Positions 1-64,000 of a stretch of 64,000 bases of DNA are shown here, in pieces. Each line of letters begins with the position of its first letter. The first letter of the stretch is position 1. Below the pieces are notes generated by a model, which made no database searches, had not been told where the DNA came from, and saw only the letters and a program-made list of their open reading frames with translations. A program made the position numbers and the translations under genes. The stretch is from Endomicrobium sp. (GTDB lineage Bacteria > Elusimicrobiota > Endomicrobiia > Endomicrobiales > Endomicrobiaceae), in NCBI GenBank assembly GCA_031262585.1, contig JAISHK010000009.1, positions 1 through 64,000 of the forward strand. The letters are read 5' to 3'.

Positions 1-153
1 GCGTTAAAAAAGCTTTCCGTTGATAATCTTTCAAATTTATATCCTCATCCGTTTAAAGTATTTTTGGAATACTCTCATCCACCAATTTTAGAAAGAATTA
101 AAGCGATAAAAAAGATAGAACTTTCTACTGAAAATAACAATAATGCATTTTAA
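1..153 (+). CDS. M48 family metallopeptidase (Ste24-like), C-terminal end
   Basis: Only the last 50 codons lie in the window, in frame 1, ending at TAA 151-153. The visible peptide contains LSNLYPHPF and VFLEYSHPPILERI, the conserved C-terminal pattern of Ste24/HtpX-type M48 zinc proteases, in which an S-H-P-P-x-x-x-R-I element closes the catalytic domain. The HExxH motif lies upstream of the window. Family members are integral membrane proteases. The stop is 21 bases before the next gene on the same strand, so the two are probably cotranscribed. The assignment rests on this short tail only. Confidence 0.75.
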   Translation, partial: ALKKLSVDNLSNLYPHPFKVFLEYSHPPILERIKAIKKIELSTENNNNAF

Positions 154-174
154 TATTATTTATGGAGAAATTAA

Positions 175-1224
175 ATGGAAAAACTGTTAAAAGACTTACT
201 TATGTCTGATGGAATATCAGGTTACGAAGAAAACATTGCAAAAATTATAAATAATTCACTTTCAAAAGTATGTGATAACGTTGAAAACGACAATTTTGGA
301 AATGTTATTGGTCAATTGGGCAAAGGCAAAAAGAAAATAATGATTGCCGCTCATATGGACGAAATCGGCATGATTGTAAAACATATTAACGAAAAAGGAT
401 ATATATATTTCATCAAAATTGGTGGAATAAATGACTCTATTTTACCGGGTAAAACTATAGAAATTATTAATAAAAAAGGCGAACACATAAAAGGAATAAT
501 AGGAACTAAACCACCCCATTTAATGACTGCCGAACAGGCCAAACAACCCGTTAAATATACAAATATGTTTATAGATATAGGATTTTCTTCTAAGTATGAG
601 GTACTAAAAGTATTAGATATAGGCGATCAGATAATTTTTGAACCTAATGCCGGAATTTTAAATGGAGATTTTTATTATGGCAAAGCAGCAGATAACAGAA
701 TAAGTTGCTATGCTATGATAAAAACTATGGAAGTACTTTCAAAAATAAAAAACTTAGATGCTACAGTTTATGCTTGCGCCACAGCTCAAGAAGAGGTTGG
801 CTTAAAGGGTGGAAAAACTTCATCGTTTAAAATAAATCCAGATTTTGCTATTATTATGGATACTACTATTGCCGGAGATACACCTGAAATTGAAGAAAAA
901 GTCTCATCATTAAAACTTGGAAATGGTGTTGCTATAACAATGATAGAAGCTTCCGGAAGAGGAACAATAGTATCTCAAAAAGTTCGCAAATTAATTCTTA
1001 AAGCTGCAAATGAAAATAAAATACCTTATCAAATAGATATATTAGATGGCGGCATGACAGATGGGGCATCAATATATATAAATAAAGAAGGTATTTTAAC
1101 AGGAATTTTAAGTATTCCGACAAGATATATCCACGCTCCAACTTCTGTTTTTAATATAAAAGACATAAACTACACTGTAAATTTAGCTGTTAAAACAGTA
1201 GAGAAAGCGGCAAAAGAACTTTGA
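175..1224 (+). CDS. M42 family metallo-aminopeptidase
   Basis: Predicted cytoplasmic di-metal aminopeptidase of the M42 family (glutamyl aminopeptidase/FrvX-like), 349 aa, the usual family length. Metal and catalytic motifs are present: AAHMDEIG near residue 60, KAADNR near 167, the general-base pair in TAQEEVG near 206, an Asp in IIMDTT near 226, and the late His in RYIHAP near 323. It probably trims oligopeptides after proteolysis. Its TGA stop overlaps the TTG start of the next gene by four bases, indicating translational coupling. The exact substrate cannot be told from sequence. Confidence 0.9.
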   Translation: MEKLLKDLLMSDGISGYEENIAKIINNSLSKVCDNVENDNFGNVIGQLGKGKKKIMIAAHMDEIGMIVKHINEKGYIYFIKIGGINDSILPGKTIEIINKKGEHIKGIIGTKPPHLMTAEQAKQPVKYTNMFIDIGFSSKYEVLKVLDIGDQIIFEPNAGILNGDFYYGKAADNRISCYAMIKTMEVLSKIKNLDATVYACATAQEEVGLKGGKTSSFKINPDFAIIMDTTIAGDTPEIEEKVSSLKLGNGVAITMIEASGRGTIVSQKVRKLILKAANENKIPYQIDILDGGMTDGASIYINKEGILTGILSIPTRYIHAPTSVFNIKDINYTVNLAVKTVEKAAKEL

Positions 1225-2045
1225 GTTTAAATTTTTGTATTCTTTCAAGTGGTTCAAGTGGAAATTGTTCCATAATCTGGACCGAAAAAGTGGCAATATT
1301 AATTGATTGTGGTTGTAGTTCTAAATACATCATAAAAAACCTTAATTACTTAAATATTACACCACAAAATATAAAAGCTGCTTTTATAACACATGCTCAT
1401 AGCGATCATATAAGCACACCAGGAATTAATTTTTTACATAATAATGATATTCCTATTTATTTGCATCAGGATATATATTCAGATATTCTAAAAAAACACA
1501 GAGATAAAATTGAAAAATGCAATATTGTACCTTTTTACAAAAGTGTTGAAATTGAAAATATTTTTGTTCAATCTTTTGACGTTCACCATAAAGACAAAAA
1601 CATTTCGCATACACTAGGTTTTACATTCTCATCCACAATAAATGAAAGAAAGTATAAAATAGGATATTTAACGGATACCGGGAAAGTTTGTGACAAAATT
1701 ATAAAAAACTTAGTAAACAGTAATATATTAATAATTGAATCAAACTATAATAAAACAATATTAAATTCAAGCTTCAGAACTTATAATAATAAAAAGTGGA
1801 TACTAAGCGAAAAAGGACATTTATCAAATGAAGATGCTGCAAACGCTATTTATAAAATAAGAAGTTTGTCTACAAGTAAAGATAGTTTAAAATATGTTTT
1901 TCTTGCACATATAAGTAAACATCACAATACAAACTCTCTTGCTATAAAAACATCAAAAAAATTACTTTTAAGCAAAAACATACACGACGTAAAGCTATTT
2001 ATAACTAAACGAAATCAAAAATGTCCCACAATAAGAATTAATTAA
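1221..2045 (+). CDS. MBL-fold metallohydrolase, WalJ/YycJ-like
   Basis: Metallo-beta-lactamase fold hydrolase of 274 aa. It starts with FCILSSGSSGNC, the hallmark opening of the YycJ/WalJ family, followed by the metal-binding HAHSDH near residue 56. Later family landmarks are the Asp in YLTDTG near 150, ESNY near 168, the His in GHLSNE near 206 and FLAHIS near 231. Family members are cytoplasmic exonuclease-like phosphodiesterases, linked in Firmicutes to DNA repair and cell-wall signalling. The start is TTG, overlapping the preceding stop. The 3' end overlaps the convergent minus-strand gene by 8 bases. Confidence 0.85.
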   Translation: MSLNFCILSSGSSGNCSIIWTEKVAILIDCGCSSKYIIKNLNYLNITPQNIKAAFITHAHSDHISTPGINFLHNNDIPIYLHQDIYSDILKKHRDKIEKCNIVPFYKSVEIENIFVQSFDVHHKDKNISHTLGFTFSSTINERKYKIGYLTDTGKVCDKIIKNLVNSNILIIESNYNKTILNSSFRTYNNKKWILSEKGHLSNEDAANAIYKIRSLSTSKDSLKYVFLAHISKHHNTNSLAIKTSKKLLLSKNIHDVKLFITKRNQKCPTIRIN

Positions 2046-2838
2046 TATTGAGCATTTTTTTAATATTTTTGCTAAATATTTTTTGTTTATTTTCTTCAGA
2101 GATACTTAGCGTTTGAATAAAATTTATATCTTCTTTAGAACTTCCTATAGGGAAATCCGAACCATAAATAATTTTATCAAATCCATGTTGGTTAAAGAAT
2201 TTGTTAAGTAATTCTTTTTTCATAAATCTTACGCTATCTGAAGTGTCAAAGTATAAACTCTTTCCACAAAGTTTTTCTAACGACTCTTTCCACATTAAAT
2301 ATCCACCCATATGTGCACCGATAATTTTAATACCAGGAAATTTTACAATAATTTTTTCAACTTTATCTGGAGAACTTTTTATATCACCACAAGAACTTAC
2401 ACCACAATGCAATAATATAGGCAACTGTAATTTTTCAAGTTCTTCATAAAAAGGAAAAGCTTTCTCATCATTTACATAAAAATTTTGGAAGTCAGGTTGC
2501 AACTTTACACCAAAACAACTGTCTTTAATTCTTTTTAACTCTTCTTTAAAATTACTAAAAAAAGGGTGTATTGCGGCAAAAACAATAATCCTTTCATACT
2601 TTAAAGAAAAGAGCCAATTATTTATAGAAATCACTTGATCAGGACGGGAAGCAACTGAAGATACAATACTTTTAGAAACACCATTTATATCCATATACCT
2701 TAACAAGTTGTTTACTGTAGGCAAAATTACTATCTGACGGTTTATTACATTTTCAAGATAAGATTTAGCCTTGAATACTATTTTTTCAGGCCATACATGA
2801 GTATGAGCATCTATTATATCCATAACATTTTCATACAA
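2038..2838 (-). CDS. Amidohydrolase family protein (COG2159-like)
   Basis: TIM-barrel metal-dependent hydrolase of about 266 aa. The N-terminal metal site is IIDAHTHVW (His-x-His). Further ligands are HCGVSS near residue 143, IGAHMGG near 174 and YGSDFPIG near 225, matching the amidohydrolase-2 (ACMSD/TatD-like) pattern. The substrate is unknown. A second in-frame ATG at 2823 gives MDIIDAHTHV, which looks like a more natural N-terminus; neither start has a clear ribosome-binding site. It is convergent with the WalJ-like gene, with 8 bases of overlap. Confidence 0.8.
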   Translation of the reverse strand: MYENVMDIIDAHTHVWPEKIVFKAKSYLENVINRQIVILPTVNNLLRYMDINGVSKSIVSSVASRPDQVISINNWLFSLKYERIIVFAAIHPFFSNFKEELKRIKDSCFGVKLQPDFQNFYVNDEKAFPFYEELEKLQLPILLHCGVSSCGDIKSSPDKVEKIIVKFPGIKIIGAHMGGYLMWKESLEKLCGKSLYFDTSDSVRFMKKELLNKFFNQHGFDKIIYGSDFPIGSSKEDINFIQTLSISEENKQKIFSKNIKKMLNIN

Positions 2839-2893
2839 TATAAATATACATAAAGTAAAGACACATTGAAATATTTATTATAATAAATAAAAT

Positions 2894-3895
2894 TTATTTT
2901 AAAAGCATAATTGCAGCCGTTAAATATATATCTTCAGCAGTTGAACCCCTACTTAAATCGCTTACAGGAAGAGAAAGTCCTTGAATTATAGGACCTAGTG
3001 CTTGGAAACCACCAAATCTTTCTGCAATTTTATAACCAATATTACCAGAATTTAAATCTGGGAAAATCAAAATATTTGCACTGCCGGCAACAACAGAATT
3101 TGGTGCTTTCCTTTTACCAACACTAGAAATAACAGAAGCATCAAACTGAAGCTCTCCATCAACATCTACATCAGACTGTCCAGCAAAATGCGTTTTTAAT
3201 AACTCTGTCGCTTCTATAACTTTCATTAAAAGTTTATTATTTGCACTGCCTTTGGTTGAAAATGAAAGTATTGCAACTTTTGCTTGTCTTCCGGGAAAAA
3301 GTTTTTTGAAATTCCCAACAGTTGCAATCGCAATATCTTTTAAACCTAAAGCATTAGGATCAGGATTTACAGCACAATCAGCAAACATAACAGGATCTTT
3401 TACTATAAGATGGTTGTCAGGAGGTACCATAAGAAAATAAGAAGAAACTAATTTTATACCTGTAGCTGTACCTATTGTACAAAAACTCGTTCTTAAAACA
3501 TCGGCAGTGTCATAAACGGCACCTCCAACACATGCGTCACATTTACCACTCTTTAAATATATCATTGAAAAATATAAAGGCTTCTTTAAAAGTTCTAAAG
3601 CCTCTCGTTCAGATATACCTTTTTTTATTCTTGCATCAACAAATTCTTTAATTTTGTTTTCATCTAAAAAAGAATTATCTATTTTTATTATCTCCACTCC
3701 GCTCAAATCTATACCTGCATTATAAGCATTCTTCTCAACTTCTTGCATATTGTCAGTAGGCAAAATAACAGAAGCTATATTATTTTTTACAAGCATACTT
3801 GCAGCTTTTAACACTCTTATATCAAAACTTTCAGGTAAAATAATTTTACCTTTTACTTTTTTTGCCAATGTTAAAATATGTTCCTTTATGTCCAT
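2894..3895 (-). CDS. pta: Phosphate acetyltransferase
   Basis: Transfers the acetyl group of acetyl-CoA to phosphate, giving acetyl phosphate for substrate-level ATP synthesis by acetate kinase (not in this window). The 333 aa match the short single-domain Pta/Ptb class. Family landmarks are KIILPESFDIRVLKAA at the N-terminus, GGAVYDTADVLR near 124, VMFADCAVNPDP near 169, LSFSTKGSANN near 211, and ANILIFPDLNSGNIGYKI near 272. AGGAGA sits just before the ATG. The gene implies acetate-forming fermentation. Phosphate butyryltransferase is a less likely alternative. Confidence 0.93.
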   Translation of the reverse strand: MDIKEHILTLAKKVKGKIILPESFDIRVLKAASMLVKNNIASVILPTDNMQEVEKNAYNAGIDLSGVEIIKIDNSFLDENKIKEFVDARIKKGISEREALELLKKPLYFSMIYLKSGKCDACVGGAVYDTADVLRTSFCTIGTATGIKLVSSYFLMVPPDNHLIVKDPVMFADCAVNPDPNALGLKDIAIATVGNFKKLFPGRQAKVAILSFSTKGSANNKLLMKVIEATELLKTHFAGQSDVDVDGELQFDASVISSVGKRKAPNSVVAGSANILIFPDLNSGNIGYKIAERFGGFQALGPIIQGLSLPVSDLSRGSTAEDIYLTAAIMLLK

Positions 3896-3969
3896 ATATT
3901 TCTCCTGATATTCAGTTGTACAGTTTTACACATGTGGAAACAGCTAAAAACAAATTAAAAAATTATCAT

Positions 3970-5622
3970 TTATTTCCCCATTTTTCTTATTTCTTTTCTC
4001 TTAATTTTACCACTTATCGTCTTAGGCAATTCATTTACAAACTCTATAACTCTTGGATACTTGTAAGGAGCAGTAATTTTTTTAACATGATTTTGAAGCT
4101 CTATAATAAGCTTTGAACTCGGTTTATATCCTTTAGCTAAAACAACTGTGGCTTTCACAATTGTTCCGCGAACACTATCTGGCATTCCAGTTATAGCACA
4201 CTCAAGTACACAGGGATGTTCCATTAAAGCACTTTCAACTTCAAACGGACCAATTCTATAACCAGAACTTTTTATAACATCATCAGAACGTCCAATAAAC
4301 CAAATATAACCATCTTCATCCTTATATGCCATATCTCCTGTATCATATATACCATCATTCCAAACACTTCTAGTCATAGAAATATTTTTGTAATATCCAC
4401 AAAATAAACCTAGAGGTTTACAATTTTTAGTCTTTACTACAAGGCGACCCTCTTTACCAGGTTCACAAGAATTGTTTTCCTTATCAATAATATCTAAATC
4501 CCAGCCCGCTGATGGTTTACCAATAGAACCAGGCCTCACTTTCATCCAAGGGAAAGTGGCGGCTATAACAATTGTCTCTGTTTGCCCAAAACCTTCTTTT
4601 ATATCAATACCAGTCATTTTCTTAAATTGATAGAAAACTTCAGGGTTTAAAGGTTCACCTGCTGTTTCAGCATATTTTAATTTGGACAAATTATATTTAG
4701 AAATATCTTCTTTTATAATATGTCTGTAAACTGTAGGTGGTGCACAAAATGAAGTAACACCATATTTTGCCACTCTTTCCATTAAATTATGATGATTAAA
4801 CCTTTCATAATCGTAAACAAAAACACATGCTCCACAAAGCCATTGACCGTATATTTTTCCCCAAGAAGCTTTAGCCCATCCTGTATCAGCTACAGTAAGA
4901 TGAAGACTATTATCGTCTAAATTTTGCCAAAACCTTGCAGTTATAATATGACCTAAAGGATATGAATAATCATGATATGCCATTTTGGGCAATCCTGTAG
5001 TTCCTGATGTAAAATATAGAATAAATTTATCTGAAATTTTAATAGCATTGTCTCCTGTAGATTTTTTAAAAACATCGGAAAACTTCTTAATTTCTTTAGA
5101 ATACTCAATCCATTCATTTACATGGCCATTTACGGAAACAATGTTTTTTAATTCTGGCAAATCTTTCTTTGCTTCATTTATAACTTTTACAATTCTGCTA
5201 TCTGCAATTGCAACAATAGTATTTATTTCGGCAGCCTTTACTCTATACTTAATATCTTTTACTGTTAAAAGGTGCGTCGCAGGAACTAACACTGCTCCTA
5301 TTTTGTGAAGCGCAACTGCAAAATGCCAGTATTCGTAACGCCTCTTTAACATAAGCATTACAGTATCACCTTTCTTTACACCTAAAGATTTTAAAAAATT
5401 TGCTATACGATTACTTTCTTTCTTAATGTCCAAAAAAGAAAATATTCTCTCTGCTCCTTCTGAATTACACCATATTATCGCCTTTTTATTTGGTTCAATA
5501 TTTGCAAGCTCATCAACAACATCAAAACCAAAATTAAAATTTTTTGGAACACAAATTTTACAATTTCTTATAAAATCATCATATGATTCATAGTTAATTT
5601 TCACATATTTTTCAGCTAGCAT
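3970..5622 (-). CDS. AMP-binding acyl-CoA synthetase (acetyl/medium-chain type)
   Basis: ANL-superfamily ligase of 550 aa that activates a carboxylic acid to an acyl-adenylate and then to the CoA thioester. The P-loop-like motif LYFTSGTTGLPKMA lies near residue 204, GFGQTET near 343, the YDTGD motif near 425, the hinge FIGRSDDVIKSSGYRIGP near 441, and the catalytic Lys in PKTISGKIKRKE near the C-terminus. Architecture fits the medium-chain acyl-CoA synthetase group; the acid cannot be read from sequence. It follows an XRE-cupin regulator by 51 bases, a pairing seen in many anaerobes, so the two are probably cotranscribed. A GAGAGGG site precedes the ATG. Confidence 0.88.
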   Translation of the reverse strand: MLAEKYVKINYESYDDFIRNCKICVPKNFNFGFDVVDELANIEPNKKAIIWCNSEGAERIFSFLDIKKESNRIANFLKSLGVKKGDTVMLMLKRRYEYWHFAVALHKIGAVLVPATHLLTVKDIKYRVKAAEINTIVAIADSRIVKVINEAKKDLPELKNIVSVNGHVNEWIEYSKEIKKFSDVFKKSTGDNAIKISDKFILYFTSGTTGLPKMAYHDYSYPLGHIITARFWQNLDDNSLHLTVADTGWAKASWGKIYGQWLCGACVFVYDYERFNHHNLMERVAKYGVTSFCAPPTVYRHIIKEDISKYNLSKLKYAETAGEPLNPEVFYQFKKMTGIDIKEGFGQTETIVIAATFPWMKVRPGSIGKPSAGWDLDIIDKENNSCEPGKEGRLVVKTKNCKPLGLFCGYYKNISMTRSVWNDGIYDTGDMAYKDEDGYIWFIGRSDDVIKSSGYRIGPFEVESALMEHPCVLECAITGMPDSVRGTIVKATVVLAKGYKPSSKLIIELQNHVKKITAPYKYPRVIEFVNELPKTISGKIKRKEIRKMGK

Positions 5623-5673
5623 ATCCCTCTCTTTTAAATAAAAATTATAAAGCTTAAAACATATTAATTAAAC

Positions 5674-6228
5674 TCATAAAATTACGCACAAAAATTTTGC
5701 AGACTTGCCATTCAAAGCAAACATTGCATGTTCATATCCTGAATCAAAATAAACAGAATCTCCCGCTTCTAAAATATATTCACTACCATCATAAACAACT
5801 TTTAATGCACCTTCAAGAATATAATTAAACTCTTGTCCAGAATGAGAATACATGTGCTTCGATTCATATTTTAAAGACTCTACTGTAACTAAAAAAAATT
5901 CTGCTTTTTTATGCACAAAATTCAAAGCTAAGTCCTGATATTTATATTCTTTTCTACGTTCTATCGCTAAATCTTTGCCTTTTTTAACTATCGCAATTCT
6001 TTTAAGATGAGGCTCAATTCCTGTAAGAAGAGTCGTTATTTCAACATTATACTTATTAGCAATAGTAAAAAGTACATTTACTGGAATATCAACTTGTCCA
6101 TTTTCATATTTTAGATATATCTCACTATCTAAGTTAATACTTTTGGCAAAATCTACTGTAGACAAATTTACTACTTCTCTAACTGCTTTTATACGCATCC
6201 CTACCTGTTGCCATAAAGTTTTCGACAT
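5674..6228 (-). CDS. XRE-family transcriptional regulator with cupin domain
   Basis: 184 aa with two domains. An N-terminal helix-turn-helix (about residues 8-64) contains RIKAVREVVNLSTVDFAKSI followed by YLKYENGQVDIPV. A C-terminal cupin (about 110-184) shows HSGQEFNYILEGAL and LEAGDSVYFDSGYEHA. Members of this class sense a small ligand through the cupin barrel. It lies directly upstream of the acyl-CoA synthetase, which it probably regulates, together with itself. A GGAGA site is 7-8 bases before the ATG. The effector is unknown. Confidence 0.85.
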   Translation of the reverse strand: MSKTLWQQVGMRIKAVREVVNLSTVDFAKSINLDSEIYLKYENGQVDIPVNVLFTIANKYNVEITTLLTGIEPHLKRIAIVKKGKDLAIERRKEYKYQDLALNFVHKKAEFFLVTVESLKYESKHMYSHSGQEFNYILEGALKVVYDGSEYILEAGDSVYFDSGYEHAMFALNGKSAKFLCVIL

Positions 6229-6281
6229 TATAAATCTCCAAGTTTAAATAAAGCAAAGAAAGCATCACAAACATAACCAAC

Positions 6282-7055
6282 TCACACAATTCTAACACAC
6301 AAAACAACATCTCCACTATCTTTAATAATTTCCACTTTATTAAAAAGTATATTATATTTTTTTGAATAATGCTTAACTTTTTTTTTTAAAATCTTTTCAA
6401 ACACATTAATAGTTTTTTGATCTATTTCATTAAGAATAACTAAAAATAAAGTATCATTTTCTACTCCAGCATACCGTAACTGCAGCATAGATATTAAAGC
6501 TCCTAAAAAAGGATTTACATTTGAAAGCATGTTTATTTGAGCTATAATTAATCTCCCAACAAATTCTTTATCACTTATATCATGTTTATCTGATATGACC
6601 TCTGCAGCAACTTTAGGCCCTATTATTTCAAAAAGATTTCGTGATTCATAATCAGAACGAGATATGCGCGTATAAAAATATTTTTTTACATCGTCAATAT
6701 TTTGTAATACTCTAAAAACCAAGCTTTTGTCATGACTATATACAGTTGCAACCATATATTTTATAACTGTATTACTACTCAAGACAACTCTCAATAAAGC
6801 ATTAGTTACAAGTTGAATTTTGCGTAAAGTATCTGATGCTATTTTACTATCCCTAGATGTTAGTCCTTCAAGCTCCATATCTAAGTACAAGGTTCTACCT
6901 ACAATACATGCTTTCGAATCTTGATTACACTCTTTACTTATTAATTTTTCTAAATCATAAGTTAGAGCTTCTTTTTTATAAGTCACACCACAAGAATTAA
7001 ATATAAGAGCCACTACTAACAAACATATCGTAACAGTGCTTTTTAAAAAGCTCAC
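6282..7055 (-). CDS. Putative lipoprotein of unknown function
   Basis: 257 aa, not recognised. It begins with a signal sequence (hydrophobic about residues 7-20) and a lipobox-like IFNSC with Cys22, so it is probably a lipid-anchored envelope protein. The remainder is mixed alpha/beta without repeats; no catalytic motif is evident. The start is GTG, with a GAGGT site about 13 bases upstream. It lies between the FtsH-like protease gene (33 bases upstream) and the XRE-cupin gene, all on one strand. Base composition matches its neighbours. Confidence 0.6.
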   Translation of the reverse strand: MSFLKSTVTICLLVVALIFNSCGVTYKKEALTYDLEKLISKECNQDSKACIVGRTLYLDMELEGLTSRDSKIASDTLRKIQLVTNALLRVVLSSNTVIKYMVATVYSHDKSLVFRVLQNIDDVKKYFYTRISRSDYESRNLFEIIGPKVAAEVISDKHDISDKEFVGRLIIAQINMLSNVNPFLGALISMLQLRYAGVENDTLFLVILNEIDQKTINVFEKILKKKVKHYSKKYNILFNKVEIIKDSGDVVLCVRIV

Positions 7056-7088
7056 AATATAAATTTTACCTCACAACATAAACTTCAA

Positions 7089-8726
7089 TTATTCTTTAAA
7101 ACCTGAAACGATCAAACCACCTGTTTTAGAATTTCTTTTTCCTACTGTTTCCATTACTTCTTCTAATTCATCAAAATCCAATTCTTTATCCTTTATAAGT
7201 CTTTTGACTATTGCTTCTACAGCATCCCAATTTGCTTTTAAAAATTTTTCTACTTTAGAATAACAAGAATTTATTATCGACATAGTTTCATTATTAAGTT
7301 TTTCTTTAAGTCTTTGAGACATTTTTTCTTTTGAAATAACAGAAAAATCACCTACAAACCCCTTGCTTCCCATACCCAAATTCCATACCATTGTATTTGC
7401 TATAGTCATAGCACGTTTAAAATCTGCTGAAACGCCAGTCGTTGTGGTATTATACTTAATTTTTTCCGCTACATATCCTGCAAGCGATACCATAATATCG
7501 GCAAGTAATTCATTTTTATTCTCGCTATGCAATTCTTCTTTAGGTAATCGAGCTACAAGTCCTAAAGAACCTTGATGTGACTTCAACGTAACTTTAAAAA
7601 CATCATCAGTAGGATGCATTAAATATATAGTTGTGGCGTGACCAGCTTCATGGTATGCGGTTATTTCAAGTTCTTTAGGAGTCATATCAATATGCGTTTC
7701 CAGACCTAAATCAATTCTATCCATTGATTCTGATATATCTTTCATATCAATAAACTCTTTTTTTTTCCTTGTTGCAATCAATGCCGCTTCTTTTACTATG
7801 TTTTCAATATCAGCAGGAGATTTATAAACTGTTTTTTTTGCAAGTCTATCTACTTTAACTTCAGGAACAACTTTAACCTTTTTTAAGTAAAAATCAAATA
7901 ATTGTTCTCTCGTTCTCAAGTTTGGAAGTCCAACTGTAATTTTTCTATCAAAACGACCAGATCTTAACAATGCTTTATCTAAAACATTCTCATCAGCATT
8001 CGTAGCAGCTATTACAATAACATTGCTTTTTTTATTATCAAGTCCATCCATTTCTACAAGAAGTTGATTTTGTGTGCTGTTTGTCTCTTCTCCACCACCC
8101 ATATAAGAAAATGTTCTCCCTCTGCCTATAACTTCAATTTCATCAATAAAAACTATACACGCACCTTCTGTATAAGCATATTCTCTAGCTTTTTTAAAAA
8201 GATTTCTCACCCTACTTGCTCCAACTCCTACAAACATTTCAACAAACTCGCTACCTGCCATTGAAATAAACGGGACTTTACATTCTGCAGCTATAGCTTC
8301 TGCAAGTAAAGTTTTGCCACAACCAGGCGGTCCCATCAATAAAATACCCTTAATTATCTTACCTCCTATTTTTTGGACTTGCTTCCTATCTTTTATAAGC
8401 TGAACTACTTCTAATGACTCTTTTTTAGCTTCCTCAAGCCCTATCACTTTCTTAAATGAAATCTCTATATTTTTAGTCTTAATTCTTCTCTTTTTTAAAT
8501 TTGTAAAACCACCTTCTCTAAAACTAATCATATACATAAAAACAAAAACAGCTGCACTCACAAAGACCAATAAAATCTGTATAGGTATTGTTGCAAGCGT
8601 CATAACTCTATAAAAAGATTCAAGCTTACTTAATCCGTAAATTGATAATATTACAAGCACAAAAAGAATTATAACTATCGTACACCATATTTTGTTGTTT
8701 TTAAAAAACAACTTTAACTTACGCAT
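7089..8726 (-). CDS. FtsH-like membrane ATP-dependent zinc metalloprotease, short form
   Basis: AAA+ protease anchored in the inner membrane. The start chosen is the ATG at 8726, 10 bases after AGGAG; a GTG at 8738 abuts that site. Two membrane segments (about 14-34 and 45-70 of the longer form) flank only about 15 residues, where classical FtsH has a folded periplasmic domain. Then come Walker A GPPGCGKT, Walker [11 protein letters not shown], the second region of homology with RSGRFDRK, the zinc motif HEAGH near 362 and the third ligand Asp in GVSADFKRA. Its 545 aa are shorter than the usual 600-650. All catalytic residues are present, so it should be active. Whether a full-length FtsH exists elsewhere is unknown. 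Confidence 0.88.
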
Positions 8727-8797
8727 AATCTGATACACTCCTCTTGTCCTTATCCTTATTATAACTGCTAACTGCTAATCATAAATAAAATTAATGA

Positions 8798-9544
8798 CTA
8801 CTTTACTTTCCCCTGATTAGCAATCGATTCCATAGCCTTCTTAACAACTTCTGGATCACCTAAGTAATAATTTTTAATAGGTTTCAGATTATCGTCAAGT
8901 TCGTAAACAAGTGGCATCGCAGTAGGTATATTCAAATCTACTATATCACTATCAATTACGTTATCAAGATACTTCACCAACGCTCTTAAACTGTTACCAT
9001 GAGCAGCTATAATAATTTTTTTACCCATTTTTATTTTGGAGACTATCTCTTCTTCCCAATATGGAACAACTCTTTTAACTGTATCTTTTAAACATTCTGT
9101 TAAAGGAAGTTCATTTTTTGACAAAGCAGCATATTTTGGATCTTTCCCAGGATATCTTTCATCACTCTCATCCAAAGACATAGGAGAAATATCATAACTT
9201 CTTCTCCACAACTTTACTTGTTCTTCACCATATTTCACAGCTATTTCAGTTTTATTTAATCCTTGCAGTATCCCATAATGCTTTTCGTTCAATTTCCAAC
9301 TTTTAATTACAGGTATCCATAATAAATCCATAACATTAAGAATATTCCAAAGAGTTTTTATTGATCTTTTAAGAACTGACGCATAAGCTAAATCAAAACT
9401 AAATCCCTCTTTTTTAAGAAATTCACCAGCTTTCAATGCCTCTTTAATTCCTTTTTTAGACAGATCCACATCCATCCACCCAGTAAATCTATTTTCCTTA
9501 TTCCAGATACTTTCACCATGCCTTATTAAAACAATTTTATACAT
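8798..9544 (-). CDS. gpmA: 2,3-bisphosphoglycerate-dependent phosphoglycerate mutase
   Basis: Interconverts 3- and 2-phosphoglycerate in glycolysis. The 248 aa are typical of dPGM. The phosphohistidine motif [10 protein letters not shown] is at residues 6-15, followed by [31 protein letters not shown] near 55, [17 protein letters not shown] near 82, and the second catalytic His in [10 protein letters not shown] near 183. A GGAGG site lies 7 bases before the ATG, and a promoter is readable upstream. Confidence 0.96.
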
Positions 9545-9564
9545 TTTTAACCTCCAAGCTAATC

Positions 9565-9593
9565 ATTATATTACATTTAAAAACAACAAACAA
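9565..9593 (-). promoter_or_regulatory. Probable sigma-70-type promoter of gpmA
   Basis: On the minus strand a TATAAT -10 box (9565-9570) is preceded at 17 bases by TTGTTT (9588-9593). The predicted start of transcription is near 9558, about 14 bases before the gpmA ATG. This is pattern matching only; in DNA this AT-rich a perfect -10 box occurs easily by chance. Confidence 0.45.
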
Positions 9594-9657
9594 CAAGCAT
9601 AATAAAAACTTACTTGATTACAATATCAACATCACTTTTTAATCTAATATCTGTTCA

Positions 9658-9700
9658 CTTTATAAAATTCAAATTTTATAAAGCTTTTTCATCGAAAAAG
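9658..9700. repeat. Two adjacent perfect hairpins
   Basis: Positions 9658-9683 form a 12-bp perfect inverted repeat with a 2-base spacer (left arm CTTTATAAAATT). It is followed immediately by a second one at 9684-9700 (CTTTTTC, 3-base loop, GAAAAAG). They lie about 30 bases beyond the stop of the CDF transporter gene and before gpmA, so they may terminate or stabilise that transcript. Confidence 0.5.
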
Positions 9701-9731
9701 TTACTGAGATCTTTTAATAATATAGTTTCTA

Positions 9732-10688
9732 TTACTTCCTTATATTCACACTTTTACAAGCCTTTATAAGACATCCTTCTAAACATTTAAGTGTACACGT
9801 ATTATCACAAGGTTCTACATGAATTGTGACTATAGAATTTTCAAGCCTTCCAGACACTTCAAAATTTATTTCTCTTGTTATCTCATGGGATCTATAAACA
9901 GTCATTTTAGGATTAACAAGTATATGAAATTCTACAAATCTTTTATTCCCTGACTTCCTTGTTTTTAAGGCATGATAACCAACAATATCATCATTTTGAC
10001 ATATAACATTCTCTATTATACTAATTTCTTTATTGGGAAGACTTGCATCAAATAAATCTTTCGCAGATTTACTTATAAGTTTCCATGCAGTTTTTGTTAT
10101 CATAAATGCTACGACAAAAGCAGCAATAGAATCAAGCCAATAAAAAATATTTGCGTGAAATTTAAAAATATCTATAAAAGTTATTATACTTAACACAAAC
10201 ATAATTCCAATTGAAGTATAAACATCAGCTCTTAAATGCCATGCATTAGCTTCAAGTGCCACAGAATCCATTTCCTTTGCCACATAAAAAAGTTTTCTAG
10301 AGACAAAAAAATTGACTAGAACCGAAAATAACATAACCAAAATACCAACAACTGGCATATTAATAGATGAAGGATATAGAAGTTTTTTAATTGATTCGTA
10401 AACAATATAAATTGCTGCAATAAAAATAAGTAATGCTTCTATGATACCTGAAATATTTTCAAACTTACCATAACCATATGGATGAGCTTTATCCGGAGGC
10501 ATTGAAGCTTTTTTTACTGCATAATAAGCCATTAATGCTGCCAATAAGTCTACAAATGAGTGAATAGCTTCCGAAATAATAGAAATTGATCCAATAATTA
10601 TGCCTATAATAAACTTACTCAATGTTAAAGAAATGTTCGATAAGATTGAAAATTTGGCAGTTTTTACTGCAACAAGTTCTATTTGCAC
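9732..10688 (-). CDS. Cation diffusion facilitator family transporter
   Basis: Inner-membrane divalent metal cation/proton antiporter of 318 aa. The N-terminal part shows the CDF signature: SIISEAIHSFVDLLAALMAY (with the H-S-x-x-D element) and DKAHPYGYGKFENISGI. About six membrane segments lie in residues 12-205, then a cytoplasmic ferredoxin-like domain with VEFHILVNP and IVTIHVEPCD. The C-terminus carries four to five Cys in CDNTCTLKCLEGCLIKAC, possibly a metal-sensing site. The start is GTG with a purine-rich ribosome-binding site. Zn, Fe or Mn are possible substrates. Confidence 0.9.
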   Translation of the reverse strand: MQIELVAVKTAKFSILSNISLTLSKFIIGIIIGSISIISEAIHSFVDLLAALMAYYAVKKASMPPDKAHPYGYGKFENISGIIEALLIFIAAIYIVYESIKKLLYPSSINMPVVGILVMLFSVLVNFFVSRKLFYVAKEMDSVALEANAWHLRADVYTSIGIMFVLSIITFIDIFKFHANIFYWLDSIAAFVVAFMITKTAWKLISKSAKDLFDASLPNKEISIIENVICQNDDIVGYHALKTRKSGNKRFVEFHILVNPKMTVYRSHEITREINFEVSGRLENSIVTIHVEPCDNTCTLKCLEGCLIKACKSVNIRK

Positions 10689-11973
10689 TATTACTCTCTT
10701 CCTTAGTTATTTGTTTATTTATCTAGAATTCATGATAAGCTTTCATAATATTAATAGCATATTTATTATTTATTGTTTAACACCAAACGATAAATAATTT
10801 AATTTTTACATAAAAATTTGTTTCAATCATTCAATTAAACCGTCTTTCATTTTTATCTCAAATCTTTTAGTAATAAATTTGATTTATTATAACAAATTAA
10901 CAAATATAAATGTTTACAGCTTAATCAAAGCAAAAAACAACGAAATTAAATCAATTTTGTATTAATTGAAAAGAAAAAATACAATTTTTAAAAACATTTT
11001 AAATTAATTAGTTAAACGTACTTGTAAAAAGTAATAATAAAACTTACTCAATATAGACAACCTCTTCTTTACTTATTCACCTAGTATTGTAACTCAACCT
11101 CAAGGAATTTCAGCATTTTATCTAAATTATTTGCTAACACTTGTAGCTTGCTAACAAAAAATTCCATTTATTTTATTTTTTTGTTTTGTCTGTCAACATA
11201 AACATTATTATCTGTTGCTCTAGTTAATAATTTATAAAATGACTAAATACCATAAACACTAACTATAGTAACAATAGCTGATACTAGTTACTACGATTAT
11301 TTTTATTGACAATTGACATGATTTTAGCAATAATTGTTTTGTTTTCTGAAACATTATAAATAAACTTCCGATAACAATCTATTAAAAAAAAGCATTAAAT
11401 TTCGTTACTTAGTTTCAATTGTTATTATAGACCTTTGTCCAGTATTGAGTTTTTAAACATAGTTCTACCATCTTTAAAGTATTTTTTGCTTCACCTATAG
11501 ACGTAAAGTTGCCACATTATCCATTTATACAACGAATGTTGCCTTTATATTTTATTATACGATAAATTTAACCTACAACGTAAATCATACTATTTTTTTA
11601 TATACTTGTTTTGACGAATCATTTGCTTTTCTCCTAGCTAGGCATTTTCTACATTACTGGACTCTGCATAGATATTTTTTGCTGTTTTCCCCAAATTCTC
11701 AACATTCTAGGTTATTCCCATTGGATATTCTCTCATCTAAAATAAACTTTGCACTTCAACATGAAGACAACAATATATTTAAAATTGCTATTACTCATTC
11801 TTCTTAAATTTCATTCCCAATATTCATTATTTGACATAATTGAATTTTTAATACACAGTCCACTATCATTTTAACTTAAACATTATACTATTTTAAAACA
11901 TTACCTTTTTTATTCGACATACATATAAATTTTATGTTAAAATTAAAGTCATCAACGATATTAAGGAGTTTAT
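10689..11973. other. Long region without an intact gene, upstream of the NTPase gene
   Basis: About 1.28 kb with no convincing reading frame on either strand. Short coding-like fragments appear on the minus strand (for example near 11390-11720) but are broken by stops and frame changes every few dozen bases, and I could not assign them. The last 60 bases hold the predicted promoter and ribosome-binding site of the following gene. Most likely eroded former coding DNA. Confidence 0.55.
11914..11943 (+). promoter_or_regulatory. Probable promoter of the KAP-like NTPase gene
   Basis: TCGACA (11914-11919), an 18-base spacer, then TAAAAT (11938-11943) preceded by TG one base upstream, which gives an extended -10. 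An AAGGAG ribosome-binding site follows, 6-7 bases before the ATG at 11974. An intact promoter and ribosome-binding site inside eroded DNA suggest this gene is still expressed. Confidence 0.4.
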
Positions 11974-13809
11974 ATGAATAATACAATTCAAGAAGTTATA
12001 AAAGAATTTATATCTCAACCTAATAAAGATAGAGCGTTACTAATAAACGGAAAGTGGGGGAGCGGTAAAACTTTTTTCATGCAAAATAATTTGCTAGAAA
12101 AACAAATACTGTCAAAAAAAGACAAAATATTAAAAATTTATATATCTCTCAAAGGTTTAACGTCAATTGAAGAAATTGATAACACCGTAACTAATAATCT
12201 AGCATTATTACAACTTGCTAAAGATAGATATGATAAGAACTCGTGGAAATTATTTGGCAATTCAGGAAAGAATTATTTGCCAAATAACAAATTCATAACG
12301 AATTTTCAAAAAATTGTAAATTTCATATTTTTTGAACTAAAAGACTTTTCTAATTATCTTTTTATTTTTGACGATTTAGAAAGATTACCTGAACAACTTT
12401 CGTATACGGATGTTTTATTCCATATACACAGTCTGTTACTGGAAAACAAAAATGCTAACGTAATTTTTATTGTAGACACATCAAAACTATTTATTAGCGA
12501 TAATAGGAACAATGAAAATGAAAAAAAAGCTTACGAAAATGCAAAAGAAAAAGTCATAGCAAGAGAAATTGTTTTTGAACAAGATATAAAAGACATCTTT
12601 AAAGAGTATATTGATACTAGGTATGATTATATAGACAACAAAATTAAAGAATTTATTACTAGCAATGAGATAATAAAAAAAATAAGAAATAATTCAGAAA
12701 CCAGAAATATTAGACAATACAACTCCTTTTTTGATGCTTTTATTAAAATTTATCAAGCCTACCAAGAAGCAATTAAACTTATGAAAAGTTTTGAAACGTA
12801 TGAACAAAATATTTTAGATGAAATTCTTGCTTATTTGAGTTATATTTATTTGATTAAACCGAATGAGGAACCAAAAAATAATGATAAAGATTTTGAGAAA
12901 GCAATATGCATAAAGTTAAATTGGTTTTATGAACTTGGCATTAAAAATAATGTGGTTGAAAAAAATGATATATTATCATCATACAGTTTTTTAAAAAATT
13001 ATAAAGAAAACGGATTTTTAGACAAAAAATTAATGCAACAAGGAATAACAGAACGTGTTGAATATTATAAAAATGATAAAATTAAAATTATTGAGAAGCC
13101 TGAAAAATATACATATAAAGAGTTTATTGAAGCATTAAAAGATGTAAAAATCCTTATAAAAAGTATTAAAGATGTTACTAATCTTGTTAATATCTACGAA
13201 CTTTTAAAATGCCGCTTTGAGATTAACGGGTACATCAAAAAAGAAGATTTTGAACAATTTAAAAACGACATTTTTAATACTATAAAAAATCTTGTCATAA
13301 ATTCTAATGATGAATACAATTCATTACTACATAATATCAACTTACATCCTAATTGCAAAGAATTGCTAGAATTTTTCAATAAAATTGAAAAAGAGAAAGA
13401 AGATAAATTACATAAAGAAAAAGAATATCTATTAAAAGAGTGCTTTGTAAATAGTGAGAGACTTGATGAAAATTTGAAAGAATTAACAGAATACTATACC
13501 TCAAATAAAAAAGAATTTCTAGATTGTCTTAAAAACAATATTAAGTTTATAATTAAAGAACCAAATTTCTACAAATATTTGGAATATTTAACTGTACCTA
13601 TCTTAAAAAATAGTCCCAACGAAATAAAACACTTAATAAAAAATATTATAGATAATTTAATAGAAAATATTACTGAACCAACTCACACCGAAAGTATACG
13701 ATATCTTACAATGATAATTTATGCTAATTATAGCACTGATGAATATGCAAATATTGAAAAACAACTAAAATTAAAATCTCAAAAACTAATAAAAACGCAT
13801 AATTTTTAA
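11974..13809 (+). CDS. KAP-like P-loop NTPase, possible defence protein
   Basis: 611 aa. Walker A is GKWGSGKT at about residues 27-34. Walker B with the KAP-type extension is YLFIFDDLERL near 128-138, followed by a sensor-like strand NVIFIVDTSKL near 160-171. The pattern LINGKWGSGKT...FDDLER is that of KAP-family NTPases, which include the F-plasmid phage-exclusion protein PifA. No membrane segment is evident. The C-terminal two thirds are helical, charged and Lys/Glu-rich (coiled-coil-like around 465-500) and not recognised. It stands alone on the plus strand between two eroded regions, like a remaining gene of an accessory island. Function in phage defence is inference only. Confidence 0.65.
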   Translation: MNNTIQEVIKEFISQPNKDRALLINGKWGSGKTFFMQNNLLEKQILSKKDKILKIYISLKGLTSIEEIDNTVTNNLALLQLAKDRYDKNSWKLFGNSGKNYLPNNKFITNFQKIVNFIFFELKDFSNYLFIFDDLERLPEQLSYTDVLFHIHSLLLENKNANVIFIVDTSKLFISDNRNNENEKKAYENAKEKVIAREIVFEQDIKDIFKEYIDTRYDYIDNKIKEFITSNEIIKKIRNNSETRNIRQYNSFFDAFIKIYQAYQEAIKLMKSFETYEQNILDEILAYLSYIYLIKPNEEPKNNDKDFEKAICIKLNWFYELGIKNNVVEKNDILSSYSFLKNYKENGFLDKKLMQQGITERVEYYKNDKIKIIEKPEKYTYKEFIEALKDVKILIKSIKDVTNLVNIYELLKCRFEINGYIKKEDFEQFKNDIFNTIKNLVINSNDEYNSLLHNINLHPNCKELLEFFNKIEKEKEDKLHKEKEYLLKECFVNSERLDENLKELTEYYTSNKKEFLDCLKNNIKFIIKEPNFYKYLEYLTVPILKNSPNEIKHLIKNIIDNLIENITEPTHTESIRYLTMIIYANYSTDEYANIEKQLKLKSQKLIKTHNF

Positions 13810-14604
13810 TTCTAAACTTTATTTAAATTATGGTTCTACTATAAGTTAAACTAACAGCTTATTTTAAAGTTTCACGTACTGTAGCAGATTTTCTATAATT
13901 GTGTTTATCTTAATAAATATGAGAGCAATAAAATAAATAGCATTAGTTTTCATTCATATCTTTTTAAGAACGATGAAAGTTATGTGTATTTTTTGATTTC
14001 TCATGCTGTCTTTATTTTAATATCTTATTTCCCAGTAGAACCATTAAATTCCGCGGCAAAAATGCACCTAGAGAATATGATCAAGCTTTTTAAAAACTTA
14101 ACCTTAAAATTCATTTTTAAATTAACATTTTATACTTAAAAATTATAATAAGCCACAATTAACTTTTTACCTAATAAAGTGTAGATCATTTCTTTTAATC
14201 TCTCAAGTTTTTGTTCTGAAATTATATCAGCAATCATATAATAACTGTATGTTCAACATTTTTAAAATGATTCTTTAAGGATCAACATTATCAATTATCA
14301 TATGTTATCATATATAAAAAACTATCCCCACATTTAAATATCAATTTAATATGCTTTATTAATATTAACCAACCTAACAATCAAATTTTTATATATAACT
14401 TCATTTATTTTTTAAAAAAGTTATATTAATTTATAAAACTTCTAATTTACCAAATTATACACACATTCTTAAAAATCTACTATAATTAACACAACATAAA
14501 ATACTGATTTCTTAGATAAATTATCTTAAACAACACATAAATTTAACATAAGCATATAAATTTCCACAATTCTTTGTTTTTTTGATATTTGATACAATAT
14601 ATAT
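13810..14604. other. Region without an intact gene between the NTPase gene and hydE
   Basis: About 0.8 kb, very AT-rich. A plus-strand frame at 13885-14139 stays open for 84 codons (with segments such as YLFKNDESYVYFLISHAV) but has no start codon and follows a TAG, so it looks like the tail of a decayed gene. The rest shows nothing I can support. Confidence 0.5.
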
Positions 14605-15645
14605 ATGAATACTGATATTACAGTCATACTAAATAAGGGTAGTATAAAACATACACTGAATAAAAGTGAAATTTTATCCCTTCTTAAAACAAAAGATACA
14701 AATAAGCTTTTTAAAGTCGCAAATAAAATTCGCAAACTCTATGTTGGCGATGAAGTACACCTAAGAGCGCTTATAGAATTTTCAAACTATTGCCAACAAA
14801 ATTGTTTGTATTGTGGTTTAAGAAGAGACAACACCAAATTGATAAGATATCGTATGGAACCAAATAAAATAATAGATTTAGTTCAAAAGGCAAAAGATTA
14901 TGGATATAAAACAATAGTTTTACAATCTGGTCAAGATTCATATTATACTATTGAAAAAATGAAAAAAATTATTTTAGCAATTAAAAATTTAAATGTTGCA
15001 CTTACTTTAAGCATTGGCGAAAAAACTTTTGAAGAATACAGAGCCTATCGCAATGCAGGAACAGATAAATATTTATTAAAAATTGAAACTACAGATCAAA
15101 ATGTTTACAATAAGTTAAATCCTGGAATGAGTTTAAAAAATAGAAAAAACTGTATTAAAAACATAAAAAAACTTGGGTATGAAACCGGATCAGGAATAAT
15201 TGTTGGATTACCTGGACAAACACTAGAAAGCATTGTAGAAGATATTATTTACATGCAATCAATTCCAGTAGATATGGTCGGGATTGGACCTTTTATTTAT
15301 AATCCCAACACTCCTATAACATGTCCACCAAAAAATAATAATAATACTTACTTTGAATTATCACTTAAGATTATAGCTATATTACGAATATTAATACCCG
15401 ACATTAATATTCCAGCTACAACAGCAATGGAAACAGTAAAACCTAATGGTCGTTTAATTGCTCTACAAAGTGGAGCAAACGTGGTTATGCCAAATGCTAC
15501 TGAAATAAATTATAAAAAATATTATGAAATATATCCCGGGAAAATTTGTCTTAAAGATTCTCCAGAACATTGCAGATGTTGTATAGAAAGCAAAATTAAA
15601 TCTATTAAAAGATATATTTCTACAGACGTAGGGATTCCACAATAA
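14605..15645 (+). CDS. hydE: [FeFe]-hydrogenase H-cluster maturase, radical SAM enzyme HydE
   Basis: Radical-SAM enzyme needed, with HydF and HydG (not in this window), to assemble the H-cluster of [FeFe]-hydrogenase. 346 aa. The SAM-binding cluster motif CQQNCLYC (CX3CX2C) is near residue 66. HydE-type landmarks follow: LQSGQDSYY near 110, TLSIGEKT near 134, YLLKIETTD near 154, GIIVGLPGQT near 198, and PATTAMETV near 271. A C-terminal Cys cluster (HCRCC) may hold an auxiliary site. Biotin synthase and PylB are relatives, but these landmarks favour HydE. No ribosome-binding site is seen; a TACAAT box lies only about 8 bases before the ATG, so the mRNA may be nearly leaderless. Confidence 0.88.
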   Translation: MNTDITVILNKGSIKHTLNKSEILSLLKTKDTNKLFKVANKIRKLYVGDEVHLRALIEFSNYCQQNCLYCGLRRDNTKLIRYRMEPNKIIDLVQKAKDYGYKTIVLQSGQDSYYTIEKMKKIILAIKNLNVALTLSIGEKTFEEYRAYRNAGTDKYLLKIETTDQNVYNKLNPGMSLKNRKNCIKNIKKLGYETGSGIIVGLPGQTLESIVEDIIYMQSIPVDMVGIGPFIYNPNTPITCPPKNNNNTYFELSLKIIAILRILIPDINIPATTAMETVKPNGRLIALQSGANVVMPNATEINYKKYYEIYPGKICLKDSPEHCRCCIESKIKSIKRYISTDVGIPQ

Positions 15646-15677
15646 AATAAATGATAACTTCAAATAAAGAGGTGTGT

Positions 15678-16754
15678 ATGAAAATATTGGTAGGATTAAG
15701 TGGCGGTGTTGACTCTGCAGTTACAGCTTATCTATTAAAAAATCAAGGGTATGAAGTAATAGGTGCAATAATGTCTATATGGGATAATTCTATTCCCATA
15801 TCCAAAACTAAAGAATATGAAGCATGTTTAGGTCCTGAAGATGAAGATATTAAAACCACACGTAGAATAGCTGACTTTTTAAAAATCCCTCTATATATAT
15901 TAGATTGTCATAAAGAATATAAAAAAATTGTTATTGAAAATTTTAGAAATGAATACAAAGAAGGCCGCACTCCAAATCCTTGCGTATGGTGCAATACTTA
16001 TATTAAATTCGGTGTTCTTCCACAAATGACCAAAAAAATGGGTATTTCTTTTGATAAATTTGCTACAGGGCACTATGCAAACATAGAATTTAATAATTCT
16101 ATAAATTTATACCAACTAAAAAAAGCTGTAGACCAAAATAAGGATCAAACTTATTTTTTATACAGACTTTCGCAAAAAATTTTGTCAGAAACAATTTTTC
16201 CCCTTGGAAAATATTCTAAGGAACAAATAAGAACTATTGCAGAAAAAATAAAACTTCCCGTTGCCAAAAAACCAGATAGTCAAGATTTTTACTGTGGAAA
16301 TTATAATGACATCTTACAATTGCCAGTAATTACTGGCAATATTATTGATAAAAGTGGAAAAATTTTAGGAAAACACAATGGAATATGGAACTACACTATA
16401 GGCAAACGCAGAGGACTTGGACTACCTGGCGGAACAAAAAAACCACTTTACGTTACAAATATTTTAGCTAAGCAAAACGTTATAGTAATTGGAACAAAAG
16501 AAGATTTATATTCCTCTTACACTACTCTAGCAAAAGTATTATGGTGCTCTATACCAGCCCCAAAAAAACCTATTAAAGTTAAAGCTAAAATAAGGCAACA
16601 ACATAAACCTGCAAAAGCAATAGTTACTCCTCAAAAATCAGATATTGCAATAGTGGAGTTTGAAGTTCCTCAGATGTCTATTACTGCGGGACAAAGCGTC
16701 GTATTTTATAAAGATGATATTGTATTAGGTGGAGGAATAATCAAGTCAAATTAA
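15678..16754 (+). CDS. mnmA: tRNA-specific 2-thiouridylase MnmA
   Basis: Adds sulfur to U34 of Glu, Gln and Lys tRNAs. The ATG at 15678 is chosen because AGAGGTG lies 4-5 bases before it and the protein then opens with the canonical MKILVGLSGGVDSAV (PP-loop motif SGGVDS). An earlier ATG at 15651 would add nine unrelated residues. Catalytic Cys pair: NPCVWCN near residue 100 and the Cys in DFYCGNY near 207. Also present are ATGHYA, DQTYFLYRL and IGKRRGLG. 358 aa, normal length. It starts 32 bases after hydE and probably shares its transcript. Confidence 0.95.
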   Translation: MKILVGLSGGVDSAVTAYLLKNQGYEVIGAIMSIWDNSIPISKTKEYEACLGPEDEDIKTTRRIADFLKIPLYILDCHKEYKKIVIENFRNEYKEGRTPNPCVWCNTYIKFGVLPQMTKKMGISFDKFATGHYANIEFNNSINLYQLKKAVDQNKDQTYFLYRLSQKILSETIFPLGKYSKEQIRTIAEKIKLPVAKKPDSQDFYCGNYNDILQLPVITGNIIDKSGKILGKHNGIWNYTIGKRRGLGLPGGTKKPLYVTNILAKQNVIVIGTKEDLYSSYTTLAKVLWCSIPAPKKPIKVKAKIRQQHKPAKAIVTPQKSDIAIVEFEVPQMSITAGQSVVFYKDDIVLGGGIIKSN

Positions 16755-16773
16755 AATCCAAATCAAATATTTC

Positions 16774-18081
16774 TTATTTTATATATAAAAGATTAAAAAT
16801 ATAAATCACAACTACTAAACTACAAAAAACATAACGTCCAATAAAGATAATCCACTCTCTAACAATCTTAGATCTTCCACTTTGAATCTCTTTTATAACT
16901 CTTTTTGAAGGTAAGATCCAAAAAACAAAAACACCACTCATCAAAGCACAGAACGGAACTAAATGAATTTGAAGAATATCCATAAGACCATCTATATGTC
17001 CATTTGCAAGTACGCTAAAAATAGAAGATATAACAATTGTAACTATTACAGCCATTAATCTAGATGTTTTAAATTTATATATAAGAGATTCAATTATAAC
17101 CTCAAGTATACTTATAAGAGATGTAATGGCTGCAAAAAAAACAGCTATAAAAAATATTCCCATACATAATCGTCCAAATGGTATTGTTTTAAAAATATCA
17201 GGCATTGTAATAAACATGAGGGAAGGCCCAGAATTTAAATTTTTACCAAAAGAAAATACTGCAGGGATTATCGCTAAAGATGCTAAAATTGAAGCAAGAG
17301 TACTTAAAACTGCAACGTTTTTTGCAGAATATATTATATCTTCACTCTTTCTAGCGTAAGAACCATATACAATCAAAATAGATCCCATAATAGAAAGAGA
17401 ATAAAAAGATTGTCCTAAAGCTAAAATCCATGTTCTTGCATTAAAAAGCGCACTTAATTTTGATACGAAAAGAAATTTATATCCATTTATTGCTCCAGGC
17501 AAAAAAGCAACTCTAATAACTAAAAGAACAAATAAGATAAAAAAAACCGGCATCATAAATTTGTTTACTTTTTCAATTCCTTTTTCAACACCACCTATAA
17601 TTATAAAACCTGTTATTAAAAGTGTCCAGATAATCCAAAAAGAAATATTATCGCCTATAATTGCCTTAAAATAGCGAACACTATCAAAAGCAATAAAAGC
17701 TGAACCCATTATTGCGCCTACTAAAAAACGAAGAACCCATGCAACAACAATGGCATATCCAAGTGCAATAATAAAAACTACTGTCACAGGTATCCAACCA
17801 ATAAATTCTCCTGCCTTATAATAACCACAACTTATTCTTAAAGCTTTTTTAAAAGCACCTAAAGGTCCTTTACCTGTAAGTCTACCAAGAGTAATTTCAC
17901 CAATTACAGCTATTAATCCTAAAAGAAAAACACACACAATATATGAAATTAAAAACGCCGCCCCACCAAGCTCTCCAACTCTGTATGGAAATAACCAAAT
18001 ACTCCCCATTCCTATGGATGAGCCAGCAGCCGATAAAATAAACCCCCATTTTGATGAAAAGAGATCTTTAACAGAAGACAC
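16774..18081 (-). CDS. Sodium-dependent transporter, neurotransmitter:sodium symporter family
   Basis: Inner-membrane Na+-coupled amino-acid-type symporter of 435 aa with about 11 membrane helices. TM1 carries the broken-helix motif GFILSAAGSSIGMGSIWLFP followed by GGAAFLISYI, as in bacterial LeuT/MhsT homologues. ALGQSFYSLSIMGSILIVYGSY near 216 matches the TM6 region. The start is GTG after AGGGGA. It lies downstream of the P-II/amtB pair but about 100 bases from it. The transported amino acid cannot be deduced. Confidence 0.9.
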   Translation of the reverse strand: MSSVKDLFSSKWGFILSAAGSSIGMGSIWLFPYRVGELGGAAFLISYIVCVFLLGLIAVIGEITLGRLTGKGPLGAFKKALRISCGYYKAGEFIGWIPVTVVFIIALGYAIVVAWVLRFLVGAIMGSAFIAFDSVRYFKAIIGDNISFWIIWTLLITGFIIIGGVEKGIEKVNKFMMPVFFILFVLLVIRVAFLPGAINGYKFLFVSKLSALFNARTWILALGQSFYSLSIMGSILIVYGSYARKSEDIIYSAKNVAVLSTLASILASLAIIPAVFSFGKNLNSGPSLMFITMPDIFKTIPFGRLCMGIFFIAVFFAAITSLISILEVIIESLIYKFKTSRLMAVIVTIVISSIFSVLANGHIDGLMDILQIHLVPFCALMSGVFVFWILPSKRVIKEIQSGRSKIVREWIIFIGRYVFCSLVVVIYIFNLLYIK

Positions 18082-18186
18082 TTTTTTCCCCTAGCACGAA
18101 TAAATTTTTACTAGTACGAGCAGTAAATAATTATATTGAAATTATTATTAATTTAATGCTTAAATAATTTCTAACATATGCAAAAA

Positions 18187-18531
18187 TTAGTTTATCGCTT
18201 TAGTATCCATTTCTTTAGTACGCACTCTCATAACACTACGTAAATCATAACTAAATATTTTACCATCACCAGGGTTACCTGTGTAAGCAGCTTTTTGTAT
18301 TGCATCTATTGTTTTTGCTTCCCATTCTTTAGAGGATACTATAATTTCAAATTTTATTTTTGGAAGCATCGTTATACTTACCTCTGTAGCTCGTACAAGT
18401 TCTTTATAACCTTTTTGTTTTCCACAACCCATCACCTGAGAAATAGTAATCCCACTAACCTCAATTTTACTAAGAGCTTATTTTATATCTTCTAGTTTTT
18501 CTTCACGAACAATAGCTTCTATTTTTATCAT
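18187..18531 (-). pseudogene. glnB: P-II nitrogen regulatory protein, interrupted by a nonsense codon
   Basis: Read through, the frame from ATG 18529-18531 gives a full-length P-II protein of 114 codons: MIKIEAIVREEKLEDIK, stop, ALSKIEVSGITISQV, then GCGKQKGYKEL and the B-loop TGNPGDGKIF. Codon 18, normally the conserved Glu (GAA), is TAA (18478-18480). No other disruption is visible, so the lesion is probably recent. P-II proteins sense ATP/ADP and 2-oxoglutarate and control AmtB. The usual uridylylated Tyr51 is Val here, as in several non-enteric P-II groups. GGGGGGA precedes the ATG. It sits 56 bases downstream of amtB, the classic gene pair. Reinitiation at GTG or ATG near codon 33 would lose the first strand and helix. 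Confidence 0.85.
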
Positions 18532-18587
18532 AATAAGTAATCCCCCCATCTTAATTATACACTATTTTGCAGAAAATATTATACTTA

Positions 18588-19817
18588 CTAATCTAATCCT
18601 GTAAATGAAGGATATGCATTTTCACCATGCTCTGAAATATCTAAACCTATAAGTTCTTCTTTTCTTTTAACTCTAAAAGTTGTAAACATTCTTACTATTC
18701 CTGCACATAGTAAAGTTCCAACTATAACTATTATAAAAGTCACAATTATTCCTTTTATTTGCGCAATCAATTGTGTTGATTGTCCATAAATAAGACCAGG
18801 TTGTCCACCATTAATTTCAGGATTTACGAATACTCCTGTTAAAATTCCACCCCATACACCACCAAGTCCATGACAACCAAAAGCATCAAGAGCATCATCA
18901 ATTTTAAATATCTTTTTTATAATAATAATTCCACCGTAACATACAGGACTTACAGTTAAACCTATAAATAAAGCTGCCCATATATCAACAAATCCTGCAG
19001 CCGGAGTAATACCTACTAAACCCGCTATAACACCAGTACAGGCACCAATCAATGTAGTTTTTCCTTGCTTTATTGCATCTAGAAGAATCCAAGCCAACAT
19101 ACCACCACCAGCAGACACAGCTGTAGCTATAAATGCATGAGCTGCAAGTCCATCGGCTGCAAGAGCACTTCCTGCGTTAAAACCAAACCAGCCAAACCAT
19201 AAAAGTCCCGTTCCCAAGAAGACGAAAGGAATATTGTGTACTCTATAAGAAATACTCATATAATCTATTCTTTTCCCCATTAAAATCGCAAGAATTAGAC
19301 CAGTTGTACCTGAACTTATATGAACAACATCACCACCTGCAAAATCTAAAGCACCTATTTTTCCACCTATTAACCCACCACCCCATACCATATGAGCTAA
19401 GGGATAGTATACAAATACAGACCATAAAGCTATAAAGAAAAATAAAGCTTTAAATTTCATTCTACCAGCAATAGAGCCAGTTATAATAGCAGGAGTAATG
19501 AGAGCAAATGTCATTTGAAACGCTACGAAAACAAATGTAGGAATTGAACCAGTAAGAGATGCTTTTGATATACCTAACAATCCAAAATATTTAAGAGAAC
19601 CTATAAAATTATTGTTACTTTCGCTAAAAGATAATGAATAACCTATTAACATATATAAAACTACACCAAGACCCATAATAAATGCTGAATTCATCATATT
19701 ATTTACCATATTCTTTCTACGACCCAATCCTCCATAAAAAAACGCTAATCCCGGAGTCATAATAAATACTAAAGTTGTACAAACAAGAATAAAAGCTGTA
19801 TCTCCTGCATTAAACAT
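18588..19817 (-). CDS. amtB: Ammonium transporter AmtB
   Basis: Inner-membrane ammonium channel of the Amt/Mep/Rh family, 409 aa with about 11 membrane helices. Visible signatures are DTAFILVCTTLVFIMTPGLA with FFYGG at the N-terminus, AHMVWGGG near 142, DFAGGDVVHISSGTTGLILA near 158, WFGWFGFNAGSALAADG near 205 including the first pore region, and the second pore His in DAFGCHGLGGVWGGILTG near 313. GGAGGTGG lies 6 bases before the ATG. The P-II gene that should gate it lies just downstream and is broken. Confidence 0.95.
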   Translation of the reverse strand: MFNAGDTAFILVCTTLVFIMTPGLAFFYGGLGRRKNMVNNMMNSAFIMGLGVVLYMLIGYSLSFSESNNNFIGSLKYFGLLGISKASLTGSIPTFVFVAFQMTFALITPAIITGSIAGRMKFKALFFFIALWSVFVYYPLAHMVWGGGLIGGKIGALDFAGGDVVHISSGTTGLILAILMGKRIDYMSISYRVHNIPFVFLGTGLLWFGWFGFNAGSALAADGLAAHAFIATAVSAGGGMLAWILLDAIKQGKTTLIGACTGVIAGLVGITPAAGFVDIWAALFIGLTVSPVCYGGIIIIKKIFKIDDALDAFGCHGLGGVWGGILTGVFVNPEINGGQPGLIYGQSTQLIAQIKGIIVTFIIVIVGTLLCAGIVRMFTTFRVKRKEELIGLDISEHGENAYPSFTGLD

Positions 19818-19900
19818 TTTACCACCTCCAAATAAAATAATTAAAAAACATATATTTTTTATTTTTTTACTATATATTTTTAAATTTTTAACAATTCGTA

Positions 19901-19942
19901 AAATAAAAAACGCTCAAATACCATAAAATTGTATCTGAACGT
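19901..19942 (-). terminator. Terminator-like hairpin in the amtB leader
   Basis: On the minus strand a 12-bp stem (19931-19942 with 19910-19921) and a 9-base loop are followed by a T-rich run (19901-19910). Two positions are G-T pairs in this orientation but A-C mismatches in the other, so it favours minus-strand RNA. It lies between a good promoter (19967-19995) and the amtB ATG at 19817, so it would be an attenuator of amtB rather than the end of a gene. Confidence 0.55.
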
Positions 19943-19966
19943 CCAGTAATACATAATTTTAAAAAC

Positions 19967-19995
19967 AGTATAATAACTTTTATCTAATTTGTCAA
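19967..19995 (-). promoter_or_regulatory. Strong sigma-70-type promoter upstream of amtB
   Basis: TTGACA (19990-19995), a 17-base spacer and TATACT (19967-19972) on the minus strand, a near-consensus promoter. Transcription would start near 19960, giving a leader of about 143 bases before amtB. Upstream, 19996-20345 shows no gene and no further clear site. Confidence 0.6.
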
Positions 19996-20345
19996 TTAGA
20001 GTTATTTCATTACTGCATTATTGTTAATTGCAATTACACAATAATGATCCCTTTAAAATTTATTTATCCATCAAATATTTATTGGAAAAACACACATAAA
20101 ATTTACATTTAAACTTCTTTAACATTAAATAACTCGATGCAATACGCATAAATAAAAAGAATTTATAATCAATAACCAACAATTGTGCAATAAATAATGA
20201 CACAAAATTCAATAAATTTTATACAAAAATAAAAAAAACAAAATATCCACACTACTATACTATTTACATGCAATATAATAGAATCATATTAAAATATAAT
20301 TTTTATCTATTAACAATAAAATTTAATTATCAAAATATATTTCTA

Positions 20346-21605
20346 CTAATTATTATGAACTCTTTTTATATCAGCTCCTAATTTTTTTAATTTTTTTTCA
20401 AGTGCTTCATAACCTCTATCCAAATGATATATTCTTGAAACTGTAGTTTTACCCTTAGCAGCAAGACCAGCCAAAATAAGAGCTGCTCCAGCTCTTAAAT
20501 CAGAAACCATTACAGGTGCCCCTGAAAACCTCTTAACTCCTTTTATATATGCAACCTTACCATTCATTACTATATCAGCACCAAATCTTTGCAATTCAGC
20601 AACGTGCATAAACCTGTTTTCAAAAATATTTTCTTCTATACGAGCCTTTCCATCCAAAAGACTCATTAGTACCATCCATTGAGCTTGAACATCTGTAGGG
20701 AATCCAGGATAAACTTCAGTTTTTACATTTTGAGGTTTTAAATTCTTTACCCACTTTACAAAAATAGTATCTTTCTTTTCTTTTATAAATAAACCACATC
20801 GCTTTAACTTATCAATAACAGCTTTTAAATGTATAGGTTCCACTTTATTAAGGGTAACTTCACCTTTCATTACTGCTGCTGCTATCATATACGTAGCAGC
20901 TTCTATTCTATCTGGAATTATTTTATGAGTAAACCCACAAAGCTTATCAACACCCTTTATTACAATTTTATTGGTTCCAGCACCTATAATTCTAGCACCC
21001 ATTTTATTTAAAACAGTTGCCAAGTCTTCTATTTCCGGTTCACAAGCAGCATTAATAATAGTAGTAACCCCTTTAGCTAGAACAGCACTAAGTAATATAT
21101 TTTCAGTTGCACCTACACTTGGCAACTTAAAATCAATTACGGCTCCTTTAATACCATTTTTCGCAAAAGTCTTTACATAACCATTTTCAACATAAATATC
21201 AACTCCCATTTTCTGAAACGCATCTAAATGAATATCTATAGGTCTTGCCCCTATAGCACACCCGCCAGGTAAAGATACATCAACTTTTTTAATTCTTGCA
21301 AGTAATGGCCCCATTATTAAAATACTTGCGCGCATTTTTCTAACTAAATCATAAGGAGCTATATGCTTATATTTACCTGAAAAACATGTTTTTACAACAT
21401 TTTCCTCTTTAATAATATTTTTGCCTATAAAATTTAAAAACTTTATTGTAGTATCTATATCTGCAAGAGAAGGGACGTTAGTTATAATTGTAGGTTCATC
21501 GGTCAATAAAGTTGCAAATAAAATAGGCAAAGCTGAATTCTTTGATCCTGATATATCTATTTCACCTTTTAATTTTTTACCACCGTTTATTACTATTCTA
21601 TCCAT
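20346..21605 (-). CDS. murA: UDP-N-acetylglucosamine 1-carboxyvinyltransferase MurA
   Basis: First committed step of peptidoglycan precursor synthesis: transfers enolpyruvate from PEP to UDP-GlcNAc in the cytoplasm. 419 aa. The N-terminus is GGKKLKGEIDISGSKNSALP; the catalytic Cys is in LPGGCAIGARPIDIHL near residue 115; also AATYMIAAA near 235, YPGFPTDVQAQWM near 304 and DLRAGAALILAGLAA near 370. AGGA precedes the ATG. About 90 bases separate it from prmC upstream. Confidence 0.96.
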   Translation of the reverse strand: MDRIVINGGKKLKGEIDISGSKNSALPILFATLLTDEPTIITNVPSLADIDTTIKFLNFIGKNIIKEENVVKTCFSGKYKHIAPYDLVRKMRASILIMGPLLARIKKVDVSLPGGCAIGARPIDIHLDAFQKMGVDIYVENGYVKTFAKNGIKGAVIDFKLPSVGATENILLSAVLAKGVTTIINAACEPEIEDLATVLNKMGARIIGAGTNKIVIKGVDKLCGFTHKIIPDRIEAATYMIAAAVMKGEVTLNKVEPIHLKAVIDKLKRCGLFIKEKKDTIFVKWVKNLKPQNVKTEVYPGFPTDVQAQWMVLMSLLDGKARIEENIFENRFMHVAELQRFGADIVMNGKVAYIKGVKRFSGAPVMVSDLRAGAALILAGLAAKGKTTVSRIYHLDRGYEALEKKLKKLGADIKRVHNN

Positions 21606-21693
21606 TCATATTCCTATAACAAACATCCTTCGAAAATTTTATAATTAAGTGATTAATTTATTATTATATTTCAATTAAAATGTAAAATTTTTA

Positions 21694-22560
21694 TTAACGA
21701 TTAATTTTAGTTTTTAATATTCTTGACAATCCAGAATAATCGTTCATTATTTCTACGTTTTTATACTTACTATTACTTAAAAATATATGCCTTATTTCAT
21801 GGAATTTATTTGCATTTAATTCAAGCAAAATAAACCCATCATTGTTTAAATAATTTAATGCTTTAGAACTTATTTCTTTATAAAAAAACATTCCATCATC
21901 TTGTGCTATTAAAGCAAGCTTTGGTTCATATTTAAGTTCAGATTCTAATAAGTCATACTCTTCTTTTGATACATAAGGAGGATTTGAAATTATAATATCA
22001 AACCTTTCTCCATTTATATTATCAAACATATCACTTTTAACAAATTTTATGTTAAAAACATTATTAATTTGTGAGTTTTTTTTCGCAACTTTCAAGGCAT
22101 TACTATTTATATCAGAAGCAACAATATTTTTAAATTTTCTAAGTTTTGCTAGGCTAATAGCTATACAGCCTGAACCTGTACATAAGTCTAAAACCGATTC
22201 TTTGTTTTCATTTTTTGCAAGTTCTAACGCAATCTCAACCAAAAGTTCAGTTTCAGGTCTTGGTATTAAAACACTCTTATTTACTTTAAACTCAAAATTC
22301 ATAAAGCCTTTAAAACCAGTTATGTATGCGATAGGTTCTCTTTTAGAACGTCTCAATATACATTTTTCATATCGCAATATTTGATTGTTTGTAAGTTTCT
22401 GATTCCTTACTAAAGGAAGTCTAGTTTGTTTAATTTGCAATACATAACTTAAAAGTAATTCACTATCAAATTTAGGAGTTAACAAATTTTTTAAACTTAA
22501 AAATTCTTCAGAAGCTTTTAACAAAGTATAAACACTATTAGTGTCACTATTAAATATCAT
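21694..22560 (-). CDS. prmC: Release factor glutamine methyltransferase PrmC
   Basis: SAM-dependent methyltransferase that N5-methylates the Gln of the GGQ motif in RF1 and RF2. 288 aa, with a helical N-terminal domain, then LIPRPETELLVEIAL near 100, the SAM loop VLDLCTGSGCIAISLA near 121 and the catalytic NPPY in DIIISNPPYVS near 184. The ATG overlaps the end of prfA by 11 bases, so enzyme and substrate are translationally coupled. Confidence 0.95.
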   Translation of the reverse strand: MIFNSDTNSVYTLLKASEEFLSLKNLLTPKFDSELLLSYVLQIKQTRLPLVRNQKLTNNQILRYEKCILRRSKREPIAYITGFKGFMNFEFKVNKSVLIPRPETELLVEIALELAKNENKESVLDLCTGSGCIAISLAKLRKFKNIVASDINSNALKVAKKNSQINNVFNIKFVKSDMFDNINGERFDIIISNPPYVSKEEYDLLESELKYEPKLALIAQDDGMFFYKEISSKALNYLNNDGFILLELNANKFHEIRHIFLSNSKYKNVEIMNDYSGLSRILKTKINR

Positions 22561-23620
22561 TTATTTTAAGCTTAACTTCTATTTCATTTTCAATTAATTT
22601 ATTCACAAGCTCTGATAATTTTCCATCCAGAACTTCCGTGATATTGTGCACAGTATATCCTATCCTGTGGTCCGTAATTCTATTTTGAGGGAAATTATAT
22701 GTCCTTATTTTTTCAGACCTATCTCCAGAACCAATTTGCTGTTTTCGCTTATAAGAAAGCTCTTTTTCTTGTTCCAAAACTTTCTGTTCATAAAGTTTTG
22801 CTCTTAAAACTTTAAAAGCTTTTTCTCTATTTTTCAGCTGACTTCTTTCATCTTGACAAGCCACTACAAGTCCTGTAGGCAAATGAGTAATTCTTATTGC
22901 CGAATCTGTTTTATTAATATGTTGCCCACCCGCTCCTGATGCTCTATAGGCATCTATACGTAAATCATCCATTTTTATTTCAATATCAACTTCTTTCGCT
23001 TCAGAAAGAACAGCTACAGTCACTGCAGAAGTATGAACTCTCCCAGATACTTCTGTTACAGGTACTCTTTGTACTCTGTGAACACCTCTTTCAAACTTAA
23101 AATAACGCCATACTTTACTTCCATATATTTCAAAAATAATCTCTTTAAAACCACCAAGTCCAGTAGAATTTGAATCCAAAATTTCATGCCGCCAACCATT
23201 ACGATCAGCAAATCTTGTATACATCCTATACAAATCTCCAACAAATAAAGCTGCTTCTGCTCCACCCGTTCCTGCACGAATTTCGACAATAATATTTTTA
23301 TTTTCATTTAGATCTGGCGGTATAAGTAAAATCTTTATTTCAGATTCCATTTGATTTTTTTTCTCAATAAGTTCATTATACTCCGAAAAAGCCATCTCTA
23401 TGATTTCATCATCATTTGATCTTTTTAACTCTTCTATTTCTTTTATATCGTCAATAAGCTTAATATACCGAACACATTTTTCAGCTAATGGACGCAAATA
23501 AAAATATTGTTTTGTAAGTTCTCTATATTTATCTTTATTCGCAACAATAGAAAAATCTTCTAATTCTTTTTCTATTCGTTGAAATTGACTATTTAATGAT
23601 TTTAACTTATTTAAAAACAC
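22550..23620 (-). CDS. prfA: Peptide chain release factor 1
   Basis: Recognises UAA and UAG stop codons and triggers peptide release on the ribosome. 356 aa. The peptidyl-hydrolysis loop ASGAGGQHINKTDSAIR is near residue 227; VHRVQRVPVTEVSGRVHTSA near 176 contains the P-V-T tripeptide in the place of the RF1 codon-recognition PxT motif; RIRTYNFPQNRITDHR-type text is near 310. The start is GTG at 23620. It is followed by prmC with overlap. Confidence 0.95.
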   Translation of the reverse strand: MFLNKLKSLNSQFQRIEKELEDFSIVANKDKYRELTKQYFYLRPLAEKCVRYIKLIDDIKEIEELKRSNDDEIIEMAFSEYNELIEKKNQMESEIKILLIPPDLNENKNIIVEIRAGTGGAEAALFVGDLYRMYTRFADRNGWRHEILDSNSTGLGGFKEIIFEIYGSKVWRYFKFERGVHRVQRVPVTEVSGRVHTSAVTVAVLSEAKEVDIEIKMDDLRIDAYRASGAGGQHINKTDSAIRITHLPTGLVVACQDERSQLKNREKAFKVLRAKLYEQKVLEQEKELSYKRKQQIGSGDRSEKIRTYNFPQNRITDHRIGYTVHNITEVLDGKLSELVNKLIENEIEVKLKINDI

Positions 23621-23702
23621 AATTTGCCATAACCTTTAATTTATACTTAATAAAAATACAAAAATTTTTTCTAAAAAATTTTTCATGTAACTACTTTAAA
23701 AA

Positions 23703-24038
23703 CTACTTGTTTTTAACTTCTTTATTTTTTTTAGCTATATTTTTTGTCCTTTTAGAAGATGTAGCAAGTATTTTTACTTTAGTCTTTTTCACAATCAAAT
23801 TTTTCTTTGCATGTTTTTTATTTACTATAGTTTTTCCATCAGTTTTTGCAAAACGCTTTTGAAACTTTTCAACTCTTCCGGCTGTATCTATAAGTTTCTG
23901 TTTACCTGTAAAAAATGGATGACAATTAGAACATATTCCAAGCTTAATCACAGACTTTGTAGAACGAGTTTTAAAAGTGTATCCACACGCACATGAAACT
24001 ATGCTTTCCTCATATTTAGGATGTACCATTTCTTTCAT
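23703..24038 (-). CDS. rpmE: 50S ribosomal protein L31, with extended C-terminus
   Basis: Small ribosomal protein with the zinc-binding form: SCACGYTF and [14 protein letters not shown]. The ATG at 24038 is preferred because GGAG lies 9 bases upstream; the ATG at 24047 directly abuts that site. The L31 fold ends near residue 72 ([10 protein letters not shown]); about 40 further residues form a Lys-rich tail, so the protein is 111 aa rather than the usual 65-75. It lies between rho and prfA. Confidence 0.93.
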
Positions 24039-24129
24039 CTTATACATCTCCTTTTATTTTACAGATATATATACTTTTATACATCATTATATAACTTTTC
24101 AAATTGCAGTCAAATAAATTTTCTTAAAA

Positions 24130-25419
24130 TTATCTTCCTTCCATACTAGAAAGCTCCATCTGTTTTAAAAAGTCTTTGTTACTTTTTGAATTAAGAAGCC
24201 TTTTTCTCAATTCTTCCATAACCTCTATAGAATTCATCGAATTCATCCATTTTCGCAAAATCCACATTTTATTTTTTTCATCATCATTTAAAAGAAGTTC
24301 TTCTTTTCTTGTTCCTGAACGCAAAAGATCTATAGCTGGGAATACTCTTCTGTCAGCAAGTTTTCTATCAAGGTAGATTTCGCAATTTCCAGTTCCCTTA
24401 AATTCCTCAAAAATAACATCATCCATTCTACTTCCAGTTTCAACAAGAGCAGTACCTATAATTGTAAGACTACCACCTTCTTCTATATTTCTTGCAGATC
24501 CAAAAAACCTTTTTGGCCTCTGCAGAGCATTTGAGTCAAGTCCCCCTGAAAGCACTCTTCCACTCGAAGGCATCGCCGTATTATATGCTCTTGCAAGTCT
24601 TGTAATAGAATCTAAAAGAACAACTACATCTTTACCATTTTCAACCATTCTTTTAGCTTTTTCTATAACCATTTCCGCAACTTGTATATATCTATCTGAA
24701 GGTTCATCAAAAGTTGAAGATATAACGTCACCTTTAACTGAACGTTGCATATCGGTAACTTCTTCAGGTCTTTCATCTATTAACAAAACCATAAGTATAA
24801 TATTAGGATTATTTTCTGTTATGGCATTAGCTATTTTCTGCAAAAGAACGGTTTTGCCTGTTCTTGGAGCTGCATTAATTAAAACCCTCTGCCCCTTTCC
24901 AATAGGAACAAGCATATCTATAATCCTCATTGATACTTCTTCTTTTTTTGTTTCAAGAATTATTTTTTCATTAGGATAAAGAGGTGTTAAATTATCAAAC
25001 AAAGCTCTATCTCTTATTCCTTCAAGATTTTCTTGACCGTTAACTGATTTAACCTGCAAAAGAGCAAAATAACGCTCCTGTTGTGCTTGAGGAGGACGAA
25101 CATAACCTGCAACAGTATCACCTTTTCTTAAAGCAAATTTTTTGATTTGAGAAGGAGATATATAAATATCATCTGGACCTGGAAGATAATTATAATCTGT
25201 TGAGCGCAAAAATCCAAAACCATCAGGTAAAATTTCTAAAACACCTTCATCATAAACTAACTTATTTTCCTTTGTTTGCGCTTCAAAAATTTTTGCTATA
25301 AGTTCTTGCTTTCGTAATCCCGCCATTCCTTCAAGTTTAAGATTCTTCGCAATAATTATTAGTTCTGACATAGTGCGTTTAGATAATACTGAAACATTCA
25401 TGGTTTTATCTTTTTCCAT
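24130..25419 (-). CDS. rho: Transcription termination factor Rho
   Basis: Hexameric RNA-dependent ATPase that ends transcription. 429 aa. N-terminal helical domain ([20 protein letters not shown]), RNA-binding domain with [15 protein letters not shown] near 59 and [14 protein letters not shown] near 83, Walker A APRTGKT near 185, Walker [17 protein letters not shown] near 267, and the Q/R-loop area [17 protein letters not shown] near 290. A GGAGGG site lies 7 bases before the ATG. A 24-base direct repeat lies just upstream. Confidence 0.96.
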
Positions 25420-25452
25420 TAACTACCCTCCAGAATTTGACACATTTATTAT

Positions 25453-25504
25453 ACTTGACTTGTTTTTACTTGTTTGACTTACTTGACTTGTTTTTACTTG
25501 TTTG
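25453..25504. repeat. 24-base direct repeat upstream of rho
   Basis: Two identical 24-base copies at 25453-25476 and 25481-25504, separated by ACTT; each contains ACTTGACTTG and TTTTTACTTG. They begin 34 bases upstream of the rho ATG and abut a minus-strand TATAAT (25448-25453). The rest of the gene-free stretch 25505-25755 shows only AT-rich DNA. Confidence 0.7.
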
Positions 25505-25755
25505 TTGTAAAGAAACTTATATATTTATATTTTTAATTATTTCATTATCTTAATTATTGCATTTATCACAGTATTCTTTTGTTTTGACTTGATTTGAAAA
25601 ATACAAAAAACAAAATCACAATTTTTAAGATTTTATGTTATTTTTTTTTAATTGTCAATATTTATAATACACAATATTTTAAAATACATACTCATCATTT
25701 ACCATATATCAAAAAATTAATTAATGAAAAAGTAGAAGTTTTTTGTATTTTTACT

Positions 25756-26343
25756 TTAAGTTATACATAATTTGTAGAAATTATATATACATTTTTTTAA
25801 AGCTTTTTTTGATCCATTGTTATTTATTACAAAATCCGCAAGTTTTATTTTTTCTTTTACAGGCATCTGCGAATAAATTCTCTTTTGAACATCTTCATCA
25901 TTTAAACCATCACGCATGGCAAGACGTTTCCTTTGAGTCTCATAAGATGCCCATATAACTATAACTTTATCACAAATTTTATCCAATCCTATTTCAAAAA
26001 GAAGTGGTGCATTTATCATTATATTGGCATATTTACTTTTTTTTTGTGAAACTATTTCATTTATACGCATTATAATTTTACCATGAAGAATTTCTTCAAC
26101 AATTAATTTTGCATTTTTGTCAGAAAAAATAATATTGGCCAATTTTTTTCTATTTAATAACATATTAGAAAACAAGATATTTTGTCCAAAAACTTGTACT
26201 ATTTTATTAAAATAAGAAGTACCAAAAACTGTAAGCTCATGCGATATAGCATCTGCATCTATAGAATAAACTCCTAATTCTTTAAAATACTTAACACTTT
26301 CACTTTTTCCACTAGCAATACCTCCCGTCAAGCCTATTATCAT
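25756..26343 (-). CDS. coaE: Dephospho-CoA kinase
   Basis: Last step of coenzyme A synthesis: phosphorylates the 3'-OH of dephospho-CoA. With the ATG at 26343 the protein is 195 aa and opens with MIIGLTGGIASGKS (P-loop), the normal N-terminus. A TTG 42 bases upstream would add an atypical extension. Other family text: YSIDADAISHEL near 26, INAPLLFEIGLD near 108 and RLAMRDGLNDEDVQKRI near 138. GAGGG lies 13 bases before the ATG. The polA-coaE-rho order is common in bacteria. Confidence 0.9.
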   Translation of the reverse strand: MIIGLTGGIASGKSESVKYFKELGVYSIDADAISHELTVFGTSYFNKIVQVFGQNILFSNMLLNRKKLANIIFSDKNAKLIVEEILHGKIIMRINEIVSQKKSKYANIMINAPLLFEIGLDKICDKVIVIWASYETQRKRLAMRDGLNDEDVQKRIYSQMPVKEKIKLADFVINNNGSKKALKKCIYNFYKLCIT

Positions 26344-26529
26344 ATTTTCTTTATTTCCCTCAATTATTTCTAATTTTGATATCAACCAAACAATAAGACT
26401 TCTAATTTTACTGCCTTCCCATTTTATTTTTTATAATACTTATTATATTCCTAACTTACTTATCAAAAATTTCAAAAAGTAAATTATCATGAACTTACAA
26501 AATTATAAAAGCTCTATATTTTTTCGTTT
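26344..26529. other. Gap between coaE and the last readable polA remnant
   Basis: About 190 bases of AT-rich DNA with no frame I can assign. It is where PolA motif C would be expected if nothing were deleted, but it is too short for the full end of the polymerase domain, so a deletion is likely. Confidence 0.4.
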
Positions 26530-27620
26530 GAGCATTTGCTCTAAATATAACCCAAACATATATCTTATTTTGTCTATAATTACGTAAACATAACCATCCT
26601 TTATAGTATTTCTCTACAACATTTTTCACCCATAAATTTATTCACTATGTTTAACAAAATATCCGTTTTAGAACTTTTAAATCACCTTGAAAATAATCAA
26701 CACATATAAAAACTTTATTATCATTCGGTACAAATGATTTGCCAAATTCCTTTCTGTGACAAGATATTATAGAAATATTTTGTAAATTTAATTTCCTAAA
26801 TAATAATTTCCCCATAAATGTCACAGCTTGTTTAATAATTGCATAAACTCTATCAACATAATAAGCACACAACAATTTAATATTAATTATATATGTGTTT
26901 TTTTAATTTTTGTAATTCGCAATACTCTAAAACTTCAGAAAGTAGTTCATAAAAGATAATTCAACTAATATTGCTTCATCCACAAAATAATCAGTTTTAT
27001 TTTTTAATTATAGAAGTTAATTTTATTTAACATCATAGAAACAAGTTATTTTGAAGAATTAGCATTAAATTCCTTTTTATTAATATCAAAAATATTTTTT
27101 TATTAAAATTACGTAAAAAAGATGTGTTAACTTTTATTCCAGAAAATTCTACTTTAGACTAAACTTTAATTAAAGAGATTTTTATATCAAAAAAGCGACA
27201 TACTTTTTTCTTAACTAAATAGCAGGCTAAATATTTCAAATATGGCAAAAATTACTGACATAACTGAATTTGTATATTTAACAACATGTTTCACTGAAAA
27301 ACTGACAAAAAGTTTTCTCTTACTCTCCCTACAAAAAAAATTTTCATCATTAATAACAAAATTTAAATATTCTTTTGATATCTCACCAATATTATGTGAT
27401 TTTATAGAATACAAATAATTATAATACAGACACTACATTAAAATATATATAATTTAAATCTATTCCAGATATTTTATACAAATTTCTCTCTTGCTTTAAA
27501 TCATACTCAACTTTTTTATTTTATTTAAAGATAATACAAAAATACAAACTCTTTAAAATTCTCACAATTTCAACAACTATTAGAAACAACATTTTTATTT
27601 TCAACAAGTTTTTTCTTCAA
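26530..27620 (-). pseudogene. polA: Eroded 3'-5' exonuclease-like and polymerase domains of DNA polymerase I
   Basis: Reading the minus strand downstream of the polA stop, broken frames still resemble the rest of PolA in the right order. Directly after the TAG the same frame reads KLVENKNVVSNSC, stop, NCENFKEFVF, like the interdomain linker. At 27414-27211 the text HNIGEISKEYLNF...SFSVKHVVKYTNS matches the exonuclease-like domain (LEDLAKEYLxY...EKVxEYxxxDA). At 26875-26651 it reads AVTFMGKLL, LNLQNISI and KSFVPNDNKVFICVDYFQ, matching TATGRLS, PNLQNIP and motif A (AFVP...ADYSQ) with catalytic-region substitutions. Near 26620-26540, in two frames, VEKYYK and KDGYVYVII match the EKxYKDGYVxTL segment. 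Multiple stops and frameshifts rule out function. Confidence 0.82.
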
Positions 27621-28466
27621 CTACAAATATTTAACTAACAAACTCTTAAACTCATATTTTTCAAAAAATAAACGCAGTTTACTTTCATTAAAATTATTAT
27701 TTATAAAATTTTCAAGATGATACTCCATAGGAACTCGCTTATTTAATTCTATCAATTTTTTGCTTAGCAACACTTCTTCCCTACCATTTTGCAATAATTT
27801 TCCGATATTTCCTCTTATATAACCACTATTTTCTAAAACATTTTCGAGCGTTTCAAATTTTTTTATAAGTTTAACAGCAGTTTTTTCACCAATTCCTTTT
27901 ATTCCAGGAACATTATCTATAGAATCACCCATTAAAGCAAAAACATCTAAAAGCTGCTTTGGAAAAACCCCATATTTTTCCTTTACTTTTTGTGCATTAT
28001 ACATAACGTTCTTAGAGTCATTCCAAATTAAAACATTTGCTTCTTCCACTAATTGAAAAATATCCTTATCTCCAGTAACAATAATTGTTTGTAAATTATT
28101 TCTTTTATTCTGCTCTGTAAGTGTAGCAATTAAATCATCAGCTTCATATCCTTTAAACTCTATCTTTGCTATATTTAAAGCTTCAACAGCTTCTCTTACA
28201 ATAGGCATTTGACTTATAAGAGCTTCATCTAATGATTTTCTGTTTACCTTATAATCTTTAAATATTTCATGCCTAAAATTTTTTGACGGATAATCAAAAC
28301 AAACCACAATATAATCAGGTTTAAAATTATTTTTTATTTTAAACAACAACTTTACAAAACCGTATACTGCATGAATTTGCTGATTATCTGTAGTTACGAG
28401 TACTGGCAAAGCATGATAAGCTCTATGAATGTATGCATTACCATCTATAATAAAGAATTTTTTCAT
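27621..28466 (-). CDS. polA: DNA polymerase I reduced to its 5'-3' exonuclease (flap nuclease) domain
   Basis: 281 aa covering only the N-terminal 5'-nuclease domain of PolA. Metal-site acidic motifs are intact: FIIDGNAYIHRAYHAL at the N-terminus, YIVVCFDYPSKNFRHE near 53, KGYEADDLIATL near 105, VTGDKDIFQLV near 125 and LMGDSIDNVPGIKGIGEKTA near 178 (helix-3-turn-helix). The ORF ends with FEKYEFKSLLVKYL, the natural end of the domain, at a TAG beyond which homology continues in eroded form. The product could still remove Okazaki primers, as free-standing flap nucleases do, but has no polymerase. Its ATG overlaps the trxB stop by 4 bases. Confidence 0.88.
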   Translation of the reverse strand: MKKFFIIDGNAYIHRAYHALPVLVTTDNQQIHAVYGFVKLLFKIKNNFKPDYIVVCFDYPSKNFRHEIFKDYKVNRKSLDEALISQMPIVREAVEALNIAKIEFKGYEADDLIATLTEQNKRNNLQTIIVTGDKDIFQLVEEANVLIWNDSKNVMYNAQKVKEKYGVFPKQLLDVFALMGDSIDNVPGIKGIGEKTAVKLIKKFETLENVLENSGYIRGNIGKLLQNGREEVLLSKKLIELNKRVPMEYHLENFINNNFNESKLRLFFEKYEFKSLLVKYL

Positions 28467-29368
28467 AAATTTTCTAAATAATACTGAACGCTAACAGCAG
28501 CTTGAGCACCATCTGCTGCTGCTGTAACAACTTGTCTTAATTGTTTTTTCCTTATGTCGCCAGAGGCAAAAATGCCTAAAATAGAAGTTTTCATATTTTC
28601 ATCCGTCACAATATATCTATTCTCATCAATGGCAATATCTGCAAGAAATGAATTATTTGGAATAAATCCTATAAAAACAAATACACCATCAATTTTTAAA
28701 CTTTTGACCTCATTCGTCTTTACATTTGTTATTATTACTTTTTCAATAAAATCTTTGCCAACTATTTCTTTAGGTACTGAATTATATATTACAGATATAT
28801 TTGAACATGATAACATCTTATCTTGTAAAATTTTCACAGCTCTTAATTCATTTCTTCTATGGACAATAGTTACATTTTTTGCAAATTTAGCTAAATATAT
28901 AGCTTCTTGAACAGCCGAATCTCCACCACCTATAACCAACACATCTTTGCCTCGATAAAACGGAGCATCACATGTTGCACAAAAAGATATGCCTCTTCCT
29001 ATAAAGGCTTTTTCTCCTTGTATATTCATTTTCTTTAAATTTGTTCCACTGGCAATAATAACGGTCTTAGCTTCATAAGTTGAATTTTTTGTCATTATTT
29101 TTTTTACACTTTTATTTTTAATACTTGTAACTTCATCATAAATTATTTCAGCACCAAAACCTCTCGCTTGCGTTTCAAGCTTAACAGCAAGCTCAAAGCC
29201 ATTAACTCCTCCGTTAAATCCTGGATAATTTTCAAGTAAATTTGTTATAGTTATTTTTCCTCCACAACCATTTTTTTCTATAAGTAGCGTTTTTAATCTC
29301 GCTCTTGAAGCATAAATAGCTGCAGATAATCCTGCAGGACCGCCTCCAACAATAATAACATCATACAC
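28463..29368 (-). CDS. trxB: Thioredoxin reductase
   Basis: FAD- and NADPH-dependent reductase of thioredoxin. FAD motif YDVIIVGGGPAGLSAA at the N-terminus, redox-active CATC in GISFCATCDAPFYRG near residue 130, NAD(P) motif DVLVIGGGDSAVQEA near 147 with the HRR motif in IVHRRNELRA, and the terminal FAD motif GIFASGDIR near 275. The GTG at 29368 is preferred: AGAGGAG lies 8 bases before it, while an ATG at 29386 lies upstream of that site. trxA is just upstream. Confidence 0.94.
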   Translation of the reverse strand: MYDVIIVGGGPAGLSAAIYASRARLKTLLIEKNGCGGKITITNLLENYPGFNGGVNGFELAVKLETQARGFGAEIIYDEVTSIKNKSVKKIMTKNSTYEAKTVIIASGTNLKKMNIQGEKAFIGRGISFCATCDAPFYRGKDVLVIGGGDSAVQEAIYLAKFAKNVTIVHRRNELRAVKILQDKMLSCSNISVIYNSVPKEIVGKDFIEKVIITNVKTNEVKSLKIDGVFVFIGFIPNNSFLADIAIDENRYIVTDENMKTSILGIFASGDIRKKQLRQVVTAAADGAQAAVSVQYYLENL

Positions 29369-29427
29369 TATGACATCTCCTCTCAAAATATTTTCAATTC
29401 TTAAATCCTATCCAAAATAACAATTCT

Positions 29428-29745
29428 TTATAAAGCATCATCTATAATTTTTTTAATATCATTTTTAGATCTAAACCCCACTATTTTTTGTTTTATTACA
29501 CCATTTTTAAATAAGATTAAACAAGGAATTGAAGTTATCTTAAATTTTGTTGAAAGAGACATATTTTCATCAGTATTAATTTTATATATTCTTGCTCTGT
29601 CTTTATACTCAATAACAAGTTCTTCAATAATTGGAGCAAGCATTTTACAAGGACCACACCAAGGTGCCCAAAAATCTATCAACACCGGCTTGTCTGAAGA
29701 TAATACCTCTTGCGAAAAATTGCTTTCATTAATTTCAATTGCCAT
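29428..29745 (-). CDS. trxA: Thioredoxin
   Basis: Small cytoplasmic dithiol redox protein of 105 aa with the active site APWCGPCKMLAPI near residues 28-40 and the conserved cis-Pro in ITSIPCLILFKNG near 73. It lies 59 bases upstream of trxB, forming a compact thioredoxin operon with its reductase. GGGG precedes the ATG and a promoter is readable upstream. Confidence 0.96.
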   Translation of the reverse strand: MAIEINESNFSQEVLSSDKPVLIDFWAPWCGPCKMLAPIIEELVIEYKDRARIYKINTDENMSLSTKFKITSIPCLILFKNGVIKQKIVGFRSKNDIKKIIDDAL

Positions 29746-29773
29746 ATTAAGACCCCTTATTATTTATTGTCAA

Positions 29774-29802
29774 ATAATATTCAATCTGGAATACAATGAC
29801 AA
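29774..29802 (-). promoter_or_regulatory. Probable promoter of trxA-trxB
   Basis: Minus strand: TTGTCA (29797-29802), a 17-base spacer and TATTAT (29774-29779), putting the transcription start near 29768, about 22 bases before the trxA ATG. Pattern-based. Confidence 0.5.
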
Positions 29803-29902
29803 TATAAACCACTATTATCCTAAAATTAACATATTTTTTCCTTTTAAAACTCGTAAAATTTTTTATAATAATTTACAGCGCCTATCAAAAATCTGCATAT
29901 CA

Positions 29903-29933
29903 AAACATTGCCATAAATATTATGGCAATGTTT
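29903..29933 (-). terminator. Perfect 14-bp hairpin after fmt, probable terminator
   Basis: Arms 29903-29916 and 29920-29933 pair perfectly (arm AAACATTGCCATAA) around a 3-base loop. The hairpin begins 30 bases after the fmt stop and is followed on the minus strand only by a short T-run, so it may end the def-fmt transcript or act as a 3' stabiliser. It lies between fmt and the trxA promoter. Confidence 0.55.
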
Positions 29934-29962
29934 ATCTTTACGTTTTCATAAAAATTATTAAT

Positions 29963-30901
29963 TCAAAAACTATCTCCTATTACTAATTGTCCACATTGAA
30001 TAAAGTCCCAAGCCGACATAACAGATTTATTCTCAGGTTGAACCTTAGTAACTAAAATTTTACCAAAAGCACAAGGTACAGTAAAACCTCGGTTTTTTTC
30101 TAGAGAAAAAATAAATCCAATTTTATCATTAACAGAATTATTTTCAAATACTTCTAAATTTATAAATTTGATTCTCTTTCCAACAAATTTTCCTTTAGAA
30201 ACAATAGAATATAAACCAGGCCACATACATAATCCTCTAAATAAATTGTATATTTCTTGTGCACTTTTATTCCACATTACTAAACCCGCTTCTTTTTTAA
30301 ACATTGGAGCAAAGCTTACCTCGCCTGTCTGTGGTATAACTTTTACACAATTCATTTCAAATAAATTTATTGTTTTGTTCATAATTTTCACACCTAGTGG
30401 CACAAGTTTATTAAACAAAGTATTCGCATTATCTCTTATATCTATACTAATCCTTTCTTGCATTAATATATCACCTGTATCTAAACCTTCTTCAATACAA
30501 AAAGATGTGACGCCAGTTTCACTTTCTCCATTACATAAAGCATATTGAACAGGGGCGGCACCTCTATACTTTGGAAGAAGAGAAAAATGTATATTAAATA
30601 TGTTGTTTTTAGGTAAATCAAAAACAGCTTTCGGTATAAGTTTTCCATAAGCCACAACAATTCCAATATCTGCATTAAATTTCTTTATTTCTTCTATCAA
30701 CTCAATTGTAAACTTTCTAACCTGTATAAAGTTAATTTTTTTCTCAATAGCAAAAATTTTTACTGCAGGTAAAGTAAGTCGTTGTCCTCTTGATGCAGGC
30801 TTATCAGGCATTGTAATTACAAAAATTTCATGATTATTTTTATACAATTCTTCTAGATAAGCTTTAGAGATTGAAGATGTTCCAAAAAACAAAATTCTCA
30901 C
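29963..30901 (-). CDS. fmt: Methionyl-tRNA formyltransferase
   Basis: Formylates initiator Met-tRNA using 10-formyl-tetrahydrofolate. 312 aa. RILFFGTSSISKAYLEEL at the N-terminus, the catalytic segment FNIHFSLLPKYRGAAPVQYA near 107 (Asn-x-His), GVTSFCIEEGLDTGDIL near 131, and a C-terminal tRNA-binding domain with GLCMWPGLYS. The GTG at 30901 overlaps the def stop (GTGA); a TTG one codon earlier is also possible. Paired with def as in most bacteria. Confidence 0.94.
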   Translation of the reverse strand: MRILFFGTSSISKAYLEELYKNNHEIFVITMPDKPASRGQRLTLPAVKIFAIEKKINFIQVRKFTIELIEEIKKFNADIGIVVAYGKLIPKAVFDLPKNNIFNIHFSLLPKYRGAAPVQYALCNGESETGVTSFCIEEGLDTGDILMQERISIDIRDNANTLFNKLVPLGVKIMNKTINLFEMNCVKVIPQTGEVSFAPMFKKEAGLVMWNKSAQEIYNLFRGLCMWPGLYSIVSKGKFVGKRIKFINLEVFENNSVNDKIGFIFSLEKNRGFTVPCAFGKILVTKVQPENKSVMSAWDFIQCGQLVIGDSF

Positions 30902-31404
30902 CAATTACCCACTTTTTTCTTCCGTTTAATTTCTTTTTCAATAGATTTCCTTTTAAATTCAGGCAAATAATCTATAAAAATCTTCGCATCCAAATGATCT
31001 ATTTCATGCTGTACAGCTCTTGCAAGAAACCCTTGTACTTCAATTTCTTTTTTCTTGTTATCTAGATCCATATACTCTACAATAATTTTATTAAAACGCC
31101 TAATAGATGCAAAAAATCCAGGCAAAGACAAACAACCTTCTTCTTCAAATGTTTTGTTTTCTCCTAAAAGAATTTTTGGATTTATCATAACAAAAGAAGA
31201 GTTTTGCTCTTTAGATATATCAACAACACAAATTCTTGCCAAAATACCAATTTGAGGCGCTGCAAGTCCAACTCCAGGAGCTGCATACATTGTTTCAAAC
31301 ATATCATTTACAAGCTTTTTTATATTATCAGTAACCTCATAAACAATACTCGATTTTTTTCTTAAAATAGAATTTCCATATTTTTTTATATCTAATTTTG
31401 ACAT
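30898..31404 (-). CDS. def: Peptide deformylase
   Basis: Removes the N-formyl group from nascent proteins. All three metal motifs are present in 168 aa: GVGLAAPQIG near 45, EGCLSLPG near 91 with the Cys ligand, and QHEIDHLDAKIF near 132. The C-terminus ends in a basic tail (KRKSIEKEIKRKKK). It overlaps fmt by 4 bases. Confidence 0.96.
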   Translation of the reverse strand: MSKLDIKKYGNSILRKKSSIVYEVTDNIKKLVNDMFETMYAAPGVGLAAPQIGILARICVVDISKEQNSSFVMINPKILLGENKTFEEEGCLSLPGFFASIRRFNKIIVEYMDLDNKKKEIEVQGFLARAVQHEIDHLDAKIFIDYLPEFKRKSIEKEIKRKKKVGNW

Positions 31405-31413
31405 AACAATTTT

Positions 31414-31443
31414 ATTCTAACATTTTATATTAAAAAGTTTCAA
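31414..31443 (-). promoter_or_regulatory. Possible promoter of def-fmt
   Basis: Minus strand TTGAAA (31438-31443), an 18-base spacer and TAGAAT (31414-31419). The predicted start is only a few bases from the def ATG, which has no clear ribosome-binding site, so the mRNA may be leaderless. Confidence 0.35.
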
Positions 31444-33326
31444 TAAAACTATTTACTATGTGATTATTATTAAATTTTATTTAAAAACTTACAACTACAT
31501 TTTCATTATAAAAACTCATAAGATTAAGCTAATATGGATACTATACAATGCCAAGCTATAAAAGATAAAAAAATCCATTTTTATTTCTTCACGTGAAATT
31601 TTTCACAATCACCACACAAATTGTATCAAACATCATAATCCTCTGTTTTTAAAAATATATAGCAAATCATTATTTTTAATATTACACAAATTAGACACTT
31701 TTATAAATTCTCTAAAAAATTTCATATGTTGTTAAAATATTGTTTCACATTTAAAATCTTCTTGTTGGGAATAAATAGACATTCTCAACATAACTTGTTC
31801 GCACTTCAAACCAAATCATTACTTCTTTTCTTTCAACTTTTTATAATTAATAAAATCATATCCTTTAATAATTGCATCTTTTATTTTATCTTCAATTAAA
31901 GAATTTATAGATGCTATTTCATTAAATAAGATAAATCCTCTTTATAAGAGCTTCTTTACGATTATTACATAATGGATATGTAATTACTTGCAACTGCGAA
32001 TAGTAAATTTATTATAAAACCGTATAACAATTTGTTGTAAGCGCGATATGAAATCATCATATTATTGTAAATTTAAGCTGAACAAGGTGGATAATGGAGA
32101 ATTACAAACAATTACTAAAAACCCAAATTTCATCATACTCAGCACATAATTATCATGCCATTACTTAAAGTAAAATTTAGTAGATTTATCTTGCAGAAAG
32201 TTTTCCTGTATTATCACTCGAAAAACTCCAGTTTATACCAACATCCAATTTTTCATTTTTGCTCTTCTTATTACTATTAATTTAAATTTTGCACGGCATT
32301 TCTTTTTAAATACTCTATCGCAGTTAAATTAACAACTAAAAATAAATATTACCTTACTCATATTGATCATGATTACAACAAAAAAATTAATGGTTTTACA
32401 CGTTTCTATTTGTAAAATATAGTATTTAAATTAATGTATAAAAAAAAATCATATAAGGACTTAATTATACAAATCTTAGTTTTTTAAAATTTTCTTTCAT
32501 ACTCATCGTAATTGTTATATTTTTCAAATATTTCATTATTAAAATATTGTAACACTACACAAGAACACAAAAAAATAAACAATATCAATACATTAGAAAC
32601 TATTTAAATTTTATACATAAAATAAAAGTGGAATAAAAAGCAACTATTTCTGAACTATACTCACTAAATCACAAATAATTTTAACAGAACAAAAACTTAA
32701 ATTAATAAATAAAATGATACAATAAAATTTTTCAATCAAAAGTAACCTTTAAAGAAACACATCTCGTGTTATCTCTCTAGTTCTTCATTAAAATTTTTAA
32801 ATAATTATATCTCCATTGCCAATACAATTTGAACCAATTAGACTCATGATTTAACGATTGAAATATCTTTTCGAGTTTTAAAAAGACTTGCTTATATCTC
32901 GGTTTTCATCACATAAAAACACTTGTTATCTGAGAATGATTGATAACATATTATAAAAAGTTAACTCATTAGAATAATATAACTCCTATTTCAAGAAGTT
33001 ACATAATTAAAATTTGGGAATATTAAGTCTTTTATAGATTTGTTTCATATCAATAAAAATTGTAGATCCTTCAGTTTATTATACCTACCAAAAACAACAC
33101 AAAATCCTCTAAATATGCATTTATTTACCTTAAATTTTAACTGAGTTTATTTCCATCATTTTTTATTTTTAGATTGTATTTTTTATCTGAACTTACTAAT
33201 TTCGAAGATTTTTATGATTAATTTTAGAACTATATACAACTTAAATATTAATATAAGAAAAACACTAAAACTAAATCAAAATACATTTAGGCAAACTTTT
33301 TTACTCATCGCTCCCATAACACATAA
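31444..33326. other. Long eroded region upstream of def
   Basis: About 1.9 kb without an intact frame. On the minus strand near 31820-32010 two adjacent frames join to a coding-like text: QVITYPLCNNRKEALI in one, then FNEIASINSLIEDKI and IIKGYDFINYKKLKEKK in another, ending at a stop. This looks like the frameshifted C-terminus of a lost gene I could not name. Elsewhere I see only AT-rich DNA. Confidence 0.5.
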
Positions 33327-33399
33327 TGGGCAGTGCAGGATTTGAACCTGCGACCTCTTCCTTGTAAGGGAAATGCTCTTCCACCTGAGCTAACTGCCC
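33327..33399 (-). tRNA. tRNA-Val (anticodon UAC)
   Basis: 73 bases including the discriminator A. The acceptor stem GGGCAGT pairs with ACTGCCC, the D-arm is GCTCAGGTGGAAGAGC, the anticodon loop is CTTACAA (anticodon TAC), and the T-arm is GCAGG-TTCGAAT-CCTGC. CCA is not encoded. Isolated in eroded DNA but structurally intact. Confidence 0.95.
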
Positions 33400-34310
33400 G
33401 GAGAATCGATGTAAATAAGCTATCAAATTTATTTTATAATGTCAAAAAATCATAAAACAACTAAACAACAAAAAGGAAATATTTATTAAACTTCATACAA
33501 AAAATTGCCATTTCACAATTAACCCATATAATCCAATCAAAGACGTTAGTTATAACCAAACATTCTAAAATATTAATACTTTTGCTTAAACATAAGCACT
33601 AAAGGTACAACACTAGGTTTATTAATAACACTTATAACACTGACAATATTTATAATATTATTCGTTAATTAGATTATAAATATTTGAGATTTTGCAATCT
33701 TTTTTAAAAATATGCATAAGATCGGACGATTTATATAATTTATAATGTAAATTTCAATACAATTTTAAATTTTATTTTATTCTATATTCTCAAATAAATC
33801 CAAATCATTTCCTGAAGAATTTGAAAATTTTTATGATATTCTTGATTTTTTATCATTAAAAACATATCGCTTTTTAAATAATCCAAAAAAAACTATACTC
33901 AGGAATTTTAAAAGTACAAAACAAATTAGAACTCTTTTAGGATATTTACAATTACTTAACAATTGCCAAATTTGTGCTATAAAATAATATTTTTTTATTT
34001 GCCGTATTAAAAGACATAAATTTATTACTTACTTTAGTCATACATAAAACATATAAATTTCTTTTAAAATCAATCTTTATTTCCGTATTATTCTTAATTA
34101 TATTAACACCTATAATTTTATATTTTATCAACTAATAAATATTATAAATTATAAACTCACTTTCAGTCAAAGGTTCTACCGCATAAGAAAGTTTAACTGT
34201 AATTTTTTCATACTCGGAACAATAGTTTGTATTTTTACCTCATTCATAAGAATAAACTGTTATAAACTTATCATATTCACCTTATATTTTTGAATTAGGT
34301 AAAAACCCTC
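33400..34310. other. Region without an intact gene between tRNA-Val and the CNNM-type gene
   Basis: About 0.9 kb. On the plus strand near 33790-33990 a frame of about 65 codons (with FPEEFENFYDILDFLSLK) stays open but has no start. On the minus strand 34132-34310 a frame with two in-frame stops (TAA at 34282, TGA at 34240) reads GEYDKFITVYSYE, stop, then ITVKLSYAVEPLTESEF and ends at TAG 34132. Both look like gene remnants; neither is assigned. Confidence 0.45.
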
Positions 34311-35573
34311 TTATTGTATAATACATTTTTTTAACACAATCCTATTAACTTTTTTAAAATCTGCATCTTGTATTTCTATTAAATAATCTTGCCAATTTAT
34401 TCTCTCACCATTACTAGGAATCTTACCAAACAACTCTAATATCCAACCATTAATAATAGTATAACTCCCTTGAGGAATGTCAATATTTAATGCGGCATTT
34501 ACATTAAGTATTGTCTCATAAGCCTGTACAACATATACATCTTTACCTATAGGTGTTATAGTTTTTTCTTTTAAATCATATTCATCCATGACCTCGCCAA
34601 CTATTTCTTCTAGTAAATCTTCTATTGATACTATTCCAATTGTTAACCCAAACTCATTAACAACTATTGCAATATGTTGTCTTCCTTTTCTAAACTCTTT
34701 TAACATTTTACTTATTTTTGAATTATAAGGAACATAATATGCTGGATGAATCAAATCTTCAAGAATTAAGGAACTAGAGGTTCGCCATACAATAGCTAAA
34801 TCCTTTGTATGTATAACTCCAATAATATTATTAATACTTTCTTTATAAACAGGCACTCTTGAATACCTTGCTCGAATAATATCTTTAATTATCTTCTCTT
34901 TGGGCAAATTAATATCTACAGCAAAAACTCCAGAAATATGAATCATAATTTGCGAAATCCTACATCCTGTAAAATCCATTATATTACCTATTAATTTTCT
35001 TGAATCAGCAGGGAGAGGGCATGTGTTTTTATTTGAAAGTAAAAAATCTATCTCTGAGGCCTTTATGTATTGACTCTCCTCGCTCTTACCAAATAATTTC
35101 ATAATTTTATTTGAAACTTTTAATAAAGAGACTATAACTATTTTAAAAATCATTGCAAATCTTATTACAAATGGAAGAGTCGTTAATCCTATTTTTTCGG
35201 AATTATATCTTGCTATTGTTTTAGGAACAATATTCCCAAAAACCAAAGCAAAAATTATTGAAATTATAGGCAATACTATATTTAAAATATTTGAATTAAT
35301 TTTATAGTAAATTAAAATATCATTCTTTAGCGAAGAAAAAATAACACTCATACCAACAAGAGACAAATTCATACCTATAATCATAGCCGTCATAAGCTCT
35401 TGCATATGCATCTCCAAAAAACTTATTTTACTTATATGTTTTATATTCTTCTCTTTTATCTTTTGCAAAGGTAAACTTGAAAGACTTGTAATAGCTGTTT
35501 CCGCTCCGCTAAAAAAACTCAAAACACATAAAAGTAGTACAAACAAAATAACTTTAATTATAATAATGATCAT
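34311..35573 (-). CDS. CNNM/CorC (HlyC) family membrane protein with CBS pair
   Basis: 420 aa: a DUF21 membrane domain (about residues 1-190; SFFSGAETAITSLSSLPLQK, then ALVFGNIVPKTIARYN), a CBS-domain pair (about 205-330; SRVPVYKESINNIIGVIHTK, then HIAIVVNEFGLTIGIVSIED with LLEEIVGEVMDEYD) and a C-terminal CorC/HlyC transporter-associated domain (about 340-415; GKDVYVVQAYETILNVNAAL). Family members are linked to Mg2+ or Co2+ transport. It starts 2 bases after the related gene upstream. Confidence 0.87.
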   Translation of the reverse strand: MIIIIIKVILFVLLLCVLSFFSGAETAITSLSSLPLQKIKEKNIKHISKISFLEMHMQELMTAMIIGMNLSLVGMSVIFSSLKNDILIYYKINSNILNIVLPIISIIFALVFGNIVPKTIARYNSEKIGLTTLPFVIRFAMIFKIVIVSLLKVSNKIMKLFGKSEESQYIKASEIDFLLSNKNTCPLPADSRKLIGNIMDFTGCRISQIMIHISGVFAVDINLPKEKIIKDIIRARYSRVPVYKESINNIIGVIHTKDLAIVWRTSSSLILEDLIHPAYYVPYNSKISKMLKEFRKGRQHIAIVVNEFGLTIGIVSIEDLLEEIVGEVMDEYDLKEKTITPIGKDVYVVQAYETILNVNAALNIDIPQGSYTIINGWILELFGKIPSNGERINWQDYLIEIQDADFKKVNRIVLKKCIIQ

Positions 35574-35575
35574 TT

Positions 35576-36574
35576 TTAAAGTTCACATTCATCCATAATT
35601 TTTCCAACAACCTCTTCTAATATATCGTCAAGAGTAATCATTCCTATTATATTATTGTTTTGATCTTTTACAAACGCTATATGCGTTTTTCCAGTTCTCA
35701 ATTTTTTTAATAAATCACTTACATTTTGATCCTCACTTATGTAATAAGGTGATCTCACAAGTGAACGTACAAAATGACTTTTATTTTCTTGTAGTAAAGC
35801 TAAAACATCTTTTATATGAACATAACCTACAATATTATCTTTTGATTTAATATATACCGGTATCCTACTTTTTGAAGTTTCAATAGTTTTATTTAAAAAT
35901 TCGTTTTCTTCTAAAGATAAATCAACTGAATCAATATTTTCAAACAATGTCATTATTCTTTTAACAGATAAATCGCCAAACCGTAAAGTACGTTCAAGCA
36001 TAATACTTATATCTTTATCTATTTCGCCGCTATAACTGCCTTCCGAAAGCAAATTTTTAATCTCTTCTTCACTTAATTCATAAGAATTTCTTATATTTGA
36101 AGTTTTAATTGATAAAAATTCAGCAAATTTAATAACAGGATACATAAAAGGTTTCAAGAATTTTTCCATTTGCGAAAGAATAGGCAATGACATTATAGTA
36201 ATCCATTCAGAATTAGTTCTTGCATAAAATTTAGGTAATACTTCTCCAAAAATTAAAAGAGTTAAAGAAGTTGAGAGCCATGCAAAAAGTTCTATAATAG
36301 TTCTATTGATCATATAAAAAATTGATGTCATAAGATATGTCGTCATAAAACTTATGAACATATCAGTCATAACATTAACAGTTAAAATAATTGTAAGAAG
36401 ATAATGTGGTTGTTCAAGCCACAAAGATAAAGATCTAGAGAGCTTTGGAGTTTGTACGATAAGTTTTTTAATTCTATATTTTGATAAACTTGTAATTCCT
36501 ATTTCAGCCGCAGAAATCCATGCAGATAAAAATAAAAGAAAAAACAGTATAATCAAAAAAAAGAAAATAAACAT
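35576..36574 (-). CDS. CNNM-type membrane protein lacking the CorC domain
   Basis: 332 aa paralogue of the following gene: a DUF21 membrane domain (SAWISAAEIGITSLSKYRIK near 17, LLIFGEVLPKFYARTN near 107) and a CBS pair (SRIPVYIKSKDNIVGYVHIK near 238; KTHIAFVKDQNNNIIGMITL near 296). It ends at DDILEEVVGKIMDECEL, where the C-terminal CorC/HlyC domain of its neighbour would begin. No frameshifted remnant of that domain fits in the 2-base gap. The two proteins may act as a heteromer. It overlaps ybeY by 22 bases. Confidence 0.82.
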   Translation of the reverse strand: MFIFFFLIILFFLLFLSAWISAAEIGITSLSKYRIKKLIVQTPKLSRSLSLWLEQPHYLLTIILTVNVMTDMFISFMTTYLMTSIFYMINRTIIELFAWLSTSLTLLIFGEVLPKFYARTNSEWITIMSLPILSQMEKFLKPFMYPVIKFAEFLSIKTSNIRNSYELSEEEIKNLLSEGSYSGEIDKDISIMLERTLRFGDLSVKRIMTLFENIDSVDLSLEENEFLNKTIETSKSRIPVYIKSKDNIVGYVHIKDVLALLQENKSHFVRSLVRSPYYISEDQNVSDLLKKLRTGKTHIAFVKDQNNNIIGMITLDDILEEVVGKIMDECEL

Positions 36575-37002
36575 TGAAATATCTTATCCTGTTTTTTAAA
36601 CATTTTGATTTTATCGACAGGTTCATAATCAGTATATCCGCAAAGATGCAATACTCCATGAATTATAAGATAGGCAAGTTCTTGTAGCCAAGTATTACCA
36701 TATTTTTTTGCTTGCTCTTGCGTATATTTTTTGGAAATATAAATATCTCCTATAAAAAGCCTTTGAACCACCAAAAAAGATATAATATCTGTTACATGTC
36801 CTTCTTTTCTATATTTAGCATTAAGTTTTTTAATTTCCTTATTACTCACCATTACAAAGTTTAATTGATATCGTTTAATTTTTTCGGACGTTAGTGTAGC
36901 CAACACCGCTTGATTTAGCATAGTTAAATATGCTTTTGGAAAATTTACAAAATTTACAAAATTATTACATTTATTATACCTATTCGTACTCAATTCTAGC
37001 AT
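36553..37002 (-). CDS. ybeY: Endoribonuclease YbeY with an altered zinc motif
   Basis: 149 aa. Single-strand RNase needed for 16S rRNA 3'-end maturation and ribosome quality control. Family text: LNAKYRKEGHVTDIISF near 54, FIGDIYISKKY near 79 and the zinc motif near 114, LIIHGVLHLCGYTDYE. The family consensus is HGxLHLxGYDH; here the third His is Asp and the preceding Asp is Thr, so one metal ligand is changed. In TDVISFP the Pro is Leu. It sits between pgpH and the CNNM genes with overlaps on both sides, the usual ybeY neighbourhood. Confidence 0.85.
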   Translation of the reverse strand: MLELSTNRYNKCNNFVNFVNFPKAYLTMLNQAVLATLTSEKIKRYQLNFVMVSNKEIKKLNAKYRKEGHVTDIISFLVVQRLFIGDIYISKKYTQEQAKKYGNTWLQELAYLIIHGVLHLCGYTDYEPVDKIKMFKKQDKIFQCLFSFF

Positions 37003-38446
37003 GATATATACCTATTATAGTTGAAATAATACTGTATCTTATAGCATCTAAATCTTTTAAAGTAATTGGACATTCTGAAAACTGTCCGTCTATAAATTTA
37101 TTATTTATTATCTTTTCCACCATATTTTTTATTCTTGTGGCAGTTGGTTCTTCAATACTGCGACATGCTGCCTCACAAGAGTCTGCCATCATCACCACAG
37201 CAGTAATCTTAGCTGTAGGTTTCGGTCCAGGATATCTAAAATTTTCTATATTTATATCATCGTCGCCACCCTCTTCTAATGCTCTGTGATAAAAAACATG
37301 CATTGGTGTTGTTCCATGATGTTGTTCAATAATATTAATGATTTCATTATCAATATTATTTTGTCTAGCTAAAACGATGCCATCTTTAACATGAGAAATT
37401 AAAATTAATCTTGACATAGTGGGAGTTAAGCTATCATGAGGATTACGTCCAGTCACTTGATTCTCTATAAAATATTCTGGATTTTTAAGTTTCCCTATAT
37501 CATGATAATAAGCTCCCACTCTTGCAAGAAGAGAGTTTTCGTTTATAACATTAGCTGCTTGCTCTGCAATATCAGCTGTCATAATTGAATGATGGTACGT
37601 GCCAGGAGCTTCAAGCATAAGTTTTTTAAGCAAAGGATTATTAAAATCTGAAAGTTCTATCAATTTTATATTGGTTGTTCTTGAAAAAACTTTTTCAAAT
37701 AATGGAATAAACACCAATAAAATAACAATAGCAAATGCACCATTTAACATACCGTAAAAAAGATTATACCTAAATTGAACCATTCCCTTATAAAAATCAA
37801 AAAAATAAAACATAGTTGTCAGAGTTGTATTGGCAATAGCAATCTTAATACCTATATTTATAAAATCAGCTCTTTTGCGAATATTTTTTACATTTGAAAC
37901 AACAACAATACTACCACAAAACATTACAAGAAAAACATCAAAACGCATATCATTTAAAAAAGCTGCAAACAAACTCAAACATATAGCATACAAAACTCCA
38001 ATCTTTGATGACAATAATATAGCTGTCATAAACGCAAATGCCGCTACAGGCGACAAAAAAGCTGAGACATATTCTTTTGAAATTTGAAGCATCAATATTG
38101 CAATAATAAAAAGTAAACAAACTAAGACAACAGCATCATTATCCTCAAATATTTTTTTTTCTTTATTTTGCACTTGCAAAATAAAGAAAACCAAACTTAC
38201 AATAATAAAAATAGCCGTGGAAATCATTGTTTTATAATTTATTCCCAAATCTACAATAAGCATGCAGTAAACTATCACAATAGTAGGAATTAAAGAAAAT
38301 ATCACCGGAATCTTAATTTCTTTAGAAAATAAATTATCTGATTTTCTTAAAGAGCGATCTTTATTAATACTAGTTTTAATATCTCTTGCAATTCTCAAAA
38401 GAAATAACCTAGTCCAAATTTTTATTCTATCAAATAAAGTATTCAT
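36980..38446 (-). CDS. 7TM-HD phosphohydrolase (PgpH/YqfF-like), short form
   Basis: Membrane HD-domain protein related to the c-di-AMP phosphodiesterase PgpH. The ATG at 38446 follows AGAGGA; an earlier ATG at 38503 lacks such a site. About 45 cytoplasmic residues, then 7-8 membrane helices (about 50-260), then the HD domain: LMLEAPGTYHHSIMTADIAE, VGAYYHDIGKLKNPEYFIEN, HVKDGIVLA, EQHHGTT and ADSCEAACRS. The large extracellular 7TMR-HDED domain of typical PgpH (about 700 aa or more) is missing, leaving 488 aa. HD metal residues are intact, so c-di-AMP hydrolysis remains plausible. Confidence 0.85.
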   Translation of the reverse strand: MNTLFDRIKIWTRLFLLRIARDIKTSINKDRSLRKSDNLFSKEIKIPVIFSLIPTIVIVYCMLIVDLGINYKTMISTAIFIIVSLVFFILQVQNKEKKIFEDNDAVVLVCLLFIIAILMLQISKEYVSAFLSPVAAFAFMTAILLSSKIGVLYAICLSLFAAFLNDMRFDVFLVMFCGSIVVVSNVKNIRKRADFINIGIKIAIANTTLTTMFYFFDFYKGMVQFRYNLFYGMLNGAFAIVILLVFIPLFEKVFSRTTNIKLIELSDFNNPLLKKLMLEAPGTYHHSIMTADIAEQAANVINENSLLARVGAYYHDIGKLKNPEYFIENQVTGRNPHDSLTPTMSRLILISHVKDGIVLARQNNIDNEIINIIEQHHGTTPMHVFYHRALEEGGDDDINIENFRYPGPKPTAKITAVVMMADSCEAACRSIEEPTATRIKNMVEKIINNKFIDGQFSECPITLKDLDAIRYSIISTIIGIYHARIEYE

Positions 38447-38508
38447 CAATTCCTCTTCAAGTATAAAAAATCTTGAAAATATAATCTGCTTAACAATAAA
38501 CATTATAT

Positions 38509-40281
38509 TTATAATTTAATAAGTTTGGAAATTACTTTTATCCCAAGTTCTTTTAAATGTTCATCATCTACTGGAGTAGGTGCATTTGAAAGAGGATCAA
38601 ATGATTTTTGGGTTTTAGGAAAAGCCACTACTTCTCGTATTGATTCTTCACCAGTTACCAACGCACATATTCTATCAAACCCCAAAGCTAATCCACCATG
38701 TGGCGGTGCTCCATATAAAAGAGCATCAAATAAAAAACCAAACTTTTCCTTTGCAGATTCATCAGAAATATTTAATATTTCAAATATTTTCTTTTGTATG
38801 TCTGTTTTATGTATTCTTATAGAACCACCACCAAGTTCAACACCATTTAAAATAATGTCATAAGCTCTTGATTTGACACGTCCAATATTTTCTTTAGTAA
38901 TAGCGTCTATGTTCTCCTTAGGTGATGTAAATGGATGATGTAACGATTGCCATCTATGTTCTTCATTATTCCAGTTCATAAGTGGAAAATCAACTACCCA
39001 TAAGAAATTAAATTTATTATTCTTACTTATAAAACCAAGTTTTTTCCCCATCTTAAGCCTTAAAACACCTAAACATTGAGCAACTAATTTTTCTTCGTCG
39101 GCAAGCAAGACAATCAAATCACCAGGTCTAGCGTTAAGCTTAGATACAACAGTTTTTACTTCATATTCTTTAAAATACTTTACTATATTCGATTCCACTC
39201 CAGAAGACGTAACTTTTATCCATACTAATCCTTTAGCACCAAATTCACATACTAATTTAATAAGACCATCAATTTCTGAACGAGAAAATACTGAACCGTT
39301 TGGAATACATAATCCTCTTATAACATCACCGTTACTAATAGCCGAAGAAAACACTCCAAATTCGCTATTTTTAAATTCTTGAGAAAAATCTTTTATTTCC
39401 ATTCCAAATCTTGTATCAGGTTTATCAGAACCAAAACGCAACATTGCATCATTATATGAAATCCTTTCAAAAGGAGTACTTATATCAATACTCAATACTG
39501 TTTTAAAAACTCTAGAGAGCATTCTTTCAATAAGACTTATCACATCATCTTCATCTACAAACGACATTTCAATATCTATTTGCGTGAATTCAAGCTGCCT
39601 GTCAGCACGTAAATCTTCATCCCTAAAACACCTTGCAAATTGATAATATTTATCAAAACCAGAAATCATTAATATCTGTTTAAAAAGTTGAGGTGATTGA
39701 GGTAATGCAAAAAAATTCCCATGCTGAAGTCTTGACGGTATTAAAAAATCTCTTGCTCCCTCTGGTGTAGATTTAGTTAATAAAGGTGTTTCTATTTCTA
39801 AAAACCCTTCTTCATTTAAAAAATTTCTAACTTCATTTGAAATCTTATGACGTGTTATGATTTTTTTTTGAAAATTAGGACGACGTAAATCTAAATACCT
39901 ATACTTTAATCTCAACTCTTCAGAAGTTTCAACATAATCCGAAATTTCAAAAGGAAGTCCCAGACATGTATTTAAAACTTCCACTTCAGCAACAACTAAT
40001 TCTATTTGCCCTGTAGATATATTTGGATTTATAGTACCCTCTGGTCTGCATCTAATTAAACCCTTAATTGAAAGTACATATTCATTTTTTAAATTTTCAG
40101 CTATTCGAAATGTACCTCTACTTTCTGGTAGAAAAACAATTTGCAAAATACCACTTCTATCCCTTAAATCAATAAAAATTAAACCTCCATGATCCCTGCG
40201 CGAATGTACCCATCCACATACTACAATCTCTTCTCCTATATTATTTTTTCTCAAATCTCCACAGTAACTACTTCTTTTCAT
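38509..40281 (-). CDS. aspS: Aspartyl-tRNA synthetase
   Basis: Class II synthetase, 590 aa, bacterial type with the GAD insertion domain. OB-fold anticodon-binding domain with VCGWVHSRRDHGGLIFIDLR at the N-terminus; motif 2 FARCFRDEDLRADRQLEFTQ near 215; insertion domain about 290-420; motif 3 GLALGFDRICALVTG near 545. It lies just upstream of pgpH. Whether it charges only tRNA-Asp or also tRNA-Asn cannot be decided here. Confidence 0.96.
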   Translation of the reverse strand: MKRSSYCGDLRKNNIGEEIVVCGWVHSRRDHGGLIFIDLRDRSGILQIVFLPESRGTFRIAENLKNEYVLSIKGLIRCRPEGTINPNISTGQIELVVAEVEVLNTCLGLPFEISDYVETSEELRLKYRYLDLRRPNFQKKIITRHKISNEVRNFLNEEGFLEIETPLLTKSTPEGARDFLIPSRLQHGNFFALPQSPQLFKQILMISGFDKYYQFARCFRDEDLRADRQLEFTQIDIEMSFVDEDDVISLIERMLSRVFKTVLSIDISTPFERISYNDAMLRFGSDKPDTRFGMEIKDFSQEFKNSEFGVFSSAISNGDVIRGLCIPNGSVFSRSEIDGLIKLVCEFGAKGLVWIKVTSSGVESNIVKYFKEYEVKTVVSKLNARPGDLIVLLADEEKLVAQCLGVLRLKMGKKLGFISKNNKFNFLWVVDFPLMNWNNEEHRWQSLHHPFTSPKENIDAITKENIGRVKSRAYDIILNGVELGGGSIRIHKTDIQKKIFEILNISDESAKEKFGFLFDALLYGAPPHGGLALGFDRICALVTGEESIREVVAFPKTQKSFDPLSNAPTPVDDEHLKELGIKVISKLIKL

Positions 40282-40313
40282 AAAATCCTCACTTTAGGAA
40301 AATTTAATATTTA

Positions 40314-40847
40314 CTAACTCCGTTTTAAAATATTCTCCATATACAACAATGCTATAATAGTTTTTGCATCTGTTATTTTTCCAGATTTTACCATTTTGAT
40401 TGCAGAATTGAAGTTCAAAACTTTTTGTTCAACAAATTCATCATTATCAGTTTTTTTCATTCCTTTTTCAAGACCAAAAGCTACATATATGTATATAAGT
40501 TCTGTAGAAAATGCTACAGTCGGATGAAAAAGTAAAAGTTTTTTCATTTTTTTTACTTTATATCCTGTCTCTTCCTCTAGTTCTCTTAAAGCGCATTCAA
40601 AAGGATTTTCACTTTTATCAATTTTGCCAGCAGGTATTTCATAAGTTATTTGATTTATAGGATATCTGTACTGTTTTACTAAAACAATATTCTTTTTATC
40701 TAAAAAAGGAAGAACTGCCGCAGCACCAGGATGACTTAAATATTCTCTACTAGTAATAAAACCATTTGAAAGTTTAACCTTGTCACAAAAAACATCTATT
40801 ATAGATCCATTATATATTTTATTTCTTTTTACTAGTTTTTCAATCAT
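40314..40847 (-). CDS. Nudix hydrolase, ADP-ribose pyrophosphatase type
   Basis: 177 aa from the ATG at 40847, which gives the family-typical start MIEKLVKRNKIYNGSIIDVF; an ATG at 40901 would add 18 residues. HPGAAAVLPFLDKKNIVLVK near 54 and QYRYPINQITYEIPAGKID near 74 precede the complete Nudix box (G-x5-E-x7-RELEEETGY). This matches NudF-like hydrolases that clear ADP-ribose. It lies 32 bases upstream of aspS. Confidence 0.85.
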   Translation of the reverse strand: MIEKLVKRNKIYNGSIIDVFCDKVKLSNGFITSREYLSHPGAAAVLPFLDKKNIVLVKQYRYPINQITYEIPAGKIDKSENPFECALRELEEETGYKVKKMKKLLLFHPTVAFSTELIYIYVAFGLEKGMKKTDNDEFVEQKVLNFNSAIKMVKSGKITDAKTIIALLYMENILKRS

Positions 40848-41043
40848 ATCTTTACTCGTTTTGTATTTTATCATTTTTTGAATACAAATACACAAATTCA
40901 ATAATAATTTAAATTAACACATCATAATAATAAATACATAAAATTATTAAATAAATATCCAATACTTCAAGAATAACTAAAATAAACATCTAAAATATTT
41001 TCATTTTACAAATCAACTAACGTCAAAAACTACATAATCCAAT

Positions 41044-42474
41044 TTATTCAAAGATAATTTGATATTCCTCTCGTGAAATCTCATAACTTGATTCAATATT
41101 AAATTCTACTTTAAACAACTCTTTCAATCTTTTTTTTCTTTCTATAAAATAATCAACAATATCAGAATTTAGTTTTATCTTTATCTTATTATAAGAACCG
41201 TCAATGCACATTTGAGCTATCTCATCACATACGTTGACAAAAACAGACTCTTTGGAAGACACGAGACCCAATCCATGACAAAGAGGACATGTATCACTGA
41301 GATAAGAAAATAAAGACTCTCTTTTCCTTTGTCTTGTCATCTCTATAAGACCTAATTTGGTTATAGGCCATATTTTTATCTTAGCCTTATCATACTTTGT
41401 GACTTGACGTAGTTTTTCTAAGACTTTTTGTTTGTTAAAAGTTTTTTCCATATCTATAAAATCAATTACAATTATACCTCCTATGTTTCTAATTCTTAAT
41501 TGCCTGGCAATTTCATGTGAAGCTTCAAGATTTGTAAGCACAGCTGTATCTTCTTTAGAGGATTTTGAAATAAACTTACCACTATTAACATCTATTGCAC
41601 AAAGAGATTCAGCCTCTTGTATTATAAGATATCCACCAGAATTAAGTTTAGTTTTATTTGAATGTAACTTTTTTATTTCCTCTTCAATACCATAAGTTTT
41701 AAATATAGGTATTTTATTATCATAAAGCACGATTCTATTAAGAAATTCAGGAGATATTATTTTCACAAATTCTATAACATCTCTAAATTCTTCTTGGGAA
41801 TCTATACACATAGAAACAACTTCCTCACTAAAGTAATCCCTCACAGTTTGAAAAACTATACCAAGATCTTTATGTATTAAACTTATGTGTTTTACATCAT
41901 CATTAAATCTACATACTATAGATAACCAAAGTTTTACTAAATATCTTATTTCGTTTTCAATTTCAAATTTACTAGCTTCTTCTGCTTCTGTTCTAACTAT
42001 TATTCCTCCTGGGATATCTTTTTTTATCTCATTTGCTATACTCTTCAATCTATCATATTCTCGCATATCTTTAATATTTTTTGATATTCCTATTCTATTG
42101 CCAAAAGGCATATACACTAAAAGTCTACCTGGAAGAGATATGTCCATTGTTACTTTAGGTCCTTTTGTATTTATAGGCTCTTTATAAACCTGAACCATAA
42201 TATCTTGTCCGACTTTAATCATATTCTCAATATTATGCTCATCTCGTTGAGCTATTATATCATCAACTCCAAGGTATCCGCTTTTATTAAACCCAATATC
42301 AACAAAAGCTGAACCTAAAGCAGGTACAATATTTTGCACTGTGCCTTTATAAATATTGTTTAATATTTTCTTTGACTCTCTTCTTTCAATAAATAAATCA
42401 AAAAGTTTCCCATCCTCGAGTACAGCAACTTTGATCTCTTCTAAATTTCTGTTAACTATTATTTCTTTTTTCAT
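41044..42474 (-). CDS. rng: Ribonuclease G/E family endoribonuclease
   Basis: 476 aa, the length of RNase G, without the long scaffold of RNase E. S1-like RNA-binding region with NIYKGTVQNIVPALGSAFVD near 41; DNase-I-like catalytic core with the metal Asp residues in LCAIDVNSGKFIS near 292 and IGGIIVIDFIDME near 333; the zinc-link Cys pair in CPLCHGLGL near 407. It acts in rRNA processing and mRNA turnover. It follows the large radical-SAM gene by 31 bases, a widespread pairing. Confidence 0.93.
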   Translation of the reverse strand: MKKEIIVNRNLEEIKVAVLEDGKLFDLFIERRESKKILNNIYKGTVQNIVPALGSAFVDIGFNKSGYLGVDDIIAQRDEHNIENMIKVGQDIMVQVYKEPINTKGPKVTMDISLPGRLLVYMPFGNRIGISKNIKDMREYDRLKSIANEIKKDIPGGIIVRTEAEEASKFEIENEIRYLVKLWLSIVCRFNDDVKHISLIHKDLGIVFQTVRDYFSEEVVSMCIDSQEEFRDVIEFVKIISPEFLNRIVLYDNKIPIFKTYGIEEEIKKLHSNKTKLNSGGYLIIQEAESLCAIDVNSGKFISKSSKEDTAVLTNLEASHEIARQLRIRNIGGIIVIDFIDMEKTFNKQKVLEKLRQVTKYDKAKIKIWPITKLGLIEMTRQRKRESLFSYLSDTCPLCHGLGLVSSKESVFVNVCDEIAQMCIDGSYNKIKIKLNSDIVDYFIERKKRLKELFKVEFNIESSYEISREEYQIIFE

Positions 42475-42505
42475 TTTTATTTTTTAACATTCTTAATCCA
42501 ATCAC

Positions 42506-44977
42506 TTATGGTTTATAAATCTGACCATCTTTTGTTTCTATATATAATGCTACTCTTTCTATAGCATATATTCTGGCACATTTTTTTTTATTTTCAAACA
42601 GTTTTTGTAAAACCACTTCAGGCTTTATATTTTTACCACTTTCAAAACGAAGTAATAAACTTAATATCCCATTTTCAATTCGTAAAGATTTTATTAAAGA
42701 TTTAATATCAATTTCAATAATCTTGCCTTTTTTTATTTTTTTAACTATAATTTCTTTTTGAAGTAAAAACTCATTAATTTCTTCATTCGAAAGTTCTAGA
42801 TCTTGACATTGTATTTTATATTCTGCAATATTAGACAAAATATCCATGGAAGGAAAAGTTAACGGCATCTTTTTTACATCCAGTAACTTAAATCCTTTCG
42901 GGAGTTCTTTTTCTAATTTTCTCTTAACCTCTTTAATATAAACTTTTTGCGTAAAATATAATTCCATATATTCACTAGTACTTTCGTACCCTATTGAAAG
43001 CGGCGGACCATAAGATGATTTAATTTGTGGACTAAATCCTGCAGTAAACGCTATAGGAAGTCCTGAACGTCTTATAGTTCTTCTTAATACCTCTATCTGT
43101 TCCAAATGAGATATAAATTTAACTATGCCTTTTTTTGAAAAGCAAAATCTAAGTCTCATAACAGGTTTATGTACAGAAATATTAGATTTAGTATAATTTA
43201 CTGGCAAACAACAATTAGTATTATTAAACTGTTCAATAAAAATATCTGTAGTTTCATTTGTACTTTTTATATAATCAGTATATAATTCTTTTTTAGATAA
43301 ACCAAAATTTAAATGATCCCAAGGAAATATTTCACTATGATCCCTTTTTCTATATACGTAAAAATTTAAATCTATATTACATTCACTAAGAGATTTATTC
43401 CATATATTATCATCAAATCTATCGGCCCATTGATCAAACCTTGCCCCTTTTTGCCAAGCTTTATAAATTACAGCTGAAAGTCGTCTATCGCCTCTTGCGA
43501 TAAGTGCTTCAAAAATACTTGATTTGTAGTTGTGTGCTTTAACTTTTGCTGGAAGAAGTTTATTTAAAAGGTGTATTTTGCTATTTAGTTCATCAGCACC
43601 GGCCATATTAACCCACTGAAACGCGGTTTGTGCTTTTGGTACAAAGGGGGAAATAGTAATAGTAAAACTTAAATTTTTAGCCTTAGTTTTCACAAGTTTA
43701 ATGAGTTGTTGTATACCAATTATATCTTTGTCATCTTCAGTAGGAAGACCTATCATAAAATATAATTTTATTACTTTCCAACCTAAAGCATTTGCGGCAA
43801 GTAAAGTTTTTAATATTTGCTTTTCAGAAAGATATTTACCTATCACATTACGAAGTCTGTTAGACCCCGCTTCAAGAGCAAAAGTAAGAGTAGGTTTTTT
43901 ATTTTTATTTATGTATTGTGCTAATTTAAGAGAACGTTCATTACATCTTAATGATGGAAGAGATATATTAAGATCAGTTTTCTCATACAAATTATTTGTT
44001 TCTATTAATAATTCACTCAAATATTTATAATCACTACATGAAAGTGAAGAAAAAGTAATCTCTTCAAAACCTGTACTTTTTATATTTTGTTTTACAAGAT
44101 ATAATAATTTATCAAAGGATCTTTGTCTCCACGGATAATAATACTTTGAAGCTTGACAAAAGCGACAACGACCAGGGCAACCTCTTGCAACTTCAATATT
44201 CAATTTATTATGCACAGTTTCAACAAAAGGAACTAGTTTTTTTTCTGGGAAATAGGCATTATCTAAATTCAAAAGTCTTTTTTGTATTACAGAAGGGACT
44301 TCTCTAACCACAGAACTAATAGATTTTACAGTTTTATCAATATTATACTCAATATTGTAAAAAGATGGAACATAAACACCTACAATTTTCGATAGTTTTT
44401 TTAAAGTTTCAAATTTTGAAAGATTAATCTTTTTTGCATCTTTACATACATTTATTATATCTTCTATACTTTCTTCTCCATCGCCCAAAACAAATAAATC
44501 AAAAAAATCACAAAAAGGTTCAGGATTAGTTAGTACAGGACCACCTCCAATTACAAGAGGCTCATCTCTTTTTCTATCCTTGGCAAATATAGAAATTCCT
44601 GATAAATTAAGTATATTTAAAATATTTGTAGCTACAAGCTCACATTGAATCGTAAAACCTAAGATATCAAAACTTTTTAATCCACTACGAGATTCCAAAG
44701 AAAACAAACTAATATTATTTTCCCTTAATAATTGTTCCATATCATTGTCAGGAGCAAAAACTCGCTCGCAACGAGCGAGCTTTTTTTCATTAATTAAATG
44801 ATAAAGAATCTCTAAACCTAAATTTGAAGCTCCCACTTCATAAATGTCAGGAAAACATAAAACTATTGAAAAATCTAAAGCCATATTCGCCTTATGCGAA
44901 TTTAACTCACTATTTATATATCTTGATGGTTTTCGCACAAGCATTAATATTTCATCTATTTTTGATAATTGTTTCAT
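42506..44977 (-). CDS. Radical-SAM protein (TIGR03960 type) fused to a DUF2344 (TIGR03936) domain
   Basis: 823 aa from the ATG at 44977; a GTG at 45019 is also open. N-terminal B12-binding-like region with LCFPDIYEVGASNLGLEILY near 38, radical-SAM core with cluster motif CPGRCRFCQ near 269 and GLPTEDDKDIIGI near 410, and a C-terminal DUF2344 domain from about 615 (MRLRFCFSKKGIVKFISHLE, then ITAGFSP-like FTAGFSPQIKSSYGPPLSIG). In many bacteria this protein sits next to RNase G and ribosomal protein L21; its substrate is not established. An intrinsic-terminator-like hairpin lies inside the ORF at 44756-44787. Confidence 0.88.
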   Translation of the reverse strand: MKQLSKIDEILMLVRKPSRYINSELNSHKANMALDFSIVLCFPDIYEVGASNLGLEILYHLINEKKLARCERVFAPDNDMEQLLRENNISLFSLESRSGLKSFDILGFTIQCELVATNILNILNLSGISIFAKDRKRDEPLVIGGGPVLTNPEPFCDFFDLFVLGDGEESIEDIINVCKDAKKINLSKFETLKKLSKIVGVYVPSFYNIEYNIDKTVKSISSVVREVPSVIQKRLLNLDNAYFPEKKLVPFVETVHNKLNIEVARGCPGRCRFCQASKYYYPWRQRSFDKLLYLVKQNIKSTGFEEITFSSLSCSDYKYLSELLIETNNLYEKTDLNISLPSLRCNERSLKLAQYINKNKKPTLTFALEAGSNRLRNVIGKYLSEKQILKTLLAANALGWKVIKLYFMIGLPTEDDKDIIGIQQLIKLVKTKAKNLSFTITISPFVPKAQTAFQWVNMAGADELNSKIHLLNKLLPAKVKAHNYKSSIFEALIARGDRRLSAVIYKAWQKGARFDQWADRFDDNIWNKSLSECNIDLNFYVYRKRDHSEIFPWDHLNFGLSKKELYTDYIKSTNETTDIFIEQFNNTNCCLPVNYTKSNISVHKPVMRLRFCFSKKGIVKFISHLEQIEVLRRTIRRSGLPIAFTAGFSPQIKSSYGPPLSIGYESTSEYMELYFTQKVYIKEVKRKLEKELPKGFKLLDVKKMPLTFPSMDILSNIAEYKIQCQDLELSNEEINEFLLQKEIIVKKIKKGKIIEIDIKSLIKSLRIENGILSLLLRFESGKNIKPEVVLQKLFENKKKCARIYAIERVALYIETKDGQIYKP
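44756..44787. terminator. G+C-rich terminator-like hairpin inside a coding region
   Basis: Perfect 8-bp stem CTCGCTCG (44761-44768) with CGAGCGAG (44772-44779) around a 3-base loop, flanked by A5 (44756-44760) and T7 (44781-44787). On the minus strand it reads stem then TTTTT; on the plus strand stem, C, then T7, so it is terminator-like in both directions. It encodes LARCERVF, near residue 70 of the radical-SAM protein. Confidence 0.6.
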
Positions 44978-45260
44978 GATAACATCATACACACTATTTA
45001 AAGCATCCACAGCCACCACTGCTGTTGCGCGCTTAACTTAAGAGCTATTCAACTTTAGTTTATTGTTTTTATTTCATTCCATTCAACACATATATTTTTT
45101 GAAAACTTTATACCAAACCAAATATTTACTTAAATATTTCAATTATACCTTCTTTTTATAAATTTTTTATCTTACTCATAAAAATAAATAGACTATTAAA
45201 CCATTTTTTAAAAAAAATCACACAAATATACATAAAATTTTCAAATGACTACAGAATATT

Positions 45261-45722
45261 TTAAATTATAGAATAAAGATTTACCATTTCAATAACAGTC
45301 ATTGCAGCATCTGAACCTTTATTACCAGATTTAGTTCCAGATCTTTCTATTGCTTGTTCTATAGATTCTGTCATTAATACTCCAAATATTACAGGAACTT
45401 TACATTGGAGCCCAATATGTGCTATCCCTTTTGTAACCTCCGCAGAAATATAATCAAAATGAGGAGTATCTCCTCTTATAACACACCCTAAACAAATTAT
45501 TCCATCAAATTCTTTTGTTTCAGAAATTTTTTTAGCAATAACAGGTATTTCAAAAGCTCCTGGCACCCAATACACACAAATATCATTATCCTCAACAAAA
45601 TGTCTTTTAAGCATATCTTCAGCACCAGCTATGAGTTTACTTGTTATAAATTCATTAAACCGTGATGCTACTATTGCAATTTTTTTACCTCTTGCATTTA
45701 ACTTTCCACTAATAATTTTCAT
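45261..45722 (-). CDS. ribH: 6,7-dimethyl-8-ribityllumazine synthase
   Basis: Penultimate step of riboflavin synthesis. 153 aa from the ATG at 45722, chosen because GGAG lies 7 bases upstream. Motifs: [20 protein letters not shown] near 15, [15 protein letters not shown] near 52, [15 protein letters not shown] near 80 with the catalytic His, and [20 protein letters not shown] near 108. Last gene of ribD-ribE-ribBA-ribH. Confidence 0.95.
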
Positions 45723-45784
45723 TATTTTCTCCATTTTAAACATAATTTTACCATTATCAAATACTGATGAAGCAAGTGAATAAT

Positions 45785-46993
45785 TTATAATGTTTTCAAA
45801 AGATGCCCCATTTTCTCTTTTTTAGTTTTTAAATATTCTTTGTTAATTTTATTAGGATTAATTTCCAATGGAATCCTTTTGGATACCTTTAGTCCATATT
45901 TCTCAACCTCTTCTATTTTTTTAGGATTATTTGTCATAAGATTAACACTTTTAATACCAATAGTATAAAGTATTTGTACAGCTATTCCATAATCCCTCAT
46001 ATCTGGAGGAAATCCTAAAGCAACATTAGCTTCAACAGTATCCATGCCTTTCTCTTGTAAATGATAAGCTTTTAATTTATTAACAAGTCCTATACCTCTT
46101 CCTTCTTGATGCATATACAAAACTACACCTACACCTTCTTTTTCAATAATCTTCAAAGATGTTTCAAGCTGAGATCCACAATCACATCTCATAGAATGAA
46201 AAATATCTCCAGTTTCACATGAAGAATGAACTCTTACTAAAACATTTTGTTTATCTTTCACATCACCTTTTATAATTGCAATATGATGATCTTTACTTAG
46301 AACATCTTCAAACAAAACAAGTTTAAAATACCCAAACTCTGTTGGGAAATTAACTTTTACAATTTCTTTTATAAGTTTTTCCGTGCGACGTCTATATTTT
46401 ATAAGTTCTTCTATTGTTACTATCTGCAATTTATGTTCTTTAGCAAACTTTATAAGTTCAGGTGTTTTTGCCATAGTACCATCATTATTCATTATTTCAC
46501 ATATAACACCTGCCGGATAAAGACCTGCAAGTTTAGCCAGATCAACAGCAGCTTCAGTATGACCTGCTCTAACTAAAACACCTCCATCTTTATACCTTAA
46601 TGGAAATATATGCCCTGGTCTAGCAAAATCTTTGGATTCAGCAGTTTTATCAACAAGCTTACTAATCGTCATACATCGGTCATAAGCAGATATACCAGTC
46701 GTAGTACCTATTTTATAATCAACCGATATTGTAAAAGAACATCCTTTTTTTTCAGTTGGTTTTTCAATCATATCCTTTATTTTAAGTTCTTCAAGCCTTT
46801 CATGACTAATAGGAACACAAATAAGTCCTCTTCCATATTTTGCCATAAAATTTACAATTTCTGGTGAAACTTTCTCAGCTGCACAAACCAAATCACCTTC
46901 ATTTTCACGACTAGGATCATCAATTACAATAATCATTTTTCCTAATTTAATATCTTTAACTACCTCTTCTACTAATGCAAATTTTTTTTCCAT
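45785..46993 (-). CDS. ribBA: Bifunctional DHBP synthase / GTP cyclohydrolase II
   Basis: Supplies both branches of riboflavin synthesis. N-terminal RibB (about 1-200): [47 protein letters not shown] (with [11 protein letters not shown]) and [13 protein letters not shown]-terminal RibA (about 205-400): [24 protein letters not shown]-type text with the three zinc Cys, [18 protein letters not shown] and [10 protein letters not shown]. About 402 aa from the ATG at 46993; an ATG at 47008 overlapping ribE directly abuts AAAGGA. Confidence 0.95.
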
Positions 46994-46994
46994 A

Positions 46995-47612
46995 TTAAAC
47001 AAAACCATTCCTTTTTAACATTTTAAAAGAAATATCACTAGTTGCTTTATTGATAAATTTCTTCATATATTTAGCAAAAATATCAGTTTCAATATTTACT
47101 TCATCTCCAGTTTTTCTAAATTGCATTGTTGTGTTGTTAAAAGTTTCAGGTATAATAAAAATTTCAAAACCAAAATCTAATAAAGACGATATTGTTAAAC
47201 TAATTCCATCAACAGAAATAGAACCTTTCTTTATACAATAACTTAGTACCTCCGTATCACATGAAAATATCATACAATAAAACCCTTTTAATTTTCTAAT
47301 TTTTTTTATTACAGCTTTGCCATCTACATGTCCACTTACTATATGCCCACCAAGACGAGAAGACAACGTAACGGCTTGCTCTAAATTGACTTTTGTATTT
47401 TGTTTTAATCTTGCAAGAGTGGTAACCTTATCAGTATGTGAACTGTAATCGGCAATAAAACTATTCTTACTTACACTAACTGCAGTCAAACAAACACCAT
47501 TAACTGAAATACTATCTCCTTTTTTAATATTACCAAGCTTTGTTTCAACTTCAACTCGCGAAGTTGAAATATTTTTTATCACCCCTATATCCTCTATTAA
47601 ACCCGTAAACAT
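46995..47612 (-). CDS. ribE: Riboflavin synthase, alpha chain
   Basis: Dismutates two lumazine molecules to riboflavin. 205 aa of two tandem lumazine-binding barrels: MFTGLIEDIGVIKNI with GDSISVNGVCLTA in the first, and GHIVSGHVDGKAVIKKI with GSISVDGISLTI in the second. AGAGGA lies before the ATG. It follows ribD by 17 bases. Confidence 0.94.
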   Translation of the reverse strand: MFTGLIEDIGVIKNISTSRVEVETKLGNIKKGDSISVNGVCLTAVSVSKNSFIADYSSHTDKVTTLARLKQNTKVNLEQAVTLSSRLGGHIVSGHVDGKAVIKKIRKLKGFYCMIFSCDTEVLSYCIKKGSISVDGISLTISSLLDFGFEIFIIPETFNNTTMQFRKTGDEVNIETDIFAKYMKKFINKATSDISFKMLKRNGFV

Positions 47613-47629
47613 ATTTTCCTCTTTGCAAA

Positions 47630-48697
47630 CTATTTTATAATTGACCCCGTTATAAGTAAATCTGAATCTATTTTTTTTACTTTCATATCTTTAACACTTA
47701 ATGCTTCTGAAATTTTACTAACTCCTACACCACCTACAACTGGAATAGCAAACTTACCTCCTATTATTTTGGGAGCAATAAAAAAATATATATTTTCTAC
47801 CACACCCGAAAACAAAGCAGAAGCAATTATCTCACTACCACCTTCTATTAAAATACTTTTTAACGAAAAAGAATTTAATTTTTTAATTATGACTTTAAAA
47901 TCTTTTTTTGCTGTTTGGATGTCAATAGGAGCCAAAAGTATACCTTCTTTATTTAAATGATTAGGCACATCTGTAATACTTGAATTATAAATGACAACTG
48001 TAGGAACACTTCCATCAAATAAATTGTAAGTTTTTGGAAGTTTTAAATTTGTATCTATGACAACTCTCACAGGATTTTTTAATTTCTTGGAACGTGTTGT
48101 AAGAAAAGGATTATCTTTTAGAGCTGTATTGGCACCTATAAGAATAGCATCATAAGACGAGCGTATTTTATATACTAATTTTCTAGATTTAGGAGATGTT
48201 ATCCATTTTGAATCATAGTCATGACTTGCAATTTTGCCATCTAAAGTCATTGCAACTTTAACAGAAACTCTTGATTCGCTACGTAAATGCTTTAAATATT
48301 CAGTTATTAAAAATTTACTTCTATATCTCAATATTCCACTATAAACTTTTATTCCATTGCGTTCCAATATCTCCTTACTGCCTGAAATATTTTTATCATC
48401 CATTGCATAATAAACTCTTCGAATTCCAGCTTTTATAATAGCAAGAGTACATGGTGGCTTCTTTCCATAATTATTACAAGGTTCAAGTGTAACATATAAA
48501 TCTGCACCCGCTGATTTTTCTCCTGCTTCTAAAAGTGCATTAATTTCAGCATGATTACCTCCAAAGTACTGATGCCATCCTTTGCCTATAATTTTATTAT
48601 TTTTTACAACTACACACCCCACCAAAGGATTAGTATATACTTTTCCTCTTCCTTTTTTAGCTAACTCTATCGCTATTTTCATGAACTCAACATTCAT
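47630..48697 (-). CDS. ribD: Bifunctional pyrimidine deaminase/reductase RibD
   Basis: Two consecutive steps of riboflavin synthesis. The ATG at 48697 follows GGGGGA by 7 bases. Deaminase domain (1-145): NPLVGCVVVKNNKIIGKGWH, HAEINALLEAGEKSAGADLY, and the zinc site TLEPCNNYGKKPPCTLAI. Reductase domain (150-355): VKVAMTLDGKIA, SSYDAILIGANTALKDNP, and LIEGGSEIIASAL. First gene of the rib operon; I see no FMN riboswitch in the upstream leader. Confidence 0.95.
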   Translation of the reverse strand: MNVEFMKIAIELAKKGRGKVYTNPLVGCVVVKNNKIIGKGWHQYFGGNHAEINALLEAGEKSAGADLYVTLEPCNNYGKKPPCTLAIIKAGIRRVYYAMDDKNISGSKEILERNGIKVYSGILRYRSKFLITEYLKHLRSESRVSVKVAMTLDGKIASHDYDSKWITSPKSRKLVYKIRSSYDAILIGANTALKDNPFLTTRSKKLKNPVRVVIDTNLKLPKTYNLFDGSVPTVVIYNSSITDVPNHLNKEGILLAPIDIQTAKKDFKVIIKKLNSFSLKSILIEGGSEIIASALFSGVVENIYFFIAPKIIGGKFAIPVVGGVGVSKISEALSVKDMKVKKIDSDLLITGSIIK

Positions 48698-51001
48698 AAA
48701 AAATTCCCCCATCTAAAGTAAATAACTTCTGCGGCGAAAACAAATATATACATCCTTTTATCTAGACTAAAACGTTTAATTTACTATAAATCTTTGGGTC
48801 ACGATTTTAATGGATTCTATCCGCATTTTTGCTCAAGAAGGCCGTGCAGACTTTAAAAAATTTATAACTCTTATTACTACTAAAAAGAAAACAAGGATCT
48901 ATATTAAATCTTTACACTTTCCTCGAAGAATTTTAAAAATGAAACTAAATCATCTTTATCAACACCAACTATTATATTCATTTTCTAATAACTATGTCAA
49001 CACAACAAACATCTTAATATATTCTTTGAGAGTTGAAACTACTAGTTAAATTTGCGAAATTATAAGAAAAACCTAAAATAAAAAAACAACAAATAAAACA
49101 TTCCCCATACAAATTACACTTATAAATATTTCGCTTGCTTTTTTATTTTCTTTTCTAACAAGAAACATTTCTACCAAATGCACCACTTTTAACCAAATAC
49201 TCAAGACGACTCGTTTATACTTTCGTAATCGTCTATTAAAAAGTATCTTCTACCAAAATCTCACTTTCTTCTAAAAGTCCATTGACAATAATTTAAGTCA
49301 TGTTAACATTGCCTAATATTTCAACATTTTCTTCCACCACATTTTACATGCAAATACGTTGAATCTATCTACTAATCAAAATATTTTTTTATGTTTTAAA
49401 CCATCTGAAAAATATACATGCCTTGTACTACTAATACTCTAGAATTTGTATCTATTACATCTTTTGATATTTTTGTAACCAAGTGACTAAATCCGCTTTT
49501 AATGTTTGATTTTTCTCTTCTCTACTTCCATAATCTTTAAACCACTGCTTGATATCCAATTTCACTTTCACAACTTACTCTTGCTTTTCTTAAATTAATA
49601 TATATTTCTTTAATATCTACCGCTATTCACCACATATCAACTCAGATTTAGCATTATCACTAGCAGCAAGCTTAATACTTACATTATTATCTGTTAAAGA
49701 CAAAATTACAGTAATTTCACTTGAATTTAACCAATCAATTAACATATTTTTTTCTCTAACTCTCATCCTTATATAACCACCACAAATTTTCTAACCAATT
49801 CTCATGCTAAATTATAAACATCTATTTTGGGAAACTTTTTTTATTATAAAAACTGCACCATCTTCATAATATTTTTGTGCAATATCATCTTGAATCCTCT
49901 TCATAAACATCCGATCTGTTTACGATTTTTTGCTCTGTTTTTCTAAAAAATCTCTCTATTATAATTTTTAATTTTGTCCATTCTGTTTCGCCTGATATAT
50001 GTATCAACACTCTAAAGATAATACCTCATTTACTTTCTATTTTACGAGCTCTTTCCTTATTAATGTCAACATCATAACAAAGATCCCACTCTAGCGATAA
50101 ATTCTTCATTACAAAAGACCTCATCATTATATAACCATCAAACTCTGTTCTCAAAATTTTAACTTTATTCATTCCAATATTTTTCTCAATAAGCATAATA
50201 ATTGAAATATTTCTTATTTCTATTACTTTTTCTGTCTTTATGCATAATCTCTTCACTACCTCTATATAGTAAAATACAATAATATCAAGAATTTAGTATT
50301 AGATTTATACACTAAAATTCTTTTACAATCTCTTTTAGCTTACAAATAACAACTATAAAACATTCTTTTTCAAATAGATCTTTTGTAAACTTTTAATTGC
50401 TGCTCAGATATGCAATTTCACTAATCTGACAATAATAGAAAATCTCTAAATCATCACTATTTTTTTAGAAATCTCATTATATGAAATACAATTTTTTTCA
50501 AAATTATCTTCATAAGAATACAACAATTTTATACTTATTTTAATTATTACACCATACTCACATATGAATTAAAGATATTATCTAAAAGATTAAACAAAAT
50601 GCTTTATACTCAAGATATCATCCTTTTTTTAGAAAAAACCGCTTCATCTTCAACATACTAATAAATCAGTATAAACATCTTCTATTATCAATAATAAACT
50701 TTTTAACTCACGAGAAATACTTGATAAAACTCATGTCTAATAAAAACATTATAATAATCATCTCATATTACAAAAATTTTATCAGAATCAAAAAACAAAG
50801 AATATAAACTATAGTTGACTTACAAAAATCAATTAGTATTTATATCCTTTGTTTTTTATTCTCTGATATACTAAAACTTAATATTCAAAACAAACTTTCT
50901 CTGATTGTTAAAAACTCTTTTATTTTAAGTTTAAATTTTAGGCTCATCAAAAAAACTAATGTTAAACCTATAAAAACTGCTTGCTTTATCATACAAAATT
51001 A
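48698..51001. other. Long eroded region upstream of ribD
   Basis: About 2.3 kb with no intact gene. Minus-strand fragments look formerly coding, for example NMLIDWLNSSEITVILSL with LTDNNVSIKLAASDNAKSEL near 49650-49750, and LEYLVKSGAFG near 49200, but stops and frame changes interrupt them. A 76-codon minus-strand frame at 50026-50256 and a 79-codon plus-strand frame at 48810-49049 are not convincing genes. No source gene could be named. Confidence 0.5.
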
Positions 51002-51289
51002 CTATTCTTTATGTTCAAGAGAAAAAACAATCCCACCTTTCAACATAGCTGTTAAAAAATTATAAAGTAAAGCTACAAGAATTATTCCTACAATCATTAT
51101 AATTGTATAAAGCATTGCAAAAATAGCCAAAGATAATAATTTTGAACTAAAACTAAGACCAATCGTCAAATCTGTAGGAAAAAAGAAAAATGTAAATAAT
51201 CCAATAAAACAACCCAAAATTAAAAAAACTAATGGCAATATTTTCAAAATTGAAAAAATTTGAACTCTTTTTACGTCATAAAGAGACAT
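51002..51289 (-). CDS. Small conserved-type membrane protein, unknown function
   Basis: 95 aa with two long membrane segments (about 13-35 and 49-83), a basic N-terminus (LYDVKRVQIFSILKILP) and a C-terminal AMLKGGIVFSLE tail. The layout resembles DUF3566-like small membrane proteins, but I cannot confirm the family. A strong AAAGGAGG site lies 6 bases before the ATG, supporting translation. It lies about 100 bases downstream of fba. Confidence 0.6.
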   Translation of the reverse strand: MSLYDVKRVQIFSILKILPLVFLILGCFIGLFTFFFFPTDLTIGLSFSSKLLSLAIFAMLYTIIMIVGIILVALLYNFLTAMLKGGIVFSLEHKE

Positions 51290-51397
51290 TAAAACCTCCT
51301 TTTCTTTGATTTAAACTAAATATAATCCACTCTAATTATTTAAACATTACAGTATAATACTTTTTATTATTGATTTTTTGAAAACTTTCATAATATT

Positions 51398-52396
51398 TTA
51401 CTTAGAAATATATAGTTTTTTCATTTCTTCAAAACCTTTGGGAATATAATCATTTGCATGGTTCACAGTCCCAAAAGCATTCATTTTTAAAACGATAAGA
51501 TTAGTAAGTTCTGATCTTGCTTGTCCTAAATAATCTCGAGGATCAAATTTCTCAGGACATTCTGTAAAAACTTTTCTTATTGCAGCCGTTATAGCAAGTC
51601 TTCCATCTGTATCAACATTAATTTTCGTTATTCCTAATTTAATTGCCTCTTGTAAACTTTCAACAGGAATGCCAGCTGCATCGGACATTTTACCTCCATA
51701 TTTATTTATCTCATTTATCAATTTTTTAGGAACAGATGAAGCTCCATGCAACACAATAGGTATATCTATTAATGCTCTAACTTCTCTTAATATATCAAAA
51801 GCCAGATTAGTTGATGTTCCTTTAAATTTATAAGCCCCATGAGAAGTTCCAATCGCAATAGCCAAAGAATCCACATTTGTTTCATCTACAAATTTTTTTG
51901 CTAACTTAGGTTCTGTTAAATGCACTCTATCTGAACCTACACCATCTTCTAATCCTCCCAAAGTTCCTATCTCTGCTTCAACCGAAACACCTCTAGCATG
52001 TGCATACTCAACTACCGAACGCGTAACTTTCACGTTATAATCATAAGTTGAAATCGTCTTACCATCTTCCATTAAAGAGCCGTCTATCATAACAGACGAA
52101 AATCCAAGCTCTATAGCCTTTATAACCGTTTCCAAAGAATTTCCATGATCCAAATGCATTGCGATTGGAATATCAGGATTTTCTATAATAGCAGCTTTCA
52201 TCAAATATTGCAAATAAGTAGAATTAGAATATTTTAATGCCCCTCTACTAACTTGAATAATTACAGGCGAATTTGTTTCTTTGGCCGCTGTCATTATCGC
52301 TTGTATTTGTTCCATATTATTAACATTATACGCACCAACTCCATAACATTTCTTTTGCGCTTCTTCTAAAATTTGCTTACAAGATGCTAGTGCCAT
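51398..52396 (-). CDS. fba: Class II fructose-bisphosphate aldolase
   Basis: Zinc aldolase of glycolysis and gluconeogenesis, 332 aa. GVGAYNVNNMEQIQAIMTAA near 19; zinc/catalytic region AMHLDHGNSLETVIKAIELG near 79 with the D-H pair; YAHARGVSVEAEIGTLGG near 131; LAIAIGTSHGAYKF near 177; VLHGASSVPKK near 215; and KINVDTDGRLA near 260. Its ATG overlaps the accA stop by 1 base (TAATG), so the two are coupled. Confidence 0.95.
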   Translation of the reverse strand: MALASCKQILEEAQKKCYGVGAYNVNNMEQIQAIMTAAKETNSPVIIQVSRGALKYSNSTYLQYLMKAAIIENPDIPIAMHLDHGNSLETVIKAIELGFSSVMIDGSLMEDGKTISTYDYNVKVTRSVVEYAHARGVSVEAEIGTLGGLEDGVGSDRVHLTEPKLAKKFVDETNVDSLAIAIGTSHGAYKFKGTSTNLAFDILREVRALIDIPIVLHGASSVPKKLINEINKYGGKMSDAAGIPVESLQEAIKLGITKINVDTDGRLAITAAIRKVFTECPEKFDPRDYLGQARSELTNLIVLKMNAFGTVNHANDYIPKGFEEMKKLYISK

Positions 52397-53412
52397 TATT
52401 TTACGACCCTCCTACTTTTGGAACTCTTTATCTTTATTTTCTTATCTTTTATTTTAATACTACTTTGATAAAAACCAATGTTTCTAAATTTTAAATATCT
52501 TTCTTCAGCTATTTTTTTACCACTCATTTTTGAATATTTATTAATATATTTATTCAATAATGTCTTAATATTACCAGCCATTTTAACGCTGTCATAATGT
52601 GCTCCACCTAAAGGTTCTTTTATAATTTCATCTATAACTTTTAAATTTAATATATCTTTTGCAGTAATTTTCATTATTTCTGCTGCTTCGGGAGCTTTAG
52701 ATCCATCTCTAAAAAGTATAGCAGCACATCCTTCTGGAGAAATAACAGAATAATAAGCATTTTCTAAACATAATACAACATTTGAGACACCTATTCCTAA
52801 TGCTCCTCCAGAACCACCTTCTCCTAAAATAACAGTTATAATAGGAACTTCCAGATCTGACATTTCACTTAAATTTCTAGCAATAGCTTCAGCTTGCCCT
52901 CTTTCTTCAGCTGCAATTCCAGGATATGCACCTGGAGTATCTATAAATGTAATAATAGCTCTATGAAACTTTCCAGCAAGCTTCATAACTCTAAGAGCTT
53001 TTCTATATCCTTCAGGATGAGCCATACCAAAATTTCTGTACATATTTTCTTCAAGAGTTCGCCCCTTCTGATGTCCAATAATAGCAACAGGCGTATTATC
53101 AAGTAAAGCCATGCCACACAAAATAGCTTGATCATCTCCAAAAACTCTATCACCATGAAGCTCCACAAAATCATTAAATATAAGTTTTATGTAATCCGCT
53201 GAATAAGGTCTTTGTGGATGTCTTGCAATTCGAATCCTTTGCCAAGGAGATAAAGATCCATATATTTTTCGCTTCAGTTCATCTCTTGCTTTTTCAAGTT
53301 CTTTAATCTGACTAGACAAATCTACACTACTATTTTGAGAAGACTCTTTCAAATCATTAATTCTTATATCTATTTCTTTTATAGGTTGCTCAAAGTCAAA
53401 AATTACTTCCAT
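52396..53412 (-). CDS. accA: Acetyl-CoA carboxylase, carboxyltransferase alpha subunit
   Basis: Half of the carboxyltransferase that makes malonyl-CoA for fatty acid synthesis. 338 aa, typical. [20 protein letters not shown] near 61, [20 protein letters not shown] near 112, [20 protein letters not shown] near 156, [20 protein letters not shown] near 191, and [13 protein letters not shown] near 219. AccB and AccC are encoded nearby; AccD is not in the window. Confidence 0.95.
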
Positions 53413-53464
53413 ATTTTTTATACCCTTTTATAAATTATGTAAATACCTACTTGTATTCTCAAAA

Positions 53465-54163
53465 TTAAAATTTATTTGAATGAACTATTTTAAAAACTCG
53501 CTCACCTTGAACACCACTTCTTCCACAACAATCTCTTACAATACAATCTATATCTACATATTCTGTTACAGAAAATTTTAAACCAAAATTAAGTCTTGCC
53601 AAAGGCAAATAATTTATATTATCATATTCTGCCATAAAATATAAAAACTCTTTATAAATAGGCACTATGGCATTTACAAATCCATAAATTTTTATTTTTG
53701 AAAGCTTATTTATATTAGCACCAACACTTAACGTTAAACCATCAATAAAAAATTCTCTACTCATGACAATATACAAACCTTTACCAACTTCTTTATAACC
53801 ACTATTAGAGTTATTATCAATAAAATAACCTTGTCCATCATAACCTATCGTCACTGCTGGAAACGTCATATTTCCTTCATAAATTTTTAATTTAACACTT
53901 AAGGCAGGTATTGTAAATTTTATATTTTTATTACTTATAAAACTATCAAACTCCCATGAAACACCAAGATTTAAAAGCTTTAAAACGCCAAAATCAACTT
54001 TAGAAATAGTATTGCCCTCAGAAAAACATCTGAAATTTATATTATACGAACCATAACTTAATATTCCAACAGTAGGAGTATCTATTATATACGTTTCGAC
54101 CGCTAAACTAAAAGAAGTAAAAACCCAAAAAGAAATCAGCAAAAATATCGTTTTTCTTATCAT
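53465..54163 (-). CDS. Secreted protein, predicted outer-membrane barrel, unknown
   Basis: 232 aa with a clear signal peptide (about 1-21: IFLLISFWVFTSFSLA). The mature part alternates hydrophobic and polar residues in short strands with Gly and aromatic residues (VLKLLNLGVSWEFDS, GLTLSVGANINKL, PLARLNFGLKFSV), typical of an outer-membrane beta-barrel. Two adjacent Cys (RDCCGRSG) lie near the end. Family not recognised. Upstream of it lies a gene-free stretch. Confidence 0.6.
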   Translation of the reverse strand: MIRKTIFLLISFWVFTSFSLAVETYIIDTPTVGILSYGSYNINFRCFSEGNTISKVDFGVLKLLNLGVSWEFDSFISNKNIKFTIPALSVKLKIYEGNMTFPAVTIGYDGQGYFIDNNSNSGYKEVGKGLYIVMSREFFIDGLTLSVGANINKLSKIKIYGFVNAIVPIYKEFLYFMAEYDNINYLPLARLNFGLKFSVTEYVDIDCIVRDCCGRSGVQGERVFKIVHSNKF

Positions 54164-54865
54164 TAATTCTACCTCTTATCTATATCACATAACAGATTAC
54201 ATAATTTTTAATATCCTAAGCCAATCTTTACGACTCTAAAACAATATACTTTTTATAAACATCATAAAATAGCAAAATTGTTTGTATCCATTTTTTAAAG
54301 TTTACTACTACTTAAAATTTTCACAATAAAATTTATTTTAATAGACTAATTTAAGCGATTTATCTTAATACTTCTTCCCTTTTTAAAATGCCATTCTTAG
54401 ATTCTAGAACTAATTTTTAAAAAAATAACAACAACACAAATTATATATGTTTTTATCTCGCCACCTTCATCACAACCTTCAACATTTAACATTTACCATG
54501 TTCATCACAAAAATATCATTTTTTCCCTATTTCCACAAGTTTGCATAACATTTTTTGAACTGTTACTTGTAGATATTACGATAAAATGCTCTTTCTTGAA
54601 CAATAAATATATTTTCAGATAAAATATTATTATAGAAAAGTGCCATTCTGTTTTTTTTAAACACATAATCAATTCAATTACAAAAGGCAAAGTAGCCACA
54701 CTCACCAACCACCATCTACACAATAGTTTTTCTATACGCTTAAACCATTTTGCTTGACACATTACAAACGTAATCTATTTGTTTGTCATTAAACACCAAG
54801 ATTTTGCATTTGTTATAGTCAATCTAATTAAGAAGAAAAAGATTTTATACAAATTAAATTTTACT
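54164..54865. other. Gene-free stretch between accC and the barrel-protein gene
   Basis: About 0.7 kb. A minus-strand frame at 54505-54762 (85 codons, containing WWLVSVATLPFVIELIM) has coding-like text but no ribosome-binding site or recognisable family; it may be a remnant. Nothing else is supported. Confidence 0.45.
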
Positions 54866-56215
54866 TTATCTTTCAAATATATGTTTAGAAAGAAAATCTG
54901 TCGTCACATATCCTTTACGAAACACTTCATTAGACATAATTTTACTATGCAAAGAAGAAGTATTTTTAATACCCTCTATTTCAACTTCTCTTAAAGCTCT
55001 TTGCATTTTCATTATAGCTTCTCCCCTACTTGGAGCAAAAGCGATAATCTTAGCAATTAAACTATCATAATAAGGTGGTATAACATATCCAGAATAAACA
55101 TGTGTATCTACCCTTATTCCTAAACCTCCCGGTAAATAAAGTCTACCTATTTTTCCAGGTGAAGGAATAAAATCTTTATCTGGATCTTCGGCATTTACTC
55201 TACATTCTATAGCATGACATAAAATTTTAACTTTCTCTGAAGCTACATATAGTCTTTCACCCGCTGCTAGCTTAATCTGTTCTTTTACCAAATCTATGCC
55301 AGTAACCATTTCAGTAACAGGATGTTCCACTTGAATTCTCGTATTCATTTCCATAAAATAAAAATGCCCTTTTTTATCTACAAGAAATTCAACCGTCCCT
55401 ACAGTTACATAATTAATAATACTTGCAACATTTTTTGCTGCCTTCCCAATTTTTTTTCTTAAAGCCTCATTTATTAATGGAGAGGGACTCTCTTCAATAA
55501 GCTTTTGATGCCTTCTTTGTATAGAACAATCTCTTTCGGGAAGATAGACTATTTTACCATACTTATCACCCAAAATTTGAAATTCTATATGACGTGGTTC
55601 TTCAATATACTTTTCCATATAAACATCCGAATTCCCAAAAGCAGCTTTAGCCTCTATTTGAGCCATAATTATAGCGTTCTGAAGAGTTTCTGAGGAAACA
55701 ACAACTCTCATACCCTTACCACCACCGCCAGCTGTTGCTTTAATAATAACAGGATATCCTATTTTTTTTGCTATAGCAAAAATTCTAGGATCATCATCTC
55801 TCACGGGACCATCTGAACCTGGTACTGTTGGGATTCCAGATTTCTTCATAAGTTCTATAGCAGAAATTTTATCTCCCATTTGTTCTATAGACTCTTTTGA
55901 AGGACCTATAAACTTGATACCACAAGCTTCACAAACTTCTGCAAAATAAGTATTCTCTGCTAAAAATCCATACCCAGGATGAATAGCATCTGCACCTGAA
56001 ATTTCCGCCGCCGCTATAATACTCGGTATATTTAGATAACTATCGGATGCACTAGAATGCCCCACACATATAGTCTGATCAGCAAGTTTTACATGCATAC
56101 TTTCTCTATCAACTTCAGAATGAATGGCTACTGTTTGTATACCAAGTTCTCTGCAAGCTCTTATAATTCTACAAGCGATTTCACCTCTATTAGCAATCAA
56201 GATCTTTTTAAACAT
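54866..56215 (-). CDS. accC: Acetyl-CoA carboxylase, biotin carboxylase subunit
   Basis: ATP-dependent carboxylation of biotin on AccB. 449 aa from the ATG at 56215, 10 bases after GGGGAG; the upstream TTG at 56224 is unlikely. KILIANRGEIACRIIRACRE at the N-terminus; ATP-grasp loop KATAGGGGKGMRVV near 160; PRHIEFQILGDKYG near 206; RDCSIQRRHQKLIEESPSP near 233; FYFMEMNTRIQVEHPVTEMV near 282 with the catalytic Glu and Arg; ECRVNAEDP near 338. Confidence 0.96.
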   Translation of the reverse strand: MFKKILIANRGEIACRIIRACRELGIQTVAIHSEVDRESMHVKLADQTICVGHSSASDSYLNIPSIIAAAEISGADAIHPGYGFLAENTYFAEVCEACGIKFIGPSKESIEQMGDKISAIELMKKSGIPTVPGSDGPVRDDDPRIFAIAKKIGYPVIIKATAGGGGKGMRVVVSSETLQNAIIMAQIEAKAAFGNSDVYMEKYIEEPRHIEFQILGDKYGKIVYLPERDCSIQRRHQKLIEESPSPLINEALRKKIGKAAKNVASIINYVTVGTVEFLVDKKGHFYFMEMNTRIQVEHPVTEMVTGIDLVKEQIKLAAGERLYVASEKVKILCHAIECRVNAEDPDKDFIPSPGKIGRLYLPGGLGIRVDTHVYSGYVIPPYYDSLIAKIIAFAPSRGEAIMKMQRALREVEIEGIKNTSSLHSKIMSNEVFRKGYVTTDFLSKHIFER

Positions 56216-56270
56216 TATAATCAAACTCCCCTATTACCTTTAAAGATAAGAATTCAATAAATTTATTTCT

Positions 56271-56693
56271 TCAGTTGCTACTAGCATCTACAAGGAACAA
56301 TTCCTGTCCATATTCAACAGATTGTCCATTTGCAATTAAAATTTTTAGTATCTTCCCTTTAACATTTGAATGTATGTCTCTTATGATTTTCATTGCTTCA
56401 ATTTGTCCTATTTTTTGACCTTCCACTACACTATCACCTTCTTTTAAAAGAAGATCTTTATTATTGCTTTGCACACTAGCAAAAGTTCCAACCATTTCTG
56501 ACTTAATAGGAACAACAGTTTGCTTTTTCTTTTCTTCTTTTTTTTCTATGGGAACTTCCTTTAAAATAGGTATTATAGGTTCTACACATGTTTTTTTAAA
56601 ATATAGTGAATTATCGCCACTATTATATTGCATTTCTTCAATATCCGTATCTTTAATCGATTTTAAAAAATCTTTAATTTCTTTTGGATTCAT
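56271..56693 (-). CDS. accB: Biotin carboxyl carrier protein
   Basis: Carries biotin for acetyl-CoA carboxylase. 140 aa: helical N-terminus, a Lys/Pro-rich linker around 45-60 and a biotinyl domain (about 65-137) with the modified Lys in IGQIEAMKIIRDIHSN and a closing VEYGQELFLVD. Adjacent to accC in the order pepP-efp-accB-accC. Confidence 0.94.
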   Translation of the reverse strand: MNPKEIKDFLKSIKDTDIEEMQYNSGDNSLYFKKTCVEPIIPILKEVPIEKKEEKKKQTVVPIKSEMVGTFASVQSNNKDLLLKEGDSVVEGQKIGQIEAMKIIRDIHSNVKGKILKILIANGQSVEYGQELFLVDASSN

Positions 56694-56777
56694 TTTTACC
56701 TCACTACTCCCGTATTTTAATGGGAGGGTATGAAAAATACTAATTTTTAATTTTTAGAAAAAAAATATAAAAAACTA

Positions 56778-57335
56778 TTACATCCTTTCTACGTATTCGC
56801 CATTTCTTGTATCAACTTTTATTTTGTCTCCTTTTTTTATGAAAAGAGGAACGCGAATATCTGCTCCTGTTTCAAGCTTAGCCATTTTTGTAAGATTTGA
56901 AACAGAATCTCCTTTAATGCCATGTTCTGTTTCAGCAATTGTCATTTCTATAATTATAGGAAGTTCCATTCCAATAAGCTCATTCTCAAGATATATAGCT
57001 TCTACCTCAGTACTTTCCTTTAAATAATTTGCCATTTTTCCCAAAAATTCAAGTGACACACTTAATTGTTCATAGGTATTCATATCCATAAAATTAAAAT
57101 TATCACCTTCTTTATACAAAAATTGTTTTTTCTGTCTACTAACACTTAAAGTTTCAAACTTTTCACCAGACTTAAAAGTACGTTCAATATTACCACCCTT
57201 CTTTAAATGTCTTAACTTAACGCGCATTATTGCACCACCCTTACCTGGTTTATGATTTTGAAACCATGTAATTTGATAAGGTTCACCATCAACCAAAATA
57301 TTAAGTCCATTTCTAAAATCTGACGTTGATATCAT
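56778..57335 (-). CDS. efp: Elongation factor P
   Basis: Relieves ribosome stalling at proline runs. 185 aa from the ATG at 57335, which has AGGAG 6 bases upstream; an ATG at 57371 would add a 12-residue extension. The modifiable-lysine loop is NHKPGKGGAIMRVKL near residues 29-43. C-terminal OB domains contain GDSVSNLTKMAKLETGA. The order pepP-efp-accB-accC is common in bacteria. Confidence 0.95.
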   Translation of the reverse strand: MISTSDFRNGLNILVDGEPYQITWFQNHKPGKGGAIMRVKLRHLKKGGNIERTFKSGEKFETLSVSRQKKQFLYKEGDNFNFMDMNTYEQLSVSLEFLGKMANYLKESTEVEAIYLENELIGMELPIIIEMTIAETEHGIKGDSVSNLTKMAKLETGADIRVPLFIKKGDKIKVDTRNGEYVERM

Positions 57336-57367
57336 CTTTTCTCCTATATATGCATACATACTATAAT

Positions 57368-58420
57368 TCAATACATAGCCGAAGTTAAAATTTCACAACC
57401 ATTTTCTTTTATCAAAACCGTATCTTCAATTCTAACACCAAATTCCTGCTCAATATATATTCCTGGTTCAATTGCAACTACCATTTGTTCTAAAAAAATA
57501 CCTTTGGCATTTACTGCTAACAAAGGCATTTCATGAATTTCTATTCCTACTCCATGACCTATACTATGAATAAAGTTATTTTTATATCCAGCTTTTTCTA
57601 CAATATTCCTCGCTGTTATGTCAGCCCAAGACAACAAAACTCCTGCTTTTATATCTTTTATAACAGCTTCTTGAGAGTTTTTCACTATATCCCAAATACT
57701 CTTATATCTGGAGTTAATTTTATCTAAAAAATATGTACGTGTCAAATCAGAACAATACCCATTATACAAACAGCCAATATCTATCGTTATTATATCATCC
57801 TCGGTTATTTTTCTTTCTGAACTCATATGATGAGGATTAGCTGAATTTCTCCCTGAAGCAATTATCGGAGCAAAACTTTCCTTTACTTTGTTTCTTGCAA
57901 ACAATTCCAAAACTCTATAGCAAATATCAAGTTCACTTATACCTGGTCTTAACTCTCCTCTAATTATGTCACATACTTGTGATGCTATATTACATGACAT
58001 TTTGATATTTTTAATCTCTTCTGCTTTTTTGACAATACGCATATCATTTAATACTCCAATCTTTTTTATAATATTAATACCGTTAAGACGTAATTTGTTA
58101 TTTATCAAAATGAAATCCATTGCATTCATGTATTTTGGATCAATCAATATGTTGTTAATTTTATTTTGTCTTAATATTTCAGGTATAGTCTTATAAAAAG
58201 GTTGATTTGTAACCACTAAAGAAATGTTCTGATTTGAAAAAGATTCACGTACCTGATTTTCTATCATCCTAGAACATATTACATAAATTTTGTCCTTAGT
58301 AAACAAAAGCCAAAAACCATCAAAATCAAGCATTGTAAGATAAAATATTTCTTTCGCACTTGTAAATAATATACTATTTGTTTCATACTTGCTAAAAATT
58401 TGAGAAATTTTTGTTTTCAT
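57368..58420 (-). CDS. pepP: Xaa-Pro aminopeptidase (M24 family)
   Basis: Removes N-terminal residues preceding proline. 350 aa from the ATG at 58420, 7 bases after AAAGGA; a TTG at 58468 lies inside the predicted promoter. An N-terminal creatinase-like domain precedes the pita-bread domain with metal ligands: IITIDIGCLYNGYCSDLTR near 220, IHSIGHGVGIEIHE near 290, VAIEPGIYI near 318 and GVRIEDTVLI near 330. Confidence 0.92.
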   Translation of the reverse strand: MKTKISQIFSKYETNSILFTSAKEIFYLTMLDFDGFWLLFTKDKIYVICSRMIENQVRESFSNQNISLVVTNQPFYKTIPEILRQNKINNILIDPKYMNAMDFILINNKLRLNGINIIKKIGVLNDMRIVKKAEEIKNIKMSCNIASQVCDIIRGELRPGISELDICYRVLELFARNKVKESFAPIIASGRNSANPHHMSSERKITEDDIITIDIGCLYNGYCSDLTRTYFLDKINSRYKSIWDIVKNSQEAVIKDIKAGVLLSWADITARNIVEKAGYKNNFIHSIGHGVGIEIHEMPLLAVNAKGIFLEQMVVAIEPGIYIEQEFGVRIEDTVLIKENGCEILTSAMY

Positions 58421-58461
58421 TTTTTGTCCTTTTGTCATTTTTATTTCATAAAAAACTATAC

Positions 58462-58491
58462 TTGACAAGTATATAATTATTTTACTACAAT
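58462..58491 (+). promoter_or_regulatory. Promoter of the cold-shock gene
   Basis: TTGACA (58462-58467), an 18-base spacer and TACAAT (58486-58491); predicted start near 58498, leaving a leader of about 67 bases with AAGGAG before the ATG at 58566. Confidence 0.55.
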
Positions 58492-58496
58492 GACAA
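58468..58496 (-). promoter_or_regulatory. Promoter of pepP-efp-accB-accC, overlapping the csp promoter
   Basis: Minus strand TTGTCA (58491-58496), a 17-base spacer and TATACT (58468-58473); predicted start near 58461. It shares almost all its bases with a plus-strand promoter facing the other way. Confidence 0.55.
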
Positions 58497-58565
58497 TACA
58501 GTCACAAAAGTGGTTGTAATTTAATTATTCGTTTAAAGCGGATAGGAAAACAAGGAGTTGTAGTA

Positions 58566-58769
58566 ATGGCACAAGGTAAAGTAAAGTGGTTTAACGACCA
58601 AAAAGGGTATGGATTCATTTCTAATGATGATGGCTCAGGTGACGTGTTCGCGCATTATTCGGCTATTCAATCTGAAGGTTTCAAGTCGTTAGCAGAAGGT
58701 GACAGTGTTGAGTTTGAAGTTGTAAATTCGGATAAAGGCCCTAAAGCAACAAACATAAGAAAAGTCTAA
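58566..58769 (+). CDS. Cold-shock domain protein (CspA family)
   Basis: 67-aa single-stranded nucleic-acid-binding OB-fold. RNA-binding motifs KGYGFISND (RNP1) and DVFAHYSAI (RNP2) follow the canonical start [17 protein letters not shown] lies before the ATG. One of very few plus-strand genes in the second half of the window and apparently a single-gene transcript, with its own promoter and terminator. Confidence 0.96.
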
Positions 58770-58782
58770 TTACTCAAGCAAT

Positions 58783-58824
58783 AAAAAAGACCTTGCAAGG
58801 TTTTCTTGTAGGGTCTTTTTTATT
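58783..58824 (+). terminator. Intrinsic terminator of the cold-shock gene
   Basis: A 17-bp stem from AAAAAAGACCTTGCAAG with CTTGTAGGGTCTTTTTT (G-U pairs included) around a short loop, ending in a T-run. It starts 13 bases after the stop codon. The clearest terminator in the window. Confidence 0.9.
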
Positions 58825-59115
58825 TTCACGTAACCATCACAAATTAAAAAATACTTTCAAACTTAAAACTAACCATATACAACTCAAATTTACCACACTT
58901 TATACCAAATTCCTAAATTTCTTTTCACCAATACCCCAAATTTATTCACTATTCAACAATATTCTTAACGAAAAGTTCTTTTGACAATTTAAAATTTCTT
59001 CAATTTAAACACTAAACTAATTTATTTAATTTAAATACACTATGTATATTTATTAATAAGTTTAAAATTTTTCAGAAAACTAATAATATTTATAAGCTAA
59101 CTATCAACAACCAAC
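58825..59115. other. Gene-free stretch between the csp terminator and tRNA-Met
   Basis: About 290 bases of AT-rich DNA with no supported feature. Confidence 0.5.
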
Positions 59116-59187
59116 TGGCGGCGATAGGAATCGAACCTACGACCAAAGGCTTATGAATCCTCCGCTCTACCCCTGAGCTACGCCGCC
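59116..59187 (-). tRNA. tRNA-Met (anticodon CAU), elongator type
   Basis: 72 bases including the discriminator A. The acceptor GGCGGCG pairs with CGCCGCC, the D-arm is GCTCAGGGGTAGAGC, the anticodon loop is TTCATAA, and the T-arm is GTAGG-TTCGATT-CCTAT. The fully paired acceptor and the absence of the three G-C pairs of initiators in the anticodon stem favour elongator Met; a lysidine-modified Ile2 tRNA is a less likely alternative. CCA is not encoded. Confidence 0.9.
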
Positions 59188-60095
59188 GACATTAAACAAT
59201 TACATATGCTATATTTTTTACTAATAAAAGTCAAATTTTTGTACAATTCTTTAAATATTGCTTTCTCTATCTATTTAAAATTCTATATTATATTAAAATA
59301 AATTATTCGTCCTATTTTGAACATTTTTACACAAATATAATAAACAACAAATAATATCATTATTTTATTTACTAACACATTATACTATTATCAAAAAGAA
59401 TCTACCCATAACACTTCACATCACCAAGAAAAAATTTTAATTATTATTATCAAATCTTGGAGAATATTCAAATTTCTTGATTGTCAATATTCAAATATAG
59501 GAAAAATTTTATTCACACACCACAACTAAGTAAGATAGACAAAAACACATCTACTTCCTTTATTATATCGCTCCACTATAAGAAATAAAGTCAATATATC
59601 AAATTCTTCAATGTTGCTCAGATTCTGAAAGTTTTTCACAACAAGAAATATGAAACTTAATTCATTAACTAAACCAACTTCTTCAAAAACCATAACCCTC
59701 TTACAAAAAGATAATAAGTAAATTAGAAACTTCTTTAAGGCCTAAAGGCATTCATTCCTAAAATATCAATCTCATTCGTAAGATCAAAACTATTTTTATA
59801 TGCCCTTAAGATTCTACATCTTCTATATTAAATTCTGTAGAAAAATACCCTAAACTTAATTCCACAACTAAAAAACCCTTTACCACTCTTATATAAATTG
59901 ACTCTTAAAAAACTCGCAATAGCATTTACTTATCTTTCTTGAAACACTAAAATCATTCCTAATTTTTAACAGAGATATCACTTTTAAATATATATATAAA
60001 ATTATCTATATAATTATAAAAACAGCTTCACACAATCAATTTTTCTAACAAAGAATTAAAACTCATTTACTTACACAAGACTTTCAACACATTCT
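59188..60095. other. Eroded region downstream of alr, possibly a radA remnant
   Basis: About 0.9 kb without an intact frame. Minus-strand text near 59580-59690 reads VMVFEEVGLVNELSF and later NLSNIEEFDIL, resembling the Lon-like segment of RadA (VFGEVGLxGEx). radA follows dnaB and alr in some bacteria. The match is short and the rest is unreadable, so this is tentative. Confidence 0.3.
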
Positions 60096-61214
60096 CTAGC
60101 CATTAATCATAATTCTTGGTATTCGTAAAGATATCGCACTAGTAACTTCATAATTTATTGTACCTTGTATGTTGGCTAACTCGTCAACTTTTATTTCTTC
60201 CTCTCTTTGCCTTCCTATTAATACAACTTCCTCTCCTTCTTTTATACCTTTTACTTTTGTTACATCTATCATAGTCATATCCATTGTTATCATTCCCACT
60301 ATTGGACAGCGTTTTCCTCTTACTAATACTTCTCCTTTATTAGATAATTTTCTATTGTAACCATCTCCATAACCCACTGGAATTGTAGCTATTACTGATT
60401 TTTGTTTTGTTACAAAAGTCATCCCATAGCTTATGCTAAATCCTGCTCCTACTTCCTTCAAAAATGTAATTCTTGCCTTCCACGAAAGTATTGGCTTCAC
60501 TTTTAATATTCTCTCAGCTCCCTTAAATGGATATAATCCATATAATCCTAGCCCTATTCTTACCATTCCTTCTCTCTTTTTTTTCATTTTTAATAATTCA
60601 GCTGTATTTTCAGTATGTTGCTCAAACTTCAAGCCTAAATCTTTACGAGCATACTTCGCTATTCTTTCAAAAATTTCATATTGTTTATCTGAAAAAAATG
60701 TATCTTTTTCTGCATTTGCATAATGCGTAAACATCCCACTCATTTGGATCTCTTTTATATTTCTTATCCTATCCAATATACTATATGCTTCTTCTTCTTT
60801 CGCCCCTGTCCGTCCCATACCTGTATCTATCTCTAAATGCACTTCTACTTTTCTTTTTAATTTTTTTCCTAGTCTTTCAATCTTTTCAATCTCACGTCGC
60901 CCAGAAATCCTCACCGTTAACTTATTCAATACCGCTTTTTCTAAATTCTGTTGTGAATATATACTATCTAACACTAGTATTTTTGCTCTTATTCCATTTT
61001 CTCTAAATTTTATTCCTTCTTCTATACTCGACACCACCAACCACTTTATTCCTAATTTTTCGGCTTCTTTTCCTAATTCCACCCCTCCATGTCCATAGCC
61101 ATTATTCTTCACAACAGCTATTATTCCCTTCTCTCCACCTATATATTCCTTAATTTTTCTTAAATTATAATGAAACTTACTTTTGTCTATCTCTAACCAG
61201 TCTTGTCTGTACAT
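60096..61214 (-). CDS. alr: Alanine racemase
   Basis: PLP enzyme making D-alanine for peptidoglycan. 372 aa from the ATG at 61214, with GGAG 6 bases upstream. The PLP-binding Lys is in IIAVVKNNGYGHGGVELGKE near 35; also EIDTGMGRTGA near 127, MSGMFTHYANAE near 154, MVRIGLGLYGLYP near 215, and the catalytic Tyr in GFSISYGMTF near 255. It lies downstream of dnaB in the rpsF operon and shares its raised G+C content. Confidence 0.94.
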   Translation of the reverse strand: MYRQDWLEIDKSKFHYNLRKIKEYIGGEKGIIAVVKNNGYGHGGVELGKEAEKLGIKWLVVSSIEEGIKFRENGIRAKILVLDSIYSQQNLEKAVLNKLTVRISGRREIEKIERLGKKLKRKVEVHLEIDTGMGRTGAKEEEAYSILDRIRNIKEIQMSGMFTHYANAEKDTFFSDKQYEIFERIAKYARKDLGLKFEQHTENTAELLKMKKKREGMVRIGLGLYGLYPFKGAERILKVKPILSWKARITFLKEVGAGFSISYGMTFVTKQKSVIATIPVGYGDGYNRKLSNKGEVLVRGKRCPIVGMITMDMTMIDVTKVKGIKEGEEVVLIGRQREEEIKVDELANIQGTINYEVTSAISLRIPRIMING

Positions 61215-61245
61215 TACCACTCCTTCTAACATACTCCTTTTCCTA

Positions 61246-62610
61246 TTAATTTATACTATCTTCTTCACTTGCTTCACTAAATTTTGTATATTCACCTTCA
61301 AATATTAATTTTATTTCACCCGTTGGTCCATTTCTCTGTTTGCCTATTATTAAACTAGCTTTCTTAGCTAAATCTAAATCTTCACGATTATAATATCCCT
61401 CCCTATACAGCATTACCACTACATCCGCATCTTGCTCTATTGCTCCAGAATCTCTCAAATCCGATAATTGTGGCCTATTATCCTTTCGCCCTCTCTCTTC
61501 AGTTCTTCTCGATAGTTGCGATATTGCTACAACTGGAATTTCTAAATCTTTTGCTAATCCTTTTAAACTACGAGATATATCAGCTACCTCTTGTTGTCTT
61601 GTATCATATCTTCCCATACTTCCCTTTATAAATTGAATGTAATCTATTATTATTAATTCCAATTTTTTACCAACTACCTTCAACTCACTTTCTAACTTTC
61701 TAGCCCTTCCTCTTATTTCTATAACACTTATATCTGAATCATCATCTATATATATTGGAGACTTACTTATTTTACTTGCTGATGCTGTCAATTTTACCCA
61801 ATCCTCAACATTATATCGTCCATTTCTCAATTTACTACCATTTACTCTCCCAACTGACGCTAAAAATCTTACCATTAATGCTTCTTTTTTCATTTCTAAA
61901 GAAAAAATCCCAACACCTTTATTTTCTTTTATTCCGACATGCTCAGCTATATTTAATGCAAACGCCGTTTTGCCCATTGACGGTCTTGCTGCCAATATTA
62001 TCAGTTCTCCACTATGTAATCCTCCAGTTTTCTCATCAAAATCCCTAAAGCCAGTACTTAATCCACTAACATCTCTTGGATTTAAATGCAATTTCTCTAA
62101 CTTAGTCAGTGTCGGAGTTACTAATTTTGTTATACTTGTAAATCCTTGACCTCTCTTTTCTCCACTTATTTTAAACAATTCATCTTGTACTCTTTCTAAA
62201 ATATTCTCTACACCCTCATTCTCATTAAAAACATCTTTTACTGTTTTTGTTCCTATTTTTATTATTTTTCTTCCTACAGATTTATCCCGTATTATCCTTC
62301 CATAATATTCCACATTTGCTGCCGTTGGAACTCTATCAACCAAACTTATTAAATACTTCATCAATTCTCTATCTTCTTCACCTTTTTTTTTTAATGCATT
62401 ACAAACCGTAAGTAAATCTACCGCTTCATCTTCTATATATAATTCCATTATTGTTTTATAAATACGTTTATTTTTCCCATTATAAAAATCGTTCTCATCT
62501 ATTATACCTATTAACTTTATTATCGCCTCTTTCTCTATTAACATTGATCCAATTACTGCTTCTTCTGCTTCTATAGCTTGGGGAGGAATTAACTTCTTTA
62601 ATTCATTCAT
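61246..62610 (-). CDS. dnaB: Replicative DNA helicase DnaB
   Basis: Hexameric 5'-3' helicase of the replication fork. The start is taken as the ATG at 62610 (MNELKKLIPPQAIEAEEAVI, the usual opening); an ATG at 62628 is also in frame. N-terminal domain to about 150, then the RecA-like domain: LSTGFRDFDEKTGGLHSGEL, Walker A ARPSMGKTAFALNIAE, GIFSLEMKKEALMVRFLA, Walker B LELIIIDYIQFI, and QLSDLRDSGAIEQDADVVVM. No intein. Confidence 0.95.
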   Translation of the reverse strand: MNELKKLIPPQAIEAEEAVIGSMLIEKEAIIKLIGIIDENDFYNGKNKRIYKTIMELYIEDEAVDLLTVCNALKKKGEEDRELMKYLISLVDRVPTAANVEYYGRIIRDKSVGRKIIKIGTKTVKDVFNENEGVENILERVQDELFKISGEKRGQGFTSITKLVTPTLTKLEKLHLNPRDVSGLSTGFRDFDEKTGGLHSGELIILAARPSMGKTAFALNIAEHVGIKENKGVGIFSLEMKKEALMVRFLASVGRVNGSKLRNGRYNVEDWVKLTASASKISKSPIYIDDDSDISVIEIRGRARKLESELKVVGKKLELIIIDYIQFIKGSMGRYDTRQQEVADISRSLKGLAKDLEIPVVAISQLSRRTEERGRKDNRPQLSDLRDSGAIEQDADVVVMLYREGYYNREDLDLAKKASLIIGKQRNGPTGEIKLIFEGEYTKFSEASEEDSIN

Positions 62611-62707
62611 TTTGATTTTTCCATTCATTTGAAAACATAACAAATCTTATATTTATTCATTTCCACTCTCTTTCAACTACAATCTTATTTTATTAATAAT
62701 CATCTTC

Positions 62708-63151
62708 TTACTTTTCAATAACTTTTAGCTTTACATTTGCTTCCAGTTTGCGACGAATTCTCACTTTTATTTTATAATCTCCTATCTTTCTTATTTTTTC
62801 CTTAATTATTATATCTCGTTTTTCTATTTTATACCCCTTATCTTGTATTAATTTAGCTATTTCTATTCCACTTACTTCACCATATATTTTCCCTTTCTCG
62901 CCTACTTTTACTCGTGCTACAATTTCCATCCCATCCAATTTTTGCTTTTCTTCCGCCGCTTTTATTATTTCCTCTTCTAATTCCCTTTCTTTATTTCTCT
63001 TATCATACTCTAATTTCTTTATATTTCCTTTATTTGCCTCCAATGCCAATTTTTTGGGTATCAAATAATTTCTTGCATAACCATTCGCTACATCTATTAT
63101 CTCACCACATTTCCCTATTCTGGGAATATCTTTCTCTAAAATTATTCTCAT
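62708..63151 (-). CDS. rplI: 50S ribosomal protein L9
   Basis: 147 aa. N-terminal rRNA-binding domain with the L9 signature GKCGEIIDVANGYARNYLIP near 13, then the long connecting helix rich in Lys and Glu and a C-terminal domain from about 85 (GKIYGEVSGIEIAKLI). GGAG precedes the ATG. Standard neighbour of rpsR and dnaB. Confidence 0.95.
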   Translation of the reverse strand: MRIILEKDIPRIGKCGEIIDVANGYARNYLIPKKLALEANKGNIKKLEYDKRNKERELEEEIIKAAEEKQKLDGMEIVARVKVGEKGKIYGEVSGIEIAKLIQDKGYKIEKRDIIIKEKIRKIGDYKIKVRIRRKLEANVKLKVIEK

Positions 63152-63178
63152 TTCTTTTTTTCTCCATTTTCACTAATT

Positions 63179-63451
63179 CTAATTTTCCTTATATCCCAAA
63201 TATCCCAACATTCGTCCTCTTTTTATTCCTCTTTCTATTTCTCTCTGATGCTTCGCACATGTCCCACTCATACGACCAGATATTATCCTACCTTTTTCAC
63301 TTACAAACGCACGTAACAAACTTATATTTTTATCATTAACTTTTACTTTATCCGCACATATACGACATACCTTTTTCCTTACATACATTCCCTTTTTTAT
63401 TCTTGGAACCGCTCCTCTTGCGACTTCCACATTCTTCTTTTTTACCTTCAT
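63179..63451 (-). CDS. rpsR: 30S ribosomal protein S18
   Basis: 90 aa. Core S18 signature LLRAFVSEKGRIISGRMSGT followed by AKHQREIERGIKRGRML. The N-terminal part (KGMYVRKKVCRICADKVKV) has a Cys pair, CRIC, seen in zinc-type S18. AGAGGGGGGA lies before the ATG. Cotranscribed with ssb (17-base gap). Confidence 0.95.
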   Translation of the reverse strand: MKVKKKNVEVARGAVPRIKKGMYVRKKVCRICADKVKVNDKNISLLRAFVSEKGRIISGRMSGTCAKHQREIERGIKRGRMLGYLGYKEN

Positions 63452-63467
63452 TAGCTATCCCCCCTCT

Positions 63468-63914
63468 TTAAAACGGTATATCTTCTTTTTCGTCTTCTAC
63501 TGCTTCTTCCACATCATTTCCAACTACATTATTCCATTCTTCCTTTTCAGCTTTCAATACAGCTAAAAATTGTACTCTCAAACAAATCACTTCTAATCTA
63601 CTTCTCTTTACTCCATCTTGCCCAGTCCATTTATTCATATGCAAACGTCCCTCTATTTGCACCGGAGAACCTTTCTTTAATCGCTCTCCGCAGCGTTCTC
63701 CCTGTTCGCCCCATACTATTATAGGCACATACGTTACTTCTTCCTTCCACTCACCACTATCAACTTCCTTTACTCTACGTCCCATTGCTATATCAAATTT
63801 ACATACAGCCGTTCCTTTACTAGTACGCCTTAATTCTGCATCTCTTGTCAATCGACCCGTTATTATTACTATATTTTGCTCTGGTAGCCGTAACTTTCTT
63901 TCTTCTTCACTCAT
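63468..63914 (-). CDS. ssb: Single-stranded DNA-binding protein
   Basis: 148 aa OB-fold protein: VIITGRLTRDAELRRTSKGT near 16, FDIAMGRRV near 40, VPIIVWGEQGERCGERLKKG near 62, and VQIEGRLHMNKW near 85. It ends in an acidic tail with the protein-interaction tip EDIPF. Its ATG directly follows the rpsF stop, and its GAGGAG site lies inside the rpsF end. Confidence 0.93.
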   Translation of the reverse strand: MSEEERKLRLPEQNIVIITGRLTRDAELRRTSKGTAVCKFDIAMGRRVKEVDSGEWKEEVTYVPIIVWGEQGERCGERLKKGSPVQIEGRLHMNKWTGQDGVKRSRLEVICLRVQFLAVLKAEKEEWNNVVGNDVEEAVEDEKEDIPF

Positions 63915-64000
63915 TTACTCACTCCTCTCTCTTTCTTTTTTCTCTTCTTCTTTTGCCATCTTTTGCTTGTCTATTTTATTTCTCTTTTCAATAACTTTTA
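63915..64000 (-). CDS. rpsF: 30S ribosomal protein S6, C-terminal end
   Basis: The last 28 codons before the window edge: VIEKRNKIDKQKMAKEEE with KKERERSE, a charged tail ending at TAA (63915-63917), immediately before ssb. Identification is mainly by position in the conserved order rpsF-ssb-rpsR-rplI; the S6 fold itself lies outside the window. Confidence 0.7.
   Translation of the reverse strand, partial: KVIEKRNKIDKQKMAKEEEKKERERSE

What the first reader, a model, noticed from the sequence alone, without database searches (positions are those of the whole stretch)
26530..28466. polA split by decay: intact 5'-nuclease, eroded polymerase
The ORF stops with TAG exactly at the end of the 5'-nuclease domain, yet the same frame continues with PolA-linker-like text, and further downstream fragments of the exonuclease-like domain, PNLQNIP-like text, motif A and the EKxYKDGYV segment appear in correct order across broken frames. 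The cell seems to have lost Pol I synthesis while keeping the flap nuclease under purifying selection. That catches PolA being converted to a stand-alone nuclease and raises the question of what fills Okazaki and repair gaps.
Basis: partly seen in the sequence, partly recalled or inferred. Interest (0 to 1): 0.75.

Follow-up and report, generated by a model that had tools for sequence, protein, structure and literature searches.

The report
polA decaying into a solo nuclease
A termite-gut symbiont has kept the primer-removing half of its DNA polymerase I gene intact while the polymerase half rots away beside it, and related bacteria have done the same at least two or three more times, so this genus shows step by step how a two-part repair enzyme is trimmed to one part.

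Summary
In a 937-kb Endomicrobium-type (Elusimicrobiota) genome, polA is a 281-codon 5'-nuclease ORF ending in TAG (28466-27621, minus strand), followed by about 1.2 kb of polymerase remnant (about 27536-26344). The remnant has about 15 frameshifts, 4-6 stops, and deletions that remove motif B. No other family A, B, X or Y polymerase was found; one DnaE is present.

It is not a sequencing error. At the same trxB-polA-coaE site, 30 relatives in the genus have a polymerase domain. One has polA split by a single stop; among the ten nuclease-only genomes, three have decayed polymerase halves and seven have none. The tree needs four independent losses, and a single origin is rejected. A genome of another family in the order also has trxB-solo nuclease-coaE.

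The nuclease is under purifying selection (dN/dS 0.12-0.20 in three loss lineages, much like intact pairs) and keeps all conserved acidic residues. In the clearest case, codon-position constraint stops at the domain border.

Most likely the nuclease still removes primers, RNase H helps, and DnaE fills gaps (inferred). Solo 5'-nucleases replacing Pol I are already known. What is new is the repeated in-place conversion with intermediates.

The parts
27621..28466 (-). Intact stand-alone 5'-nuclease (N-terminal domain of PolA), 281 aa plus TAG
   Evidence: Open frame; Taq Pol I nuclease match E 2e-46; 77 of 78 columns invariant in intact relatives kept, including the acidic residues D8, D58, E108, D110, D111, D133, D135, D181, D184; dN/dS 0.12-0.14
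27621..27623 (-). TAG stop at the nuclease/polymerase border
   Evidence: Sequence. All 11 truncated or split nucleases of the genus stop within about 30 residues of the end of the nuclease domain, with TAA, TAG or TGA
26344..27536 (-). Decayed remnant of the 3'-5' exonuclease-like and polymerase domains
   Evidence: About 400 aligned residues, 45-49% identical to intact relatives, about 15 frameshifts, 4-6 stops; Pfam DNA_pol_A pieces; tblastn E down to 1e-27
26669..27004 (-). Best-preserved polymerase piece, ending with motif A (VDYFQGDLKVL); internal stops
   Evidence: PF00476 E 7e-13, 1 TAG and 1 TAA inside; alignment
26664..26676 (-). Junction of a deletion of about 74 residues that removes motif B / O-helix (RNAAKSINFGIVYG in relatives)
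   Evidence: Frameshift-aware alignment to two intact relatives
26372..26539 (-). C-terminal polymerase piece with degraded motif C (VHDNLLFE), four stops
   Evidence: PF00476 E 2e-5; alignment
28463..29386 (-). trxB, upstream gene; its stop overlaps the nuclease start (ATGA)
   Evidence: ORF, sequence; same neighbour in 9 of the 10 other truncated or split loci; the G010 contig ends before it
25756..26343 (-). coaE, downstream gene; ATG start inferred at 26343, against the end of the polymerase remnant
   Evidence: ORF; same downstream neighbour in all truncated loci

Best explanation
polA is being converted in place into a stand-alone 5'-nuclease (flap endonuclease). The polymerase half is a pseudogene with its core deleted; the nuclease half is intact, probably translated together with trxB, and under purifying selection. 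Shown here: sequence state, selection, recurrence in three to four lineages of the genus, absence of other repair polymerases from the assembly. Inferred: the nuclease removes Okazaki primers and flaps, RNase HI and HII trim RNA, the single DnaE polymerase fills the gap or displaces the next fragment, and NAD-dependent ligase seals. This would work like the DnaE plus FEN route shown for B. subtilis without Pol I.
For: Own genome: polymerase only as broken pieces, core motif B deleted. Relatives: nuclease found in 41 of 42 genus genomes; polymerase domain in 30, one split, ten without. A graded series at one synteny site: intact; split by one stop (G002); decayed (G000, G015, G010); deleted, with coaE 0-498 bp downstream (G028, G007, G029, G031, G017, G034, G021). 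Four independent losses on the tree; one clade rejected. Selection: nuclease dN/dS 0.12-0.20 in pairs that include G000, G015, G010, G028 or G007; intact pairs mostly 0.08-0.16. G015 against G026: nuclease differences by codon position 0.056/0.056/0.159, remnant 0.22/0.27/0.21 with 16 frameshifting indels. Conserved acidic residues kept. One DnaE, RNase HI and HII and LigA in the own genome; no families Y, B or X. Literature: solo FEN in nearly all Pol I-lacking bacteria (PMC12926913); DnaE plus FEN completes Okazaki repair in B. subtilis (PMC13082043).
Against: The genome is 84% complete and lacks rpoB in the assembly, so an unassembled second polymerase cannot be fully excluded. Expression and activity are untested. 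The DnaE gap-filling step is inferred from B. subtilis; whether this DnaE displaces strands is unknown (for that step alone I would say 0.7). The G000 remnant keeps a weak codon-position signal against two of three relatives, so the loss happened part-way along its branch. In the smallest genomes the nuclease itself evolves faster (dN/dS 0.36 for G017-G034).
Confidence: 0.9

Rival explanations
1. Sequencing or assembly errors in an AT-rich metagenome genome break an intact polA.
For: It is a draft assembly in 11 contigs, and AT-rich homopolymers are error-prone.
Against: 12-19 frameshifting indels in the remnant and none in the adjacent 843 bp of nuclease, plus multi-residue deletions of essential motifs. 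Ten genomes of the genus share the nuclease-only state, with several reduced to 0-11 bp before coaE.
Confidence: 0.02
2. The whole locus is dying: the nuclease is also a pseudogene that has not yet picked up a stop.
For: Endosymbionts lose repair genes stepwise; the most reduced relatives have faster-evolving nucleases.
Against: dN/dS 0.12-0.20 in three loss lineages, 77 of 78 invariant columns kept in G000, no indels in the window's nuclease where the remnant has 12-19 frameshifts. In G015 the remnant is flat across codon positions while the nuclease is not, so selection continued after the loss. The nuclease is retained in all ten genomes that lost the polymerase.
Confidence: 0.05
3. The polymerase half is still made as a separate protein (split PolA), at least in some lineages, rather than lost.
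For: G002 has an open 623-codon Klenow-like frame after a single TAA, with the polymerase motifs and dN/dS 0.19, like its nuclease.
Against: Not possible in the window: about 15 frameshifts and motif B deleted. In G002 the first ATG is 20 codons after the stop, and a recent stop or an assembly error would look the same.
Confidence: 0.03

Closest known systems
Standalone (solo) FEN-like 5'-3' exonucleases of bacteria lacking Pol I (Tenericutes, Verrucomicrobia; surveyed in PMC12926913)
   Same: Homologue of the Pol I 5'-nuclease domain as the only such protein found in a genome without a Pol I polymerase.
   Different: Here it sits in the ancestral polA locus with the polymerase remnant still attached. 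It scores better against full-length Pol I models than against the curated solo models, so it looks like a local truncation of polA.
polA loss in protist and insect endosymbionts (clostridial endosymbionts of termite-gut protists, PMC10579323; proteobacterial endosymbionts, PMC6403173)
   Same: Reduced intracellular genomes that lose Pol I, in the first case in the same kind of habitat.
   Different: Those reports describe absence of polA or an incomplete PolA; here intermediates and the separately selected nuclease half are visible, in several independent lineages of one genus.
B. subtilis without Pol I (DnaE plus FEN pathway, PMC13082043)
   Same: DNA synthesis and primer flap removal by separate proteins.
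   Different: B. subtilis has a separate FEN gene, PolC and RNase HIII; this genome has one DnaE, RNases HI and HII, and the nuclease carved out of polA.

Membership tests
Canonical DNA polymerase I (PolA1) | 5'-nuclease domain with conserved acidic metal-binding residues | tested here: met
Canonical DNA polymerase I (PolA1) | Intact polymerase domain with motifs A, B and C in one frame | tested here: not met
   Two broken Pfam pieces; motif B deleted, about 15 frameshifts
Canonical DNA polymerase I (PolA1) | 3'-5' exonuclease-like middle domain | tested here: not met
   Only frameshifted pieces remain, start of the domain deleted
Solo FEN-like 5'-3' exonuclease | Pol I-type 5'-nuclease as a separate ORF of about 280-300 aa | tested here: met
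   281 aa; 287-318 codons from stop to stop in nine relatives
Solo FEN-like 5'-3' exonuclease | Present where the genome lacks a Pol I polymerase | tested here: met
   No intact PF00476 in the assembly, which is 84% complete
Solo FEN-like 5'-3' exonuclease | Passes a curated solo-exonuclease model | tested here: not met
   NF011547 229 bits, cut-off 305; DNA polymerase I model NF004397 scores 321 bits: homologous, but not of the established solo lineages
Solo FEN-like 5'-3' exonuclease | Flap endonuclease / 5'-exonuclease activity | not testable with these tools
   Needs purified protein
Xni / ExoIX | Passes the Xni model | tested here: not met
   162.8 bits against cut-off 261

The most novel reading that the evidence does not exclude
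Splitting Pol I into a solo flap nuclease, with synthesis handed to DnaE, is a repeatable evolutionary route in this order: a stop at the domain border, decay, then deletion up to coaE. It also happens outside extreme genome reduction (G038, 1.8 Mb), and sometimes passes through a working two-protein stage (G002).
Probability: 0.4. Interest if true: 0.65.

Novelty: new member of a known kind. Interest (0 to 1): 0.52.

Why it matters
It is a natural experiment separating the two jobs of Pol I: in one genus the polymerase half has been lost again and again and the nuclease half has not. It supplies intermediates for how solo 5'-nucleases arise. It also qualifies the published statement that free-living and endosymbiotic Endomicrobia show no notable differences in DNA replication or repair genes (PMC11257099), and it makes testable which polymerase finishes Okazaki fragments when DnaE is the only one left.

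Tried and rejected
Sequencing error: rejected by the density and kind of lesions and by recurrence. Second family A polymerase elsewhere: none in the assembly. Replacement by family Y, B or X polymerases: none in any of 42 genomes of the genus, while control genomes rang. Single ancestral loss: rejected by the AU test. rpoB as a tree marker: missing from half of the assemblies including this one, so DnaE plus rho, trxB and fmt were used. RNase HII loss as a partner of polymerase loss: strong association (present in 1 of 10 against 28 of 30; Fisher p 2e-6), but confounded with genome size, completeness and kinship, and this genome keeps RNase HII, so it is reported as an observation only. Two further AU tests did not finish. 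A Pfam scan failed on wrong coordinates and was not needed.

Full report
What the window is. The 64-kb window lies in a 936,649-base, 11-contig genome estimated 84% complete. The nearest named records that encode the same nuclease are Candidatus Endomicrobiellum / Endomicrobium genomes from termite guts, so the organism is an Endomicrobium-type member of the Elusimicrobiota. The gene order is def-fmt-trxA-trxB-polA-coaE-rho-rpmE-prfA-prmC, named by my reading of the ORFs, and it is conserved in the truncated relatives examined.

The observation. The nuclease ORF is 281 codons on the minus strand, 28466 to 27621, ending in TAG. Its ATG overlaps the trxB stop (ATGA), which suggests translational coupling (sequence, inference). 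It aligns to Taq Pol I residues 14-284 and to full DNA polymerase I models over their first 280 positions. Downstream, the Pfam DNA_pol_A model finds two broken pieces, 27004-26669 and 26539-26372, and no other match in the genome. With intact relatives as queries, four pieces appear in order on the same strand in different frames. A frameshift-aware alignment to two intact relatives covers about 400 residues at 45-49% identity, from about 27536 to about 26344, with about 15 frameshifts and 4-6 stops. A deletion of about 74 residues removes motif B, and a second of 24-35 residues lies before motif C. Motif A, an NLQNIS version of NLQNIP, KDGYV and a degraded motif C are recognisable.

Not an artefact. 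The remnant holds 12-19 indels that break the frame, depending on the relative used for alignment, and the adjacent 843 bp of nuclease holds none. If lesions fell evenly over both parts, none in the nuclease would be expected with probability 0.002 or less (conditional form). Deletion of motif B cannot be a base-calling error.

Recurrence. In 42 genomes of the genus, the nuclease is found in 41; the exception is 34% complete. In 30 of them the nuclease continues into a polymerase or runs to a contig end within PolA. The rest fall in a series at the same trxB-coaE site. G002 has a single TAA after the nuclease followed by an open 623-codon Klenow-like frame. G000, G015 and G010 have decayed remnants, with coaE similarity starting 1239, 784 and 534 bp after the nuclease. 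G029, G007, G028, G021, G031, G034 and G017 have no recognisable polymerase, with coaE similarity 498 down to 0 bp away. All these nucleases end within about 30 residues of the same domain border, with different stop codons and tails.

Independent losses. A tree of DnaE, rho, trxB and fmt (2223 columns, 46 rows) places the ten nuclease-only genomes in four places: G000; G015 with G010; G028 with G007; and a long-branched group of five. Four changes are needed, five if the split G002 is counted. A single clade of all ten is rejected (log-likelihood 728 lower, p 5e-50). Joining G000 with G015 and G010 is rejected (345 lower), and joining the other two groups is rejected less strongly (80 lower, p 0.012). 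The tree is a quick one without a mixture model, and long branches are present, so I take three losses as robust and four as likely. Outside the genus, G038 (another family of the same order, 1.8 Mb, 99% complete) has no DNA_pol_A match and carries trxB, a solo nuclease and coaE in the same order.

Selection. Pairwise dN/dS of the nuclease is 0.12-0.14 for the window against two relatives and 0.12-0.20 for pairs including G015, G010, G028 or G007; most intact pairs lie at 0.08-0.16, with one very close pair higher. Distances for the window are near saturation (dS 1.1-1.3), so the best test is G015 against G026 (L050). There the nuclease differs at 0.056, 0.056 and 0.159 of first, second and third codon positions (p 6e-6), while the remnant differs at 0.22, 0.27 and 0.21 (p 0.3) with 16 frame-breaking indels. 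Because the remnant has lost its codon pattern, most of that branch post-dates the loss, yet the nuclease stayed constrained (inference from those numbers). The window's remnant keeps a weak codon pattern against two of three relatives, so its loss happened part-way along its branch. The window's nuclease keeps 77 of 78 columns that are invariant in intact relatives, and none of the nine conserved acids expected to bind metal is changed in any truncated genome (the metal role is from knowledge of FEN nucleases). In the most reduced genomes the nuclease evolves faster, as do their other genes.

What does the synthesis. Each genome of the genus with a match has a single DnaE. No family Y, B or X polymerase was found in any, while the controls rang. 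The own genome keeps RNase HI, RNase HII and NAD-dependent ligase. The best-supported mechanism is that the solo nuclease removes primers and flaps and DnaE does the filling, inferred from B. subtilis, where DnaE with FEN completes Okazaki fragments without Pol I (PMC13082043). RNase HII is missing from nine of ten nuclease-only genomes and two of thirty intact ones (p 2e-6). In those lineages the nuclease may be carrying more of the primer removal; genome size, completeness and kinship are confounders.

Comparison with what is known. A 2026 survey found solo 5'-3' exonucleases in nearly all bacteria lacking Pol I and cites earlier work that the polymerase is dispensable only if the nuclease is supplied (PMC12926913). 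polA loss is reported in protist and insect endosymbionts (PMC10579323; PMC6403173). The window is thus a new member of a known kind. The new points are the in-place route with its intermediates and its recurrence within one genus and at least once more in the order. A survey of Endomicrobia reported no notable difference in replication or repair genes between free-living and endosymbiotic lineages (PMC11257099); the present data qualify that. I found no report of polA truncation in this group among the papers held; most subscription-journal papers, including the first Endomicrobium genome paper, could not be read.

Limits. The assembly is incomplete; it lacks rpoB. No expression or activity data were available.

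Noticed in passing
L123 (G002:C27, the same contig as L066, Po218_bin49), nuclease end at 4281 in gene orientation: polA split by one in-frame TAA between the nuclease and an otherwise intact Klenow-like frame of 623 codons with dN/dS 0.19; either a very recent loss, a two-protein Pol I, or an assembly error.
   Followed up: partly
L178 (G038:C8:44822-45310 and flanks): A 1.8-Mb, 99% complete genome of another family in the order has trxB-solo nuclease-coaE and no DNA_pol_A match: Pol I polymerase loss without extreme genome reduction.
   Followed up: partly
Genus-wide: RNase HII is missing from 9 of 10 nuclease-only genomes but only 2 of 30 with PolA; RNase HI is kept in 6 of the 10.
   Followed up: partly
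G019:C51, about 69-138 kb: One contig in a genus genome carries family A polymerase pieces, a second 5'-nuclease-like ORF, RNase H, a weak ligase-like match and an RNA polymerase beta-like match; it may be a large phage.
   Followed up: no
window 31405-34310 and 48713-51001: Long stretches almost without ORFs (one tRNA-Val at 33327-33399), possibly further decayed genes, not identified here.
   Followed up: no
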